A stretch of 64,000 nt of DNA from Halobacteriovorax marinus SJ (GCF_000210915.2 NC_016620.1:1860001-1924000), one strand, 5' to 3'. Shown: positions 1 to 64,000, numbered from the stretch's first letter. The notes: generated from the letters alone by a model not told the origin. Program-made: numbers and translations.

Positions 1-147
1 TTTCTTACAGAAGAGGGCAAAGTATATCTTAACGAGATCAATACTTTCCCAGGTATGACATCAATCTCTATGTTTCCAAAAATGATGGAAAATCATGGAG
101 TAAAATTCTCAGAATATCTAAGAAAAATTATAGAGGAATCCACATAA
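1..147 (+). CDS. D-alanine--D-alanine ligase family protein, C-terminal end (partial)
   Basis: The reading frame is open from the left edge to a TAA at 145-147 and gives the last 48 residues. The segment [17 protein letters not shown] is the hallmark C-terminal ATP-grasp motif of Ddl: the Glu and Asn bind Mg2+ and PGMT precedes the last helix. Ddl joins two D-alanines for peptidoglycan precursors. The next gene starts 22 bases downstream on the same strand, so this may be the upstream member of the lysine-type operon. A related ATP-grasp ligase with another substrate cannot be excluded from the C-terminus alone. Confidence 0.75.
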
Positions 148-169
148 GACTTAAAAAAGGCGGATTAAA

Positions 170-3100
170 ATGAAGCTTCCAATTATTGGTAAAGAAACAG
201 AAGAACACTCTAAGGCAAGACTTGCCAACTCCTACGCAAATAACCTCATTCCACCAGAAAAGAAAAATTACTTAACTGATCTAAAGAAATCAACTGGACC
301 ATTTCTAGCGATAACTGATCATAACGATGAAACTAAATATCTAATGGACGCGGCTTCGCAAATTGCGACACTAGGCCTTGGCTTCTCCCCCTCTGTTTTC
401 TTTGGAGCTGCCCACTACCTATCTAGCTGGACAAATGATTCAAATTCAAAAGAGTTCCACTCCATAAGAAAGGCCTTAACTGAAACTCTTAAGAGAAAAA
501 CGAATTGGCCAAAACTAGATTTAACAATTTGTAACTCAGGTGCTGAGGCTAACGAAATTGCCCTTGGATACTGTTATAAAAAAAGGGTGAATAAGAACGC
601 CAATAAAGTTCTCGCCTTTGAGGGAAGTTTTCATGGCAGAATGATGATCACACTCTCTAGTACGTGGAACAAAGTAAAGCGTGAACCCTTTGAATGGCCA
701 GGTCATGAAACAATCTACTGCACATTTCCTGAGTTAGAAACTGACCTAATTCACCAAAGTGCACCTAAGGACTGGAGAAGCTTTTGGGCCAGCAGCTGTG
801 CGCTCGAACTTGAAATCCCTAAAGATTGGAATAAAGATTCACAGATTGAAAAAGAAATTAACTCTCTCTTAGAAGTTAGAGAAAAAATAAAGACAAAAGA
901 AATCTTCGCTATTCTCATTGAGCCAATGCAATGTGAGGGTGGTGACCGCTACAGTAGTGGGCGTTTTAACGAAGCCCTCATTCTCATGGCAAGATCCTTT
1001 GGTATTCCTGTTATCTTTGATGAAGTTCAAACAGGCTTTCACCTTGGAAAAGAATTCTTTTGGCATAAAGAATTTAACTTAAGAGATGACCAAGACAAAG
1101 AACTCTATCCCGACTATGTAGTTTGCGCCAAGAAAGCTCAAGTTGGATTAGTTCTCTCACATAACGAAGAAACTAAAAAAGAAGAGCTACAAGTATCTTC
1201 TGTCATTAGAGGCTATCTTCATGCTGTAGCACTAGATCAGTCACAAGATCTCATACACAACCTTGAAAAGTCAGCTCGAGTTCTCTTAGATGATTTATGT
1301 AAAAAGTTTGAAGGAAAGATCACTAGACCTAGAGTCAATGGAATGGCCTTTGCTTTTGAGCTTCCTAGTGCAGAGATAACGACAGAGTTTATCAATAGAA
1401 GATTTGATCACGGCCTTCTCTACTATCCAGCAGGGGCCAAGACACTTCGCTTTAGACTTAATACAAGTTTCACAAAGGGAGATATTGAGTTTCTCTTTGA
1501 AAGACTTGATCAAATGGCCGGTGAGATCTTAAATAACGAAGGTCCAAAGCCTATTAAAGAAATTGAAACTAGAGATAGAAATCTCGCGTCGATTTATGAA
1601 TGGCAGGAACTTCTCCTACTCACAAAATTGAAAGTCTTAACTGGAGAGAAACTTGACAATGAAATGTTTCAAGAAAAAATCTACTCACTCTTTGAAAAGT
1701 CTACTGGTCATAAAATCATTAGAATAGACAAAGAGAACTTTTCAAAATGGAAGGATAAGATCCATCAAATGCAGTTGGATATCTATGAGCCTACGAGACA
1801 AACTGAAATTGAAAAGTTTGAATACTGTGCTACTAGCGAAAAAGGTCAGGCAGTAGGTATCATTCAAGGTGATAAGTTACTGGCCATGAGCTTTAGCTCT
1901 CCCCTTTCTCTCAATCCGTTTGAAAGAGGCGTGAGAAATGATCCTGACTTTAACAACCCAAATGCTCTCTACATGGTCGACTCCACAGTAGGTAAAGAGC
2001 TACAAGGAAAGGGTGTTGGAAGATTTGTAAAGTATGCCCTGAGCGCTTTTGCACTAAACGATGGAATAGAGCTTATTAACGGAAGAAATAGAGATCGAAT
2101 GGCAGCAAGTATGCTAAGTATTAACTTATCTCTTGGAGCGCATGAGATCATGTATATGCGAGAGGACTACCCTGACTTTGAGAAGTATCGAAATGTTCTC
2201 TATTACACAAGTGCAACGAAGTTTAAAACTGATCAACTTAGTTTGAGTGATGCTATTAACTCTCCTCTTTCAAATTTAGACTTAACAGCAGAGAACTTAA
2301 GTGAACAATTACCATACTTAGTTAACAAGGTCTGTCTCTCAAATTTTGTCTCTCCGAGATTCTTAGATCACCTAGACTCTATTAAAAAATATCTTCCAGA
2401 GAGTTTACAGCACCTCTATACGACTTCAGGCCAATCTGAGTGTGTTGATAAGCTAGCAAAGAGTATCTGGTACAATCAAGAAGAGAAAACAAATCACATG
2501 ATTACCTTTAAGGGACACTACTTTGGTAGCGGCTCTTTTCTTTCCAGATCACTTAGTAATAGTGAAGATAAATTCTTTGATGTCACTCATCTCGACCATC
2601 CTAATGCTTCAAACGAACAAAATGTTCTGCAAGATTTAGAGAGAGTGTTAAAAGAAAAGAAGACTATGGCCATTTGGCTTGAGCCTATTGGGTCTCAAAC
2701 AATGGAGAGAATAGAGCGTGAAACATTAACCAAGATAATTGGATTAGCTTCCAAGTATGGAACAAAAGTTATCTTTAATGAAACTGCTGCAAGTTTTTAC
2801 CGCTATGATAAAGAGAACTTCCTTTGTTCCAATATAGAGGGGATTACTCCTGATGCGGCCATGTGTTTTCTAGGTGGACAGTCGGGACTTTGCTACATGA
2901 AAGAAGAGAACTTTCTGGCCAAACCTCTTATGCTCATTAGTACGTGGGATGGTGATGAATTTGCACTTTCAAACTTCCACCAAGCACTAGAAATTGTTCA
3001 CTCTGATTTTGAGAAATTTACCGAAATTCGTCTAGAGTTTACAAATAAATTATTAGAGGCCCTTTCAAATTTTGAGATCACAGAAATGGAACTTGAAAAT

Positions 3101-3223
3101 GGATGCGGTCACTTTAAAGGAAATATTTCACTCTCTCTTGCAAGATACTTCAAGAAAGTTGGAGATCGCTATTTAGTGATTCCAAGCTTTAGTGCCATGA
3201 GAGAATTCCTAGGCAAGGAGTAA
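170..3223 (+). CDS. Fusion: class III aminotransferase / GNAT acetyltransferase / inactive aminotransferase-like domain
   Basis: A 1017-residue protein with three parts. Residues 1-450 are a PLP aminotransferase resembling lysine 6-aminotransferase: NSGAEANE at 122-129, FHGR at 154-157, EPMQCEGG at 251-258, DEVQTG with PLP-binding D284, and CAKKAQVG with the Schiff-base lysine at K321 or K322. Residues about 545-690 are a GNAT fold with the acetyl-CoA loop LQGKGVGR at 611-618, placed like YodP/AblB beta-lysine acetyltransferases. Residues about 710-1017 repeat the aminotransferase fold (SGQSE at 753-757, EPIG at 838-841), but the PLP aspartate is N870 and the lysine position lies in LGGQSG (901-906), so this part is probably not catalytic. 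The next gene starts 3 bases after the stop. Aminotransferase plus acetyltransferase function is well supported; beta-lysine as substrate is inferred from context. Confidence 0.85.
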   Translation: MKLPIIGKETEEHSKARLANSYANNLIPPEKKNYLTDLKKSTGPFLAITDHNDETKYLMDAASQIATLGLGFSPSVFFGAAHYLSSWTNDSNSKEFHSIRKALTETLKRKTNWPKLDLTICNSGAEANEIALGYCYKKRVNKNANKVLAFEGSFHGRMMITLSSTWNKVKREPFEWPGHETIYCTFPELETDLIHQSAPKDWRSFWASSCALELEIPKDWNKDSQIEKEINSLLEVREKIKTKEIFAILIEPMQCEGGDRYSSGRFNEALILMARSFGIPVIFDEVQTGFHLGKEFFWHKEFNLRDDQDKELYPDYVVCAKKAQVGLVLSHNEETKKEELQVSSVIRGYLHAVALDQSQDLIHNLEKSARVLLDDLCKKFEGKITRPRVNGMAFAFELPSAEITTEFINRRFDHGLLYYPAGAKTLRFRLNTSFTKGDIEFLFERLDQMAGEILNNEGPKPIKEIETRDRNLASIYEWQELLLLTKLKVLTGEKLDNEMFQEKIYSLFEKSTGHKIIRIDKENFSKWKDKIHQMQLDIYEPTRQTEIEKFEYCATSEKGQAVGIIQGDKLLAMSFSSPLSLNPFERGVRNDPDFNNPNALYMVDSTVGKELQGKGVGRFVKYALSAFALNDGIELINGRNRDRMAASMLSINLSLGAHEIMYMREDYPDFEKYRNVLYYTSATKFKTDQLSLSDAINSPLSNLDLTAENLSEQLPYLVNKVCLSNFVSPRFLDHLDSIKKYLPESLQHLYTTSGQSECVDKLAKSIWYNQEEKTNHMITFKGHYFGSGSFLSRSLSNSEDKFFDVTHLDHPNASNEQNVLQDLERVLKEKKTMAIWLEPIGSQTMERIERETLTKIIGLASKYGTKVIFNETAASFYRYDKENFLCSNIEGITPDAAMCFLGGQSGLCYMKEENFLAKPLMLISTWDGDEFALSNFHQALEIVHSDFEKFTEIRLEFTNKLLEALSNFEITEMELENGCGHFKGNISLSLARYFKKVGDRYLVIPSFSAMREFLGKE

Positions 3224-3226
3224 TGA

Positions 3227-4333
3227 ATGCAAGACTGTAACTTCCCTATCATTCGCTACGAAGAAGGAAAGAGTAATTTTGAGTGGGGAATTCAACACGC
3301 AGAAGAACATAGAACTGCAATCAGAGAGCTTGTTGAGATTCGTAGAGAATTGATGTTAAAGAGAAATCCATCTCTAGCAGGAGAATTACTCCCTCTTGCT
3401 AGCGCTCAGTTTGAAAGTACTTTAAAGTATTGCCCCAATAGCGCGAACGAAATAGAAGGTATTGCTAAAGGCAGTGGCCTCTCTCTAACCGATATCGTAA
3501 TACTCAATAACTATACTGACTTTAGAGATATTTCTCTCGTAGATCAAGGGTGCTCAACAGTACAAATTCAAAATAGCCATTCTATACTCAGTGGACAAAC
3601 GTGGGATATGCACGCAAGTGCAAAGAATTATCTCTGTCTCATTGATGTCCCAGCAACAGAGGAAAATAGTGCATCTCTTATACTCTCAGTAGTTGGTTGT
3701 GTCGGGCTTATGGGAATAAATACCCAGAGCTGTCTTATCGGAGTGAATAATATAAATACAAATAAGGCCGCAGTAGGACTTATATGGCCGGCACTTGTTC
3801 GCCAGAGCTTAGAGTCTGTGAATATATCACAGATGAGAGATACACTCTTAAATGCACCTGTAACCTCGGGCCACAACTACCTTATCTCAACACCAAAGGG
3901 TGCCGAGCACTGGGAAATTACGCCTACTCACAAAGACTTAATCCATGCCCACGGTGATGGGGAAGAAGGTTACTCTTTTCATACCAATCACTGCCTAGGT
4001 GAGAATGTATCAAAATTAGAAAGTAAGGAATTTGTTAGTGCTACAACCCACGCTCGCTACGAAATACTAGAGCAAAGTGTGAAAAATACCCACTCCATGC
4101 AAGAGTTAAAGCAATTGCTACAGAGTCATGAGGGTATGCCTAAGTCCATTTGTTCTCATTACGACAACGGAAATAGTAAGGACCCTTCACAGACTTGTGG
4201 TGGTGGTATTGCAAATTTAATAAGCGGTGAGATCAACTTCTGGAGAGGTTGCCCCGAATATGATCCAAGCTATAAAGAATATAGCTATAAACTAGATAGT
4301 GAAAATAAATCATTCTCACTTCTAAAGAATTGA
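3227..4333 (+). CDS. C45-family autoproteolytic acyltransferase/hydrolase
   Basis: A 368-residue protein of the acyl-CoA:6-aminopenicillanate acyltransferase-like (peptidase C45) family. These Ntn-hydrolases self-cleave between Gly and Cys to expose a Cys nucleophile. The expected site is visible as DQGCSTVQI with C109 as candidate nucleophile, followed by SGQTWDMH, the typical GxNWD-like segment. A GGGIANLI stretch lies near the C-terminus. No signal peptide is visible. It sits 3 bases after the fusion gene and 6 bases before the second aminotransferase. In the Bacillus kamA-yodP operon this slot is held by the deacylase YodQ, so this protein may remove the acetyl group from an acetylated beta-lysine breakdown product. 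That role is inference. Confidence 0.75.
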   Translation: MQDCNFPIIRYEEGKSNFEWGIQHAEEHRTAIRELVEIRRELMLKRNPSLAGELLPLASAQFESTLKYCPNSANEIEGIAKGSGLSLTDIVILNNYTDFRDISLVDQGCSTVQIQNSHSILSGQTWDMHASAKNYLCLIDVPATEENSASLILSVVGCVGLMGINTQSCLIGVNNINTNKAAVGLIWPALVRQSLESVNISQMRDTLLNAPVTSGHNYLISTPKGAEHWEITPTHKDLIHAHGDGEEGYSFHTNHCLGENVSKLESKEFVSATTHARYEILEQSVKNTHSMQELKQLLQSHEGMPKSICSHYDNGNSKDPSQTCGGGIANLISGEINFWRGCPEYDPSYKEYSYKLDSENKSFSLLKN

Positions 4334-4339
4334 GGCCAT

Positions 4340-5530
4340 ATGAGCGATCATCCATTTTACTTCACTTGGACGGCCCAATTGAAGGCCCTAAGAATTGAGA
4401 TTGAAAAATCTAGAGACTGCTATTATTTAACTACAGAGGGTAGAAAACTCTATGATCTCTCTTCAACGAGTTATCAAGCGGCCTTTGGGCATAGCTTTAG
4501 TCCCATAAAAAAGGCCATTCAATCACAACTCAACTCACTACCTATCTCATCTCCTAAGGGCGTATTTGAATTAAAGCAAAGGGCCACCCAGAAATTAATT
4601 GAATACCTCAATATTCCTGGGAAAATTTTCTACACTGTCTCGGGAGCTGAGAGTATAGAAAATGCCCTAAAGATGGCGAGACAAATCTCAGGTAAGGAAA
4701 TTATTCTTGCGAGAAAGAATTCATACCACGGTGCAAGTCTCGGGGCCTTGAGTGTTACAGGAGATTGGCGAACAAAAGATCATAAATCACTATCAAAGTG
4801 GACAAAGAGAATTCCTGACCCACAAGTTGATCCAAACGCAGAGAAGCTTGCACAATTAATAGAAAAAATTGGAGCGCAAAAAATCGCCGCCATTTGTCTG
4901 GAAACGTTCATTGGAGGCAATGGAGTTATCTCGGCCCCGCTATCGTGGTGGAGAGGACTCGCTAAGCTTAAAAAGAAATATGGCTTCTTTATAATTTTAG
5001 ATGAAGTGGTGTGCGGCTTTGGAAGAACTGGAAAACCATTTGGGTTTCATCACTTACCTATTAAGCCGGATTTTATCTGTATGGCAAAAATCATAACAGG
5101 TGGATATATTCCCTTCGGTGCCGTTTGGACATCTAAGGAAATTGCTAGTTACTATAAGTCTAATACACTCTCCTGTGGTTTAACTAATTACGCGCACCCT
5201 CTCGGGCTTAGTGCAATGGAAAGTGTTATTGACTCTTTAAAAACAACTCAACTTAAAGAACAGATTAAAGAGCTTTCTCATGGTCTAGAGACTTATAAAG
5301 AAAAGTTTGAATTGATAGGAGTCGTTAATGAGGTCAGAGTCATTGGTACCCTCATGGCAATAGATCTTAAAAAGAATATTCCTTTTCAAAGATTTATTGA
5401 TGAAGATATCCTGGTTGCCCTTGTTGGACAGAGAATAATCATTGCTCCTCCATTTACAATGAGGCCAAGCATTTTAAAGAAATTATTAAAAAGAATCGAA
5501 GGACTCCTAAAGGAAGATAGTCATGAGTAA
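4340..5530 (+). CDS. Class III PLP-dependent aminotransferase
   Basis: A 396-residue complete fold-type I aminotransferase of the ornithine/GABA class. Visible motifs are SGAES at 101-105, SYHG at 128-131, DEVVCGFGRTG with PLP-binding D221, and CMAK with catalytic K250. Length is near the family norm of 400-450. It is the YodT counterpart in the proposed lysine operon and would deaminate an N-acetylated beta-amino acid to a 3-oxoacid. Exact substrate is inferred from the adjoining 3-oxoacid CoA-transferase. The stop overlaps the next start by 8 bases, indicating translational coupling. Confidence 0.85.
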   Translation: MSDHPFYFTWTAQLKALRIEIEKSRDCYYLTTEGRKLYDLSSTSYQAAFGHSFSPIKKAIQSQLNSLPISSPKGVFELKQRATQKLIEYLNIPGKIFYTVSGAESIENALKMARQISGKEIILARKNSYHGASLGALSVTGDWRTKDHKSLSKWTKRIPDPQVDPNAEKLAQLIEKIGAQKIAAICLETFIGGNGVISAPLSWWRGLAKLKKKYGFFIILDEVVCGFGRTGKPFGFHHLPIKPDFICMAKIITGGYIPFGAVWTSKEIASYYKSNTLSCGLTNYAHPLGLSAMESVIDSLKTTQLKEQIKELSHGLETYKEKFELIGVVNEVRVIGTLMAIDLKKNIPFQRFIDEDILVALVGQRIIIAPPFTMRPSILKKLLKRIEGLLKEDSHE

Positions 5531-6218
5531 AGTATATCTAAACGCCGATGATGCTTGTAAGGATATTCACAGTGGTGCACGCATTATGAGTGGCGGTTTT
5601 GGTCTCTGTGGTATTGCAGAGAATTGTATTGATGCGCTCACTAAATTAGATATCAAAGATTTAACTCTAATATCTAATAATATTGGAAATTCAGGCAGAG
5701 GACTTGTAAAGATCTTAATCCAAAATAAGATCACAAAAGCATATTGCTCATATGTTGGTGGAAACCCCGATCTAGAAAAACAAATGCTCGCAGGAACTGT
5801 AGAAGTTGAACTTGTCCCTCAAGGTACCTTTAGTGAAAGGATTAGGGCGGCAGGGCTAGGCATTCGAGCCTTTTATACTCCAACTGGTTATGGAACTTTA
5901 GTAGCAGAAGGTAAAGAAACCAAAGAATTTGATAGACCATGTATTTTAGAGACTGCGCTACATGCTGACTTTGCCATTATAAAAGCTCAAAAAGGTGATA
6001 AGTACGGAAACCTGTGGTTTAAAGAGACTGCAAGGAACTTCTCCCCTCTTATGGCCATGGCAGCAAAGACAACAATAGTTGAAGTAGAAGAGTTAGTTGA
6101 ATTAGGAGATATTCCCGCAGAAGATATCCACTTACCAGGTATTTTTGTACAGAGAATCTTTCAAGGAAGAGATTATAAGAATGATATCGAATTTTTAAAA
6201 ACTGAGGACGAACAATGA
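5523..6218 (+). CDS. 3-oxoacid CoA-transferase, subunit A
   Basis: A 231-residue family I CoA-transferase alpha subunit (AtoD/ScoA/YodS type). The signature GGFGLCG at 24-30 is followed by the usual NNIGNSGRG, GTFSERIRAAG and GNLWFKETARNFSP segments. It pairs with the next gene to move CoA from an acyl-CoA donor to a 3-oxoacid. Its ATG lies 8 bases inside the upstream aminotransferase gene, and its own stop overlaps the beta-subunit start by 4 bases, as expected for subunits made in equal amounts. Confidence 0.9.
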   Translation: MSKVYLNADDACKDIHSGARIMSGGFGLCGIAENCIDALTKLDIKDLTLISNNIGNSGRGLVKILIQNKITKAYCSYVGGNPDLEKQMLAGTVEVELVPQGTFSERIRAAGLGIRAFYTPTGYGTLVAEGKETKEFDRPCILETALHADFAIIKAQKGDKYGNLWFKETARNFSPLMAMAAKTTIVEVEELVELGDIPAEDIHLPGIFVQRIFQGRDYKNDIEFLKTEDEQ

Positions 6219-6832
6219 GCTGGACAAAAGAAGAAATGGCCAAAGAAGTTATAGGACTTTTTAAACAAGGCTCATCTGTAAATTTAGGAATAGGTCTTCC
6301 TACTCTTATTGCGGAACAAATACCTGAAAGCTTAGATATTATGATCCATTCAGAAAATGGAGTCCTAGGAGTAAAGGGGAGGCCTAAGAAGAATGAAGTC
6401 TCACCTACACTTATTAATGCTGGAAAAGAAACTATTTCTATAAATAAATCTGCAAGCTTCTTTGATAGTTCAATGAGTTTTGGAATGATTCGCGGTGGCC
6501 ACATAGACTATTGTGTACTTGGTGGAATGGAAGTCGATGCAAGAAAATCTCTTGCAAATTGGATGATTCCGGGAAAGAAAGTCACTGGTATGGGCGGAGC
6601 GATGGATTTAGTCAATGGATCAAAGTGTGTCATTATTATGATGACTCATTTTAATAAAGACGGCGAGACTAAGTTAGTAGAAGAGTGTTCACTGCCACTA
6701 ACAGGATTAGAAGTAGTAGATATCGTAGTTACTGACCACGGAATATTTAAACCAAATGGTAAGAAGTTTGAAATTATTAAATTGGCCGATGGTGTTTTAA
6801 AAGAAGATTTGAAAGCAGAGATTTATTCATAA
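6215..6832 (+). CDS. 3-oxoacid CoA-transferase, subunit B
   Basis: A 205-residue beta subunit (AtoA/ScoB/YodR type). The catalytic glutamate is E47 in SENGVLG; LGIGLPTLIA at 24-33 and the C-terminal VTDHGIF and FEI segments fit the family. It ends the operon and is followed within 10 bases by a GC-rich hairpin. In the proposed pathway the pair activates a 3-oxo-acetamidohexanoate-like acid to its CoA ester for thiolysis; ketone-body or acetoacetate use is the alternative. Confidence 0.9.
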   Translation: MSWTKEEMAKEVIGLFKQGSSVNLGIGLPTLIAEQIPESLDIMIHSENGVLGVKGRPKKNEVSPTLINAGKETISINKSASFFDSSMSFGMIRGGHIDYCVLGGMEVDARKSLANWMIPGKKVTGMGGAMDLVNGSKCVIIMMTHFNKDGETKLVEECSLPLTGLEVVDIVVTDHGIFKPNGKKFEIIKLADGVLKEDLKAEIYS

Positions 6833-6841
6833 GAAATAAAA

Positions 6842-6872
6842 AAGGGGGCCCCTGCAAAGTGCCCCCTTCTTT
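6842..6872 (+). terminator. Rho-independent-type terminator after the CoA-transferase operon
   Basis: AAGGGGGC at 6842-6849 pairs perfectly with GCCCCCTT at 6861-6868 across an 11-base loop, followed by a short T-rich run. It lies 9 bases after the CoA-transferase stop. The T tract is short, so termination strength is uncertain. Confidence 0.65.
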
Positions 6873-7003
6873 CGGCTTCCTGCCTCTTACGTAATTGACT
6901 TCCTGTCATTTACAAATAAAGTATAACCTGTTTTTGAAAAAAAATAAGAAAAAACTTTTCTAGGCAATTCTTTCCAAAGAGTTTCAATAAAGAGCTAACT
7001 ATA

Positions 7004-7031
7004 TTGACAAAAATAGATTTGAGACTATTCT
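7004..7031 (+). promoter_or_regulatory. Sigma70-like promoter for the 7069 operon
   Basis: A perfect -35 box TTGACA (7004-7009), a 16-base spacer and TATTCT (7026-7031) lie about 40 bases before the first gene of the next operon, in an AT-rich gap after the preceding terminator. The call rests on sequence match only. Confidence 0.5.
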
Positions 7032-7068
7032 ATAAATAAGAAATAAAGTTTAAATAAGTAGTGTCACT

Positions 7069-7434
7069 ATGGGCCCAATACAAAAGTTATATCATTCAAT
7101 TAGAGAGTTTCTCTTTCCGGGTCACTACAAAATACAATCATTTACATTCTATGTCCCTTCTCCTCCGACTAGAAAGGTCGGTTACCGTGAGAAAGAATTT
7201 GATAAGATCTTCTACTCTTTTATTAATCGTGGATTTCAAATAATAGACATAAAGACTCAGTCTAATGCAAACTCTACCCAATCCGGTATGTGGATAATTA
7301 TTATTGCAAAGTCTCTTAGAAAGTCCTCAGCAGCACTTAACTTCGAAGATGCAGAGTTATCTGAACACTCACTTGAGCCGATTCCAGAAATGGACCAAGA
7401 AGTTATTGATGGACTTTACCATATCAATGATTAA
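7069..7434 (+). CDS. Hypothetical protein, 121 aa
   Basis: I do not recognise this protein. It has no signal peptide or clear membrane segment. The N-terminal half is basic and aromatic (PGHYKIQSFTFYVP), with a central hydrophobic strand GMWIIIIAK, and the last 35 residues are acidic. That pattern suggests a small mixed alpha/beta cytoplasmic protein. A shadow frame starts 8 bases upstream, but this frame ends exactly at the start of the downstream lipoprotein (ATGATTAA overlap), which supports it. A promoter-like sequence lies about 40 bases upstream. Confidence 0.6.
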   Translation: MGPIQKLYHSIREFLFPGHYKIQSFTFYVPSPPTRKVGYREKEFDKIFYSFINRGFQIIDIKTQSNANSTQSGMWIIIIAKSLRKSSAALNFEDAELSEHSLEPIPEMDQEVIDGLYHIND

Positions 7435-8680
7435 GAAAGTTACTCTCCTATCTATTCTGCTTTCTCTTCTCACAAGTTGTGGAGTTTTTATCAAGCTTGA
7501 TCAACCTGACGAAGAGATTGTTTTTAAGAAAGATCTCACCAAGTTAATTTGTCCTATAAAGAAAGACGAACTTATATTAACTACTGCCTCAAGTGCTAAC
7601 CAAGGACTATTTAAAGATAGGTTAGAGATCGCTGCTAAGAAGCATAACTTAAAGGCAATCGACATATTTGTCATGTGGGCCATTATTCAAATCTATATAA
7701 GGCCCAATAAAGTCTCTCCAGGTTCTTCACTGCAATTTGTAGATACTGATAAGACGAGTCCTTTTTATATAAATTATAATTTAAAAATAAATAAAGACCC
7801 TAACCTTCTATTTAACTCTCTAAAGGATCTCTTAAAGAGATACCGCTCCAAGAGATCATTACAATATTTATCTCGTATCGTAGATGACATACTTCCCTAC
7901 CAAACTTCTGTCGATCATGAACTCTCTTTATTTCTCTCTGAAAATAGAGCACCTCTTTCAAAGAATAGCTCACTTGAGAAATTTTATTTTAAAGGTGATC
8001 AAGTACTTCGAACAGGTGAGGGCCTAAGAACTTTTAAAATTTGGCCTTTAGTTAGCCAAGCAGCCTATAAGAAAAACTCTGCAAATACACATCTCTTCTC
8101 GTATCAAATTGATAAAGACAAAGTGGCCAATTGTAATTTTGATATGAGAATCTATCAGAATGCGGTCTACCTCATTAATCAAACAGAAGGCGTGAACTCA
8201 CATCCGTTTTCAATCTCATATAAAGGGAGTACTTTCCTAGGAATAAGTGCTCAAGTTCCAGATATCCAAAAAAACTACCACAACTCCTATTCATTTACTC
8301 CAAGTGAACTAGGAGAACAGAATGCCGTTTGCTTTATAAAGACGAAAAACTCAAATTTCTCTCTCATCTCAACAAAGGGAAGAGATAGCGGACAGCATCT
8401 CTTTAATATGATTGAATACAACTTGGCCCATGCCTCATCTGTAGATGAAGTTCTGACAATATTAGAATTTCCAAGATATCTTTTCCTATTAAATCCTGAG
8501 AGGATGATTTACGAGTCAGATAGATCTAGTGAAGCGCAGACCCAAACATTTTTAAACACCAGCTTTCCTATCTATCATAAATCAAATCTAGGAAATGTTT
8601 GGATTCACTATCAAAAACATAATCAGAAGACCTTACTTATAGATGATAGAATTCCAAGCTATAGATCATGCTTACTGTAG
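7427..8680 (+). CDS. Putative lipoprotein, unknown function
   Basis: The ATG at 7427 is preferred over upstream in-frame codons because it begins a textbook lipoprotein signal: MIKKV, a hydrophobic core, then the lipobox LTSC. It also overlaps the preceding stop by 8 bases. The mature part, about 400 residues, shows no motif I recognise. It contains a middle segment GSTFLGISAQVP and a Cys-containing AVCFIKTKNSNFSLISTKGR. The 3' end overlaps the small ferredoxin gene by 13 bases. Lipoprotein export is well supported; molecular function is unknown. Confidence 0.7.
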   Translation: MIKKVTLLSILLSLLTSCGVFIKLDQPDEEIVFKKDLTKLICPIKKDELILTTASSANQGLFKDRLEIAAKKHNLKAIDIFVMWAIIQIYIRPNKVSPGSSLQFVDTDKTSPFYINYNLKINKDPNLLFNSLKDLLKRYRSKRSLQYLSRIVDDILPYQTSVDHELSLFLSENRAPLSKNSSLEKFYFKGDQVLRTGEGLRTFKIWPLVSQAAYKKNSANTHLFSYQIDKDKVANCNFDMRIYQNAVYLINQTEGVNSHPFSISYKGSTFLGISAQVPDIQKNYHNSYSFTPSELGEQNAVCFIKTKNSNFSLISTKGRDSGQHLFNMIEYNLAHASSVDEVLTILEFPRYLFLLNPERMIYESDRSSEAQTQTFLNTSFPIYHKSNLGNVWIHYQKHNQKTLLIDDRIPSYRSCLL

Positions 8681-8916
8681 TTATCTATGGAGAGGCCTCC
8701 AAGAAGGTCATTAAAGAAATATCACTTCATGAAGACGATCTTTCCAAAACAATTCTAGAACTCTTGCAAGATCACAAAATTCCAATCGCCAGCTCCTGTA
8801 TGGGCGAAGGCGTCTGTAAGAAATGTGTAATCAACGATAATATTCTCAGTTGTTTTAAGCTTGTAAAAGATATTACAAAGTGGGAATCGCCAATTATAAG
8901 AATAAGCTACCTCTAA
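8668..8916 (+). CDS. Small [2Fe-2S] ferredoxin-like protein
   Basis: An 82-residue protein with the cluster-ligand pattern C44-x5-C50-x2-C53-x8-C62 in SSCMGEGVCKKC and ILSC. The first three cysteines match adrenodoxin-type spacing; the fourth follows after only 8 residues instead of the usual 30 or more, so the C-terminal lobe is shortened. It would carry electrons in the cytoplasm. The start overlaps the end of the lipoprotein gene by 13 bases. No reductase partner is nearby. Confidence 0.65.
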   Translation: MLTVVIYGEASKKVIKEISLHEDDLSKTILELLQDHKIPIASSCMGEGVCKKCVINDNILSCFKLVKDITKWESPIIRISYL

Positions 8917-9047
8917 AGCCCTAAAACATGTCCTAAAAAATTATAATTTAACCTTGGCATAGTGTGTGACAAGTTATTACAATATTTAAATACAAGGATG
9001 TATTCATTTATTACTTATTAAGAATTCTATTTCTGAGCTTTATTCTC

Positions 9048-9866
9048 GTGGATTTTGCGGGAGCAATGACTATGACAAGTTTCAATATTCGAAACTTAGA
9101 AGTGAATTCTCCTTACTCAACTGACCCAATCGTATTAAAGAAAATTCTCTCAAAGAATATTTCTGACCTCAATGGCTTTCAAGAAATTGTGGATACTGGC
9201 TTTTTCAAAAACTTCATTCACTCTAATTTTAAAGACCATGACGTTATCACATCTAAATGCGGTGGTTATGGTAATCAAAAGCTAAGTTTTGTTTATAACA
9301 AGAAAAAGTTTCAACATATAAGAACTGAAGAAGATCTCGCTATTACGGGTAAGAATAGTTGTAACTCTGGTGTTCGACCTCTTTTAAAGATTAACCTTAA
9401 AGACTTTACAAGTAAGAAAATTTTTTGGGTCTACCTAGTACATCTAAAAGCAGGCTCCAACTCAAAGGATATTCAATTTAGAGACACTCAATTAAAGTAT
9501 CTTAAGTCTCAACTCTCCCCAAAGAACGCCTACGTCATTATGGGCGACTTCAATACAACACAATACTTCCACAGTGAAGGAAACTACTTTCATAAATTTA
9601 TAAGAGACGCTAAACTTATTGCGTCCTCTAGTGAAATTGATTGCAGTAGCTACTGGTGGGGAGGTATTAACGATGGCCTCTATTACCCTAGTCTCTTAGA
9701 TCATATTTTAGTGACTAAAGAGTTAGTAGGTAATTTTAATAGAATAGATTTTACAAATACCGAGCACTGCGCGCAGAATACCTGTCAAATAGCCTCACTT
9801 CAGGAATTGGGACAGAGTTATAATAGTGTTAGTGACCATTGCCCCATCAGGGCAGAACTTAGATAG
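9048..9866 (+). CDS. Endonuclease/exonuclease/phosphatase (EEP) family protein, probably exported
   Basis: Numbered from the GTG at 9048, the EEP catalytic set is present: SFNIRN with N13, FQE with E46, VHLKAGS with H132, GDFN with D167 and N169, LDH with D218, and SDHCP with D263/H264. This is the DNase I/sphingomyelinase fold that cleaves phosphodiesters with Mg2+. The GTG may not be the true start. The frame is open upstream and encodes a hydrophobic stretch (YYLLRILFLSFILVDFAGA, from 9009) that looks like a signal peptide. No ATG, GTG or TTG precedes it in frame; an ATT at 9006 lies 7-8 bases after AAGGA. A secreted nuclease is likely; the exact N-terminus is open. Confidence 0.75.
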   Translation: MDFAGAMTMTSFNIRNLEVNSPYSTDPIVLKKILSKNISDLNGFQEIVDTGFFKNFIHSNFKDHDVITSKCGGYGNQKLSFVYNKKKFQHIRTEEDLAITGKNSCNSGVRPLLKINLKDFTSKKIFWVYLVHLKAGSNSKDIQFRDTQLKYLKSQLSPKNAYVIMGDFNTTQYFHSEGNYFHKFIRDAKLIASSSEIDCSSYWWGGINDGLYYPSLLDHILVTKELVGNFNRIDFTNTEHCAQNTCQIASLQELGQSYNSVSDHCPIRAELR

Positions 9867-9874
9867 GAATAAAT

Positions 9875-10468
9875 ATGAAGTACCTCTCATTTGATATTGA
9901 AGCAACTGGACTAGCAGAAGATGATTTAATTATTGAGTTTGGAATGGTTCCATTTTGCGCCGAAACGGGAGAGATTGCTCACGAACTTCAAAGGAATTGG
10001 TATATAAAGTGCCCCAGTTTTGAAGAGCTTAAACCAAAGCTGGATCAGTGGGTAATCGATCATAATGAAGAATTAATATCTAAGGCCCATGCACAGGGAG
10101 AAGAGCTCTCAAAATTTAAAGAGATACTAACTGAGTATCTTGAGAGTGAAGAAGTTATCAATTACTTTGGAAAGAGTGATAAGGATAAAATTATTCTCTT
10201 TGGTAAATCGATGAATGCAATTGATCTACCTTTTTTAAATAGAGACTTGGGGTGGGATTTTATGAGAAAGCATTTTCACCATCAAGTACTAGACCTATCA
10301 AGCGTTGTTATTGGACTTTGTGATATGAAGCTACTTCCTAATGAATGTCAAAGCGGCTCAGGTCTAATGAAGTATTTCAAAATGGGTGATGTGGCCCACA
10401 CTGCACTTGAAGATGCAGTGAATACGGCCAAGCTCTATCTTATGATCATGGATTCAATTAAAAGGTAA
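9875..10468 (+). CDS. DEDDh 3'-5' exonuclease (DnaQ/oligoribonuclease-like)
   Basis: A 197-residue protein with the three exonuclease motifs: FDIEATG with D7/E9, NAIDLPF with D117, and HTALEDA with H175 and D180. These coordinate two metal ions for 3'-5' hydrolysis of nucleic acid ends. It resembles the proofreading/oligoribonuclease superfamily but lacks the polymerase clamp-binding extension of full DnaQ. Whether the substrate is DNA or short RNA cannot be told. It starts 8 bases after the EEP nuclease, so the two may be co-transcribed. It ends 2 bases before the convergent M23 gene. Confidence 0.8.
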   Translation: MKYLSFDIEATGLAEDDLIIEFGMVPFCAETGEIAHELQRNWYIKCPSFEELKPKLDQWVIDHNEELISKAHAQGEELSKFKEILTEYLESEEVINYFGKSDKDKIILFGKSMNAIDLPFLNRDLGWDFMRKHFHHQVLDLSSVVIGLCDMKLLPNECQSGSGLMKYFKMGDVAHTALEDAVNTAKLYLMIMDSIKR

Positions 10469-10470
10469 GC

Positions 10471-11124
10471 CTACTTACTCTTGTAACTTACAAAGTTCTT
10501 TGGATTCAATGCCTTTGAGTTACGTCTAATCTCAAAGTGAAGGTGAGGCCCAGTTGATCTCCCTGTACTACCTACAAGAGCAATAACCTGTCCTTTATGA
10601 ACTTTCTGTCCCTTAGCTGTGTAATTCTTAGATGCATGAGCATAGACAGAGAAAATTCCATTCTTATGAGCAACGACAGTAATATTTCCATATCCACCCA
10701 TTTCTTTACCTGAATAGACAACAACTCCTGAATCAATACTCACAATATGTGCACCATTTCTAGCTGGAATATCGATTCCATCATGATGTCTTCCCCAGCG
10801 TCTGCCAAAACCAGAACTAATTCTAGAGCTTGAAGGAACTGGCCAAATATAGCGCCCACTTGCCATATACTGAACAGTACTTGCAGGCATACGCATATTC
10901 TTTGCACCGATAAGACCACGCTCAAGTGGAACGAAGAACCAGTCGCCCACTTTGAGCGACTTCTTATTATTGGCCTCTTCTAAGACCCACTTATCAACTT
11001 TAAATTCTTTGGCGAGCTTAGTGTATGAATCTCCCTTTCTTATCTGAACATATTGTCCACTCCCAAGGTGAGAGCAAGAAAAGCAAAACATTACTAGTGC
11101 CAATAATATGACTTTTAAATTCAA
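10471..11124 (-). CDS. LysM/M23 peptidase lipoprotein (NlpD/LytM-like)
   Basis: A 217-residue protein. The signal ends in CFSC with lipidated C17. A LysM peptidoglycan-binding domain spans about 26-68 (YVQIRKGDSYTKLAKEF, then LKVGDWFFVP). An M23 domain spans about 100-210 with zinc ligands H114 and D118 (HHDGID) and the HLH motif H194/H196. All ligands are intact, so endopeptidase activity is possible, unlike the inactive activator NlpD. surE lies just upstream, reminiscent of the surE-nlpD neighbourhood of Proteobacteria. Likely roles are cell-wall remodelling or amidase activation. Confidence 0.85.
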   Translation of the reverse strand: MNLKVILLALVMFCFSCSHLGSGQYVQIRKGDSYTKLAKEFKVDKWVLEEANNKKSLKVGDWFFVPLERGLIGAKNMRMPASTVQYMASGRYIWPVPSSSRISSGFGRRWGRHHDGIDIPARNGAHIVSIDSGVVVYSGKEMGGYGNITVVAHKNGIFSVYAHASKNYTAKGQKVHKGQVIALVGSTGRSTGPHLHFEIRRNSKALNPKNFVSYKSK

Positions 11125-11156
11125 AACATTCTCCTAAAAAGCTAGGAGAGGGTTCT

Positions 11157-11936
11157 CTATTTTAAAGAATCTAAGAACTCACTCCACTTTTTAGGCTCTT
11201 CGGAACTTTGTGAGAGTAAATTTAGGCATGTGAAGGAAATTTTTTCCTCATCTATAACCGAGCAATCTGATCCAGCGTCATTATTATGACCATTATACTT
11301 ACCACCAATCCAAAAATATTCTCTATTTCTAAAATCAGTTCTCATATCAATATTCTCAGAGTACCTTCTAAAGCCTAGGTGAGCTAGCTCAACGCCCTTA
11401 ACCTCACTCTCTAGTACTTCTGGTACATTTATATTCAAAAGTGTCATAGGCTCGATTAATTTGTGTACATTGGCCTGAACTAACTTCTTAATAAAGTTTG
11501 CGGCGGTATAAAAATATTTATCATCTGGTTTCTTGGTAGATGCGAAATCCATTGCGGAGCTTACCGCAATACTTGGTATATTGTGAAATGTGGCCTCTCT
11601 AGCAGCAGCAACAGTACCTGAGTAATAGATATCTTGACCAAGGTTAGCTCCCCTATTAATTCCAGAGATAAATAGGTCTACGCTTTCTTTATTAGCAATG
11701 TGACCAAAGCCCATAAGTGCGCAATCTGCAGGATAACCACTACATCCATAGATATTTTCTTTAATTTTTACAACTCTAAGTGGGTGATCAAGAGTTAGAG
11801 TATGTCCTGTAGTCGATCTCTCTTCTAAAGGGGCCACCATAGTTACGTTGGCAATCTCACTAAGAACTTCGAAAAGAATATTTATACCTGGTGCATAAAC
11901 TCCATCATCATTACTTATAACTATATTTAAACTCAT
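11157..11936 (-). CDS. surE: 5'-nucleotidase SurE
   Basis: A 259-residue protein, the usual SurE length. The metal-binding motif ISNDDGVYAPGI has D10/D11, and SGINRGANLG, YSGTVAAAREA and INVP are all family motifs. SurE hydrolyses nucleoside 5'/3'-monophosphates and short polyphosphates in the cytoplasm. The M23 lipoprotein follows 32 bases downstream. The tail from about residue 200 differs from enterobacterial SurE. Confidence 0.92.
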   Translation of the reverse strand: MSLNIVISNDDGVYAPGINILFEVLSEIANVTMVAPLEERSTTGHTLTLDHPLRVVKIKENIYGCSGYPADCALMGFGHIANKESVDLFISGINRGANLGQDIYYSGTVAAAREATFHNIPSIAVSSAMDFASTKKPDDKYFYTAANFIKKLVQANVHKLIEPMTLLNINVPEVLESEVKGVELAHLGFRRYSENIDMRTDFRNREYFWIGGKYNGHNNDAGSDCSVIDEEKISFTCLNLLSQSSEEPKKWSEFLDSLK

Positions 11937-11992
11937 AGAATCTCCTTACTTTAGAGCAATATTGCTAAATATATACAAAAAGTAAAGTAGAC

Positions 11993-12661
11993 CTAGAGAT
12001 CAATATTTCTAAGATATTCTATATGGCCAGAAACCTTGGAGAGGTCAACATTTCGGTAACAGATCTCTACCTTATCACTTATATTCAGTGATATATCTGT
12101 GAAGTCAAAGTGCTCTGAAATGGATGCAAAGAGATTGCTATCCCAATCTAGCTGGAGGATGAGCTTAAAATTTTCATCTTTTAAACAATTGATATAGAGC
12201 GAGTGAAAATTATTGCAGAAGTTAAGTAAAACTCCATCTTCATGAAGCTTTAATAAATCACTAAATTTAAAGATTATGCCTCTTAAATATTTTGCATTAG
12301 GAATTTTATCAATAAAAGGTGATTCGAAATTATAGTGCCAAAGAAAAGGTGTTTCAAACTTGTCGTAGAATTGATCTGAGTTCATATCTGAGAACTCTAA
12401 GTAAGTATTAGCACTACCACGAGAAAGCTTTAAATCATCAAGTATCTTTGAGATGACAAAGTCTGCTTCATTTTCAAAATGAAGATAGATTTTCTCTTGG
12501 ATTTGTAGCTCTTGTTGGAGTTGCATAAAGATATGCTGCTGTAAAAAATTAAAACTCTTTGCCCTAAAATCAAAACTTAATTGATCTACGCCAACTTCTT
12601 TTAATCTTTGAATTGTTCTCTTGTCGTATATGCCTGCGACAATAACTGAGCTTTTCATCAA
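11993..12661 (-). CDS. TrpF-like (phosphoribosylanthranilate isomerase-like) barrel protein, catalytic Cys absent
   Basis: A 222-residue protein. The N-terminal segment (VIVAGIYDKRTI, then GVDQLSFDFRAKSF) resembles TrpF's KxCGI...GADxxGFxFxxKSxR pattern, but the catalytic Cys is Ala (IVAGI). The later TrpF phosphate-binding motifs are not recognisable. The start codon is 6 bases after the stop of the PabA-like gene, so the two are coupled. No other trp genes are near, so tryptophan synthesis is unlikely. The family assignment rests on one motif and is tentative. Confidence 0.4.
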   Translation of the reverse strand: MMKSSVIVAGIYDKRTIQRLKEVGVDQLSFDFRAKSFNFLQQHIFMQLQQELQIQEKIYLHFENEADFVISKILDDLKLSRGSANTYLEFSDMNSDQFYDKFETPFLWHYNFESPFIDKIPNAKYLRGIIFKFSDLLKLHEDGVLLNFCNNFHSLYINCLKDENFKLILQLDWDSNLFASISEHFDFTDISLNISDKVEICYRNVDLSKVSGHIEYLRNIDL

Positions 12662-12667
12662 GTATTA

Positions 12668-13240
12668 TTATACAAGAATTTGAGAAAATAATTCTTGCTG
12701 GCAAGATGTTCCAATAGACTCGCAGTGAAATTGGTAAGTCACTATATTCTTTGAAATACTGGCCAAGATTTCTCCTTCACTCCCAAGAATTTCTAAGTCA
12801 AAGTTATAATCTATATCTCTTGGTCTAACTGCCCAAGAATTATAGAGCTGAACTTCTAGTTCTCTAGATCTTAGTTCTTTAACTAGAGCACTTGAGTCAG
12901 GAAAGAATATACTCTGAGATTGCCCGTGAATTGGTGTCTCCAATCTAGAAATACTTCTGCCAAGTTCGTGTTGTATTAATTGATGGCCAAGGCAAATACC
13001 TATTAATTTAATTTTTTCACTTAGAGAGTCTAAAATCAATTTAGAGACCACAAAAGAAAAATCAACATAATCTTCTATATGCCCTGGTCCTGGACCAAGA
13101 ACAATATGCGAGAAGTACTCCCCCATATCAATTTGAAACTCCCTAAAATGAAGGATTTCAACCTCTATATTCATAGATTTTAAGGTAGAGAAAATATTAA
13201 ATGTGAAACTATCCTCGAAATCTAAAATCAATACTCTCAA
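12668..13240 (-). CDS. Class I glutamine amidotransferase (PabA/TrpG-like)
   Basis: A 190-residue protein. The nucleophile elbow GICLGHQ has C83, LGPGPGHIED is the oxyanion region, and YQFHCESIG has H172/E174. The last motif is normally FHPES, so Pro is Cys here. These subunits feed ammonia from glutamine to aminodeoxychorismate or anthranilate synthase. No synthase partner (PabB/TrpE) lies in the window; the neighbours are lptD upstream and the TrpF-like gene downstream. The 5' end falls 2 bases after lptD, so all may form one transcript. Confidence 0.75.
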   Translation of the reverse strand: MRVLILDFEDSFTFNIFSTLKSMNIEVEILHFREFQIDMGEYFSHIVLGPGPGHIEDYVDFSFVVSKLILDSLSEKIKLIGICLGHQLIQHELGRSISRLETPIHGQSQSIFFPDSSALVKELRSRELEVQLYNSWAVRPRDIDYNFDLEILGSEGEILASISKNIVTYQFHCESIGTSCQQELFSQILV

Positions 13241-13242
13241 GA

Positions 13243-15633
13243 CTACTCTCCTCCAGATAGAGAATAGAACTTATTTTCGTTGAAATTAATATAGAAGTTA
13301 AACGCGATAGAGTGTTCAATCTCAGTAGTCTTATAAGAAACATCTGCCTTCCAACAATTATTAAGAGGTGAATAAAGAAGTTGGTAATAAGATTCAGTAA
13401 AACCTTTATCATCTAAATCATACCTTTGAATTGTTTTTAAATTAAAGAGGTCATTTAGCTTTAAACTAGCAGTTAAATCAGCTGTCTTATTAATTGGAGT
13501 TGTAAATGAATCATACCTAAAGGTAAGGCCGTAATTAAATCGACTAAGCTTATGAGCAATAGAGAAATTTAAGATATGCTCATTATTTTGATGATAGAAG
13601 TATTCAGAGAGAGAGAATGAAAAATTGCTAAGAGAGAAGCCCGTCCCAACATAGAGTCTTGTAAGCTTATCTACTGTATTATCTGTATTAGCATTTAGAT
13701 CAATCCCCTGAGAGACATCAAAATAAGCAACTTTACTATAGCTAAAGTTATCTCTTAAATACTTACCATCTCTAAATACATTGACCTCTTTAGGATACTT
13801 TTTAATAAGAGAGTTGGACCACTGAAGCTCTAGTGTATTTGAAACAGGTAGAGATGTTCTTGATGATACGTGAGAGAGCTCAAACTCTTTTTCTCTAACT
13901 GAGTCGATAGAGTCAAATTGCCCATCACCACTTTTAATTTGGTTAGCAAACTTCTGACTTCCCTTTTGTTTTTGATCAGCTAGGTAATAGTGCTTAAGTT
14001 TATAGACTTGGGAGTATCTATAACTATTTCTCGAGATCTTATATTGATCTTCAGTAAAAGATTCATTTATCTTTGGAACACTCCCTACATGTCCCTCAAA
14101 TTTGATATCTTCTTCCTTTGTTTCAATATCTAAGCCTTTAGACTTCTCTAGATCTATTCTCTCAAGAGGAATACTCTCGTCATAGGAGAGACCAAAAATC
14201 TTACTAATTTCAAAAGAAGCTTCATTCTCATAAACAAAACCACTCTTTGAAAATTTCTTATCCCCTTGCTCATGTGAGAACCAATAATCCTGTCTATCCA
14301 TTGAAACCGATGATTTAAAGTTCACTGGTCCAAGATAACCTAAGTCCCACAATAATTTTGGCCTAAGGTTTAGTCTTGTGGCATTTCTAATATACTGTCC
14401 TTCATTAAAGTGATTTTGCTTGAAGACCACACCTTCAGACTTCCACTGAAAACTCAAACTCTTACCGCCAAAGAAATCCCCCTGCCACAGGTAGAAAGGT
14501 ATAGAGTTAAAGTGAACCCTCGGTAGTGTTTGAACATAATCGTGATCAAACCCCTTCGGATTCTCAAATAAGAGATTTCTCTTAAACTCTACTTCGGCAC
14601 CAATATCGAAGAGAGAATTATAAATATTTAGATAAGATTCTAGCCCTAAATCAGAGCTTCGAAGACGTTTATCATAGTAGCTCTCTAAATCTCTTACTTG
14701 ATCAAGATCGCTCATACCACTAAAGTAAGTATGAAAATTTACGGTATTGTCTAAGAAAGAATGAAATTCAAAGTCCCCACCAAGTCTTTGATTGTGGGTT
14801 CCACTCACTTCATAGTCATCTTTTCCAGGGGTCCAAATTCTATCATTTACTCCTATTGTATTGAGCTCTAACCATGTCTCTCCACGAATGGCCTGCCTAA
14901 ATTGTAGCTCACCACTTAGACCTCTTCGCCCCCTTACCATAGGAGTAAAAGTAAGATCATTGTGATCACTTATGGCCCAGAAATAGGGAAGGCCGAAGTG
15001 AACACTTTCTTTAGAATCAATTTTGATCTTAGGAAAGAGTAAACCACTTTCACGGTCTTTTTTAATCGGCAATACAATGTAGGGAACATACATTACAACG
15101 ACACCATTTACTTTGATATAGGCGTGTTTAATTCTAATATATTCATTCTTTGTGATTTGAACTTCTTTTCCCAATATACTCCATGACTCAGGACAGTCAC
15201 GACAAGTAGTATACTCGGCCTCTCGACCAATGAAGACATTTTCAGAAATCTTAGCGAGATACTTTCCAACGACAGTATAATTAGAGTTTATAATTTTACC
15301 GTTATACACACCTAGATAGGATGAGTTGAAATTGTATTCCATCTTAGAGCCAAAGACAGTCATATCACTACTAATATAGCGAACATTTCCTAGAACTTCG
15401 GCGTCTCCAGTTTTAAAGGAAATAGATGCTTTTTCACCGTAGATAGAGTTTCTCTCATGGTTAATGATAACATTACCAACTGCCTCAAACTCATTATTCT
15501 TAGAACGTCTATAGGCCTTATCAGATAGAACTTGAACTTTATTGCCGAAAGAGAAATTTACTCGTTTATCATCAGCAAGAGCTTTAATACTAAAAAAGAT
15601 TAAAGCGAGTATTAAGATATTTTTGAACTTCAC
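13243..15633 (-). CDS. lptD: LPS-assembly outer-membrane protein LptD
   Basis: About 796 residues from the chosen GTG. A signal peptide (VKFKNILILALIFFSIKALA) precedes an OstA/LptA-like jellyroll of about 120 residues (AVGNVIINHERNSIYGEKAS, VLGNVRY). A long beta-rich barrel domain ends in an aromatic-rich C-terminus. LptD inserts lipopolysaccharide into the outer leaflet together with LptE. The frame is open further upstream to 15735, but that extension lies inside folC and would bury the signal peptide, so GTG at 15633 is preferred; TTG at 15636 is possible. No lptE is visible next to it. Confidence 0.85.
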   Translation of the reverse strand: MKFKNILILALIFFSIKALADDKRVNFSFGNKVQVLSDKAYRRSKNNEFEAVGNVIINHERNSIYGEKASISFKTGDAEVLGNVRYISSDMTVFGSKMEYNFNSSYLGVYNGKIINSNYTVVGKYLAKISENVFIGREAEYTTCRDCPESWSILGKEVQITKNEYIRIKHAYIKVNGVVVMYVPYIVLPIKKDRESGLLFPKIKIDSKESVHFGLPYFWAISDHNDLTFTPMVRGRRGLSGELQFRQAIRGETWLELNTIGVNDRIWTPGKDDYEVSGTHNQRLGGDFEFHSFLDNTVNFHTYFSGMSDLDQVRDLESYYDKRLRSSDLGLESYLNIYNSLFDIGAEVEFKRNLLFENPKGFDHDYVQTLPRVHFNSIPFYLWQGDFFGGKSLSFQWKSEGVVFKQNHFNEGQYIRNATRLNLRPKLLWDLGYLGPVNFKSSVSMDRQDYWFSHEQGDKKFSKSGFVYENEASFEISKIFGLSYDESIPLERIDLEKSKGLDIETKEEDIKFEGHVGSVPKINESFTEDQYKISRNSYRYSQVYKLKHYYLADQKQKGSQKFANQIKSGDGQFDSIDSVREKEFELSHVSSRTSLPVSNTLELQWSNSLIKKYPKEVNVFRDGKYLRDNFSYSKVAYFDVSQGIDLNANTDNTVDKLTRLYVGTGFSLSNFSFSLSEYFYHQNNEHILNFSIAHKLSRFNYGLTFRYDSFTTPINKTADLTASLKLNDLFNLKTIQRYDLDDKGFTESYYQLLYSPLNNCWKADVSYKTTEIEHSIAFNFYINFNENKFYSLSGGE

Positions 15634-16810
15634 CAATGAAGTAGTATGAACCAGTGACAATCCATTGCCCTTTTTTAGAATTAATAACTTCATCCAAATA
15701 GCTCTTCCAGTCTCCACAAATCTCGTAGTCATCACTCATTGGAATCGACTGCAGATCAAGGGCCTTAAGATGATCAAAACTCGTAAAATTGATAGACTCC
15801 CATAAGCAAGGAGAAGACTTAAATATCTCAATACTTGTTTCTACATCTTCAATCTTTCTCTTTGAAAATGCACAAAGAAGATGGGACTTTTCGCTTTGTT
15901 TTTTACTTAGAAAGAAATCTCTCATCTTTCTAATTCCATCAATATTATGAGCACCTATAAAGATAAACTTAATATCCTTAATTGTCACTTCTTCTTGTCT
16001 ACCTTTTGTCACAGTGCAACTAAACTCCGACGCTTTTGAAATAAGCTCTTCACGACTAAGAACTCCCTCTTGCAGATAAGTTGTAAAGTAGAGAGCAAGT
16101 AGCTTATTGCGAAGAAAGTAGTCATCATCCTCTAAGAGTACTCCACTCTCAAAGAGATCAATAAAGTGATGGCCTTTTAAAATCTCACCTTGACGCTTTC
16201 TTAGAAAGCTTTGCGAAAGAGCAGAAAAATGAGGAGCAGGGGCGCGACATACACCGAGTTTCTCTTGTAAAATTCCCGTTAAAGAGCTTCCAAGAAATTC
16301 TTCGTGATCTTTAGAGATAGAAGTTAGTAGGGTGTAATCGGCATCTAAGAAGTTAACTGCATCAAGTCTTCCACCTAGTCCAACCTCTAAGATAATATAG
16401 TCTAACTCTCTCTTTGTTGCGATAGAGCAAAAACAGTAAAAGAGAAACTCGTAGTAACTTAATTTAAAATCTTTACTATAAACACGCTCAAAGACTTCTT
16501 TTAGGTTATCGTGATCAATATTTTGATCATTAAATTTAAACCTTTCAGTCACACTTAAGACGTGGGGGGAAGTCCATAACCCAGTCTTAAATCCTTGACT
16601 CACTAAAATATCATTAATGTAGTGAGACGTTTGTCCCTTACCATTGGTTCCAGCTATTGTGATAATTTTAGTTTTTGAATGAGAGATCTCTTCTCTAAAA
16701 GAATTGAAGTACTGTTGAACTTCAGAATGATTTGGATTGAAGAACTCTGCCCCAAAGTAGCTTTGGAGCAGTTTATCTAAATAATCATCTTTAAATTTAT
16801 GGTAGGCCAT
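15590..16810 (-). CDS. folC: Folylpolyglutamate synthase / dihydrofolate synthase FolC
   Basis: A 406-residue Mur-ligase-family enzyme. The ATP loop GTNGKGQT lies at 54-61, followed by TGLWTSPHV, EVGLGGRLDAVN and the second-domain GAHN segment. It adds glutamate to dihydropteroate and folates. accD lies 2 bases upstream, the common accD-folC order. The 3' end overlaps the chosen lptD start by 44 bases. Confidence 0.9.
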   Translation of the reverse strand: MAYHKFKDDYLDKLLQSYFGAEFFNPNHSEVQQYFNSFREEISHSKTKIITIAGTNGKGQTSHYINDILVSQGFKTGLWTSPHVLSVTERFKFNDQNIDHDNLKEVFERVYSKDFKLSYYEFLFYCFCSIATKRELDYIILEVGLGGRLDAVNFLDADYTLLTSISKDHEEFLGSSLTGILQEKLGVCRAPAPHFSALSQSFLRKRQGEILKGHHFIDLFESGVLLEDDDYFLRNKLLALYFTTYLQEGVLSREELISKASEFSCTVTKGRQEEVTIKDIKFIFIGAHNIDGIRKMRDFFLSKKQSEKSHLLCAFSKRKIEDVETSIEIFKSSPCLWESINFTSFDHLKALDLQSIPMSDDYEICGDWKSYLDEVINSKKGQWIVTGSYYFIGEVQKYLNTRFNLF

Positions 16811-16812
16811 TC

Positions 16813-17661
16813 CTACTTTTCAAATAACTCAACAAAGTAGCTAAGTTCTTCTTTAAGCTGGTGACGATGAACAATTCTATCAACAAAACCATGCTCTAAT
16901 AGGAATTCAGATCTTTGAAAACCTTGTGGAAGAGTTTGACGGATAGATTGCTCGATAACTCTTGGCCCTGCGAAACCGATTAGAGCTTTAGGCTCGGCAA
17001 TATTTATATCTCCAAGCATTGCATATGAAGCGGCAACACCACCTGTAGTAGGATCAGTTAAAATAGAGATAAATGGAATACCTGCATTTTTAAGCTTCTG
17101 TCTTGCTGCTGATGTTTTGGCCATTTGCATGAGAGAGAGAATACCTTCTTGCATTCTTGCTCCACCAGATGAGCACAGAACAATTGCTGGAATTTTCTTT
17201 TCTAGAGCTATGTCCATAACGTGAGCAACTTTCTCACCTGTAACAACGCCCATAGATCCACCCATGTACTGAAAATTCATTACACAAAGAGCGACATCTT
17301 TCTTATTTATCTTACCAACACCACAAAGAGTTCCATCATAAAGACCAGTCTTTTCGTAGGCCTCACTTAGTCTTGTTTTATAAGATTTCTTATCTACAAA
17401 CTCTAAAGGATCAGAAGAAGTCATATCCTCAAGATGATACTCAAAAGTCCCCTCATCAATGATAAGGTTAATTCTCTCATGAGCACTTAATCTAAAGTGA
17501 TGATCACAATAAGGACAAACCTGATAAACTTCATCTAGCTTATCACTTTGAATAATTTCCGAACAATTTGTACACTTCTTCCAAAGTCCAGAAGGAGTAT
17601 TTGTTGAAACTTTCTTTGCACTTTTCAATTTAGGGTTTTGAACCGTATCAAACCAACCCAT
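16813..17661 (-). CDS. accD: Acetyl-CoA carboxylase carboxyltransferase subunit beta AccD
   Basis: A 282-residue protein with the N-terminal zinc ribbon C30-x2-C33...C49-x2-C52 and a crotonase-fold carboxyltransferase domain (SSGGARMQEGILSLMQMAKT, GGVAASYAMLGD, EPKALIGFAGPRVIEQ). With AccA it transfers CO2 from biotin to acetyl-CoA for fatty acid synthesis. A GGAG ribosome-binding site precedes the ATG. It is probably the first gene of the accD-folC-lptD transcript. Confidence 0.95.
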   Translation of the reverse strand: MGWFDTVQNPKLKSAKKVSTNTPSGLWKKCTNCSEIIQSDKLDEVYQVCPYCDHHFRLSAHERINLIIDEGTFEYHLEDMTSSDPLEFVDKKSYKTRLSEAYEKTGLYDGTLCGVGKINKKDVALCVMNFQYMGGSMGVVTGEKVAHVMDIALEKKIPAIVLCSSGGARMQEGILSLMQMAKTSAARQKLKNAGIPFISILTDPTTGGVAASYAMLGDINIAEPKALIGFAGPRVIEQSIRQTLPQGFQRSEFLLEHGFVDRIVHRHQLKEELSYFVELFEK

Positions 17662-17901
17662 ATGGAATCTCCGTATTTATTACTATTTATGTATTGCCAT
17701 GATGATATTGCAATTCTCTTTAGACAAGGTTTTTTTTAGACGCCTAGCGGAAATGCCATATATTTTTGGCTACTTAGTGAGAAAACTCAATAAAAAACTA
17801 AAACAGCTAAGGGGTTGAAAGTATGAGAATATTATATCTGAGTTTTTAACTAAACTATTTCTCATATTAGCCGATGAGGTATGAGAGGTAGAATAAAAAA
17901 A

Positions 17902-20274
17902 ATGAGAAGAGAATTAAGAATAAATTTAAATTTTGTAAAACTATTGAGTTTTAGCTTAATGCTGCCTCTCTTTATACTCGTCTCAAATAATGCACTCGCA
18001 ATGACTAAAGAGCAGTGTAGTCTAGAATACAAGAGCAATTTGAATCAACTTATAAATCAAGACGATGGAGCTGCAAGGGAATTAGCCGAAAAAGTTCTTG
18101 GCAGTAGTTTTCAAAAATTGGCCTATGCCAATCACCTCTTTGCAAATGGTAGTGAAGAGCAATTAAAAGAATTTGAAGATAAAATAGACAAGTATATTAG
18201 AAATAATAATCACTCACCTGCCATGGATGCATCAAAGGTAATGGAGCAGTTAACAGAGTTTAGCTCATCATTTAGAGATGCACGAGAAATGAAGGAATCA
18301 TCTAGGGCCGCAGTAAGAAATGCGACAAAAGAAAAGTTAGAGGCCCTTATTGTCTTTTCAAGAAGCTTGGATGATAAGAAATTTCACATTGCAGACTATG
18401 AAAAAGAAGCTCTTAATAAGTTTAACTTCAGATCTCAAAGTAAGAAAGTTGATGGCTGGAATCTCTTTGTAGGAGATGTGGCCAGAAATTTCTACCAAAG
18501 AAGGTTTCATGATAGAGATGGAACTAGAGATGATGTTGATAGAAATTTCTCTGCCAAGAAAGTTTCGACTTATGATAGCGATGTTAGAAGTGCAATCAAG
18601 AAGCTAAAAGAAGAAATTATAGAAATGGCGAAGGATATGTCACAAGATTGCCATCAATTTCTAAGAGAGAATGCCTCTAACACTGGAATGTGTAGTCTAT
18701 CCTCCCCCTTTGATCCTCCAACTCAAGGCCTAATTCTAAGTACTGAAAATATACTAAGTAGAATCAACTCTCCAGAAGCCACAAATATTAATAGACCTAT
18801 TTCTGTTCACTATGCTGGGGCACAATTTAGTGTGGAAAGTTGTAAAGTAAGCCCAAGTGAAGGATTCCCGGGCAAGTATAAAATTGAAATGGCCATGGAC
18901 TTTCAATATATTCCAGGTGCTGATAATCAAGACTGGAGTATGAACCTTTTTGACGGATCACAAGGTCACGATCACGTCATTAGAAATGATGGTGAAAACT
19001 TTGAAGATGGCTCTAATAAAACGCTTAAGAGATTTACAGATAGAGTCACATACGATGGTGTCAGTTTTCCAAATGACGACCCCCACTCTCAGCTTCAATT
19101 TCATTTCACCAATAGTGCTGGTGAACAAATTAAAATGCTCTCTATTGATGACAATTACTCCAATAGAGACTTAAATGGCAATGGATCTAAATACTTCATT
19201 GACTGTAATCCTAGACCTAAACCTGAACCTGAAGAGCCATTAGAACCTGTACATCCAACGGATCCTCTTATCATCTACGCTTTTTCAGCAAGTAGCGATA
19301 AGAATATTGTCACACTAAAATTACAAAAAGATGAGGAGCAAGCAAACTTTGAATCTGATGAGCTTAAAGCTTCCAAAGTAAACTGGACTCTACCTGAAGG
19401 CCTTACATGTATAGATAATCCTGAAGATCTACATAAGTTAATTTGTGCTCTAGATAAAGAGGTTACTGAAGAAATCGAAGTTAAATTTGAACTAGTAGAT
19501 CATCAAATTGATACTAATAAAGCCTCACCTCCAGAAGCCTCATCAATTATACTTAAGCCAGAGGTACCTGCTGGGCCAACAATCAAAGTAGAAATAACTG
19601 AAGATATACCAAATGTCTCGGCCAAACTAAGAGCTGTCGTTACAGGAGCTCCAGAAGGATCTAAAGTAAAGTGGAAGTATAAAATTACGAACCTAGATAA
19701 CTCTGTAGAAGAAAAAGAAGAAGAACAACCTATTGATTACGAACTTACTACAAATCTCTTTAACAAAGTCGAGTATACTGTTACCGTAGCTGATCAAAGT
19801 GACAACGGTGTGATGGAAAATAAAGTAGGAGTAAGAATTAGTAAAGATGGACAAAATAAACTTGAAGACAAAGAAGTAAAATTAAAGGCCAGTGTGGATG
19901 AAAAGTATAAAGACCTTCCTGGTAATTATAAATGGAAATGTGATGATAAAGAATGTGGTCAAGGTCCAAAGCTTGAACTAGAGCGTACAGAGGAAAAGCA
20001 AACTATTTCTGTTACTTTTGAAGTACCTGACAAAGTAAAAACAACAAATTCCTACACTGTAAGTCCTCTCAAAGAAGAAAGAGAAAAGAGTGATAACGAC
20101 GAAGACGAATGTGAGGAAGAAGACGAAGACAGTGATCCGTTTAGCTCTCGTCGCTCTAAAGGCTGTACTCCAAAGGAAGAAGCTAAAACTTTTGCACCAA
20201 AGTATATGCCACCAATGCAGCAGCCACTAATACTGCCGCCTTCTACGCCATATATTACACCTGGCTTTAATTAG
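17902..20274 (+). CDS. Large secreted acidic protein, unknown function
   Basis: About 790 residues. A signal peptide (basic start, then LLSFSLMLPLFILVSNNALA) is followed by a charged, helix-rich region to about 270. After that come beta-rich segments, from about 450 resembling Ig-like or PKD-like strands (KVKWKYKITNLD, ANGKYKWKC-like pattern). Near the C-terminus there is a strongly acidic run (DNDEDECEEEDEDSDP) and a proline-rich tail (MPPMQQPLILPPSTPY). ATG 17902 is preferred over 17881 because AGAGGT lies upstream of it. No enzymatic motif is recognised. A surface or periplasmic structural or adhesive role is a guess. Confidence 0.7.
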   Translation: MRRELRINLNFVKLLSFSLMLPLFILVSNNALAMTKEQCSLEYKSNLNQLINQDDGAARELAEKVLGSSFQKLAYANHLFANGSEEQLKEFEDKIDKYIRNNNHSPAMDASKVMEQLTEFSSSFRDAREMKESSRAAVRNATKEKLEALIVFSRSLDDKKFHIADYEKEALNKFNFRSQSKKVDGWNLFVGDVARNFYQRRFHDRDGTRDDVDRNFSAKKVSTYDSDVRSAIKKLKEEIIEMAKDMSQDCHQFLRENASNTGMCSLSSPFDPPTQGLILSTENILSRINSPEATNINRPISVHYAGAQFSVESCKVSPSEGFPGKYKIEMAMDFQYIPGADNQDWSMNLFDGSQGHDHVIRNDGENFEDGSNKTLKRFTDRVTYDGVSFPNDDPHSQLQFHFTNSAGEQIKMLSIDDNYSNRDLNGNGSKYFIDCNPRPKPEPEEPLEPVHPTDPLIIYAFSASSDKNIVTLKLQKDEEQANFESDELKASKVNWTLPEGLTCIDNPEDLHKLICALDKEVTEEIEVKFELVDHQIDTNKASPPEASSIILKPEVPAGPTIKVEITEDIPNVSAKLRAVVTGAPEGSKVKWKYKITNLDNSVEEKEEEQPIDYELTTNLFNKVEYTVTVADQSDNGVMENKVGVRISKDGQNKLEDKEVKLKASVDEKYKDLPGNYKWKCDDKECGQGPKLELERTEEKQTISVTFEVPDKVKTTNSYTVSPLKEEREKSDNDEDECEEEDEDSDPFSSRRSKGCTPKEEAKTFAPKYMPPMQQPLILPPSTPYITPGFN

Positions 20275-21035
20275 AAAACATAACTGGTATCATCGGAACC
20301 TAGAACAGATATTCTATCGCTTCCGATCATATCAATTTCTTTAAAGAGCTGATCCTGGAAGTTAGGCTTTAAATGTCCGAGAAAAATAGGAACGTCTGCA
20401 GGCATTTTCTTCATCTCTTCAACCATAGTACTTGGAGTATGGTGCTTTGAATCCAGTGCTACTTGCATCATATTATTTGGAAAACTCACCTCAGTGAATA
20501 TCGCTTTTAAATTCTTCTTAGTTTTTGCCACTTCCCAGATTCTATCCGTAGGCCCTGTATCTTGAGTAAAAACAATGCATGAACCATTTTTTTCAATAAT
20601 AAAACCATGCCCGGGACCATCGTGATTAACAGGAACAGGTGTAACTTTATAATCACCAATCTCAACTTCTTTCTCAGGCTCTAATTCATTGAAATGAAGA
20701 GTTGGATTCTTTGCACTTGGTAGCTTTGTAAAATCTGGCCAGATCTTATCATTCAGCAAGTGAGTCATTATTGTCTCTTTAACTTGTTTAACTGTATGGA
20801 TTTCAAAAGGTCTTCCCTTTTGACCAAAGCAATTATCGGCCAAGAAAGCTAAGTCAGATATGTGATCTAAATGAGAGTGGGAAATAAGAATATTATCTAT
20901 TAGAACTTGCTCGGGGATTTGAATACCACTGGCCACAGAGCCTGCATCTATTAATAATTTACCATCAATGAGGTAACTTGTTGCTCTAAAACCTGGTGAC
21001 ACTCCACCGTGTCCACCGATAATACGTACTAACAT
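20271..21035 (-). CDS. Metallo-beta-lactamase-fold hydrolase, class II cAMP phosphodiesterase-like
   Basis: A 254-residue protein. The metal motif HSHLDH has H53/H55/D57/H58; further ligand segments are VNHDGPGHGF, FTQDTG and LGHLKP. The N-terminus GGHGGVSPGFRATSYLID and the length resemble class II 3',5'-cyclic-nucleotide phosphodiesterases rather than RNase Z. It may lower cAMP or a related nucleotide. The last 4 bases overlap the stop of the convergent secreted-protein gene. The HD-GYP gene is immediately upstream, so both may act in nucleotide signalling. Confidence 0.75.
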   Translation of the reverse strand: MLVRIIGGHGGVSPGFRATSYLIDGKLLIDAGSVASGIQIPEQVLIDNILISHSHLDHISDLAFLADNCFGQKGRPFEIHTVKQVKETIMTHLLNDKIWPDFTKLPSAKNPTLHFNELEPEKEVEIGDYKVTPVPVNHDGPGHGFIIEKNGSCIVFTQDTGPTDRIWEVAKTKKNLKAIFTEVSFPNNMMQVALDSKHHTPSTMVEEMKKMPADVPIFLGHLKPNFQDQLFKEIDMIGSDRISVLGSDDTSYVF

Positions 21036-21067
21036 TTTTCTTCCTTAAAAAATTATCTAAATATATT

Positions 21068-22231
21068 TTAGCTTGCTTTCTTCTTAGAATCCAGTCTATT
21101 TGGAGAATACATTTTTGTAGTCTCAAACCACGCGGCAAAAGCATCAACCACCACTTCACTAAATTGTGTGCCTCTATGATCTAATATTTCTTTATAGGCA
21201 ACCATTGGAGGTAAACCCTTGCGATATGGTCTAGTACTTATCATGGCATCAAATGTATCTGCCACCGAGATAATCATAGCTATAACTGGAATTTCATCAC
21301 CCTTTAGTCCATACGGATAGCCAAGACCATCCGGCCTTTCATGGTGAAAGCGCATTCCATCAACTACAGCGCTGAGACTATCGACATTTTTTAGAATCTC
21401 ATAACCAAGCCTAGGATGATCTCTCATTATTTTAAACTCTTCATCCGTTAAAGGAGCTCTCTTTTTTAAGATAGCGTCTTCGATACCTATTTTTCCGATA
21501 TCGTGAAGAACAGCAGAGAGTTTTAAATCATTCATCTCTTCCCATGTTAGGTTAAGTTTTGCACCAATCTTCATTGCAAAATGGGCAACTCTCTTAGTAT
21601 GGCCACCAGTATAAGTATCTTTCTTTGTAATTGTATCTGCTAGCGCCTCTACAACTTGAATAAATTGCGTATGCAACTCTTCATAGAGAAATGCATTTTG
21701 AATAACTGGTGTTAGCTGAGCCGCTACAGATTCACCAAATTGTATATCCTGCTCATTGAAATTCTTATTTAGTGAATTTGTAGCTTGAATGACACCAAGT
21801 AGTTCTCCATTTAGAACCAGTGGCAGCACAAGCATTGTTTTTGGTCGCAGTTTTTTAATAGGGGCCACTTCTCTAGCAAACCTAATATCACTAACCCCTC
21901 TATCAACTTTTAAAGTTGCTCCAAGATAAGCGCTACTTCCAACAAATGAGTTTTCATTGATCTCTAAGACGTGCTTGTGACCACTTTGATCAATCATTGA
22001 AAGGGAGTGACTCTCCTTTTCTTTGAGATAGATACATACATGCTCGCACTCAAGAAGTTTCTTAGTATGGCCTTTAGCCTTTTTGATAATATCTTTTAGT
22101 GAAAGGGAGCCAGATATAACTCTAGAAAACTTAAGCATTGATTCAAAACGATTCAATCGATGTGACTTCTCTAACTCATCGAGACCGTCATTAATTTCTC
22201 TTGCAATAAAGTTCTGTCTTTTCTCTTTCAT
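21068..22231 (-). CDS. GAF plus HD-GYP domain protein, probable cyclic-di-GMP phosphodiesterase
   Basis: A 387-residue protein. A GAF sensor domain covers about 45-185 (ECEHVCIYLKE, VLPLVLNGELLGVIQATN). The HD-GYP domain follows: HTKRVAHFA, HDIGKIGI, DHPRLGYEIL, FHHERPDGLGYP and ADTFDAMISTRPYR, all complete. It should hydrolyse c-di-GMP (or cGAMP) in the cytoplasm, controlled by whatever GAF binds. No REC or membrane domain is present. The 32-base gap to the phosphodiesterase gene suggests a shared transcript. Confidence 0.85.
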   Translation of the reverse strand: MKEKRQNFIAREINDGLDELEKSHRLNRFESMLKFSRVISGSLSLKDIIKKAKGHTKKLLECEHVCIYLKEKESHSLSMIDQSGHKHVLEINENSFVGSSAYLGATLKVDRGVSDIRFAREVAPIKKLRPKTMLVLPLVLNGELLGVIQATNSLNKNFNEQDIQFGESVAAQLTPVIQNAFLYEELHTQFIQVVEALADTITKKDTYTGGHTKRVAHFAMKIGAKLNLTWEEMNDLKLSAVLHDIGKIGIEDAILKKRAPLTDEEFKIMRDHPRLGYEILKNVDSLSAVVDGMRFHHERPDGLGYPYGLKGDEIPVIAMIISVADTFDAMISTRPYRKGLPPMVAYKEILDHRGTQFSEVVVDAFAAWFETTKMYSPNRLDSKKKAS

Positions 22232-22298
22232 AATTCATCCAATAAATTCATAAACACATAGAATTTATCGACTTATTAAGAAAAAACTTTACTCTAGG

Positions 22299-23117
22299 CT
22301 AGTCCCTGCTGAGCTTTTGATAAATATCCTTAGAGTTTTCATCAAGTATTTCGGCCAATAATTTTGAGAGATTCTTCTTATTTTGTTTCTTATCTAAGTA
22401 ATCGAGTGCTAAGGCCTCTAGTTTCTTTGACTTGAGAGATTTTGCGCTCGCCTCATGGTGAATTAATAGAACAATTTCACCAACACTCTTAATTTCGATC
22501 GACTCAAAGTCCTTGGCCTTAAATCTATAAATAGTTTCAAATTTCTTCGTAAGCTCACGAGCTACTGCTATATCTGAATCAGGCAGTACTTGTTCTAGAA
22601 CTTTTAGCGTCTTCATCAATCGGTGTGGGCTTTCAAAGAATATAAAAGTTCCACTTTGAGATAATAATGAAGTAAAAAACTCTCTTTTCTTTGAATCATC
22701 TCTTGGAGTAAAGCCATAAAAGGTAAAAGGCTGAGGTGGTAGTCCACTAAGCTCAAGGGCCGTTGTCACAGCACTTACACCTGGAGCAGTTTCTATTTCA
22801 ATACCTGCATCAATACAGGCCCTAACCAGAGGAAATGCAGGGTCCGAAATTACTGGACTTCCAGCATCGGATACTAAGACATAACTATGCCCGCTCTTCA
22901 TTTTAGTCACGTAGTAATCAACTTTATCTTTTGAGTGATCATGAAAAGAGTCGACATTTTTCTGACTTCCATCAACACCAAGTAGATCAAAGATCTTTCT
23001 AAGATTTCTCGTATCTTCGGCCAAGAACAGCCTCTCATTCTTTAATGTCTCAAGTGCCCTTGGAGTCATATCTGATAGATTTCCAATTGGTAGAGTTACC
23101 AGCTTTAAAGTGGACAA
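22299..23117 (-). CDS. rsmI: 16S rRNA (cytidine1402-2'-O)-methyltransferase RsmI
   Basis: A 272-residue tetrapyrrole-methylase-fold protein. Characteristic segments are LPIGNLSDMTPRALETL, AEDTRNLRKI, VSDAGSPVISDPA, ETAPGVSAVTTALELSGLP, FYGFTP and FESPHRL. It methylates the ribose of C1402 in the ribosomal P site. It lies divergent from the STAS gene. Confidence 0.93.
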   Translation of the reverse strand: MSTLKLVTLPIGNLSDMTPRALETLKNERLFLAEDTRNLRKIFDLLGVDGSQKNVDSFHDHSKDKVDYYVTKMKSGHSYVLVSDAGSPVISDPAFPLVRACIDAGIEIETAPGVSAVTTALELSGLPPQPFTFYGFTPRDDSKKREFFTSLLSQSGTFIFFESPHRLMKTLKVLEQVLPDSDIAVARELTKKFETIYRFKAKDFESIEIKSVGEIVLLIHHEASAKSLKSKKLEALALDYLDKKQNKKNLSKLLAEILDENSKDIYQKLSRD

Positions 23118-23228
23118 AGTCTATCTCCCTTTTCTGCGGTGCAGTGAAATTTATACCGGCTTATCCCAGTATCGGCGAAGTGCTAGAATAGATTAGTTCT
23201 TGTAAAGATTCAACGAGGAGTCATATAT

Positions 23229-23615
23229 ATGAGTTTAAAAGCACAAGTACGCACAGATTCTCTTGGCAATATTACTGTTCACATGGAAGGTGGTCTGGAC
23301 TATGACAATAGCCTACCATTTAGAAGAGAGCTACAATCTCTAATCAAAGACAATCCCCTATCTACTGTAACACTTGATATGAATGGATTAGATTTCGTTG
23401 GCTCTTCAGGAATTGGTGTATTTGTTGAAACTTTGAAAATTCTTAATGATAAAAAGAGTCAAATTCAACTCTCTAACGTTAAGACAGAATTTTTAAAAGT
23501 ATTTAAATTATTTGAGTACGATGCAATGGAGGCCATGATCATGGACTTCGAAAACGACGACACCGAAGATCTCAATACGAGATACGGCAATCGTCGCAAA
23601 ACTTTTCAAAATTGA
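23229..23615 (+). CDS. STAS-domain protein (anti-sigma factor antagonist-like)
   Basis: A 128-residue single STAS domain like SpoIIAA/RsbV. The segment LDMNGLDFVGSSGIGVF contains the phosphorylatable serine (S59/S60) expected before Gly-Ile-Gly. An ACGAGGAG ribosome-binding site sits 8 bases before the ATG. No kinase (SpoIIAB/RsbW type) or sigma factor is adjacent, so the partner is unknown. The C-terminal 20 residues are hydrophilic and outside the domain. The gene overlaps its convergent neighbour by 10 bases. Confidence 0.85.
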   Translation: MSLKAQVRTDSLGNITVHMEGGLDYDNSLPFRRELQSLIKDNPLSTVTLDMNGLDFVGSSGIGVFVETLKILNDKKSQIQLSNVKTEFLKVFKLFEYDAMEAMIMDFENDDTEDLNTRYGNRRKTFQN

Positions 23616-24136
23616 AAGTTTAATAAATTCATATAGAACATTGGGCCTGTGGGCCCTTTTTTATTTTCTAGCCTTTCAATAGATTTCATATCTAACCCAA
23701 AGTCAGCACTATATTCTTTCATACTGCTTACACGATTATAGAAACTCCATGAGTCACCATCAGAACCACCACCATTGCTATTTGGCGCGGCTTCATTATA
23801 AGGAGTATTTCCATCTTCAGGATAGTAATTATTATTTGCAGGTGCAGCTGGTGCATTATAGCGGCTCTTTCTCATCGAGTGAGAAATCACAACATAACTT
23901 CCAAAAATGATTCCGCCATAAAGACCTAAAGAAGCACCTTGTGCTACAGCCCTACCGCTAGTTCCAAAAGCCAGTGATGCTGCTCCAAGAAGTGCTCCAC
24001 CAACAGTCCCATAAAGGGCCATTGAACCAAGGGCTTTCGCTCTAGCATCCATTGCATATGTATTCTTAGGTAGAAGACAAAGAGTTAACGCCATTGTAAG
24101 AATAAGTATTGAAGATTTAATTTTTAGTAATTTCAT
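23606..24136 (-). CDS. Putative exported or membrane protein, glycine-rich
   Basis: 176 residues from the preferred ATG at 24136, which begins a signal peptide (MKLLKIKSSILILTMALTLC, processed near NTYA-MDAR). The mature N-terminus has two glycine/alanine-rich hydrophobic stretches (GTVGGALLGAASLAFG and GLYGGIIFGSYVVIS) that could form a membrane hairpin. An Asn/Pro/Gly-rich linker follows. I do not recognise a family. The 3' end contains the terminator of the convergent STAS gene. Confidence 0.6.
   Translation of the reverse strand: MKLLKIKSSILILTMALTLCLLPKNTYAMDARAKALGSMALYGTVGGALLGAASLAFGTSGRAVAQGASLGLYGGIIFGSYVVISHSMRKSRYNAPAAPANNNYYPEDGNTPYNEAAPNSNGGGSDGDSWSFYNRVSSMKEYSADFGLDMKSIERLENKKGPTGPMFYMNLLNFQF
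23643..23662 (+). terminator. Terminator of the STAS gene, inside the convergent coding region
   Basis: GGGCC (23643-23647), a 4-base loop, GGCCC (23652-23656) and six T residues form a classic intrinsic terminator on the plus strand, 27 bases after the STAS stop. It lies within the last codons of the opposing gene. Confidence 0.7.
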
Positions 24137-24174
24137 ACATATAGAATAACGGTGCTTTTGAACTCTTGTCAATT

Positions 24175-24465
24175 TTACTTGTGAATAAAAGTAAATTTAG
24201 CACTCAGGTTCAAACACATTCCCAAAAAGTCCGTAGACGCTCTGAGTCTTTTTATTTGTTTGTGAGTAATCCACGAGCTATTCTTCACTTCTGCAACTTC
24301 AAGTAACTCACCTCTAACTCGAGCCAAGTCCACCTGCCCCATAGATCTTTCTCGAAGTACTTTAGCAGATATTAGAACCGCACGTGATGAGCGATGGAAA
24401 CCCCTGCTAATTTCCCTTTCAAGCTGATCACCTTTTCTATAATTGTTGGCAGAATTCTTTAACAC
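24175..24465 (-). CDS. Short UPF0102/YraN-like protein
   Basis: A 96-residue protein. GQVDLARVRGELLEVAEVKNSS corresponds to the UPF0102 core GEIDLIxxxxxxLVFVEVKxR, a restriction-endonuclease-like fold with acidic metal ligands and Lys. The match, the size and the position after rnhB (rnhB-yraN is a frequent pair) support the call. The N-terminus (about 25 residues) and C-terminus are shorter than typical 115-125-residue members. It overlaps rnhB by 29 bases. Cellular role of the family is poorly known. Confidence 0.6.
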   Translation of the reverse strand: MLKNSANNYRKGDQLEREISRGFHRSSRAVLISAKVLRERSMGQVDLARVRGELLEVAEVKNSSWITHKQIKRLRASTDFLGMCLNLSAKFTFIHK

Positions 24466-25120
24466 CTTTAAAGCTCTTTCTATGAATTGGAGTCACACCA
24501 AGTTTGGAGATAGCATCTTTATGAAATTTAGTTGGATATCCTGCATGCTTTTCAAGTCCATAGCCAGGATACTTCTTTCCCATCTCAATCATTAGATTAT
24601 CTCTATATTCTTTTGCAATTATGGAGGCGAGACCAATGAGTGCCGACTTAGAGTCTCCTTTAATCACAAACTCTTCGCTTACATTTTCAAGACCAAGATC
24701 AATATACTTATTTCCATCAATAAGTAATTTTGTTCTCTCGCCAGAGAAACAATCTATGAATGCATCCCCCATAGCCTTTAAAGATGCACGTAGAATATTT
24801 AATTGATCGATGGACTCATTTGAAATCTCTCGCACACTAAAGCTTATTTTTAAATTCTTATTCAATGTAAGAGAATTTTTTGATGCTAATTCATATTTTT
24901 CAATTCCAAGTGACTTTAAGATTTTCTTTCGCTTGGTCGCACTTATTTTCTTTGAATCCGTAATCCCGTGTGACAGGAGGAAGTCTACATTTTCAACAGT
25001 CAAAGAATCTCTATCTACCAGAACACAACAACCTACGACTGGACCGGCCAAAGGCCCTCTTCCTACTTCATCGCAACCCGCTAAAAAATCAAAATCACCA
25101 ATTTCTTCTAAATCAAACAT
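24437..25120 (-). CDS. rnhB: Ribonuclease HII
   Basis: A 227-residue protein. CDEVGRGPLAGPVVG has the catalytic D17/E18, LLIDGNKYI a third acidic ligand, and KGDSKSALIGLASIIAKEYRD and YPGYGLEKHAGYPTKFHKDA complete the family signature. It cuts RNA in RNA/DNA hybrids, including single embedded ribonucleotides. It lies downstream of rplS as in many bacteria, but here the repeat region 25193-25403 separates the two. Confidence 0.95.
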   Translation of the reverse strand: MFDLEEIGDFDFLAGCDEVGRGPLAGPVVGCCVLVDRDSLTVENVDFLLSHGITDSKKISATKRKKILKSLGIEKYELASKNSLTLNKNLKISFSVREISNESIDQLNILRASLKAMGDAFIDCFSGERTKLLIDGNKYIDLGLENVSEEFVIKGDSKSALIGLASIIAKEYRDNLMIEMGKKYPGYGLEKHAGYPTKFHKDAISKLGVTPIHRKSFKGVKEFCQQL

Positions 25121-25192
25121 CTACTCTTCTCTTTCTCTAATTACTTCACGCTAGGGCGCATCTCAATAATGTGATTTGGCCCAACACATCTG

Positions 25193-25377
25193 CCCGATCT
25201 CGGTCGCATACTGCTCCCTCGTCAGGGTTGTTCGGCGTTAAATAGCATGTGCTACAAAGCCTCCACCCGATCTCGTGCATCCTGCACTCGCCTGGGTTGT
25301 TCGGCGTTAAATAGCTTCACACTTCAAACGCTACACCCGATCTCGCGCTTCCTGCGCTCGCCTGGGTTGTTCGGCGT
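25193..25377. repeat. Three tandem structured repeats, period 70-73 bp
   Basis: Unit cores begin with CCCGATCTCG at 25193, 25266 and 25336 and share GGGTTGTTCGGCGT; units 1 and 2 also end in GTTAAATAGC. Inside each is a small dyad: GTGCA-TCC-TGCAC in unit 2 and GCGC-TTCCT-GCGC in unit 3. One T-A pair is replaced by C-G between them, a compensatory change that argues for a folded form. ACACCC and GGGTTGT can close a longer stem around it. GC content is well above the surroundings. It occupies the non-coding gap between rnhB and the rplS terminator. The layout recalls integron attC sites, but full R boxes and an integrase are not seen. Confidence 0.75.
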
Positions 25378-25403
25378 CATATGCCGTCATGGCATATGAC
25401 GCC
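25373..25403. repeat. Perfect 13-bp inverted repeat at the end of the tandem array
   Basis: GGCGTCATATGCC (25373-25385) and GGCATATGACGCC (25391-25403) are exact inverses around a 5-base loop GTCAT. The left arm grows directly out of the third repeat unit. No T run follows on either strand within the hairpin, so it is not an obvious terminator. Confidence 0.8.
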
Positions 25404-25406
25404 TCC

Positions 25407-25437
25407 AAAAAACAAAAGGCCACTCTATGAGTGGCCT
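25407..25437 (-). terminator. Terminator of the rplS transcript
   Basis: On the minus strand AGGCCACT, a 5-base loop and AGTGGCCT are followed by TTTTGTTTTTT. It sits about 24 bases after the rplS stop and ends that transcript before the repeat array. Confidence 0.85.
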
Positions 25438-25460
25438 CTGTTAAAACATTTTTTAAAGAA

Positions 25461-25844
25461 TTACTTTCTATCGTAATCAATGGCAATTCTTGCAGACTTA
25501 CCAGATCTTTCTCTAAGATAGTACAGTTTACTTCTTCTTGATTTACCACGTTGAACAACTTCAATCTTTTCAACGTTTGGTGAATGGAATGGGAAAACTC
25601 TCTCAACACCCATACCAGAAGAAATTTTTCTTACTCTGAAATGTCCGTTAAGGTCGTTTCTACTCTTGATTCCAATACAAACACCTTGGAAAACCTGAAT
25701 ACGTGACTTTTGACCTTCTGTAATTCTTGCATGTACAGCTAGCGTGTCACCTGTTCTAAACTCAGGAAAAGTTTCTACGTTCTTTGATAAGTGATCTTTT
25801 TCAACAATATCAACTAAATTCATGGGTCTACTCCCTAAAATCAT
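25461..25844 (-). CDS. rplS: 50S ribosomal protein L19
   Basis: A 127-residue protein of normal L19 size. FRTGDTLAVHARITEG, RIQVFQGVCIG, GVERVFPFHSPNVEKIEVVQRGKSRRSKLYYLRERSGKSARI are diagnostic when read as successive segments. It sits at the 30S/50S interface. A promoter-like sequence lies 125-155 bases upstream and a strong terminator follows, so it can be expressed apart from trmD. Confidence 0.97.
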   Translation of the reverse strand: MILGSRPMNLVDIVEKDHLSKNVETFPEFRTGDTLAVHARITEGQKSRIQVFQGVCIGIKSRNDLNGHFRVRKISSGMGVERVFPFHSPNVEKIEVVQRGKSRRSKLYYLRERSGKSARIAIDYDRK

Positions 25845-25969
25845 TTGAACTTTCTAGAGGACTGACGATATGTCATTCTTGGACAAGTTCTATTTTTAAA
25901 CTCATAGGCTCAATTTATTAGACTCTCTATGGCCCAATAAACGTAGATAGCATTCAGTTCGAAGTTGCA

Positions 25970-25998
25970 AAATTACCAGAAATAACCTTGCTCGTCAA
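25970..25998 (-). promoter_or_regulatory. Sigma70-like promoter for rplS
   Basis: On the minus strand TTGACG (25998-25993), a 17-base spacer and TAATTT (25975-25970) lie upstream of rplS in the 189-base gap after the methyltransferase gene. Sequence match only. Confidence 0.5.
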
Positions 25999-26033
25999 TT
26001 AGCATTTAATACCAATCATCAAATAGTTACAAT

Positions 26034-26597
26034 TTATTTCTGCGTATATCTATCTAAATAGATCGCCACAGCACTTCTTACAGATAGGTGATTGTAACCA
26101 CTTTCATCTGCTCCTAGAATAGGGTCCAACATGAAGTCAGACTTCTCTAGGACACTTTGGTGAAGGCCCCAACCTGTTCCAAATAAAAGCAAACATGGCC
26201 TATCATTTGATCCCATCAAATCTTTTAAATCATTCGTTGTACCATGAAAGCTCTCAAAATTTGCACCTGTTACGGCGAGTAGCGGCTTCTTTCCTTCTTT
26301 CTCTTCTATACTTGCTAGTGCATCCTCAACAGAGTCCACTAGAGTTGCTATTGAAAGTGCATTCTGTCTATCAGGATTATAGACTCCATTCTTATCATCT
26401 TCCCAGTGACCAAGAATTTTCTTAACGAGATCGTGCTGGGCCTTAAGAGGAGTTACAATGAAGTACTTCTTCACCCCAAATGTCTTACAGCTTCTGGCAA
26501 TATCGTGAATATCTAAATTTGTTACCGATGTTGTTACTGTATCCCCTCTCTTATTCTTAATTGGATGATGAACTAGGGCCAAGTATAAATTCTGCAC
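26034..26597 (-). CDS. SAM-dependent RNA methyltransferase (TrmD-associated SPOUT family)
   Basis: A 187-residue protein of the family usually found next to, or fused to, TrmD (Pfam Methyltrn_RNA_4 type). YLALVHHPIKNKRG at the N-terminus and the knot-like LLLFGTGWGLH and GYNHLSVRSAVAIYLDR at the C-terminus are typical SPOUT elements. The last segment resembles the cofactor-binding loop of tRNA methyltransferases. Its start overlaps the trmD stop by one base. The RNA target is not known to me. Confidence 0.8.
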   Translation of the reverse strand: MQNLYLALVHHPIKNKRGDTVTTSVTNLDIHDIARSCKTFGVKKYFIVTPLKAQHDLVKKILGHWEDDKNGVYNPDRQNALSIATLVDSVEDALASIEEKEGKKPLLAVTGANFESFHGTTNDLKDLMGSNDRPCLLLFGTGWGLHQSVLEKSDFMLDPILGADESGYNHLSVRSAVAIYLDRYTQK

Positions 26598-27346
26598 TAT
26601 TTATTTTCCTTTTTTATTAAATTTGGTCTCCATAACTTTGTCATTTCAACCTTCTTATCATGTTTCCATTTCTCAATTTTCTTATGATCACCACTAGATA
26701 AAACTGCGGGGACTTCCATGCCATCAAAGACAGCTGGTCTGGTATACTGTGGGTGCTCCAATAGATCTTGCTCAAAACTATCTTCCAAAGCACTCTCACT
26801 ATTTCCAAGTGCACCTTCGCTAAATCTCATCGCAGAGTCAATGATTGCCATGACAGCAATTTCACCACCTGAGAGAACGTAATCTCCAATGCAATAGACT
26901 TCATCAATATACTTCTCTATAAAACGCTCATCAATTCCTTCATAGCGTCCACATATAAAAACTAAGTCCTTTGCAGAATCACTTGCGAAGTAATTTTTTG
27001 CAAAGCTCTTACACGTTTCATTACTCCAAACTTTCCCCCTTGGGGCCGTAAAAACTATTGATAGCTCTTCCTTAAAGTTCTCTTCGCTGTAATTTCCCTT
27101 CTTGATTACGCCTTCAACAAGAGCATTCTTTAAAATATCTGCTCTCATAACCATTCCAGGTCCGCCTCCATAGGGTGCGGAGTCGACGCCTTTAAAACCT
27201 CTTTCACTATAGTCGGGGATATAGACTGTTTCTAAATCTATCTTATCCCCTCTAAGACCTTGAAAGACTTGTCCAACGACACCGACTTCTTTTAGAGGTG
27301 TAAAGAAGTTGGGAAACATTGTAATGATCCATATTTTCTTTGCCAC
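26597..27346 (-). CDS. trmD: tRNA (guanine37-N1)-methyltransferase TrmD
   Basis: A 249-residue protein. The motifs MFPNFFTPL, PYGGGPGMVM, CGRYEGIDERF, YVLSGGEIAVMAIID and EHPQYTRP are all present. It methylates G37 next to the anticodon and prevents +1 frameshifting. It overlaps its upstream partner rimM and the downstream methyltransferase by single bases, so the three are coupled. Confidence 0.96.
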   Translation of the reverse strand: MAKKIWIITMFPNFFTPLKEVGVVGQVFQGLRGDKIDLETVYIPDYSERGFKGVDSAPYGGGPGMVMRADILKNALVEGVIKKGNYSEENFKEELSIVFTAPRGKVWSNETCKSFAKNYFASDSAKDLVFICGRYEGIDERFIEKYIDEVYCIGDYVLSGGEIAVMAIIDSAMRFSEGALGNSESALEDSFEQDLLEHPQYTRPAVFDGMEVPAVLSSGDHKKIEKWKHDKKVEMTKLWRPNLIKKENK

Positions 27347-27888
27347 TATTTTCGGCCCTCAATATAGTCAGGGATCTTCATTGTTATATAATTTTCTTCA
27401 ATATTAATCGTCGGGAAGAACTCTTCAATAAAAGGTAATTCAAGAACTCTCTTACCTGACCCTTTTACGACGAGAACAACTTGGGCAGTATTATCATAGA
27501 AGTCACTCACCTTACCGTATGGCTCCATACTTTCTTCTTCAAGAACATCTAAGCCTACAAGGTCGGACAAGTAGAACTCATCCTCATCTAAACTAGGAAA
27601 ATCATCTCTACTTACAGAAATATTGAAAGGAATCAAATCTTCAACTTTGTTTCTATCAGTGACTTCTTCTAGGTAAGTGATAACCTTATTCCCAAAGGCG
27701 ATCGACTTTATAGTAAAGAATTCGCCCTCTGGACTTAGCGAGCTTCCTCTATCTCTTGGAGTAAGCAGAATTTTTGACTTCTTACCAAGTACACTATCTT
27801 CTACATTACTTAAATTAAAGGTAAAGCCACCTTTAATACCATGTGGTTTAACACAGAAACCTAACTCTACATATTGCTCTTTATCCAT
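27346..27888 (-). CDS. rimM: Ribosome maturation factor RimM
   Basis: About 180 residues from ATG 27888; a longer frame begins at 27924 but the MDKEQYVELGFCVKPHGIKG start fits the family N-terminus. The C-terminal PRC-barrel half is seen in DEDEFYLSDLVGLDV and VLELPFIEEFFPTIN. RimM helps mature the 30S head. rpsP, often upstream, is not here: rimM is the first minus-strand gene and a divergent VOC gene lies beyond. Confidence 0.9.
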   Translation of the reverse strand: MDKEQYVELGFCVKPHGIKGGFTFNLSNVEDSVLGKKSKILLTPRDRGSSLSPEGEFFTIKSIAFGNKVITYLEEVTDRNKVEDLIPFNISVSRDDFPSLDEDEFYLSDLVGLDVLEEESMEPYGKVSDFYDNTAQVVLVVKGSGKRVLELPFIEEFFPTINIEENYITMKIPDYIEGRK

Positions 27889-28008
27889 AAAGCTCTTTTT
27901 AGAATAGAAACTCCATAGGGTCAATCTCTATACCAATATAGATACAATCTATTCTTCTTCTCGTCTTTCTTAGTCCAAAATAGGCTTAACATTAACAAGG
28001 ACAAAGGT

Positions 28009-28398
28009 ATGTTAGAAATAAATGCAATAGATCACATAAATATGAATGTTTTAAATTTCGAAGAAAGTGAAAAATTTTATAAGAAATTATTTGGAATGAA
28101 GGTTCTAGAAAGTGGACAAAGTGCCAAGAGTGGAAATGATTTCAAAGTAATTGGGATTCCTAATAAGATTGCTCTCTGCTTATATGAGACAGATGAAGTT
28201 AACTTTGAGACTGCCCCAATTGCACACTTTGGAATCAATATTGATAATTACTCTGAAATAGAGAATATACTTAAAGAATTAAATGTAGATGCACTCTATG
28301 GTGGGGAGATTCTATGGAAGAGTTCTTCGTCTATATATATCAAGGATCCATCAGGACATGAGATTGAATTAACAAAGAATTTTGCAGGAGGTTTATAA
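28009..28398 (+). CDS. VOC (glyoxalase/dioxygenase-fold) family protein
   Basis: A 129-residue protein of two beta-alpha-beta-beta-beta units. AIDHINMNVLNFEESEKFYKKLFGMKV is the first with metal-type His9, and HFGINIDNYSEI and DPSGHEIEL the second with a conserved Glu. Such proteins are metal-dependent lyases, isomerases, dioxygenases or binding proteins; the substrate cannot be predicted. The gene is followed by a 14-codon ORF with a strong ribosome-binding site. Confidence 0.75.
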   Translation: MLEINAIDHINMNVLNFEESEKFYKKLFGMKVLESGQSAKSGNDFKVIGIPNKIALCLYETDEVNFETAPIAHFGINIDNYSEIENILKELNVDALYGGEILWKSSSSIYIKDPSGHEIELTKNFAGGL

Positions 28399-28442
28399 TG
28401 TATGGATTTTTAGGATACTTTTATAAGACTAATCAGAAATAG
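28398..28442 (+). CDS. Possible 14-residue small ORF
   Basis: The ORF starts in a TAATG overlap with the VOC gene stop and is preceded by a consensus AGGAGG (28386-28391) 6 bases upstream. It encodes MYGFLGYFYKTNQK and stops at TAG 28442, 44 bases before the shared terminator hairpin. The ribosome-binding site is better than those of most genes here. Expression is unproven. Confidence 0.35.
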   Translation: MYGFLGYFYKTNQK

Positions 28443-28486
28443 AGCTTTAGGCCTACAAGAGCTGGGCTCCATTCAAAAAAGGCAAA

Positions 28487-28516
28487 AAAAAAGCTCATCC
28501 GAAGATGAGCTTTTTT
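28487..28516 (-). terminator. rrn operon terminator (bidirectional)
   Basis: On the minus strand GCTCATC, a TTCG loop and GATGAGC are followed by a run of T residues, just after the 5S gene. A run of T on the plus strand (28511-28516) lets it also end the VOC transcript. Confidence 0.85.
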
Positions 28517-28524
28517 AAAATAAT

Positions 28525-28640
28525 GGGTGCATCGTGCTAGCCTCACACCAAGTCCCCCTGGCACTACTTTCGCCGCTGACGAGCTTGACTTCTGAGTTCG
28601 GGATGGGATCAGGTATTTCCTCGTCGCTATCGACACACCC
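28525..28640 (-). rRNA. rrf: 5S ribosomal RNA
   Basis: About 116 bases. The terminal stem GGGTG.../...GCACCC closes the molecule, and the minus strand carries the conserved loop CCCATCCCGAACTC. It follows 23S in the usual order. Ends may be off by a few bases. Confidence 0.93.
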
Positions 28641-28750
28641 AAATCGAATTTTCAATTTAGATGAACTCTTATAATACTCACAGCTGCCAGAGTCAATACA
28701 ACCATGAAAATTTAATCAATCAATCTTTGGCATTCACAAAACAAAACCAA

Positions 28751-28773
28751 ATAGAAGTGAACCTAAAATAAAA
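28751..28773 (-). other. 3' strand of the pre-23S processing stalk
   Basis: This spacer segment between 23S and 5S is complementary, with few mismatches, to 31751-31776 upstream of 23S. Together they form the long stem that RNase III cuts to release pre-23S. Confidence 0.6.
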
Positions 28774-28774
28774 T

Positions 28775-31702
<2,928 letters not shown>

Positions 31703-31949
31703 CTATCTAAAGTTTTTACACAAGTTTTTGTTTCTTGGTTTGAATTTTATTTTTATTTTAGGTTCTCGTCTTCTATCTGATTCTGTTATGTGAATGTTAA
31801 AGATCAAATGCTGTTACTTTTTAAAATACTCTTATAAAGAGTATTTTGAAAAATAACAACTAATATGAAGTTATTATAAGATGAAAAAAGATCCCAAAGC
31901 ATAAGCGCTTTGACCGGTATAGAGTATCAATGATACTCGTATTCCTTTA
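31703..31949 (-). other. 16S-23S internal spacer without tRNA genes
   Basis: The 247-base spacer has no tRNA cloverleaf on either strand. It contains a 10-bp perfect hairpin (31823-31847, loop TATAA), a 7-bp hairpin GAGTATC-AAT-GATACTC (31922-31938) 12 bases from the 16S end, and one arm each of the 16S (31890-31908) and 23S (31751-31776) processing stalks. Confidence 0.8.
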
Positions 31950-33506
<1,557 letters not shown>

Positions 33507-33822
33507 AATATGAACTGTTGTCTTCATTATAAAAATTGAATTAATATACAGTGCTCTAAATCTTCCAAATTAAATTTGGCTCTTGGCTTTTGGAATTCAA
33601 CATAAACAACATCAACTTTTTACAGCATCCAAGATTTAGTTACGCCAAGTCTTTAAGTTTGCACTTATACTTATTTGGGATCTTCTCATCTTGATATTTG
33701 GCCGAAGCCTCATATCTTTAACTATTATTCGAATTTTAAAGAGCTTCCAAAAAAGCGAAAGAAACCTTGTAAAGCGACGTTCGCTTTGTTTGTCAGTTTG
33801 TTTCGTTTCGGGAACAGGACGG
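33507..33822 (-). promoter_or_regulatory. rrn leader with boxA and 5' arm of the pre-16S stalk
   Basis: No gene is seen in this 316-base stretch. GCTCTTTAAAA on the minus strand (33744-33734) matches the boxA antitermination site. The segment 33661-33682 is complementary to 31890-31908 beyond the 16S 3' end: 9 bp, a 2-base bulge, then about 11 bp with G-U pairs. That forms the RNase III stalk. Confidence 0.65.
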
Positions 33823-33851
33823 ATACTACGCATCTGAAACAAAAAGGTCAA
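33823..33851 (-). promoter_or_regulatory. rrn P1-type promoter
   Basis: On the minus strand TTGACC (33851-33846), an exact 17-base spacer and TAGTAT (33828-33823) are followed by a GC-rich discriminator (CCGTCC). Upstream are A tracts (33852-33900) like an UP element. A GC-rich discriminator is typical of ppGpp-controlled stable RNA promoters. Confidence 0.75.
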
Positions 33852-33965
33852 CACTTTTTTAAACTTTATTTCATTTTTTTTTAATTTTTTTTTCGAGGAA
33901 ATAAAAAGTATTTCAAGAACTTAGCTTTTTTAAGGAGGTTTAATAGTTACTATTAGCTAGGGATT

Positions 33966-33987
33966 AAAAAAGGCCCCGATTGGGGCC
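33966..33987 (-). terminator. Terminator of pheST
   Basis: On the minus strand GGCCCC, a 4-base loop and GGGGCC are followed by six T residues, 17 bases after the pheT stop. It separates pheST from the rrn promoter. Confidence 0.85.
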
Positions 33988-34003
33988 CTATGAGAACGAA
34001 TTA

Positions 34004-36427
34004 TTAAGACTTTAGAGGAAAACCAGCTTTTTGAAGCTCATTTACGATTTTTTGAGAAGACTGTGTAATAAATTCACCGTCTAGGGTTTTCTCCTCATCC
34101 ATAAAGACAGAACGAAGAGTTATGGCCTTCTCTTTAGTATCCATAGTGAAGATATCTACTACTTTAGTAGACTGAAGCTCTTTAATTTTGATCTTCTTTA
34201 AAGAAGAAAGCACTTCACTTACAGGAGTATGCTCCCCTGTAACTACAGTGCAGTCAAAAGTAGAACTAGGAAACTTAGAAAGAGGTCTATACTTAACTTT
34301 GTCTTTTAAAGGACGTGATTCCACTTGTGAGAGGTCTACAACAGCAATACTAAGATGACCTTTAATCTTATACTGCTTAAGTATAAGAGGGTGGATACTT
34401 GTAATAACACCTTTCATCTTCCCCATAATACGAATATTATAAAATTCAAAAGGGTGAACTCCTACCCACTCTTCACTAATTAATTCATTTTTAAATTTAG
34501 GATGTCTCTCACTTAAATCAAAAGGAATATTAGATGCATTTAAAAGTCTTGATGTTCCATTAACAAGATCCATAAAAGGCGTAGACTCTTTAGAGTACAT
34601 TGCAATGATAAGTTCACTTTTCTCTGCTGCAAAGTTTGCTTTGTCTAAGTGATATGTTCTTCCAATTTCAAAGAAAGAAAAATCATCGTAGTTCTTCACG
34701 TTAGTAGCAGCGATAGCAAGAGCATTAGGAACAATTGAATCACGCATAATAGAATGGTCTTTTGAAATAGAGTTTAAAAGATTTAAACCAGATTGCGTAG
34801 GCCATGAACATTTACTTAAAAGCTTCTCTCCTATGAGTGGATATGAATTCACTTCAAATGAATTCATATTATAAACTAAGAAGTCTCTAAGTTTTCTATG
34901 TAGTGCTTGAGCACTAGTGAGACGAACAGGTTCGATTGTAAGCTTAGGTGAAATAGGATCGATATTATCGTAACCAATTATTCTTCCGATCTCCTCAATT
35001 AAATCTGCTTCACAGTCTATGTCTTTAGTGGATCTATAACTAGGGATTGTAACAGAGAGATCATCACCGTTAGCAGTTACTTTAAAATCGAGAGCATTGA
35101 AGATTGAGAGTATTCTCTCGTTACTGACTTCAAGCCCAAGAACTTTATTAATCTTTTTAAATGAAGTTTGTAGCTCTAGTATTTCAATAGCGCTTAGATC
35201 ATCACCATCGTATTCTAATTTACCAACAACCTTTGCCTCTGGACAAAGTTCTAAGATAAGATCAAGCGTTCTTAGCATTGTTCTTTCACAGAGTTTAGAA
35301 TCGAGAGTTTTTTCGTAGCGCTGAGATGAATCAGTACGAAGACCTAATCGTGTAGAAGTAGACCTAACCATTGAAGCATGCCAGTTAGCAACTTCGATAA
35401 AGACTTTCGTCGTCGCATCCGTAACACCACTACTTAGTCCACCCATTAAACCACCAATAACCAGAGGTCCATCAGCATCACAAATAACAGTGTCACTTTC
35501 AATGAGGTTTCTCTTCTCTTCATCAAGAGTAGTAAACTCAGCAGTCGTTCCTAGTTTCTTAATGATGATTTGATTGTCTTTAATTTGATCGCGGTCAAAG
35601 ATATGAAGAGGCATTCCCAACTCAAGCATTACATAGTTAGAAATATCAACAATATTATTAATAGGTCTTAGTCCAACACTAATAAGTCTCTTCTTCATCC
35701 AATTTGGAGACTCTTCAACTTTTACATTATCAACACTCAATCCAAAGTATGCCTTACAAGCACTTTCTCCTTCCAACTTAGGAGTGATAGGAGATGGTCC
35801 ACTTGCAAACTTTGCTCTTAAGTCATTGGCCCAAGAATCGTTATAAGGATTTTTAAGTTCCTGTTCAAAGATGGCACCAAACTCTCTAGCTAGGCCATAG
35901 TGTCCCCAGAGATCTGGTCTATGAGTCAGAGATTTATTATCTACATCTAGAATAACGTCTTTAGTTTCATTGTAGTAGTCGATCATATTTTGACCGATAG
36001 GAGCATCACTTGGAAGTTCAATAATACCTGCAGAGTCCTGTGCAAAACCAAGTTCTTCTTCAGAACAGAGCATTCCTTCTGAAAGGACGCCTCTAATTTT
36101 CTTAGGCTCAAGAACAAGTCCGTTAGGTAGGCTCACTCCAAGAGGAGCATAAGCAGTTTTAAGACCAACCTTTACATTGGACGCTCCACAAACAACGCGC
36201 TTATTTTCTTTATCACCAAAATTAAAAGTTACTAAGTTTAACTTATCGGCCTCAGGGTGTTTTTCAATTTCTAAAATCTCAGCAACTCTAATCTTTTCTA
36301 AGTGCTCACCAACAACTAGGACTTCTTCAACTTCAGCAGTCCCAAGAGTAAACTTAACACCTAAGTCCTTTGGTGACATTTCTGGAATTGAGACAAAATC
36401 TTTAATCCAATCTGTACTAATTAACAT
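34004..36427 (-). CDS. pheT: Phenylalanine--tRNA ligase subunit beta
   Basis: An 807-residue protein of normal bacterial PheT length. The N-terminal tRNA-binding EMAP-like domain (IRVAEILEIEKHPEADKLNL) is followed by the B3/B4 editing region, the B5 domain and the catalytic-like core. The C-terminal anticodon-binding (FDX-ACB) domain is near PLSKFPSSTFDCTVV. It works as an alpha2-beta2 tetramer with PheS and edits mischarged Tyr-tRNA. It lies 17 bases after pheS. Confidence 0.97.
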   Translation of the reverse strand: MLISTDWIKDFVSIPEMSPKDLGVKFTLGTAEVEEVLVVGEHLEKIRVAEILEIEKHPEADKLNLVTFNFGDKENKRVVCGASNVKVGLKTAYAPLGVSLPNGLVLEPKKIRGVLSEGMLCSEEELGFAQDSAGIIELPSDAPIGQNMIDYYNETKDVILDVDNKSLTHRPDLWGHYGLAREFGAIFEQELKNPYNDSWANDLRAKFASGPSPITPKLEGESACKAYFGLSVDNVKVEESPNWMKKRLISVGLRPINNIVDISNYVMLELGMPLHIFDRDQIKDNQIIIKKLGTTAEFTTLDEEKRNLIESDTVICDADGPLVIGGLMGGLSSGVTDATTKVFIEVANWHASMVRSTSTRLGLRTDSSQRYEKTLDSKLCERTMLRTLDLILELCPEAKVVGKLEYDGDDLSAIEILELQTSFKKINKVLGLEVSNERILSIFNALDFKVTANGDDLSVTIPSYRSTKDIDCEADLIEEIGRIIGYDNIDPISPKLTIEPVRLTSAQALHRKLRDFLVYNMNSFEVNSYPLIGEKLLSKCSWPTQSGLNLLNSISKDHSIMRDSIVPNALAIAATNVKNYDDFSFFEIGRTYHLDKANFAAEKSELIIAMYSKESTPFMDLVNGTSRLLNASNIPFDLSERHPKFKNELISEEWVGVHPFEFYNIRIMGKMKGVITSIHPLILKQYKIKGHLSIAVVDLSQVESRPLKDKVKYRPLSKFPSSTFDCTVVTGEHTPVSEVLSSLKKIKIKELQSTKVVDIFTMDTKEKAITLRSVFMDEEKTLDGEFITQSSQKIVNELQKAGFPLKS

Positions 36428-36444
36428 ATATCTATTTCCTTAAA

Positions 36445-37509
36445 TTAAAATGTTTTGAATTGAGTGTTAAATCTAAGATCACCACTTTGTAGGTGGCGAA
36501 TATCATCGATTCCATATTTCATCATCACTAGACGATCTAATCCTAGTCCAAAGGCAAAGCCATTATACTTTTCAGAATCAATTCCACCGGCTTTTAAAAC
36601 ATTAGGATGAACCATTCCACAAGGAAGAAGCTCTACCCAACCAACCTGCTTACAAACAGAGCAGCCATTTCCACTACAAATAAGACATTTTATATCTAAC
36701 TCAAAGCCAGGCTCAACAAATGGGAAGAATCCAGGACGTAGACGAACCTCTACATCTTTTTTGAAAATTTCCTTTAGGATTGTTTTCATAAAGTAGATGA
36801 GGTGACTAACGGAAATATCTTCACCTACCATCATCCCTTCTAGTTGATTGAAAACCATCTCGTGAGAAGCATCCGTTCTCTCACATCTAAATACTGTACC
36901 AGGTGCGATAAATTTAAAAGGAGGCTTTCGTGAGCGCATCCCTCTAACTTGAATAGTAGAAGTATGAGTTCTTAGTAAGAACTTCTTCTCATCAGACTGT
37001 GCATTTGGATCGTGGAACCAGAATGTATCTTGCATATCTCTGGCCGGATGATCTGAAGGAATATTTAATGCCTCAAAGTTATGGAATTCATCTTCGATAT
37101 GTGGTCCATCTAGAATATCAAAGCCCATCGAAAGAAATATATCTTCAATCTCTCTTTGAATTAATGTCCTTGGGTGAAAACCACCGCCTAGAGAACTTCC
37201 CTCTTTCACATCATCAGTAAGAGAGATGTCGATTCGGCTTGAAGCGAGCTTTTCATTGATCTCTTGCGCTTCGATGGCCGTGAGCTTCGCTGCGACCATA
37301 TCAGTAATATTATTCTTTATATCATTGGCCTTAGGACCGATGGCCTTTCTCTGTTCAGGAGTTGCATCCTTGAGAGATTTTAATACCTCTGAAATCAGCC
37401 CTTTCTTTCCAATGAACTCAGATTTTAAATTTAAAATATCTGCTTGGTTAGTAAGGCCACCTACTTTCTGCTCAAATTGAGCAAAAATTTCTTCTAACTT
37501 TTCAATCAT
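36445..37509 (-). CDS. pheS: Phenylalanine--tRNA ligase subunit alpha
   Basis: A 354-residue protein. An N-terminal coiled coil is followed by the class II core: GGFHPRTLIQREIEDIF, the motif 2 region (LRTHTSTIQVRGM, FRCERTDASHEM), FPFVEPGFELDI and motif 3 GFAFGLGLDRLVMMKYGI. CLICSGNGCSVCKQVGW is a Cys-rich insertion seen in several lineages. AAGGGAAAA upstream serves as ribosome-binding site. A 401-base leader with possible attenuation elements precedes the gene. Confidence 0.97.
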   Translation of the reverse strand: MIEKLEEIFAQFEQKVGGLTNQADILNLKSEFIGKKGLISEVLKSLKDATPEQRKAIGPKANDIKNNITDMVAAKLTAIEAQEINEKLASSRIDISLTDDVKEGSSLGGGFHPRTLIQREIEDIFLSMGFDILDGPHIEDEFHNFEALNIPSDHPARDMQDTFWFHDPNAQSDEKKFLLRTHTSTIQVRGMRSRKPPFKFIAPGTVFRCERTDASHEMVFNQLEGMMVGEDISVSHLIYFMKTILKEIFKKDVEVRLRPGFFPFVEPGFELDIKCLICSGNGCSVCKQVGWVELLPCGMVHPNVLKAGGIDSEKYNGFAFGLGLDRLVMMKYGIDDIRHLQSGDLRFNTQFKTF

Positions 37510-37910
37510 ATTCTATTTTCCCTTAAATTCTAGCTAGGCCAGAACATTGATTTTAAACGTCGCATTTTGTCATAGGAAGTTGAAATGATCAAGACGATGC
37601 GGGTAAAAGGGAGATGGGGAAATTGTGCGGGGGTTAACTCCCCCGCGAGACTAACGGTTTTAAAAGGTCCAAAGACCTTAATGAAAATGGCCAAAAAGTA
37701 GGACTTGATATTGTTCAGAGAAAGAGAACAAAGAATAAGTCTAGGCTAAAATCCGTGGCCATCAAATTTGAATGTTAAAAATAACTAATTCAAAAGACTA
37801 ATCTCTAAGAGACCTCCTTAAAAAGTCACAATAGATTGATCGACGGATCAAGAGCTACAAGATCATTCTAACACAGAACAGCATGAACAAGATGAAGAAA
37901 ATATGAGAAT
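37510..37910 (-). promoter_or_regulatory. pheS upstream leader region
   Basis: A 401-base gap without a conventional gene. Minus-strand order: AAGGAGG with no start codon after it (37819-37813), a Phe-rich mini-ORF (37762-37715), a 6-bp hairpin AAGGTC-TTTG-GACCTT (37679-37664) followed by TTAAAA, and a GC-rich 7-bp hairpin (37646-37627). A 6-bp inverted repeat TTGATC-CGTC-GATCAA is at 37837-37852. The order peptide, hairpin, hairpin, pheS recalls attenuation, but neither hairpin has a strong T run. Confidence 0.45.
37715..37762 (-). CDS. Possible Phe-rich leader peptide upstream of pheS
   Basis: ATG 37762 opens a 15-codon frame MATDFSLDLFFVLFL ending in TGA. Four of 15 residues are Phe, including an adjacent pair, the composition expected of a PheM-type attenuator peptide. 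No good ribosome-binding site lies directly upstream, which weakens the call. Confidence 0.35.
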   Translation of the reverse strand: MATDFSLDLFFVLFL

Positions 37911-38429
37911 TTAGTGACTAAGAAATTGACGGGCCCATGTAAAGAAATCGATCACTTCAGGGTGGGAATAGTCTGGGTATGTCCAAGGAGTTGTCTGAAA
38001 TTGACCATTCTTCATAATAAGTGTCAAATCTGCAAACACTCCCTGTCCAAGATAGGGTCTATGAGAATAATTCTTACCCGTGGCCAAAACAAGATTCTCT
38101 AAAGTCAAAAGACCCATGTCTAAATTGATCTCTCTCTTGCCAGCATAGAGAAAACCCTTCTCAAATTGATCCGCCCAAACTTTAGCCTCAACTAAGTCAT
38201 CTCTTTGAACAGGTTTATGAAATGCGATGAAGACACGACTAAGAAGTTCACTTTCTCCCATTTCCTTTGAGTAATACTCTCTCATAGGAAAGTAGGAGTG
38301 ATGAAATGTGACATAAGGGCCAAACTTTAACTCTAGTGTTTTAAGAATTTCTTTTTCACTATGAATATCGTGGCGAAAAAGTACGCTGGCAATGATGAGC
38401 CCAGGAGTGGGCCCAGTTAAATTACTCAT
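37911..38429 (-). CDS. DUF4416 family protein
   Basis: About 172 residues from ATG 38429, which overlaps the heptose kinase stop by 8 bases; a longer frame from 38465 is less likely. The pattern of the family is clear: LKFGPYVTFHHSYFPMREYYSKEMG, LLSRVFIAFHKPV, REINLDMGLLTLENLVLATGKN, YLGQGVFADLTLIMKNGQF and TYPDYSHPEVIDFF. Function of DUF4416 is unknown; it is common in Deltaproteobacteria-like genomes. Coupling to heptose kinase is notable. Confidence 0.8.
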   Translation of the reverse strand: MSNLTGPTPGLIIASVLFRHDIHSEKEILKTLELKFGPYVTFHHSYFPMREYYSKEMGESELLSRVFIAFHKPVQRDDLVEAKVWADQFEKGFLYAGKREINLDMGLLTLENLVLATGKNYSHRPYLGQGVFADLTLIMKNGQFQTTPWTYPDYSHPEVIDFFTWARQFLSH

Positions 38430-39441
38430 TAAAATTCTTTGAAATATTATCGTAGAACTTTTCAAGCTCCTCTAGATTAACAGTTGCAGTCCCCTTCTTG
38501 GCCACAACGACACCCGAACCACAATTACCTAACCAACATGCGTCTCTTAGAGATGATCCGGCCAAGAGAGAAGAGCTCAGTAGAGAGATCGCCGTATCTC
38601 CGGCACCAGAAACGTCAAAGACCTCATTGGCCACTGTAGGAATAATATCAACTTTAGACTCTCCTCTTGAGAAGATTGCCATCCCCTCTCCACCGAGAGT
38701 AATCACGACTTGCTCGATATCTAGAGTTTCCGATAAGATCTTCGCCATCTCTAAAACATCAGTCGTATTATGACCAAGCATAGAAACCATTAACTCAGCT
38801 TCAATGCGATTAGGCTTTAAAAGATCTACACCTTTATAGAATTCTGGAGGTGTTGTCCTTGAAGGATCGACAAAGACTTTCTTATTATGTTTTCTAGCAA
38901 GAGAGACGACTTCCGAGATTGTCTCCCTGGACAAAGTCCCTTTGCCATAGTCTTCTATAATAATTCCACTATGAGTTGGAATAAATTCTTTAATTCTCTC
39001 AATCAATCTCTCTTGGGTTGCAGCCGAGAGACCTGATTTATCTTCATAGTCAACGCGACAAATCTGCTGACTAGAAGTTGTGACACGCTCTTTGAAGATT
39101 GTTGGTCTCTCACTACAGCGAACGACTCCCCAAATAGAGAGATCACTTTCCTCAAGTAAGCTCTCTAATTTTGAGGCCTGCATATCCTCTCCAACAACAC
39201 CGCAGATAGTAGAGCTGACGCCAAGAGTGGAGAGATTATTAGAAATATTTGTAGCAAGCCCTAGAGTCGTCCACTCCTTGGTCACTTCTAAAACAGGGAC
39301 AGGGGCCTCTGGTGAAATTCTCTTCACTTCACCAAAAGTATATTTATCTAGACCGATATCTCCAATAACTAGGATTGGCCCAACGTCTGAAAATTTATTT
39401 ATAATATTCTTAAAATTATCTTTGCTAATTATAGAGCTCAC
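38422..39441 (-). CDS. rfaE1: D-glycero-beta-D-manno-heptose-7-phosphate kinase (RfaE domain I)
   Basis: A 339-residue PfkB/ribokinase-family kinase. GDIGLDKYTFGEVKRISPEAPVPV is the RfaE N-terminal signature, IIEDYGKG, LLKPNRIEAELM and the catalytic DVSGAGDT follow. It phosphorylates heptose-7-phosphate at C1 for LPS core heptose. The adenylyltransferase domain (RfaE2) found in HldE fusions is absent and not in the window. It overlaps the heptosyltransferase gene by 4 bases. Confidence 0.88.
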   Translation of the reverse strand: MSSIISKDNFKNIINKFSDVGPILVIGDIGLDKYTFGEVKRISPEAPVPVLEVTKEWTTLGLATNISNNLSTLGVSSTICGVVGEDMQASKLESLLEESDLSIWGVVRCSERPTIFKERVTTSSQQICRVDYEDKSGLSAATQERLIERIKEFIPTHSGIIIEDYGKGTLSRETISEVVSLARKHNKKVFVDPSRTTPPEFYKGVDLLKPNRIEAELMVSMLGHNTTDVLEMAKILSETLDIEQVVITLGGEGMAIFSRGESKVDIIPTVANEVFDVSGAGDTAISLLSSSLLAGSSLRDACWLGNCGSGVVVAKKGTATVNLEELEKFYDNISKNFNE

Positions 39442-40535
39442 TTATTCTCCAAATTTAATAAATTAATTAATTCATTCATTATATCTTGAACTTCAATTTT
39501 AGACATACACTCATAATATGGACAAGTATTTCCGGCACACTTGAATCTCTCACCACAAACAACATCTGGTACAACTAAGCGAAGAGACTCTTCGTCTCTA
39601 TTAAATGGTGACCAGCGAAGCGTGCTTTGAACTTTTATGGGCGAGTAAATTGCGACCGTTTTTACACCAAGAGTATTTGCAATATGTGTAGTTCCTGTAC
39701 TTGGACCAATGAAGGCCTTGGCGCTTGAGAGAATATTCATATAGTCTCGAAGACCTTTAAGTGCTCCGTCGAAGTAAAAGACGCGGCTTTTAAGATGATC
39801 ACACTTATCAATATGATCTCTTAGTCCTACAAGGTATTGTTGATCACTAGGAGTGTGGGAAATAATCCAGTTAAATTGCTCCGGAAATCTTCTCTCCATT
39901 TTATCAATGAGTCGTCCATAGTTTCTAGATGACCAATTGAGGGTGTGACCAGTCATACCGGGATGAATGAAGATACTTGGAAGTTGTGGATTAAGTCCCT
40001 CAGCTTCAATAAGCTCACTGAACTCTTTAAGAGAGCTCTCTCTTTGCTCATCGTCTATAGAAATCTTTGGAGAGAATTCTAGAACCTCATCATTTTCATA
40101 GCTAATCCCAAGCCCCTTTAGGAGGTTGAGATTGTATTCACTCTCATGCATCGTTACCAGCGAGCGCTTCTGCCTTACTCCGGAGTTTAAAAAAAGAAAG
40201 CTCGGCCACTTGGAAACAAGTCCGCCTCTTTTATCAATTCCCTTAAGCCACATATAGAAGGAGACTAATTGATCACCTCCAACAAAGAGGTAAATGTCTG
40301 GAGTGAATTCATTTAAAATATTCTTTAAGCACTTGAGCTTCTTTAGAGGCCCGTCCTTTTTCTGATAGGTGAAGACACCATCGACATAAGGGTGATTATC
40401 AAATAGTGGCCTTGAAATGGGTGAAATTAGAAACCTAATATCGGCCGTAGGAAACTTCTCTCTAAGTAGTGCCGCCATTGGCACTGTTAAAATTGTATCA
40501 CCGAGTGCATCTGTTCTATTGATTAAGATTTTCAC
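39438..40535 (-). CDS. Glycosyltransferase family 9 (heptosyltransferase-like)
   Basis: A 365-residue GT-B enzyme. INRTDALGDTILTVPMAALL is the GT9 N-terminal motif, FIHPGMTG the ADP-heptose-binding start of the second domain, and FIGPSTGTTHIANTLGVKTVAIYSP the donor-site signature. CAGNTCPYYECM near the end is typical of heptosyltransferases. It adds heptose to the LPS inner core on the cytoplasmic face. It overlaps cmk by 4 bases and the kinase by 4 bases. Confidence 0.88.
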   Translation of the reverse strand: MKILINRTDALGDTILTVPMAALLREKFPTADIRFLISPISRPLFDNHPYVDGVFTYQKKDGPLKKLKCLKNILNEFTPDIYLFVGGDQLVSFYMWLKGIDKRGGLVSKWPSFLFLNSGVRQKRSLVTMHESEYNLNLLKGLGISYENDEVLEFSPKISIDDEQRESSLKEFSELIEAEGLNPQLPSIFIHPGMTGHTLNWSSRNYGRLIDKMERRFPEQFNWIISHTPSDQQYLVGLRDHIDKCDHLKSRVFYFDGALKGLRDYMNILSSAKAFIGPSTGTTHIANTLGVKTVAIYSPIKVQSTLRWSPFNRDEESLRLVVPDVVCGERFKCAGNTCPYYECMSKIEVQDIMNELINLLNLENK

Positions 40536-41224
40536 AGAGTGATGCCAATCCCCTTGGCCCTGTCTTCGACTGAACTTTTTAATGAATTGAGAACATCTAA
40601 TAATTCCATATCACTAGTGTCTACTAAGTCTGCGTCTTCGGCCATTTTGAGTGGAGCAACTTCGCGGTTCATATCACTCTCATCACGCTTTTTAACATCC
40701 ATCATGATTTGCTCAAGTGAGAGATCAGAGTCACCGGCTTCGTTTAATTGATTTAATCTTCTCTTAGAGCGAACTTCAACTGAAGCAGTTACAAAGAATT
40801 TACAAAAAGCATTTGGAAAAACAACTGTTCCAATATCTCTTCCCTCCATAACACAGACCACTCTACTGGCGAGCTCCCTCTGATAATTGAGCAAGAACTC
40901 TCTTACTTGAGGAATTTGAGATATGATTGAGGCGAGTTTTGAAACATTGTGCTCGCGAATTTTCTTAGTGAGATTCTCACCGTCAATTCCAATGAGAAAG
41001 TCCTGAGACTTTCCATACTCAAGATTAATCTCAGAGAGAAAGTCATCCATTTCACTTCCTGCTCTAAGAGGTATATTTCTTTGATCACAACTATATGCTA
41101 GAGCACGGAACATGGCCCCAGTATCGATATATAAAACATTTAATGATTCAGCTAACTTTTTAGCAATAGTTGACTTCCCGCTACCAGAAGGTCCATCTAT
41201 AGCAATGACTTTTGATAAAGACAT
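40532..41224 (-). CDS. cmk: Cytidylate kinase
   Basis: A 230-residue protein. P-loop GPSGSGKST is at 11-19, followed by YIDTGAMFRALAY, VCVMEGRDIGTVVFPNA and the FFVTASVEVRSKRRLNQL lid region. It phosphorylates CMP/dCMP. Heading a heptose-transfer operon is unusual for cmk, which more often precedes rpsA. Confidence 0.95.
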   Translation of the reverse strand: MSLSKVIAIDGPSGSGKSTIAKKLAESLNVLYIDTGAMFRALAYSCDQRNIPLRAGSEMDDFLSEINLEYGKSQDFLIGIDGENLTKKIREHNVSKLASIISQIPQVREFLLNYQRELASRVVCVMEGRDIGTVVFPNAFCKFFVTASVEVRSKRRLNQLNEAGDSDLSLEQIMMDVKKRDESDMNREVAPLKMAEDADLVDTSDMELLDVLNSLKSSVEDRAKGIGITL

Positions 41225-41309
41225 TTTTTCTCACTTCCTTGAAATTAAGACATAACGGGAAGTAAATTTACCACTTTAGACAGAGCAAAACTAGACGCTA
41301 TGTGAGATT

Positions 41310-42284
41310 TTAGAGGGATTTCTGAGATTGACCCGCTGAATTAAGAGCAATACGGTAGTCTAAGCTTGGCATTTCGAGAAATTCCAGAAAGTTATCAATC
41401 TCTGCGATTTGACTATATGTGTAACCAGAAATTGGATTTCTAACTACTAAAGTGCTGCGTAGAGCGAGGTAGCTTCGAGAAATATTGTGAGTAAAATTCT
41501 TAGAGATTAATTTATAATGTCTTCTAACTTTATCTAAATAAAGGTTTCTAACTCCGACGGGCTGATTATTTCTAAGTCTTCTATAAACACCACCTGGCCC
41601 CATATTATAAGCGACAGTGGCAAGGCGATAATTACCTTTGAACATTTTTAATAATCTCTTTAAATAAAAGACACCCATTTCAATATTGAGGTCGGGGTCT
41701 TGAATGCTCTTATAGATGACTTTCTCTTTAATAGGCATATTGAGAAGCTTGCTGAGAAAAACTCCTGTGGCCGGCATGATTTGCATTAAACCTGTCGCAG
41801 AAACAGAGCTCTTGGCCTTTAAATTAAAGTGGCTTTCAGTCCACATTATACTTAGGGCCCAAAATGGATCGACTTGATACTTCTCGCAAAGCTCAAGCGT
41901 TCTCGTCAAGTAGCGAGCGAGACGCTTTCTTAGGCGCGGGCTCTTCACTGAATCGAGAATAAGTCTTCTGCTCTCTTTCTTTGAAAGATATTGCAGATCA
42001 ACAACTGAGGCCTTACCAAAGGTTCTCTTAACTTTTGGGAATTGATAATATGTTTTCTCATCTAAGAAATAAGTAGATTCACCTTTACTCTCATTTGAAA
42101 GAACAGGATGCAAGCGACTGTCGAGCGTTGCTTCCTTAGAGAAAATAAGTCCTAAAATAATGAAGATCGCCAAAGTATTTGCATAACGAACAAATGAGCG
42201 AGCTCGACTTGAAGTGACAAGTCTTCTGAATAGGAGAAACGTTTCCTCCATAAATGAATATTCTTTTAGGCCGTTTTTAAACAT
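41310..42284 (-). CDS. Lytic transglycosylase (SLT domain), membrane-anchored
   Basis: A 324-residue protein. A hydrophobic segment near residues 38-52 (TLAIFIILGLIFS) follows a basic N-terminus, suggesting a type II anchor. The SLT domain spans about 130-260: PFWALSIMWTESHFN with the catalytic Glu, SSVSATGLMQIMPATG and ATVAYNMGPGGVYRRL. It cleaves peptidoglycan glycan strands in the periplasm with 1,6-anhydro product. ATG 42251 is an alternative start. It stands alone, divergent from the YyaL-type gene. Confidence 0.87.
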   Translation of the reverse strand: MFKNGLKEYSFMEETFLLFRRLVTSSRARSFVRYANTLAIFIILGLIFSKEATLDSRLHPVLSNESKGESTYFLDEKTYYQFPKVKRTFGKASVVDLQYLSKKESRRLILDSVKSPRLRKRLARYLTRTLELCEKYQVDPFWALSIMWTESHFNLKAKSSVSATGLMQIMPATGVFLSKLLNMPIKEKVIYKSIQDPDLNIEMGVFYLKRLLKMFKGNYRLATVAYNMGPGGVYRRLRNNQPVGVRNLYLDKVRRHYKLISKNFTHNISRSYLALRSTLVVRNPISGYTYSQIAEIDNFLEFLEMPSLDYRIALNSAGQSQKSL

Positions 42285-42454
42285 ACGAGGGGCTTTTACC
42301 CTCTTAAAATTTGATCTGTCTAGCCCAGTACATAGAATTTACTCAGTATTGATGGGGCTAAACGCGCCAAGCTAACCAATTTTCGAGATTTTAGGTGGTT
42401 TTGCGTGCAATTATCCTTTAAAATATTGGCAATTCAAAAATGGAGAAATTCACA

Positions 42455-44533
42455 ATGACGCAAGACACTACATACAATAGACTCTCTTTAGAGAAATCTG
42501 CCTACCTACTTCAACACAAAGATAATCTCATTCACTGGTATAGCTATGGCCCAGAGGCGATCCAAAAGGCCAAGGATGAGAATAAGCCGATCTTTCTATC
42601 TGTAGGCTACTCAACATGTCACTGGTGTCATGTCATGTCTCACGAGTCTTTTGACGATCAAGAGACTGCTGACTTTATGAATGAAAACTTCATTAATATA
42701 AAAGTAGATAAAGAAGAACTTCCCGATATTGATAATTACTATCAACAGGCCTGTCACCTCTTTACACAGAGTGGAGGATGGCCTCTATCAGCATTTCTTC
42801 TCCCTGATATGAGACCTTTCTTTGTTGGGACATACTTTCCAAAGAAAGCAGTTGAGGGGCAGACTACTTTTAAAGATCTCACAGCAGAACTACTAAGGGC
42901 CTTCAAAGAAGAGAAAGAGCAAGTAGAAACTAATGCTACAAATGTTACTGAGGCCATAGCCAAGGGATTAATCCCAAAAGATAAGGTTGAATACCAAGGT
43001 CACTTCCCACCTCCGGCCGCTATTATGGATGCCGTTAAGCAATTTGCAGACGAAGAAAATGGTGGTTATGGAAAGGCCCCAAAATTCCCACAATTCTCAT
43101 TCTATGAGTGGGCCATTGAGCAAATGCTTGAAGGGATGATTCAAAAAGATCAAGGTGAGCATATAATTAAGTCAATTGAGAAAATGCTTATGGGCGGAAT
43201 TTATGATCATGCCCGCGGTGGAATTCACCGCTACGCTACAGACGAGTCTTGGCTTGTTCCTCACTTTGAAAAAATGATTTACGATCAAGCAGGTCTCTTA
43301 AGACTATTGGCCAAGGCAAGTGTTCTCTATCCTTCTCCAATAATTTTCGATGGACTGATTCAAACACTGGACTATCTTGAAGCAGAGATGCTGGGAGATA
43401 ATGCTCACTTTCTCACAGCTCAAGATGCCGATGCAGAAGGGGTTGAGGGGCTCTATCATACTTTCTCATTAGAAGAGTTTGAAGATGCGCTAAAGAATTA
43501 CGAAGACGAGAGTGAATCTTTAATTGAAAATAGTGAAACGATTAAGAAGTGGTTTGGCATTACAAAAGAAGGAAGCTTCGACAAAGGACTCAATGTTATT
43601 TCTCTAAATTATGATCTGCGCTCAGAGTTCTTTACTCAAGATGGATGGAATACTATTAGAAAAGTTAAGAAGGCCCTACAGAATGAGAGAAAGAATCGAA
43701 TTCCTCCTATGACAGATAATAAGGGTGTTGCCAGCTGGAACTTTATGATGGTTACGGCCCTTGTAGATGTTATGCAATATTGCCAAATTGATATCATTAG
43801 ACAAAAGGCTTCGGCCCTCTTTAACACGGCCCTAGAAGGTCTTTATAAGAACTTCCTAGTCTCTAAAGACGACGCCGGTATGAAGATTAAGCACTCAACA
43901 ACAAGAGAGCAGAGCCTTCCTTACCTAGAAGACTATGTAAACTTTGCGGAGACACAACTTCGCGTCTACGAAATTACTGGTAATCCTGTTTTCAAAGGAA
44001 ACTTTGCAGACACGCTTGAATTTATTCATAAAGAATTTATTCACGAAGGTGAAGTCTTAACCAGATCAAAGTCTAGTAGTGACTTTGAACTCTACCCTAA
44101 CCAAGCCGTCAACTCTATGGACCAATCATATAAGTCTAGCGCCTCTACTCTTATTCAAATCACAAGAAGAGCTGCAATTCTCTTTGGAGATAGAGAGTAC
44201 TTAGATAGAGTGAAAGATATTCAAGAAGACTTTATTCACGAATCATTGAAAAATCCACTCAGTAGTGCCGAGGCCCTTAGAGCTCTAAGTTACCCTGATA
44301 GTGCTTACAGAGTTGTTAAACTTCCGACAAAGTGGCTTGAGAATCCACAGTATATTAACTTCATGCCATACTTTCTAAGCCGCTTCGTCTTAGACTACAT
44401 TCCTGGAGATGAAGATAAGTGGGAGATCTGTAACCTCAGCGAATGTGAGATTACTGGTAATGGTTTAGAAGAGTTTATCGAAACTCTAAGACCAACTGCT
44501 CAAGCTGAAGATGAGGGTGATAGTGCAGAGTAG
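42455..44533 (+). CDS. Thioredoxin-domain protein of the YyaL/DUF255 family
   Basis: About 692 residues. ATG 42455 is preferred to 42440 because GGAG lies 9 bases before it. The N-terminal thioredoxin-like domain contains [17 protein letters not shown] and the segment [13 protein letters not shown]; an alpha/alpha-toroid domain resembling N-acylglucosamine epimerases follows ([43 protein letters not shown]). The family is widespread, including human SPATA20, but its reaction is not established. It is cytoplasmic. The 3' end overlaps the CaiB-like gene. Confidence 0.88.
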
Positions 44534-45446
44534 GCCACTTGAAAATATCACAATTCTCGACTTCGGTCATCGCTTGCCCGCTCCACTAGCGGGCCAGATT
44601 CTTTGCTCACTTGGTGCAAAAGTTATTAAAGTTGAAGACCAAGTATTTAAAGATCCTTTTTGCGCGGGCGCATTTGCAGACTTCGACCCCTCTTTTAAAC
44701 AGTGGTACGAACAATTAAATAAGAATAAGGAAATCCTAAGGCTCGATTTCAAAGGGCCTAATATAAGAGAAGAGATTCTAGAGCTTTTAAATAGTGCCGA
44801 CGCTCTAATTAATGGACTTCCACTTAAAATTCAAGAGGGCTTAGGTATTGATGAGGCCTCTCTAAGAAAATTAGATAGGCCAATAGCGGCGATTGATCTA
44901 AAGGCCTCTAAGAATTCTAAAAGCTCAATGCACGACCTCAATGCTTTGGCCATTAGTGGCGTGCTCGCCCTACACGTTCAAGATAGAAGTGAAGATATTG
45001 TCTCCCCTCCGTTTCTCCCATTTGCGGGAATAAATTTTGGACATAAAGTCGCCACTGATCTCTTGGCCTTACTACTTAAGGTAAGAAGCGAGAACGCAAC
45101 TCAATGTGGCGTTACTTATCTTCTAGAGAGTACCCAAGAAGTCTACAATATCTTTTGGCCTAAAGAGCTGCGCTCAAAGAGAAAGAAGTTTCTTCACAAT
45201 GGTCGCTACCCTTGTTACTCACTTTATAGAACTAAGGACGATCAATACGTTGCTCTAGCTGCAGTGGAAGAAAAGTTTTGGCTAGAGTTCTGTGAAGTCT
45301 TCAAGTTGAATATTGCAAAAGAAGAGCGCTTTAGATTTGAAGATGACCGTGTCTTTAATGAGCTCAGCACTTGTTTCAAGAGCTATGATGCAACTCAACT
45401 CTCCAAGATTGCCGAGCGTCACGACTTTTGTCTATCTTTAATTTAA
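44523..45446 (+). CDS. CaiB/BaiF (family III) CoA-transferase or racemase-like protein
   Basis: About 307 residues. GTG 44523 has GAGG 6 bases upstream; ATG 44511 is the alternative, and both lie within the preceding gene. [28 protein letters not shown] is the typical N-terminal CoA-binding segment. [14 protein letters not shown] closely matches the AMACR-type motif with its catalytic Asp. The product is shorter than the 350-400 residues usual for the family. The substrate (acyl-CoA racemisation or CoA transfer) is unknown. Confidence 0.75.
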
Positions 45447-45482
45447 CTTGCCAATCATGGCCCTTTTCACTAATCTTCGGCC

Positions 45483-46052
45483 ATGGGATTAATGTATATG
45501 TTTCCAGTTTCTGAAGAAGAAGCTGATAGAGTCAAAGTTAAAGATCAATCAATTACTATCAAGTCTTACGGACTACCTATGATTTTCTGGGGCTATCTAC
45601 TGGCCATTCTAGTTGTTATAGGCGCTATGTACTTGGCCGTTTCGGGACCAATTGATAAGTTAATCGCTACAGGTGATCAAATCAATGTGGTACTTGCCTA
45701 TGCAGTTCTAGCGACTATTTATGGCCTTCCATTGACATTGCTCGCACTCTATTTCTATGAGAAATCAATCACGAAGAAATTAGACCAAATTACTATTACT
45801 CATAAAGTTTTTTGGATTCCCGTGATGAAGAAAACTATTGAATTAAAAGACGCAAACTCTATAGAGTTAAACCACTTTATGGACTCTCCAAATGTTGCCA
45901 AGATGCGTGCTCAACCTGAGCTTAGAGGATTTGAAAATAAGGGCTACTACGAGTTATTTGCCACTGATAAGCACGATAAGAAAATCTTTATTGACCGCCA
46001 CTCGCGCAAGGCCGATATCTTAAAGATTAGAGACCTTTTAAAGAAATACTAG
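45483..46052 (+). CDS. Hypothetical inner-membrane protein with two TM segments
   Basis: A 189-residue protein. Transmembrane helices lie at about 33-54 (FWGYLLAILVVIGAMYLAV) and 70-90 (VLAYAVLATIYGLPLTLLAL), leaving a cytoplasmic C-terminal domain of about 95 residues with beta-rich, charged sequence. No family is recognised. ATG codons at 45492 and 45498 are alternative starts. It lies 36 bases after the CaiB-like gene. Confidence 0.6.
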   Translation: MGLMYMFPVSEEEADRVKVKDQSITIKSYGLPMIFWGYLLAILVVIGAMYLAVSGPIDKLIATGDQINVVLAYAVLATIYGLPLTLLALYFYEKSITKKLDQITITHKVFWIPVMKKTIELKDANSIELNHFMDSPNVAKMRAQPELRGFENKGYYELFATDKHDKKIFIDRHSRKADILKIRDLLKKY

Positions 46053-46269
46053 AAACTCCGGTAACTTCTTATCACCTTAGTCAGGCAGAGACATGGGCGA
46101 AGCTACCAGAGTTTTTACTTCAAGTACCTGAGATTATTCTACAAATAGAGAAAATTTAAAAATAAATTTAACCTTAAGCTTTGCCTTGGACAGACTTAAG
46201 AAATACCGAAACACATTCGCTTTTGCCTATGAACTTTGTTATAAATAAAAAATAACAAAGAAGGTAAAT

Positions 46270-46764
46270 ATGAAAGTACAAAATGATCACGTAATTGAAA
46301 TTAATTACACACTTAAATCAGACTCAGGAGAGACAATTGATACTTCTGATACAGGGGGACCACTTTTCTATCTACACGGAAGACAAAATATTATTCCAGG
46401 ACTAGAGAGTGCTCTTACAGGTAAAGAAGTAAACGACAAAGTTTCAGTAAGAATTGAACCAAAAGATGCTTACGGTGAAAGAGTTGATCAACTTATTCAA
46501 AAAATTGAGAAAGCTCAATTTCCAAACTTTGATGATATGAAAGTAGGACAACAACTTCAGGTTCAAACTGAAGACGGTCATCCACTAATTGTAACGATTA
46601 TTGAAAAGAGTGATGATGGACTTACTCTTGACGGTAACCACCCACTTGCGGGAATGAACCTTAACTTTGATGTAGAAATCAAAAGTGTAAGAGTTGCCAC
46701 AGAGAACGAGCTCTCACATGGACATGTTCATGGTGACGGTTCAAGCTGCGAACATAATCACTAA
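46270..46764 (+). CDS. slyD: FKBP-type peptidyl-prolyl isomerase SlyD
   Basis: A 164-residue protein. FKBP core halves (VIEINYTLKSDSGETIDTSD and IIPGLESALTGKEVNDKVSV) flank an IF chaperone insert (YGERVDQLI to LDGNHPLAGMNL). The C-terminus HGHVHGDGSSCEHNH is a short metal-binding His/Cys tail as in SlyD. It speeds prolyl isomerisation and may bind nickel. AGAAGG-like ribosome-binding sequence lies 6 bases upstream. Confidence 0.9.
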   Translation: MKVQNDHVIEINYTLKSDSGETIDTSDTGGPLFYLHGRQNIIPGLESALTGKEVNDKVSVRIEPKDAYGERVDQLIQKIEKAQFPNFDDMKVGQQLQVQTEDGHPLIVTIIEKSDDGLTLDGNHPLAGMNLNFDVEIKSVRVATENELSHGHVHGDGSSCEHNH

Positions 46765-46773
46765 GAAAATACG

Positions 46774-46796
46774 TGCCCTCAGCTCATCTGGGGGCA
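46774..46796 (+). terminator. Probable terminator after slyD
   Basis: TGCCCTCAG and CTGGGGGCA form a 9-bp stem (one T-G pair) over a CTCAT loop, 10 bases after the slyD stop. Only a weak T tract follows. Confidence 0.45.
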
Positions 46797-46866
46797 ATTT
46801 CCAACTTTCCCTAGAATATTTAAAATCATAAGGTAGAATGAGAAAAAAACATTCTAGGAAATCACT

Positions 46867-48498
46867 ATGTCAAAAAATCTCTTTACTCTTCTGTGTCTAA
46901 CACTCTTACTCTCTTGTAATAAACAAAATAAAGACGTTTCAAAAGGCGACTACTACCAAAGAAATGGGAAAGTAAAGAATGTCATTTTTGTAATTGGAGA
47001 TGGTATGGGGCCACAGCAATTATCTATGCTACAGCTCTTTGCCAAACATGCTAAGAAAGACTACTTTGACAATAGAGTTACCAATTTAGAAAAACTTATG
47101 GCCCAAGGAAATCTGGCCTCAGTTATGACAAATCCAGGTAAGCACTTAGTAGTGGACTCCTCTTGCTCGGCCACTCAATACTCTACCGGTGAATACTCAC
47201 TTCCAGAGGTTGTTGGACTTGATTATAACGGAGAGAGCTCAAAGACAATCTTAGAGTTAGCTAAAGAAAAGGGACTAAGAACAGGTCTAGTTTCCGATAC
47301 AAGACTCACCCATGCGACTCCCGCCTCTTATGCTGCTCATAATATTTCTAGAAATGATGAAAACGCCATTGCTAAAGAGATGATTGAAACAGGTGCAGAC
47401 GTTATGCTCTCTGGGGGCCTAAGATACTTTATCCCAAAGAATGCTCAGGAAGATGTTGAACTCAGAAATCTTGTTCCAAAGCATATTTCTCTCAAATCAA
47501 AACGTGTTGATAATCTCAACCTTTTAGAAGTGGCCAGCAATAAGAATTATCAACTTGTTTTTGATAAGTCTTCGCTCTTAAAAAGTGAGAGAGGAAAGCT
47601 TCTAGGCCTCTTTGAAAATTCCTCTATGCCAGACGGTATCTGGAACACCACTAATAAAGATAAGGCCGATAGAGTTATCCCTACTCTTAGTGAAATGGCG
47701 AAAGTTGCCCTTAAGAATCTAGAAGGTTCTAAAGAAGGCTTCTTCCTAATGATTGAACCTGGACAGATTGATTGGGCAGGTCATAGAAATGATACAGGAC
47801 TCCTCTTACATGAAATGTTACGCGCAGATGATCTCTTTGGTGTACTCAACGAGTGGATGAAAGGTAGAGAGGACACTCTTCTTGTCGTGACAGCAGATCA
47901 TGAGACAGGAGGATTTGGTTTTAGTTATAGTGGTTACAATGTTCTAACTCCGCTAAAAGTTAGTGGAGAGAAATTTAATGGCAATGACTACAGGGCCAAT
48001 TATAATTATGGAGACTTTGATACACTAGACACACTCTACCTACAGTCTAAGTCGACTATGGAGTTAATGCTTGAGGTGAGCAAGTGGAAAGAAGAGAAGA
48101 GAACAACTGAGAATCTAAAAAAATTCTTCTCCTCTCATATGAAGTATGAATTCTCAGATGAAGACATTGCTATGTTGATGAAAAGCTCTAAGAATCAATT
48201 CTATAGACCTGATCACAAGAATCTAAAACTAAAAGAAGTTCCTCATATTGAAGACTTTGCGGCCTTCTACACTTATGGAAATATCGTAAGATCAAATATA
48301 TTTGCTAGAGTACTTGCTCATAAGCAAAGTGCTGTATGGGCAACAGGCTCACACACATCGACACCAGTAACAATGATCACTGTTGGTCCTAAGAGTTTAA
48401 CAAGTGAATTTGGAGGGCTTCTTCACTCAACGCAAGTTGGAAGAAAGACTATTGAGGCCCTCGGACTTAAGAAGGAATATAAGACGAAGATTAAATAA
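46867..48498 (+). CDS. Alkaline phosphatase, lipoprotein
   Basis: A 543-residue protein. The signal ends in the lipobox LLLSC with C17, so it is anchored rather than free in the periplasm. Alkaline phosphatase motifs are FVIGDGMG (D45), VVDSSCSATQYSTGEY with nucleophile S98, THATPASYAAH, EPGQIDWAGH, TADHETGGFGF and TGSHTSTPV, the complete metal-ligand set. It releases phosphate from organic phosphates. No pho box was recognised upstream. Confidence 0.9.
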   Translation: MSKNLFTLLCLTLLLSCNKQNKDVSKGDYYQRNGKVKNVIFVIGDGMGPQQLSMLQLFAKHAKKDYFDNRVTNLEKLMAQGNLASVMTNPGKHLVVDSSCSATQYSTGEYSLPEVVGLDYNGESSKTILELAKEKGLRTGLVSDTRLTHATPASYAAHNISRNDENAIAKEMIETGADVMLSGGLRYFIPKNAQEDVELRNLVPKHISLKSKRVDNLNLLEVASNKNYQLVFDKSSLLKSERGKLLGLFENSSMPDGIWNTTNKDKADRVIPTLSEMAKVALKNLEGSKEGFFLMIEPGQIDWAGHRNDTGLLLHEMLRADDLFGVLNEWMKGREDTLLVVTADHETGGFGFSYSGYNVLTPLKVSGEKFNGNDYRANYNYGDFDTLDTLYLQSKSTMELMLEVSKWKEEKRTTENLKKFFSSHMKYEFSDEDIAMLMKSSKNQFYRPDHKNLKLKEVPHIEDFAAFYTYGNIVRSNIFARVLAHKQSAVWATGSHTSTPVTMITVGPKSLTSEFGGLLHSTQVGRKTIEALGLKKEYKTKIK

Positions 48499-48506
48499 TT
48501 CGTCTT
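48481..48506. terminator. Bidirectional hairpin between convergent genes
   Basis: AAGACGAA and TTCGTCTT form an 8-bp stem over a 10-base loop that contains the alkaline phosphatase stop and reaches the stop of the minus-strand M23 gene. T runs are weak. Confidence 0.4.
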
Positions 48507-49821
48507 ATAATTCTGTTATAAAATTTGTTAATTTTGCTAATTTATCCTCTCGTTCAGGGAGGATATTGAGATCATTTATTCTAGCAACTAAGTACTTAGA
48601 CTGCTTGCTCATTTCTAAGTCGGCCAATGTCCCACGAATCATAGCAATTTGAAAGGTAAGTTTACTAAACTTCTCACCACTGAGTTTTGGTGTGGCAATC
48701 ATACGCTTATTAAGAGGATCCATCCAACGTCCGTTGGGTCTTTTAAATCCAAAGTGTAAATGGGCACCAGTAACTCTACCCGTTGCACCGACTCGTCCAA
48801 TAACCTGATGTGAGCGAACCCATTGTCCAACTTTCACTCCTCTCTTTGAGAGGTGATAATAGTATGAAGTAGAGCCGTCTTTATGACGAATCCCGACTTT
48901 ATTTCCGGCATATTTATTATAACTAGAAATGACAACCTTACCTGCTGCTACAGCATGAACTTTCTCACCAACTCTGCCTCGTAGATCGACCCCTCTGTGC
49001 ATGGCCCTTCTTCCCGTCACAGGATGAGTTCTCCACCCATAACTTGAACGAATATGAAGTCTAGAAAGAGGATAGCGCAGTCCAGAGTTAATTAAGGCCT
49101 GTCCATTTTCAGTGTAGTGAGCAGTATAAGTTGAACCCTTTTCTTGATCTTCATAGAAGAAGGCCTCGTGTTTTCCGGCCCTCTTTCCTTCGTAAGAAGT
49201 GAAGAGAACTTTTGTACCAACAACTCTTTGTTCAAATATCTGTTCGCTTAAAAGAACTTTATAGCGATCTCCTTTTCGGGCATTCATTCTAAAGTTCACC
49301 TTACAAAGTAGAACATTTACCACTTCATTAACTACTGAGCGATCCAGTCCCTCTGCAATCAAATCTCCCTCAAGAGTTGAATCAGGTCTAAGTTCTCCTT
49401 CAAGCGTTCTAGGTCTCCAGAAAGTCTCTAAAGTTTCTAGTGAGTATTCCCACTTATCCTGCTTCTTATCATAAGTTACGGTGTGAGTTTCTACAGGATT
49501 TTGAGAAAAAGAGAATTTTATCAATTCTTCATTTTTAAAAGTCGCCTCTAATTTATCTCCAACTTTTATTTTAGAAAACTCTACTTCATCTCTAAGTTGA
49601 TTGATCAACTTAAGCGCCCAAACATTTTCAATAGAAATAGATTTAAGGGCCTGAAAGAGACCTTGACCACTTTTAACTTCACCTTTTTTAATAGTGATAG
49701 AGTCATTAGCTGGTCTAAGTGGAGAGATAGAAGAATTTGTTGTACCGATAGGTCTTTGTGGGCTTTGATCACAACTGACTAGGCCACTAGATACCAATAG
49801 GATAATAAGTAATTTTAGCAT
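48505..49821 (-). CDS. M23 family peptidase, lipoprotein
   Basis: About 438 residues from ATG 49821, which begins a lipoprotein signal ending LVSC. The N-terminal half resembles the OapA/LysM-like part of MepM-type enzymes (IENVWALKLINQLRDEVEFS, KVGDKLEATF, LLCKVNFRMNARKGDRYKVLL). The M23 domain spans about 275-375 with HRGVDLRG and HLHFGF zinc motifs intact. It probably cleaves peptidoglycan cross-links in the periplasm. It is a second, larger M23 lipoprotein in the window. Confidence 0.87.
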   Translation of the reverse strand: MLKLLIILLVSSGLVSCDQSPQRPIGTTNSSISPLRPANDSITIKKGEVKSGQGLFQALKSISIENVWALKLINQLRDEVEFSKIKVGDKLEATFKNEELIKFSFSQNPVETHTVTYDKKQDKWEYSLETLETFWRPRTLEGELRPDSTLEGDLIAEGLDRSVVNEVVNVLLCKVNFRMNARKGDRYKVLLSEQIFEQRVVGTKVLFTSYEGKRAGKHEAFFYEDQEKGSTYTAHYTENGQALINSGLRYPLSRLHIRSSYGWRTHPVTGRRAMHRGVDLRGRVGEKVHAVAAGKVVISSYNKYAGNKVGIRHKDGSTSYYYHLSKRGVKVGQWVRSHQVIGRVGATGRVTGAHLHFGFKRPNGRWMDPLNKRMIATPKLSGEKFSKLTFQIAMIRGTLADLEMSKQSKYLVARINDLNILPEREDKLAKLTNFITEL

Positions 49822-49897
49822 ATTAGAATATAGCATAACAAAATTATCGGAAATTTAAAGAATAACTTGATAGACAAAGTACACTTTAGAAGAAAAT

Positions 49898-51046
49898 TTA
49901 TTGACCTTGTTCGTAGTGGGACTTGCCGGCCCTAGAGATCATCGCCCCGCCTAAGCAGACTGCGTGTCCTTGCACTTGCGTATAGAAGACAATTGACTGT
50001 CTAAGGGCAACAGCTCTTTGCGCCTGATCAAATTGAACGTGTAGTTCTCCATCTTCAATTTTTGTGATGGTACAATCTTGATCTTCTTGGCGATAGCGAA
50101 TTTTGGCCTTACACTTAAGAGGTAACTCTCCCTTAAATTCACCACTAACCCAAGAAATTTCATCTGCCCATAATTCATCAAAAAAGAGCGCTGGATGATC
50201 CTCTCCTCTTTCAACGATGACTACATTTCTCTTTGTATCTTTACCAACAACAAACCAAGGAGCACCCGGACCACCTAGTCCAAGCCCTTTTCTTTGTCCG
50301 ATGGTATAGTATGCACTACCTGAGTGCTCACCAACTTCTTCACCGCTTAAAGTTTCAAATTTTCCAGGCTTTATTTGAATATAATTTGAAAGAAAATTCT
50401 TAAAGTTTCTCTCTCCAATAAAACAGATTCCAGTGGAGTCTTTCTTGTGCTTTGTAGAGAGATCAAATTTCTCTGCCAGCTTTCTCACTTCAGTCTTTGG
50501 AAGATGACCGATAGGAAAGTGAACGTGTTCTAGTTTTTCTTTCTTCATGGTGTAGAGAAAGTAAGTCTGATCTTTTCCAGGATCATTGCCTTTCACTAAG
50601 TGATTCTCACCATCAATTAGGATATTTTGACAGTAGTGACCAGTGGCCAAGTAATCGGCCCCAAGCTCCAACGCCTTATTTAAGAAGACTTTGAACTTGA
50701 TTTCTCTATTGCATAGAATATCTGGATTTGGAGTAAATCCAGCTTCGTACTCATCAAGAAAGTGTTGAAATACATTATCTCTATATTCTTTTACGAAATC
50801 GACAGAGTAATAAGGAATATCTAACTTTTCACAAACTGAGATAACATCAGCGTATTCTTTAGAGGACTGGCAAACACCATTTTCATCTTGTTCCTCCCAG
50901 TTCTTCATGAACATACCAATCACATTATAGCCTTGTTCCTTAAGAACAGCGGCGCAAACAGAGGAGTCAACTCCCCCGGACATCCCAACAATAACGGTTG
51001 TCTCTTCGTTTGATTTCTTTTGATTTGGTATTTTTGCTGTACTCAT
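49898..51046 (-). CDS. mnmA: tRNA 2-thiouridylase MnmA
   Basis: About 382 residues from ATG 51046; an in-frame TTG at 51052 is an alternative. PP-loop SGGVDSS at 23-29, PNPDILCNREIKF with catalytic C112 and DSTGICFIGERNF with catalytic C208 are intact, as are ATGH and YYTIGQRKGLG. It thiolates U34 of Lys, Glu and Gln tRNAs. A degenerate paralog lies two genes upstream on the same strand. Confidence 0.96.
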   Translation of the reverse strand: MSTAKIPNQKKSNEETTVIVGMSGGVDSSVCAAVLKEQGYNVIGMFMKNWEEQDENGVCQSSKEYADVISVCEKLDIPYYSVDFVKEYRDNVFQHFLDEYEAGFTPNPDILCNREIKFKVFLNKALELGADYLATGHYCQNILIDGENHLVKGNDPGKDQTYFLYTMKKEKLEHVHFPIGHLPKTEVRKLAEKFDLSTKHKKDSTGICFIGERNFKNFLSNYIQIKPGKFETLSGEEVGEHSGSAYYTIGQRKGLGLGGPGAPWFVVGKDTKRNVVIVERGEDHPALFFDELWADEISWVSGEFKGELPLKCKAKIRYRQEDQDCTITKIEDGELHVQFDQAQRAVALRQSIVFYTQVQGHAVCLGGAMISRAGKSHYEQGQ

Positions 51047-51091
51047 GGCCAATATCTATCAGGAATTACACCTATCGAAAAGAGTGTATGA

Positions 51092-52225
51092 TTAAATTAT
51101 ATCATAAGTCCAAGCAATGATACTGGCGCTTATAAAGCGAAATGCGTTGTCTAAGCTCCTAAAATTCAAGGTCTCAACAAAATCGTTTGAAGTATGATTC
51201 TTGGGATTAGGGTCTTCTTCCCAGTTTTGAGTAAAAGTCACGGCCGCAAGTCCCTCTTCCCAAAAGCTAACGTGATCACTGCGATTAAAACCGTTTGGAT
51301 CTAATTCAAATCGCATTCCCGACAAAGACTTATCGCCTGCTTTAATAAGTTTATTGGCAAGTTTTAGATCAAGTCCATGGAGAGGGTCGCTCTCCTTTCT
51401 AGTATAGACTTTAAAATTATTAGATCTATTGCCCTTATCATTTCTCTTAGTATCGTGACCAAGCATGAGAAGATTAACAAAGCCTGCGAATTTATCACTC
51501 TTTAAATCTTCTTTATACTTTTTCACATAGGCACGCGCTCCTAAGAAAGCAAATTCTTGATAGTCAAAGAAAACAACTCTAACTGTTTTTGGAGTATTGA
51601 TCTCAGTAAGGATTTCAATAAGTGAAAGCAGAGACGCTACACCTGAAGCGTTATTATCAGCACCTGGCTGTGGGGCTTCAAAGTTGATCACTAAGTTTTC
51701 TTTGTCATAACTAATCGTATCGTAGTGAGCTCCTAGGATAATAACCTCATTGGGAGAGATGGAGCCTTTCTTCTCCCAGATAATATTCTTACCCTTCACA
51801 GTGCGAAGTTTTTCTAGGTGAGAAGTCATTGAATTAGTAAAGTTATTCCACTTCTTATAAATAGGAGACGTGCTTGGGTAATTACTGGCGACTTCTTTTT
51901 GAAAGTCTTCGCGGTAAACTGACTTTGCGTATTCTATATCTGGTGTAAATTCGTCAACCACAACATTCGCTTTGGGATCAATTTGCTTTAATCTATCAAC
52001 AAGCCAAACTGAGGCCTTAGCATGAGATTTTGTTCCAACCATTCGCGATGGTCTACAACAGGCGACAAAGTCGCGAAGGTGCTTAATTAATTTATCGTCT
52101 TTATACTTTCGTATTACAGATTTAATAGAGCCTATATTCTTGATATTTTTTTCGTAGTCACGAAGAACAAAGTGATCGGCGCCTAAAATACTAAATTGTA
52201 AAAAAAATAAAAATAAATACTTCAT
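51092..52225 (-). CDS. M28 family zinc peptidase, exported
   Basis: A 377-residue protein. A signal peptide (MKYLFLFFLQFSILGADHF) precedes an M28 aminopeptidase domain: ILGAHYDT with the first His ligand, PGADNNASGVASL with the bridging Asp, FFDYQEFAFLGARAY with the catalytic Glu, and SDHVSFW with the last His. It would remove N-terminal residues from peptides outside the cytoplasm, a useful trait for a predator or scavenger. It lies between mnmA and its paralog with gaps of 39-45 and 2 bases. Confidence 0.85.
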   Translation of the reverse strand: MKYLFLFFLQFSILGADHFVLRDYEKNIKNIGSIKSVIRKYKDDKLIKHLRDFVACCRPSRMVGTKSHAKASVWLVDRLKQIDPKANVVVDEFTPDIEYAKSVYREDFQKEVASNYPSTSPIYKKWNNFTNSMTSHLEKLRTVKGKNIIWEKKGSISPNEVIILGAHYDTISYDKENLVINFEAPQPGADNNASGVASLLSLIEILTEINTPKTVRVVFFDYQEFAFLGARAYVKKYKEDLKSDKFAGFVNLLMLGHDTKRNDKGNRSNNFKVYTRKESDPLHGLDLKLANKLIKAGDKSLSGMRFELDPNGFNRSDHVSFWEEGLAAVTFTQNWEEDPNPKNHTSNDFVETLNFRSLDNAFRFISASIIAWTYDII

Positions 52226-52227
52226 AA

Positions 52228-53463
52228 TTAAAACTCTAAATGGATTTTCTTCTTCTTTGGTTCATCTTCATCAAACTCATCATCCTCGGCCCTAGTCTTA
52301 GGATAAGTTCTATACTCTTCATCATCAAAGTAGCCTGAGCTTCTCACAACACCTGAGCCAATAACTGTTGCCCCAATGGCCCTACGATTATAAAAAACAA
52401 GATATCCACCACGAGGACAGACTCCCTCTTGCTCATCTTCAAACTCAACAACAACGGCGCGATTATTTTTAAAGTAGAGTTTACAAGGAAGTTTCGCACC
52501 TGAAGACTTTGTTTGAACAAAGCACTGCAATGGCTTAGAGAGATCCATTGCTGGATCGTGAGAAAAACGCATAAGTCTGCAATGGGTATAGTGGTATCTT
52601 TCGATATTATCTACAATGACATCTTGTTGACGTGGATTAATTCTAATAACACTTAAAGTCTTGTCTACAGCAAAACCTTTCTTGCCAACAATCCCCTCTT
52701 GATTGAGGTGATAGAGGTGAACCCCATCGTGCTCACAAATAGTAGTGCCGTCGCGGTAGCTAAGTATTCTCCCTTCTTTTCTAAGAGTAGGTGCACTAAA
52801 GCGCTCAACGACTTCTATAAAGTCTGTTCGAAACAGAGACTTCTTTCTGCGCTTTTTATTTTCAATATCATCTTTAGCAAAAGTTATCCCAAGTAAATTT
52901 GCTATCTTTAAAATTTCATTTTGCTTTATTTCTGCCAAAGGAAAGATCAACTTTGATAATTCATCTTGAGAGAGTCGACTTAGTCCATAAGTCTCATCAT
53001 TAGCAACATCTGCAGGAACAAGAAGACTATAAACACCACTTTTTTGATTTTTAAAAACCTTCGCTTTATGTCCGGTTGCAATACCCGTAGCTCCAACAAC
53101 TTTGGCCTTTTCAATTAGAGTTTCTATGAGAATCTTATTCCAAGCGATTACTGGCTCAAATTGTTCTGCCGCCAACCTTGTCGATACAACAGGCTCCAAT
53201 ACTCTTGAATAGAAAAGGGAGTTGATATTTGTACCGTAGAAGGGAATTTCAAGTTGATTACAAATCTTTTTAATATTTTCTAGGGACTTTGGAGTCCAGA
53301 CAGAGAGACTCTTATAGGAGTATTCGTGAAAAACAACGCCCAATCCAACCACATTGAGCCCTTGTTTCTTAAGTAAATAGGCTGCAACAGTGGATTCAAC
53401 TCCCCCATCCATACCAACGAGAATTGTTTGTTGCTTTGCTTGATTACCTTGAAGCATTTTCAT
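52228..53463 (-). CDS. MnmA-like paralog lacking catalytic residues
   Basis: A 411-residue protein that aligns along MnmA, but key positions differ. The PP-loop is MDGGVEST (D19, E23) instead of MSGGVDSS. The first catalytic Cys is W108 (VIAWNK against ILCNRE), and no Cys is present where STGICFIG should be (KKSLFRTDFIEV). TGIATGHKAKVF and the C-terminal domain are kept. An acidic/lysine C-terminal tail (EDDEFDEDEPKKKKIHLEF) is extra. It is too conserved in length to be a decaying pseudogene, so a non-catalytic or changed role in tRNA binding or regulation is plausible. Its 5' end overlaps the start region of the divergent reading frame at 53424. Confidence 0.8.
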   Translation of the reverse strand: MKMLQGNQAKQQTILVGMDGGVESTVAAYLLKKQGLNVVGLGVVFHEYSYKSLSVWTPKSLENIKKICNQLEIPFYGTNINSLFYSRVLEPVVSTRLAAEQFEPVIAWNKILIETLIEKAKVVGATGIATGHKAKVFKNQKSGVYSLLVPADVANDETYGLSRLSQDELSKLIFPLAEIKQNEILKIANLLGITFAKDDIENKKRRKKSLFRTDFIEVVERFSAPTLRKEGRILSYRDGTTICEHDGVHLYHLNQEGIVGKKGFAVDKTLSVIRINPRQQDVIVDNIERYHYTHCRLMRFSHDPAMDLSKPLQCFVQTKSSGAKLPCKLYFKNNRAVVVEFEDEQEGVCPRGGYLVFYNRRAIGATVIGSGVVRSSGYFDDEEYRTYPKTRAEDDEFDEDEPKKKKIHLEF

Positions 53464-53588
53464 TCTTCCAATGGGTTATACGAGTAAAAAAGTCACCCAA
53501 AATAAGCTTTATAACTAATGATAATTATAGCAAATATTGGATCATTTTAAAGACTAGCAAATATCTCCGGCCCCATTTGGTAAAGATT

Positions 53589-54272
53589 ATGCCCATAAAG
53601 ACCGATAAAAAAGCGATGATATCAAGAAAAGCACCCAATTTTAGCGCAGGCGAAACTCTTCTCTTCGAAGTAAAGAACCAGCACCACAATCAAAGTCAAC
53701 TCAAAGACTTTATCCACTTTATTAAATATTGTGGAAGACGAGGTGCCATTCGCTTTAAGCATATTGAAGAGAGTGCAGAACTTCTTGGTAATCTCACTCT
53801 TAAGGAAAATCTTCTACTCGATCTAGGACAGAGAAACCATACTGAACTAAAGTTGTGTGATTTACTGGAAAAAGAAAAGAGGCCAAAGCTTGCTCAATTG
53901 GCCAAAGAGATAAGAAATGAAAACTCCTACCCATCACAGGCATCACTTGAGGATAAGAAACTCATTTCACTCATCAAGGTGCTACTTGATAAGAGTGAGT
54001 ATCTCTTTCTCGAAAAGCCGGAGAAGAATCTCTCTTCAAAGCTTCAAGATCTCTTCTTCGAAGCCCTTATGGCGAGTAAAGAAAAGTACAATCAAACAAT
54101 TTTTATCACTAGTGAGCACCGAAACTTGTGGCAGAAATATATCGATAAAATTGTCACTAAGTCCCCAAGTGGTCATTTTAAGCTAGACGACACACTGCAA
54201 AGTTTTGAATCTTCAAATATTACCCCTCTCAAGATAAGCGCGGATAAGTTTAATTCTAAAAAAGCCGCATAA
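53589..54272 (+). CDS. Degenerate ABC-ATPase-like protein, unknown function
   Basis: About 227 residues from ATG 53589 (53613 is an alternative; upstream extension to 53424 would run into the divergent gene). The order of elements mimics an ABC ATPase: LTLKENLLL at 69-77, a signature-like PSQASLEDKKLISLIKVLL at 115-133, then YLFLEKPEKNL at 138-148 in the place of Walker B and D-loop, and FITSEH at 172-177 in the place of the H-loop. A Walker A GxxGxGKS is absent and the Walker B Asp-Glu is not kept. ATP hydrolysis is therefore unlikely. The assignment is by pattern and tentative. Confidence 0.5.
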   Translation: MPIKTDKKAMISRKAPNFSAGETLLFEVKNQHHNQSQLKDFIHFIKYCGRRGAIRFKHIEESAELLGNLTLKENLLLDLGQRNHTELKLCDLLEKEKRPKLAQLAKEIRNENSYPSQASLEDKKLISLIKVLLDKSEYLFLEKPEKNLSSKLQDLFFEALMASKEKYNQTIFITSEHRNLWQKYIDKIVTKSPSGHFKLDDTLQSFESSNITPLKISADKFNSKKAA

Positions 54273-54359
54273 ATCACTTTCATTAATTGACAGATTTACC
54301 ACGCTAATTCGATAATATATTGTAATTATAAGACTAACCCACACTACTTAAGAGTTAAG

Positions 54360-55511
54360 ATGACAAAGAATGTTTTAAACTTTATCGATATCTTTGCTGG
54401 TGCAGGAGGACTTTCTTGTGGCCTCGAGCTAGCAGGAATGAAGTGTGTTCTAGGCATTGACGCCAACAAACACGCTATGGAAACCTTCGCCCGCAATCAC
54501 AAGCATGCACAAACCTACTGCGGCGACATTACAAAGCTAACAAAGAAAGAATTACTTAAGAAGCTTGATGGCAACCATGTTCACGTTGTTGTTGGAGGGC
54601 CTCCGTGCCAAGGTTTCTCCACTGTTGGACTGGGTAACCCAGACGATATGAGAAATACTCTCTTTCTTGAGTTTTGTCGCATTGTTAAGACGACTATGCC
54701 CTACTTTGTTGTAATAGAGAATGTTACTGGGCTACTCGCAAAGAAGAACGAGAAGACACTACAAAATATTTTTAAGAAATTTAGATCTCTTGGTTATGAG
54801 ATGGACGTACAAGTTATGTCTTCACAAAACTACGGCGTTCCTGAAAAGAGAAGACGAACAATCCTCATTGGTTCAAGAGTCAATTGTGATATCGTCTTTC
54901 CAAAGCATACTCACGATACTGTTATGGCCAAGACATTTAGACCTCCAATGACAGTTGGTGATGCCCTTGAAAATCTTGAGACAAAGAAAGGTAAGCTCTA
55001 CAACCACGACCTAGAGCAAGCGATGATTAAATCTAAAATAGATCTAAAGAGATTAAAGAGAATTCCTGAAGGCAAAGGTATTCGCTATCAAGCAGATGAA
55101 AAGAAGTACCTTACTCCATCTCTAAAGCTTGGTGTTGATTGGGAGAATCTCAGAGAGAATCGCTTTAGACAAACAAAGTATCAAAGGTTGGACAGATCAC
55201 TTCCAAGTCCAACCATTATGACACATAGACATAGCTACTATCACCCTGTAGAGCATAGATATTTGACTCAAAGAGAAGCTGCCGCTCTTCAAAGTTTTCC
55301 AAATGACTTTGAATTTATGGGGCCACTCTCTGCGCAGTGGAGACAGATTGGCAATGCAGTTCCTCCGCTTATGGCCAAGGCCATCGGAAAGTCTTTAAAG
55401 AGTATGTATAAGTCATACTTACAAAATCAAGACACTAAGACATCTCAAAAGAGCAATCATAGAGATAAAATCAGAAACGTAAGGGAGAAGGCTTTTGTCT
55501 ATAAAAAGTAA
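54360..55511 (+). CDS. DNA (cytosine-5) methyltransferase, orphan
   Basis: A 383-residue protein with C5-methylase motifs in order: FIDIFAGAGGLSCGLELAG (I), GGPPCQGFS with catalytic C83 (IV), IENV at E120 (VI), QNYGVPEKRRR (VIII), then a target-recognition region and LPSPTIMTH plus QIGNAVPP (IX-X). No restriction endonuclease or Vsr nuclease gene is adjacent, so it is a solitary methylase or a remnant of an R-M system. The next gene overlaps it by 17 bases. The recognition site cannot be read from sequence. Confidence 0.9.
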   Translation: MTKNVLNFIDIFAGAGGLSCGLELAGMKCVLGIDANKHAMETFARNHKHAQTYCGDITKLTKKELLKKLDGNHVHVVVGGPPCQGFSTVGLGNPDDMRNTLFLEFCRIVKTTMPYFVVIENVTGLLAKKNEKTLQNIFKKFRSLGYEMDVQVMSSQNYGVPEKRRRTILIGSRVNCDIVFPKHTHDTVMAKTFRPPMTVGDALENLETKKGKLYNHDLEQAMIKSKIDLKRLKRIPEGKGIRYQADEKKYLTPSLKLGVDWENLRENRFRQTKYQRLDRSLPSPTIMTHRHSYYHPVEHRYLTQREAAALQSFPNDFEFMGPLSAQWRQIGNAVPPLMAKAIGKSLKSMYKSYLQNQDTKTSQKSNHRDKIRNVREKAFVYKK

Positions 55512-56517
55512 ACATATCTATTTAATCCTCTCATTCGTTATTTTAGGACTTAGCTCAAGTTGTAGCTCGGTTGTTAAGAAGGAGAGCTGTCTCGTCAAGA
55601 GGGCCGCATTTGATATCGGCTCTGGCTCAACAAAAATGACACTGGCTAAAGTTAATAAATGTGAGAATAAAATAGTAGAAGTTTTCTTTGAAGACCAATC
55701 AGCCGTGGCCTATAAGCAATCGCTCTACGATAACGGAAATAAATTTAGTGATAAAGTTATCAGAGAAGGTATCTCAGAACTCAAAGAGCTAAAAGAGACT
55801 GCTGTCGAATTAGGTGTCACAGAGTTTAGTGCTCTCGCGACACAGGCTTTTAGAGAGGCCAGCAATGGTGCAGATACTTTAGAGAAAATCTCTAAGCAAT
55901 CTGGAATAAATATTAGAGTGATCAATCAAGAGCTAGAAGCTAAGTTTGGTTACCTAGGTGCAAAGATTAAACACCCATTTACGGACGATGAAGATATTCT
56001 CATTTGGGATATTGGAGGCGGAAGTATGCAGATGACTTTTGTAGAAGATGGAAAGTACTTTCACTACTTGGGAAATCTTGCCAGCGTCTCTTTTAAGGAA
56101 ACTGTTCTTAAGTCTCTCTTTAAAAATAAGAAGAGAACTTCTCCAAATCCTCTTGGGAAACTCAATGCAAAGAAGGCCACTGCTCTAGCAAAATTCTTCG
56201 CTAAGGCCAATGTTCCTTCCAATGTAAAAGAGTACTTAAAGAAAGCGAGAGTCTTTGGTATTGGAGGCGTCCACTATCACTCTTTAAGAAACCAGGCCCT
56301 AAAAAAGGGTCATATCTATAATCAAACTCAACTAAGAGTAGCACTCAATAAGAGAGCAAGACTAAGTGATAGATCTATTGGAGGGAAGTATGCTTCAACT
56401 GACGTTACCAATATTGCTCTTGTTCTAGGATATATGAGTGCACTACAAATTAGAAAAGTAGAGACATTGAATGTGAATATGTCCCATGGACTATTCCTAG
56501 ATAATGAATCATGGTAA
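55495..56517 (+). CDS. Ppx/GppA phosphatase-family lipoprotein
   Basis: A 340-residue protein. It starts at TTG 55495, supported by GGGAG 7 bases upstream. The signal ends in LSSSC with lipidated C23. The fold is that of exopolyphosphatase/pppGpp phosphatase: AAFDIGSGSTKMTLAK (phosphate 1), ATQAFREASNG, ILIWDIGGGSMQMTF (phosphate 2) and FGIGGVHY. Relatives normally act in the cytoplasm on polyphosphate or pppGpp; here the substrate must be extracytoplasmic if export occurs. It overlaps the next lipoprotein gene by 7 bases. Confidence 0.8.
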   Translation: MSIKSKHIYLILSFVILGLSSSCSSVVKKESCLVKRAAFDIGSGSTKMTLAKVNKCENKIVEVFFEDQSAVAYKQSLYDNGNKFSDKVIREGISELKELKETAVELGVTEFSALATQAFREASNGADTLEKISKQSGINIRVINQELEAKFGYLGAKIKHPFTDDEDILIWDIGGGSMQMTFVEDGKYFHYLGNLASVSFKETVLKSLFKNKKRTSPNPLGKLNAKKATALAKFFAKANVPSNVKEYLKKARVFGIGGVHYHSLRNQALKKGHIYNQTQLRVALNKRARLSDRSIGGKYASTDVTNIALVLGYMSALQIRKVETLNVNMSHGLFLDNESW

Positions 56518-57410
56518 GAGCTCTTCTCACCCTTCTCATCTTCACACTCGCTTCCTGTGCTAACTCGGTAGAGATCAGAGAGAAGTGGACTAAGAAAGAA
56601 GATGGAAGTCGATTTGTTGAAATAGAGGGAACGTCTGTTCACTACCGCGATTTTGGAGAGGGACAAGCAATAGTTCTGCTACACGGTATTTGCGATAGTC
56701 TTCACTCGTGGAGACACTTTAAAAAGCCTATACTAGAAGCTGGCTATAGATATATTGCTCTAGATGTTCCAGGCTTTGGCCTTACTCACGGGAAGGAAAT
56801 CCCCTACGATCAAGAGAATTATACTCTCTTCTTAAACAAACTCTTTAAGAAATTAAATATTGAATCTCCCATTATTATTGGAAATAGTCTTGGTGGATAT
56901 ATCGCCTGGAATTATGCCATTAATTATCCAAGAGAAACAAAGAAGATCGTCTTACTCTCTCCGGCAGGCTATCCCCTTTCACCTCCACTAGTGGTCAGAA
57001 TTTCAGAGAATGGCTTCCTTCAATGGATAGCAAAGAATCTCTCCACAAGAATGAGTTCTGACTTTATTGCTAGAGGTGTGTTCTACGATAGAGATAAAAT
57101 GGAAGAAGAAGATCTTGAGAGATTCTACGAGTTATTTAATCTAGAAGGTAATTTTGAGAAATATATGCGAGTCTTTAAGAGCATAATGAAGCTACAAAAT
57201 GCTGTGCCAGATCTAACCAGATTAGAAACACCTACCCTCTTAATTTGGGGAGAGAATGATAACTGGATCCCTTTTAAGCAGACAAATCATTGGAAAAGAG
57301 ATGTGGATCATTTAGAGTTTTTTCCTCTAAAAGAAACAGGGCATACTCCTCAATTAGAGAGACCAAAGAAGACCATTCAAATCATTTTAAATTCACTTAA
57401 AAAAGAATAG
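56511..57410 (+). CDS. Alpha/beta-hydrolase lipoprotein
   Basis: A 299-residue protein. The signal ends in LASC with C16. The alpha/beta-hydrolase fold shows VLLHGICDSLHSWR (oxyanion HG), nucleophile S126 in GNSLGG, LIWGENDNW with the acidic residue, and GHTPQLERP with the catalytic His. It is probably an esterase or lipase-like enzyme at the outer membrane or periplasm. It is the last gene of the methylase-phosphatase-hydrolase set and ends in a shared terminator. Confidence 0.85.
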   Translation: MVRALLTLLIFTLASCANSVEIREKWTKKEDGSRFVEIEGTSVHYRDFGEGQAIVLLHGICDSLHSWRHFKKPILEAGYRYIALDVPGFGLTHGKEIPYDQENYTLFLNKLFKKLNIESPIIIGNSLGGYIAWNYAINYPRETKKIVLLSPAGYPLSPPLVVRISENGFLQWIAKNLSTRMSSDFIARGVFYDRDKMEEEDLERFYELFNLEGNFEKYMRVFKSIMKLQNAVPDLTRLETPTLLIWGENDNWIPFKQTNHWKRDVDHLEFFPLKETGHTPQLERPKKTIQIILNSLKKE

Positions 57411-57435
57411 GCCAGCTAGAGTTCACTGGCCTTTT
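57409..57435. terminator. Bidirectional terminator between hydrolase and ABC genes
   Basis: AGGCCAG and CTGGCCT form a 7-bp perfect stem over a 10-base loop, followed by TTTT on the plus strand. The hairpin overlaps both convergent stop codons. Confidence 0.65.
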
Positions 57436-59206
57436 GTAATTTAGCGAAGTGCCCATCACTTTGAAGAAGCTCACGAGGTGTGCCACTCTCCACAAGTCGC
57501 CCCTTTTCAAAGACAAGTAAGCGATCACAACTCATCACTGTATCTAATCTATGGGCAATAATGAGACATGTCTTATTTTCCATTATGGCCTCAATAGCAC
57601 TGTGAATAATCTTTTCGTAATTAGGATCAATATTGGCAGTCGCCTCATCTAAAATGAGAATTCTTGGATCTCCTAGCAGAACCCTAGTTAAACTAAGTAA
57701 CTGCTTTTCACCAATACTTAAGTTTTCACCACCATCTAAAATTTCAGAGTCTAAGTCCAGTGCCCCCTCAAGCATAACTTGATAGAATCCCGTTTTCTTA
57801 CAACAATAAAGAATTTGCTCATCGCTAGACTCTTTACCGGCCAAGAGATTCTCTCTTAGAGAAGCGTTGAAAATGATAGGATCTTGAGAAACGAAGCCAA
57901 TTGAAGATCTAAGAAATTTTCTCTCATACTCTCTAATTGAGAGATTATCGATCAGGATATCTCCTTTTTGAAAATCGTAAAGGCGAGCAAGAAGACTAAC
58001 TGTTGTGGTTTTCCCACATCCAGTTGAGCCAACGAGTCCAATTTTCTCCCCTTCGCTAATAGAGAAATTTATATCTTTTAGTACCCAATTATCATTGTCA
58101 TAGGCCATCCAAGTATTTTTAAATTCAATTTTCCCTTGAATAACAGAATCGTTAAGAGCACCGTCCTCACCAAGAATACGGTCTTCATTCTCATGCCCAA
58201 AGAAGCTATGAACTCTCTCACTACTAGTAAAGGCCTGTTGAATGACGTGAATCTCTCTAGCGAGCATCATAATAGGAGAGAAGAATTTCTCACAGTAACG
58301 AATAAAGGCCACAAAGATTCCCACACTCATAGTTCCCGCAATCACTGCCTGTCCACCGAAGAAGACGAGTCCAATTAAAGGGAGCGTACAAAAGAAAGCT
58401 GTGAGAGGCCTAGTCCATGAGTAGAGAAAGTTTGCATTCAATTGGGCCTGTCTATGGTCGTTAACAGTCGCATCGAAATTTTGATGTGACCAATTCTCTA
58501 AACCATATGACCTAATAACATCAATTCCACTTAAGTACTCGTTGAGCTTTGAGTTGAGAGCACTTGATAGTTTTGACATTCTTCTATTTACTACGCGAAC
58601 TTTATTCTTAGTTAAATAAACAAGAAGAACTGCAGGCAACATTGAGGCAACTAAAATGAGACCTAATCTTAAATTAGTTATACACATGGCCGTACCAGAG
58701 ATGATGGCCATAAAGCCGGCATTTACAAATCTCCCAATAGTTGAAGTAAAGAACTCCTCTACTCCTTCCACATCGTGAGTCATTCTAGTAATCACTCTAC
58801 CTTGTGGTTGTTTGTCATAGAAGCCTAGTGGTAGTTTTTGAATATGGGCAAAGAGCTTTCTTCTAATATCTAAAATTGTTTCAGATGAGTTGATAACAAG
58901 TATTCTTCTACCAAACCATTGAAGAGCAAGGGCCATGACTTCGCATAGAATGATAACTCCGGCCCACAAATAAGAGCGGTCAAAGTCCTTTGGAAGAAGT
59001 CCATCTTCTACGAGGTATCCCATTGCACGAGACGAGTAGATGGCCACTAGTGAACTTATGAGCATCAAAATAAGAGCGAAGATAAACTTCCCCTTTCTCG
59101 CTTGCCCCTGTCTTACAAGAAATTTAAATGATCGAAGATCGCTAAGAGCGTTCTTTCTTAGATTCCCATCATCTTGTTCATCTCTTTCTAAGAATTGATT
59201 ACTCAT
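57416..59206 (-). CDS. ABC exporter half-transporter, MdlB-like
   Basis: A 596-residue protein with a six-helix membrane domain (about 40-320) and an ATPase domain. Walker A is GSTGCGKTT, Walker B ILILDEATANID with the catalytic Glu, and the signature LSIGEKQ is non-canonical. The partner encoded next to it has the reverse pattern (canonical LSGGQ, Asp in place of Glu), which is how MdlA/MdlB and other heterodimeric exporters build one active and one degenerate site. The substrate is unknown; multidrug or lipid export is typical. The genes overlap by 8 bases. Confidence 0.88.
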   Translation of the reverse strand: MSNQFLERDEQDDGNLRKNALSDLRSFKFLVRQGQARKGKFIFALILMLISSLVAIYSSRAMGYLVEDGLLPKDFDRSYLWAGVIILCEVMALALQWFGRRILVINSSETILDIRRKLFAHIQKLPLGFYDKQPQGRVITRMTHDVEGVEEFFTSTIGRFVNAGFMAIISGTAMCITNLRLGLILVASMLPAVLLVYLTKNKVRVVNRRMSKLSSALNSKLNEYLSGIDVIRSYGLENWSHQNFDATVNDHRQAQLNANFLYSWTRPLTAFFCTLPLIGLVFFGGQAVIAGTMSVGIFVAFIRYCEKFFSPIMMLAREIHVIQQAFTSSERVHSFFGHENEDRILGEDGALNDSVIQGKIEFKNTWMAYDNDNWVLKDINFSISEGEKIGLVGSTGCGKTTTVSLLARLYDFQKGDILIDNLSIREYERKFLRSSIGFVSQDPIIFNASLRENLLAGKESSDEQILYCCKKTGFYQVMLEGALDLDSEILDGGENLSIGEKQLLSLTRVLLGDPRILILDEATANIDPNYEKIIHSAIEAIMENKTCLIIAHRLDTVMSCDRLLVFEKGRLVESGTPRELLQSDGHFAKLQKASEL

Positions 59207-60905
59207 GAATAACCTCCGCTTTATCAGAGAGATTGAGAACTTTATTACAATACTTCAGAGTTGAACTCCTATGGGCAACCCAAATAAGAGTCGTATCGCT
59301 AAGCTCGCGGTCTAAATTATTTAATATTAGATCCTCTGTCACAGTATCTACAGCACTGAGACAATCATCTAAGAAGAGAAGCTTTGGTCTACGAGACAGA
59401 GCTCTTGCCAGAGTTAATCTCTGACGTTGACCACCAGAGAGATTTATTCCCCACTCTCCTAAAGGAGTATTTAATTTATCAGGAAAATCTAGAACATCTT
59501 TATCTAGGCCAGCTAATTCAAGATAGTACCAGACATCATCATCACTAAGTTCCCTATCCATTTCGATATTCTTCTTAATAGTGTCGGCAAAGAGAAAAGG
59601 TTTTTGTTGAACAAAGCTCATAAACTCTCTTAGCTGACCATGTTCATAATTATTATAATCCTTGCCTTGAAAAAATAGCCTTCCCTCATAATTTCTCTCT
59701 AGACCACTAAGGATTTTTAAAAGAGTACTCTTACCTGTACCAATATCTCCAGTTATACCTAGACGTTCCCCAGGAAGAAGATTCAAATTGAAGTTCTCAA
59801 TAAGAGGGGTCTTCTTATCAGAATCATAATAGCGAAAGCTCAAGTTTTTAGCGCTTAGAACGTACTGTGAATCAGAAATTCTATCGCCTTTTTTAAAGAG
59901 AAATTCTTCTTTCTTATTCTTGTAAATCTTATTAAGACGATCAAGACTAGTTGTCCCTCTCTTCCAGTCAGAGATAATGAAACCCATCTCCATTAAAGGG
60001 TCTTGCAAGAGAAAAATAAGTCCTTGCATAGAGACAAAGTCTCCGATTGTCATCTGCTGATCAATTACAAGTCCTACTCCAACAACAAAGAGAACTCCGT
60101 AACTAATAATCGAGGCTCCACCCATCATTGGAATATAATTCAGCGAAGTGAAGAGTGCGAGAAGTCTTGAGTTTTTAAACTTTGTCGCACTCTCAATTAA
60201 TTTACCTTCCCAATAATTTCCAGTCTGAGTCAGGCGCTGAAGACGTATCGTACTAATGACTTGAGTAGAGAGATCATTAAAATCCCCAAGGGCCTTCTGT
60301 GAATCTTTATAGCGTTGGACTTCCTTACTAGAGAGTTTTTTCACAAAGTATGGAAGAATCGAAAGAGAGAGAACTGAAATAAGTGTCATCTTAAGGTTAA
60401 TCATTCCCATTGTAACCAGAGTAAGTATCCCTAGAAAAATAACATCAACTAATCCCACAAGAGTGAAACCAAAGATAAAGCGAGAAGAATTCACATCACT
60501 ATTAGACGCATTCATCAAATTACCTTTAGAAAAATCTGTTACTAAGTCTTTCTTATTAAAGAAGCGAGCATTTTCCCAAATTCTCTTTCTGAGCATGGCA
60601 CTGGCCATATGAGTTTGTCGCGCAAGCGTAACTCTCCAGCCCATACGTCCAAGAGTAATAAGAACACGACATGCAAACATACAAATAAAGAAGAAGTAGA
60701 ATGTCTCTATTTTAGAGGCCTTGCTAAAGAAGTGTGGGTAACTTACACCACTAAAGAAGTCGATGATCCAACCAATAATTCTTGTGGTAAGAACCTGGCA
60801 AATATTAGTAAGTAAAACCATCAGCGTACCTACAAAGTACACTGATTTATTATTTAAAAGATAGGACTTCCATATATTTAATGAAGAAGATTGAGAATTA
60901 TTCAT
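59199..60905 (-). CDS. ABC exporter half-transporter, MdlA-like
   Basis: A 568-residue protein with a six-helix membrane domain followed by an ATPase domain. Walker A is GDIGTGKST, the signature LSGGQRQRLTLARAL is canonical, and Walker B ends LLFLDDCLSAVD, with Asp where the catalytic Glu should be. Combined with the MdlB-like subunit's LSIGE signature this gives a degenerate ATP site. It is the promoter-proximal gene of the pair. Confidence 0.88.
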   Translation of the reverse strand: MNNSQSSSLNIWKSYLLNNKSVYFVGTLMVLLTNICQVLTTRIIGWIIDFFSGVSYPHFFSKASKIETFYFFFICMFACRVLITLGRMGWRVTLARQTHMASAMLRKRIWENARFFNKKDLVTDFSKGNLMNASNSDVNSSRFIFGFTLVGLVDVIFLGILTLVTMGMINLKMTLISVLSLSILPYFVKKLSSKEVQRYKDSQKALGDFNDLSTQVISTIRLQRLTQTGNYWEGKLIESATKFKNSRLLALFTSLNYIPMMGGASIISYGVLFVVGVGLVIDQQMTIGDFVSMQGLIFLLQDPLMEMGFIISDWKRGTTSLDRLNKIYKNKKEEFLFKKGDRISDSQYVLSAKNLSFRYYDSDKKTPLIENFNLNLLPGERLGITGDIGTGKSTLLKILSGLERNYEGRLFFQGKDYNNYEHGQLREFMSFVQQKPFLFADTIKKNIEMDRELSDDDVWYYLELAGLDKDVLDFPDKLNTPLGEWGINLSGGQRQRLTLARALSRRPKLLFLDDCLSAVDTVTEDLILNNLDRELSDTTLIWVAHRSSTLKYCNKVLNLSDKAEVIHE

Positions 60906-60944
60906 TAGAAAATACTATATGTACTTCCTCTATAAGAAAAGATG

Positions 60945-61961
60945 TTAGTGCACTTCTTTTGCTAGCCAACAAGAAAATTCATCGAGCTCTGTCGCAATCA
61001 TTGGAAGCTCTTTCTTTGTCTGAGAAAATGCCTCTTCAATCCCTTCTGGAGAATACTTCTTTCCTATTAAATCTCTAGTAATATATTCAATCATCTCAGG
61101 ATGAAGGGAGTCAGAAAAAATCTTGCAGTCAGTGATTAAACCTTTGTGCGAATCGATATGGGCCTCTATTCCACCCCATGCGAATCTCTCTTCAAGGAAG
61201 TGGTTAAACTTTGGTGTTTCTCCAAATCTCCAGTCCCAATCTTTTAACTTTTGATAGTAGTTATCTAAGTGAGTCACAGTTTTTAGAAATTGGTGATCAA
61301 GAATCTCTACCTCGCACTCTGCTTGATAGTGCTTTTTAAATTCTTCAATTATCGCACTACAAAGAGAATCGTGATTAATACTTGCATTACAATTTACTAG
61401 ATTTGTAACTCGAGCGCGAACAGACTTAATCCCCTTGCTCTCAAGTTTCTTCTTAGAAGGATTGAGATAATTTCCTAGCTTACTTAAGTCAGCGTCAATG
61501 AGAAGAGTGCCATGATGAAAAGCCCTGTCTTTAGTTTCTTTAAAGGCCGAGCCCGATACTTTCTTATCTCCATCATCAGACTTTACGAGAATATCATTTC
61601 TTCCTGAGGCAAAGGCCTTAACATCAAACTTTTTAAGGGCATTAGAAATAATAGAATTATTAACGCTCTTATCATAGTTCTTCTTAGAACTTAAGAAGGT
61701 GAAGTTTGTATTTCCTAAATCGTGAAAGACAGCGCCGCCACCACTTTGTCTGCGGGCCAGCTTAATTCCATCTGCTTCCATCTTCTCAGTATTACACTCT
61801 GTCCAAGGGTTTTGATAGCGACCTATAACGACAGTATTGTCATTACGCCATAGAAAGAGAACATGCGTCTCAGGGTCCATATCTCTAAATATCCAATCCT
61901 CAGTAGCAAGATTGAACCACGGATCAAAAGTGTCAGATAATAAAACTCTAATTTTTGTCAT
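60945..61961 (-). CDS. lplA: Lipoate-protein ligase A
   Basis: A 338-residue protein. RRQSGGGAVFHDLGNTNFTF and KVSGSAFKETKDRAFHHGTLL are the lipoate-AMP binding and catalytic-lysine segments, and the C-terminal accessory domain of about 90 residues is present. It attaches scavenged lipoate to E2 and GcvH proteins in the cytoplasm. It stands alone, 39 bases from the ABC operon start and divergent from the esterase gene. Confidence 0.92.
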   Translation of the reverse strand: MTKIRVLLSDTFDPWFNLATEDWIFRDMDPETHVLFLWRNDNTVVIGRYQNPWTECNTEKMEADGIKLARRQSGGGAVFHDLGNTNFTFLSSKKNYDKSVNNSIISNALKKFDVKAFASGRNDILVKSDDGDKKVSGSAFKETKDRAFHHGTLLIDADLSKLGNYLNPSKKKLESKGIKSVRARVTNLVNCNASINHDSLCSAIIEEFKKHYQAECEVEILDHQFLKTVTHLDNYYQKLKDWDWRFGETPKFNHFLEERFAWGGIEAHIDSHKGLITDCKIFSDSLHPEMIEYITRDLIGKKYSPEGIEEAFSQTKKELPMIATELDEFSCWLAKEVH

Positions 61962-62061
61962 TCGAGGCTCCTTTTCTAAAAAAACCTTTCATATAACGCG
62001 TATCACCTAGGGCATAGCAACGAGCGAAAGTATCATAAATAAAAAAACAAAGGTAACTATA

Positions 62062-63060
62062 ATGAAAGTATTAGCTCTCGTCATTCTATTTCTCCAAACA
62101 AGTACCTTCGCAAGAGACTGGGTCAAAATTAAAATCCCTGGTGCTAAATGTGGTGATAGTTTAGATTACTTTGTTTTCTACAATCCTAAGAACTCTAAGA
62201 AACTCTTCGCTGAATTTATGGGTGGAGGAGCGTGTTGGAGTTTATCAACTTGTTTTGGACCAAACCTAAGAACTTGGATGCACCCTATTCCTGAAATCCC
62301 GGCCTTCTCTGTGTTGACTTCAGATAATGGTGAGTTGACTCCCTTTAATAAACACTCAGCACTCTACTTTCCATATTGCACGGGAGATGTTCACGCTGGA
62401 GATCATGCCATTGATTACCGCTTCAATATTAGGGCCCATCACAGAGGCTATAGCAATATTCAAAAATCACTGAAGTATTTAAAAGAAAATGAGATCATTC
62501 AATTCAAAGATTTAGATGAAGTTATTCTCTTTGGTGCAAGCGCTGGGGCCATAGGCTCTTTACTGCATACAAAAACAATCACTCCATATTTAGGAACTAA
62601 GACAAAGAAATACCTCATTTCGGACTCACCAGGTTTACACTTTGGACAAAATTTCTGGGATAAATTTACAAGAGAGATGATTCATGACTTCGATAGAAAT
62701 TTCTCCAAGGTAGATCTTAATATTGATTTTTCAGATGGAATGATTGCCAGTGAAATTGAGCATGTTTGTCACTATCTCTCAGACTGGAAAGTCGGAATCT
62801 TGCAAGGAAGCCAGGACTTAGTCATGTCTAAAGTCTTTGGAAATATTAGTCCACAATTACATAGAGAATATGTCTATTCCGATGCTGGTATTTTTGAGAC
62901 GTCTAAGAAGAATTCAAATTGCGCGGCCTTTACTCCCGACACAAAGATGCATACTTTCCTACTTATAGAGAAGAGTGCCAGGATTCAGGCCGGAGGAATT
63001 GATGCGCTCGAATTTGTAAAAAGAATATATTCTGGTCAAACTAGTCGCAGCTTTAAGTAG
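62062..63060 (+). CDS. Pectinacetylesterase-family secreted hydrolase
   Basis: A 332-residue protein. A signal peptide ends near TFA-RDW. The family signatures are FMGGGACWSLSTC, PYCTGDVHAGDH and LFGASAGAIGS with nucleophile S160; LISDSPG and the late MHTFL supply the usual acidic and His positions. Paired cysteines fit an exported protein. In bacteria these proteins deacetylate polysaccharides, but pectin need not be the target. A ribosome-binding sequence AAAGGTAA precedes the ATG. Confidence 0.8.
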   Translation: MKVLALVILFLQTSTFARDWVKIKIPGAKCGDSLDYFVFYNPKNSKKLFAEFMGGGACWSLSTCFGPNLRTWMHPIPEIPAFSVLTSDNGELTPFNKHSALYFPYCTGDVHAGDHAIDYRFNIRAHHRGYSNIQKSLKYLKENEIIQFKDLDEVILFGASAGAIGSLLHTKTITPYLGTKTKKYLISDSPGLHFGQNFWDKFTREMIHDFDRNFSKVDLNIDFSDGMIASEIEHVCHYLSDWKVGILQGSQDLVMSKVFGNISPQLHREYVYSDAGIFETSKKNSNCAAFTPDTKMHTFLLIEKSARIQAGGIDALEFVKRIYSGQTSRSFK

Positions 63061-63073
63061 AACCTAAAGCTGC
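63047..63073. terminator. Possible bidirectional hairpin after the esterase gene
   Basis: GCAGCTTTA and TAAAGCTGC form a perfect 9-bp stem over a 9-base loop spanning the esterase stop codon and ending 8 bases before the convergent lipoprotein stop. No T run follows. Confidence 0.4.
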
Positions 63074-63080
63074 ACTATCT

Positions 63081-64000
63081 CTATTGATCGATCGAAATTT
63101 TAACATTCACAAGTTTCGCTCTAATTCTCATCACTAGTGATGGTATAGCAGCTCCATCTTTCTTTCTGCCCGGAAGAGTGTATAAAGTCCTCAAGTAGAA
63201 TTTCATATTATTAAATACAGTAGAAGTATCAACTTTGATATAGATTCCCTTTGTCTTAATTTCTAAGGGAATAATCTTTGTATTATCAATATAATTTTCA
63301 ACGTCATATTTAATATCTTTATGAAGTTGATTTAAAGGTGGAAGCATTGAATCTGAAACAAGAGGAATCGTAATCTTCTCTGTTAAGAATCTCTTAAGAG
63401 CTTTAATCTCAAGTTTAGAATCCACATCATCAAAAATAATCTCGGCCTTATCTTTTATTCTAGCGTATTTAATTTCTTGAACCATTCCCTCTTCACTAAC
63501 TTCATTAATTGGAATGAGAACACCTTCCTTCTTATTAAATGCAAAGATTTCTACTGCATACTTTCCACTATTCTTTCCGAATTTAAGTTTCTTGATCTGG
63601 GCCACGGTCTCATAAATTGTCTCATCTAACTTCTCTCCAGAGATTTTCTCAAAGGCAACTAAGAGATTGGAAATATCTTCATTGGTCAAAATATAATCAC
63701 CTACCTCAGAAAGATATCTAAGAATATACATTGTAAAGGTAAGTCCATCCCCAACAGGGAACTCTTCACTCATTGCCTCTTTAACTAAGAATATTTGCTT
63801 GGCCACTTTCTCATAATCTTCTAGCCCAAGACCATGGAGAACTTGTCCCGAAGATGACTCACTCTGAGGCCTACGACTCTCAGATTGCACAGTATTCTTT
63901 GTAAGGGATTCACTCTTTGCAGCACTTACTTGTAAGTCTTTAATAATTGGCTTCTCACTCTTTGAACAAGAGATAGAGCCTAATGAAAAAAAGCAAATTA
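63081..64000 (-). CDS. Putative lipoprotein, 5' end cut by window edge
   Basis: The frame is open to the right edge. An internal GTG at 63890 is not the true start: upstream codons encode ICFFSLGSISC, a lipoprotein signal with lipobox GSISC, so the start codon lies beyond 64000. A low-complexity Ser/Lys/Glu linker follows, then about 240 residues of charged alpha/beta sequence (VFLVKEAMSEEFPVG-like start, LVMRIRAKLVNVKISID end). No family is recognised. Opposite orientation to the esterase; stops are 20 bases apart. Confidence 0.65.
   Translation of the reverse strand, partial: ICFFSLGSISCSKSEKPIIKDLQVSAAKSESLTKNTVQSESRRPQSESSSGQVLHGLGLEDYEKVAKQIFLVKEAMSEEFPVGDGLTFTMYILRYLSEVGDYILTNEDISNLLVAFEKISGEKLDETIYETVAQIKKLKFGKNSGKYAVEIFAFNKKEGVLIPINEVSEEGMVQEIKYARIKDKAEIIFDDVDSKLEIKALKRFLTEKITIPLVSDSMLPPLNQLHKDIKYDVENYIDNTKIIPLEIKTKGIYIKVDTSTVFNNMKFYLRTLYTLPGRKKDGAAIPSLVMRIRAKLVNVKISIDQ

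Follow-up and report, generated by a model that had tools for sequence, protein, structure and literature searches.

A cluster of five genes in Halobacteriovorax marinus SJ probably encodes the catabolism of lysine via beta-lysine and N6-acetyl-beta-lysine, with end steps through GABA and with a fusion enzyme in which two aminotransferase halves would form one composite active site. We put the probability of this reading at roughly two thirds. The window, i.e. the whole stretch of 64,000 nucleotides that was analyzed, spans C1:1860001-1924000. The genome comprises 3,437,906 bases and consists of two contigs, of which the first measures 3,435,933 bases. The five open reading frames are all located on the + strand at positions 170-3223, 3227-4333, 4340-5530, 5523-6218 and 6215-6832. 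Neighboring frames overlap or are separated by a few bases, which confirms the tight spacing noted in a preliminary description of this DNA. Family searches also bore out the gene content given there (an aminotransferase, an amidase-type hydrolase and both CoA-transferase subunits). The first gene encodes a three-part fusion protein of 1017 amino acids and is followed by genes for a C45 family Ntn hydrolase/acyltransferase, a class III aminotransferase resembling BioA and omega-amino acid transaminases (Lys250), and subunits A and B of a 3-oxoacid CoA-transferase. Subunit A reached 252.2 bits against TIGR02429 (cut-off 128.5), and subunit B, which harbors a conserved SENG motif with Glu47 at 6353-6355, reached 260.9 bits against TIGR02428 (cut-off 243.5). 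A scan for promoters and terminators yielded signals no better than those of shuffled sequences.

The link to lysine is provided by lysine 2,3-aminomutase (KamA). The preliminary description had expected kamA and a 3-oxoacyl-CoA thiolase gene just left of the window; this placement was ruled out, as the genes upstream of the operon are thrS and ddl. The expectation of a kamA gene in the genome itself proved correct. It is located 172 kb from the operon (C1:1687891-1689231; L005:7892-9235) and encodes a full-length protein of 447 amino acids. Alignment with the lysine 2,3-aminomutase of C. subterminale (2a5h) shows that the equivalents of D293 and D330, which we take to be the lysine-binding aspartates, are both kept. 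The protein scored 276 bits against the AblA model TIGR03820, below the curated cut-off of 525.4, and was assigned to the subfamily TIGR00238. Among 129 genomes of the class Bacteriovoracia, 51 harbor both the fusion and KamA, five the fusion only, eight KamA only and 65 neither (Fisher p = 1.7e-21, with genomes treated as independent and phylogeny ignored). KamA is thus absent from 65 of the 73 genomes without the fusion, and all five fusion-only genomes are at most 88% complete. In three of the KamA-only genomes (G058-G060), which are large-genome members of the class, KamA belongs to a gene cluster of classical lysine fermentation, together with Kdd and the KamB-E genes (KamB, KamC, lysine 5,6-aminomutase; L160:8153-17394, L161 and L159). 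The cluster is annotated in L160, and the other two loci look alike by sequence start. A search of 14 further genomes detected KamA in 11; of the remaining three, one (G136) carries the fusion, and the others encode only a stand-alone relative of its first aminotransferase domain. KamA accompanies the fusion in all four deltaproteobacterial genomes that encode the latter.

KamA does not belong to the operon in the window genome, but it does so in the Planctomycete homologues, where it follows CoA-transferase subunit A in four loci (L122, L123, L135 and L136). Two of these (L123 and L136) show the order fusion, C45 protein, aminotransferase, CoA-transferase subunit A, KamA, CoA-transferase subunit B and thiolase, so that one cluster contains a candidate gene for each expected step other than the final dehydrogenase. 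The presence of KamA in the window genome, its co-occurrence with the fusion and the Planctomycete operon with KamA and thiolase together make the beta-lysine catabolic reading of the operon well supported. In the window genome, no thiolase ortholog was identifiable, the best of five being 36% identical to the Botrimarina thiolase, and the stretches read around the deltaproteobacterial fusions showed no C45 gene. The full order of thrS, ddl, fusion, C45 protein, aminotransferase and both CoA-transferase subunits is present in 29 loci. As this gene order is conserved over much of the class, the arrangement is not due to chance. The genes thrS and ddl are conserved neighbors in Bacteriovoracia but are absent from the Planctomycete and deltaproteobacterial operons; thus, ddl (D-Ala-D-Ala ligase) is probably not part of the pathway. 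Its 3' end occupies positions 1-147 (+ strand) of the window, and ddl overlaps thrS upstream. The same overlap, about 20 bases ahead of the fusion, is found in Bacteriovoracia (L004:9405-12148), and a second ddl-like ATP-grasp gene is present in the genome at C1:2358479.

We infer a pathway that runs in the catabolic direction with the following substrates. KamA would convert L-lysine to beta-lysine, and the GNAT domain of the fusion would acetylate the 6-amino group of beta-lysine, which would prevent cyclization. The stand-alone class III aminotransferase would then take off the 3-amino group to yield 6-acetamido-3-oxohexanoate, which would be activated by the CoA-transferase. A thiolase encoded elsewhere in the genome would release acetyl-CoA and leave 4-acetamidobutyryl-CoA, from which the C45 Ntn hydrolase would cleave the acetyl group, and perhaps also CoA, yielding GABA. 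The latter would serve as substrate for domain 1 of the fusion, which would produce succinic semialdehyde by transamination, and an aldehyde dehydrogenase would oxidize the semialdehyde to succinate. The acetylated beta-lysine route ends with this conversion of GABA via succinic semialdehyde to succinate. The stand-alone aminotransferase is proposed as the N6-acetyl-beta-lysine transaminase, in the role of YodT, since its likeness to BioA and omega-amino acid transaminases makes it suitable for removing a beta-amino group.

The second gene had been described as a C45 hydrolase in place of YodQ, which is of the ArgE/DapE kind, and the C45 family was confirmed with 148.2 bits against C45_proenzyme (NF040521; cut-off 85). 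At least 98% of 44 sequences share Gly108-Cys109, and Cys109 (3551-3553) is the predicted nucleophile. The nearest solved relative is the acyl-CoA:6-APA acyltransferase of Penicillium (2x1d), which shares the C45 family and the Gly-Cys cleavage/nucleophile motif, whereas the protein described here is bacterial and encoded in a putative lysine operon. Acyl-CoA:6-APA acyltransferase acts on both amides and CoA thioesters, and this chemistry suits the role of 4-acetamidobutyryl-CoA deacetylase that we propose for the C45 protein.

The fusion (170-3223) was modeled by AlphaFold2 over its whole length of 1017 amino acids with a pLDDT of 89 and a pTM of 0.91. It had been described as an aminotransferase-GNAT fusion, and both of these domains are present, but a third part (residues ~700-1017) had been missed: in a profile search, Aminotran_3 matched two separate stretches of the protein. 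Domain 1 (residues 1 to ~460; 170-1549) has GABA aminotransferase and lysine 6-aminotransferase (LAT) as its nearest structures. Its residues R157, E256, D284, K321 and R427 correspond to R170, E243, D271, K300 and R422 of LAT (2cin), as counted along the printed alignment, and K321 (codon 1130-1132) is the predicted PLP lysine. Catalytic and carboxylate-binding residues are shared with LAT (Rv3290c, 2cin) and GABA aminotransferase (1ohv), whereas sequence identity with these proteins is about 20-22% and the Thr loop would come from a second, lysine-less domain. This domain 2 (2267-3220) is a degenerate class III aminotransferase, in which the PLP aspartate is replaced by N870 and the PLP lysine by L901.

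The fusion architecture recurs across genomes: 56 distinct fusions, encoded by Bacteriovoracia, Planctomycetes and deltaproteobacterial MAGs, were aligned to survey their residues. The five residues of domain 1 listed above occur in all 56 fusions, whereas a threonine at the position of LAT T330 is present in six. In domain 2, the PLP lysine is absent from every fusion and the PLP aspartate is present in one. The ISTWDGD motif (2936-2956) is kept, with S924, T925, W926, G928 and D929 in 56/56 and D927 in 55/56 sequences (ISTW-D/E-GD); T925 corresponds to T330 in the phosphate loop of LAT. In class III aminotransferases, the phosphate-loop threonine contacts the PLP phosphate of the partner subunit. 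The complementary residue pattern suggests that the two halves pair as an internal pseudo-dimer and share a single composite active site, to which domain 1 would contribute the PLP lysine and domain 2 the phosphate-binding Thr loop. The fusion is an unusual enzyme, as each aminotransferase half lacks what the other half keeps and an acetyltransferase is positioned between them. On balance, we lean towards the view that this single-chain pseudo-heterodimer, with its one composite site and the GNAT domain between the halves, is the hub of acetyl-beta-lysine degradation and that the operon supplies genes for orphan enzymes. By a similarly narrow preference, these would be the acetyl-beta-lysine transaminase and the 4-acetamidobutyryl-CoA deacetylase, with a semialdehyde dehydrogenase sometimes fused in front. 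Four-part fusions of ~1640 amino acids, composed of a semialdehyde dehydrogenase, an aminotransferase, a GNAT domain and a pseudo-aminotransferase, are encoded at two deltaproteobacterial loci (L146:8126-13069 and L148:8111-13021), and their extra N-terminal domain is AstD/SSADH-like, i.e. of the succinylglutamate/succinic semialdehyde dehydrogenase group. No plasmid-borne fusion was found, and a literature search, in which coverage of subscription journals was mostly absent, found no paper describing the fusion.

Domain 1 had been called lysine 6-aminotransferase-like. LAT is indeed among its nearest structures, but identity with LAT was not supported, as domain 1 scored 94.5 bits against the L-lysine 6-transaminase model TIGR03251 (curated cut-off 520.8). 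The eukaryotic GABA transaminase model gave 88.1 bits, and the sequence of domain 1 does not separate GABA aminotransferase from LAT. Besides domain 1 and the stand-alone enzyme of the operon, the genome encodes two class III aminotransferases. One is AstC-like and is located beside AstA- and AstD-like genes; the other has 425 amino acids, a length from which we judge it to be HemL. The AstC-, AstA- and AstD-like genes (L241:3787-7708) apparently represent an arginine succinyltransferase pathway in the window genome. As the two other enzymes are AstC-like and HemL-like, domain 1 is favored as the best candidate for a GABA aminotransferase in this genome, with succinic semialdehyde as its predicted product, and the dehydrogenase domain of the four-part fusions likewise favors conversion of GABA to succinic semialdehyde. 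Alternatively, within the same beta-lysine pathway, domain 1 might, like LAT, remove the 6-amino group from lysine or beta-lysine and produce an aminoadipate-type semialdehyde, with the GNAT domain and the C45 protein serving a side branch or protection. Domain 1 is about equally near to LAT (2cin) and GABA aminotransferase, and the semialdehyde dehydrogenase of the deltaproteobacterial fusions would also suit aminoadipate semialdehyde. However, transamination of the 6-amino group would leave the acetylation pointless, and the full operon suits the acetylated route, so that we regard this alternative as unlikely.

The GNAT domain (residues ~495-690; 1652-2239) contains the acetyl-CoA motif LQGKGVGR at 2000-2023. 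It scored 15.3 bits against PF00583, which is below the gathering score of 20.7, but its own model (pLDDT 77) matched many GNATs in Foldseek with E values of ~1e-5, in agreement with a GNAT fold. The preliminary description had grouped this domain with YodP/AblB and had made the proposed pathway depend on that grouping. The fused GNAT showed no match to TIGR03827 (the YodP/AblB family), and hhalign against AblB/YodP gave a probability of 27%, which rules out that it is AblB/YodP; we judged the KamA linkage to outweigh this result. Of the route from lysine via beta-lysine to acetylated intermediates that had been suggested, the KamA linkage held, but the adjacency of kamA, the YodP/AblB type of GNAT and the identity of the lysine 6-aminotransferase did not. 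A separate true AblB (304 bits) is encoded at C1:887685-888479 (L224:7653-8486) of the window genome, so the fused GNAT might be dispensable for acetylation here. The AblB gene is followed by a PutP-like sodium/solute symporter gene, as is also the case in at least one close relative. Only some Bacteriovoracia contain AblB, and most fusion-bearing genomes lack it. AblB and the symporter possibly form an osmolyte system that shares the single KamA, and N-acetyl-beta-lysine may also be an osmolyte in the window organism and this relative, as it is in other organisms according to two reports (PMC12776343, PMC1224877).

It is improbable, however, that the operon itself handles the synthesis and turn-over of N-acetyl-beta-lysine as an osmolyte in this marine bacterium and does not serve lysine catabolism. 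The neighborhood of AblB and the symporter and the osmolyte role in other organisms would agree with such a function, but AblB is missing from most fusion-bearing genomes, the CoA-transferase and the thiolase indicate carbon catabolism, and some relatives come from groundwater according to their record titles. Least probable of all is degradation of another beta-amino acid with a KamA link that is a coincidence of lineage: the enzyme families are all broad and kamA is unlinked in the window organism, but KamA lies within the Planctomycete operon, co-occurs with the fusion in deltaproteobacterial genomes and is absent from most genomes of the class without the fusion (65/73).

Lysine catabolism via acetylated beta-lysine has a biochemical precedent, as this route was reportedly worked out enzymatically decades ago in Pseudomonas sp. 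B4 by Barker and co-workers. Its acetylation, transamination, CoA activation and thiolysis are matched by candidate genes here or in relatives, and the same is true of its 4-acetamidobutyryl-CoA deacetylase-thiolesterase and separate GABA transaminase. In contrast to that route, the pathway here would start with KamA acting on L-lysine, and a single fusion protein combines the GNAT with an aminotransferase. To our knowledge, most steps of the acetylated route are without an assigned gene, and none was found in a literature search that had most subscription papers outside its coverage. With the Planctomycete cluster, each orphan activity of the route receives a named candidate gene. Predatory Bacteriovoracia consume prey protein, and the proposed pathway suggests that many of them could obtain acetyl-CoA and succinate from lysine.

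The kamA-yodP-yodQ-yodR-yodS-yodT genes of Bacillus share with the system described here KamA, an acetyltransferase, a class III aminotransferase and the two subunits of the CoA-transferase, whereas the GNAT domain here is outside AblB/YodP, a C45 protein replaces YodQ, and an active and a pseudo-aminotransferase domain are additional. The parallel to Bacillus that had been drawn therefore stands for KamA, the aminotransferase and the CoA-transferases, but not for a YodP-family GNAT, a YodQ-kind deacylase or a kamA gene in the operon. For B. subtilis, YodT has been described as uncharacterized and the physiological function of KamA as undetermined (PMC6522883). The kamA gene of B. thuringiensis and the six genes upstream of it are organized in two operons, and the kamA promoter is controlled by sigma-54 (PMC4428206). 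Lysine fermentation of the clostridial type (KamA, KamDE, Kdd) also begins with KamA but includes no acetylation; it replaces the fusion in G058-G060. Positions 7069-8680 of the window, downstream of the operon, encode a small conserved protein and a lipoprotein-like protein that belongs to no known family; both follow the operon in many Bacteriovoracia.
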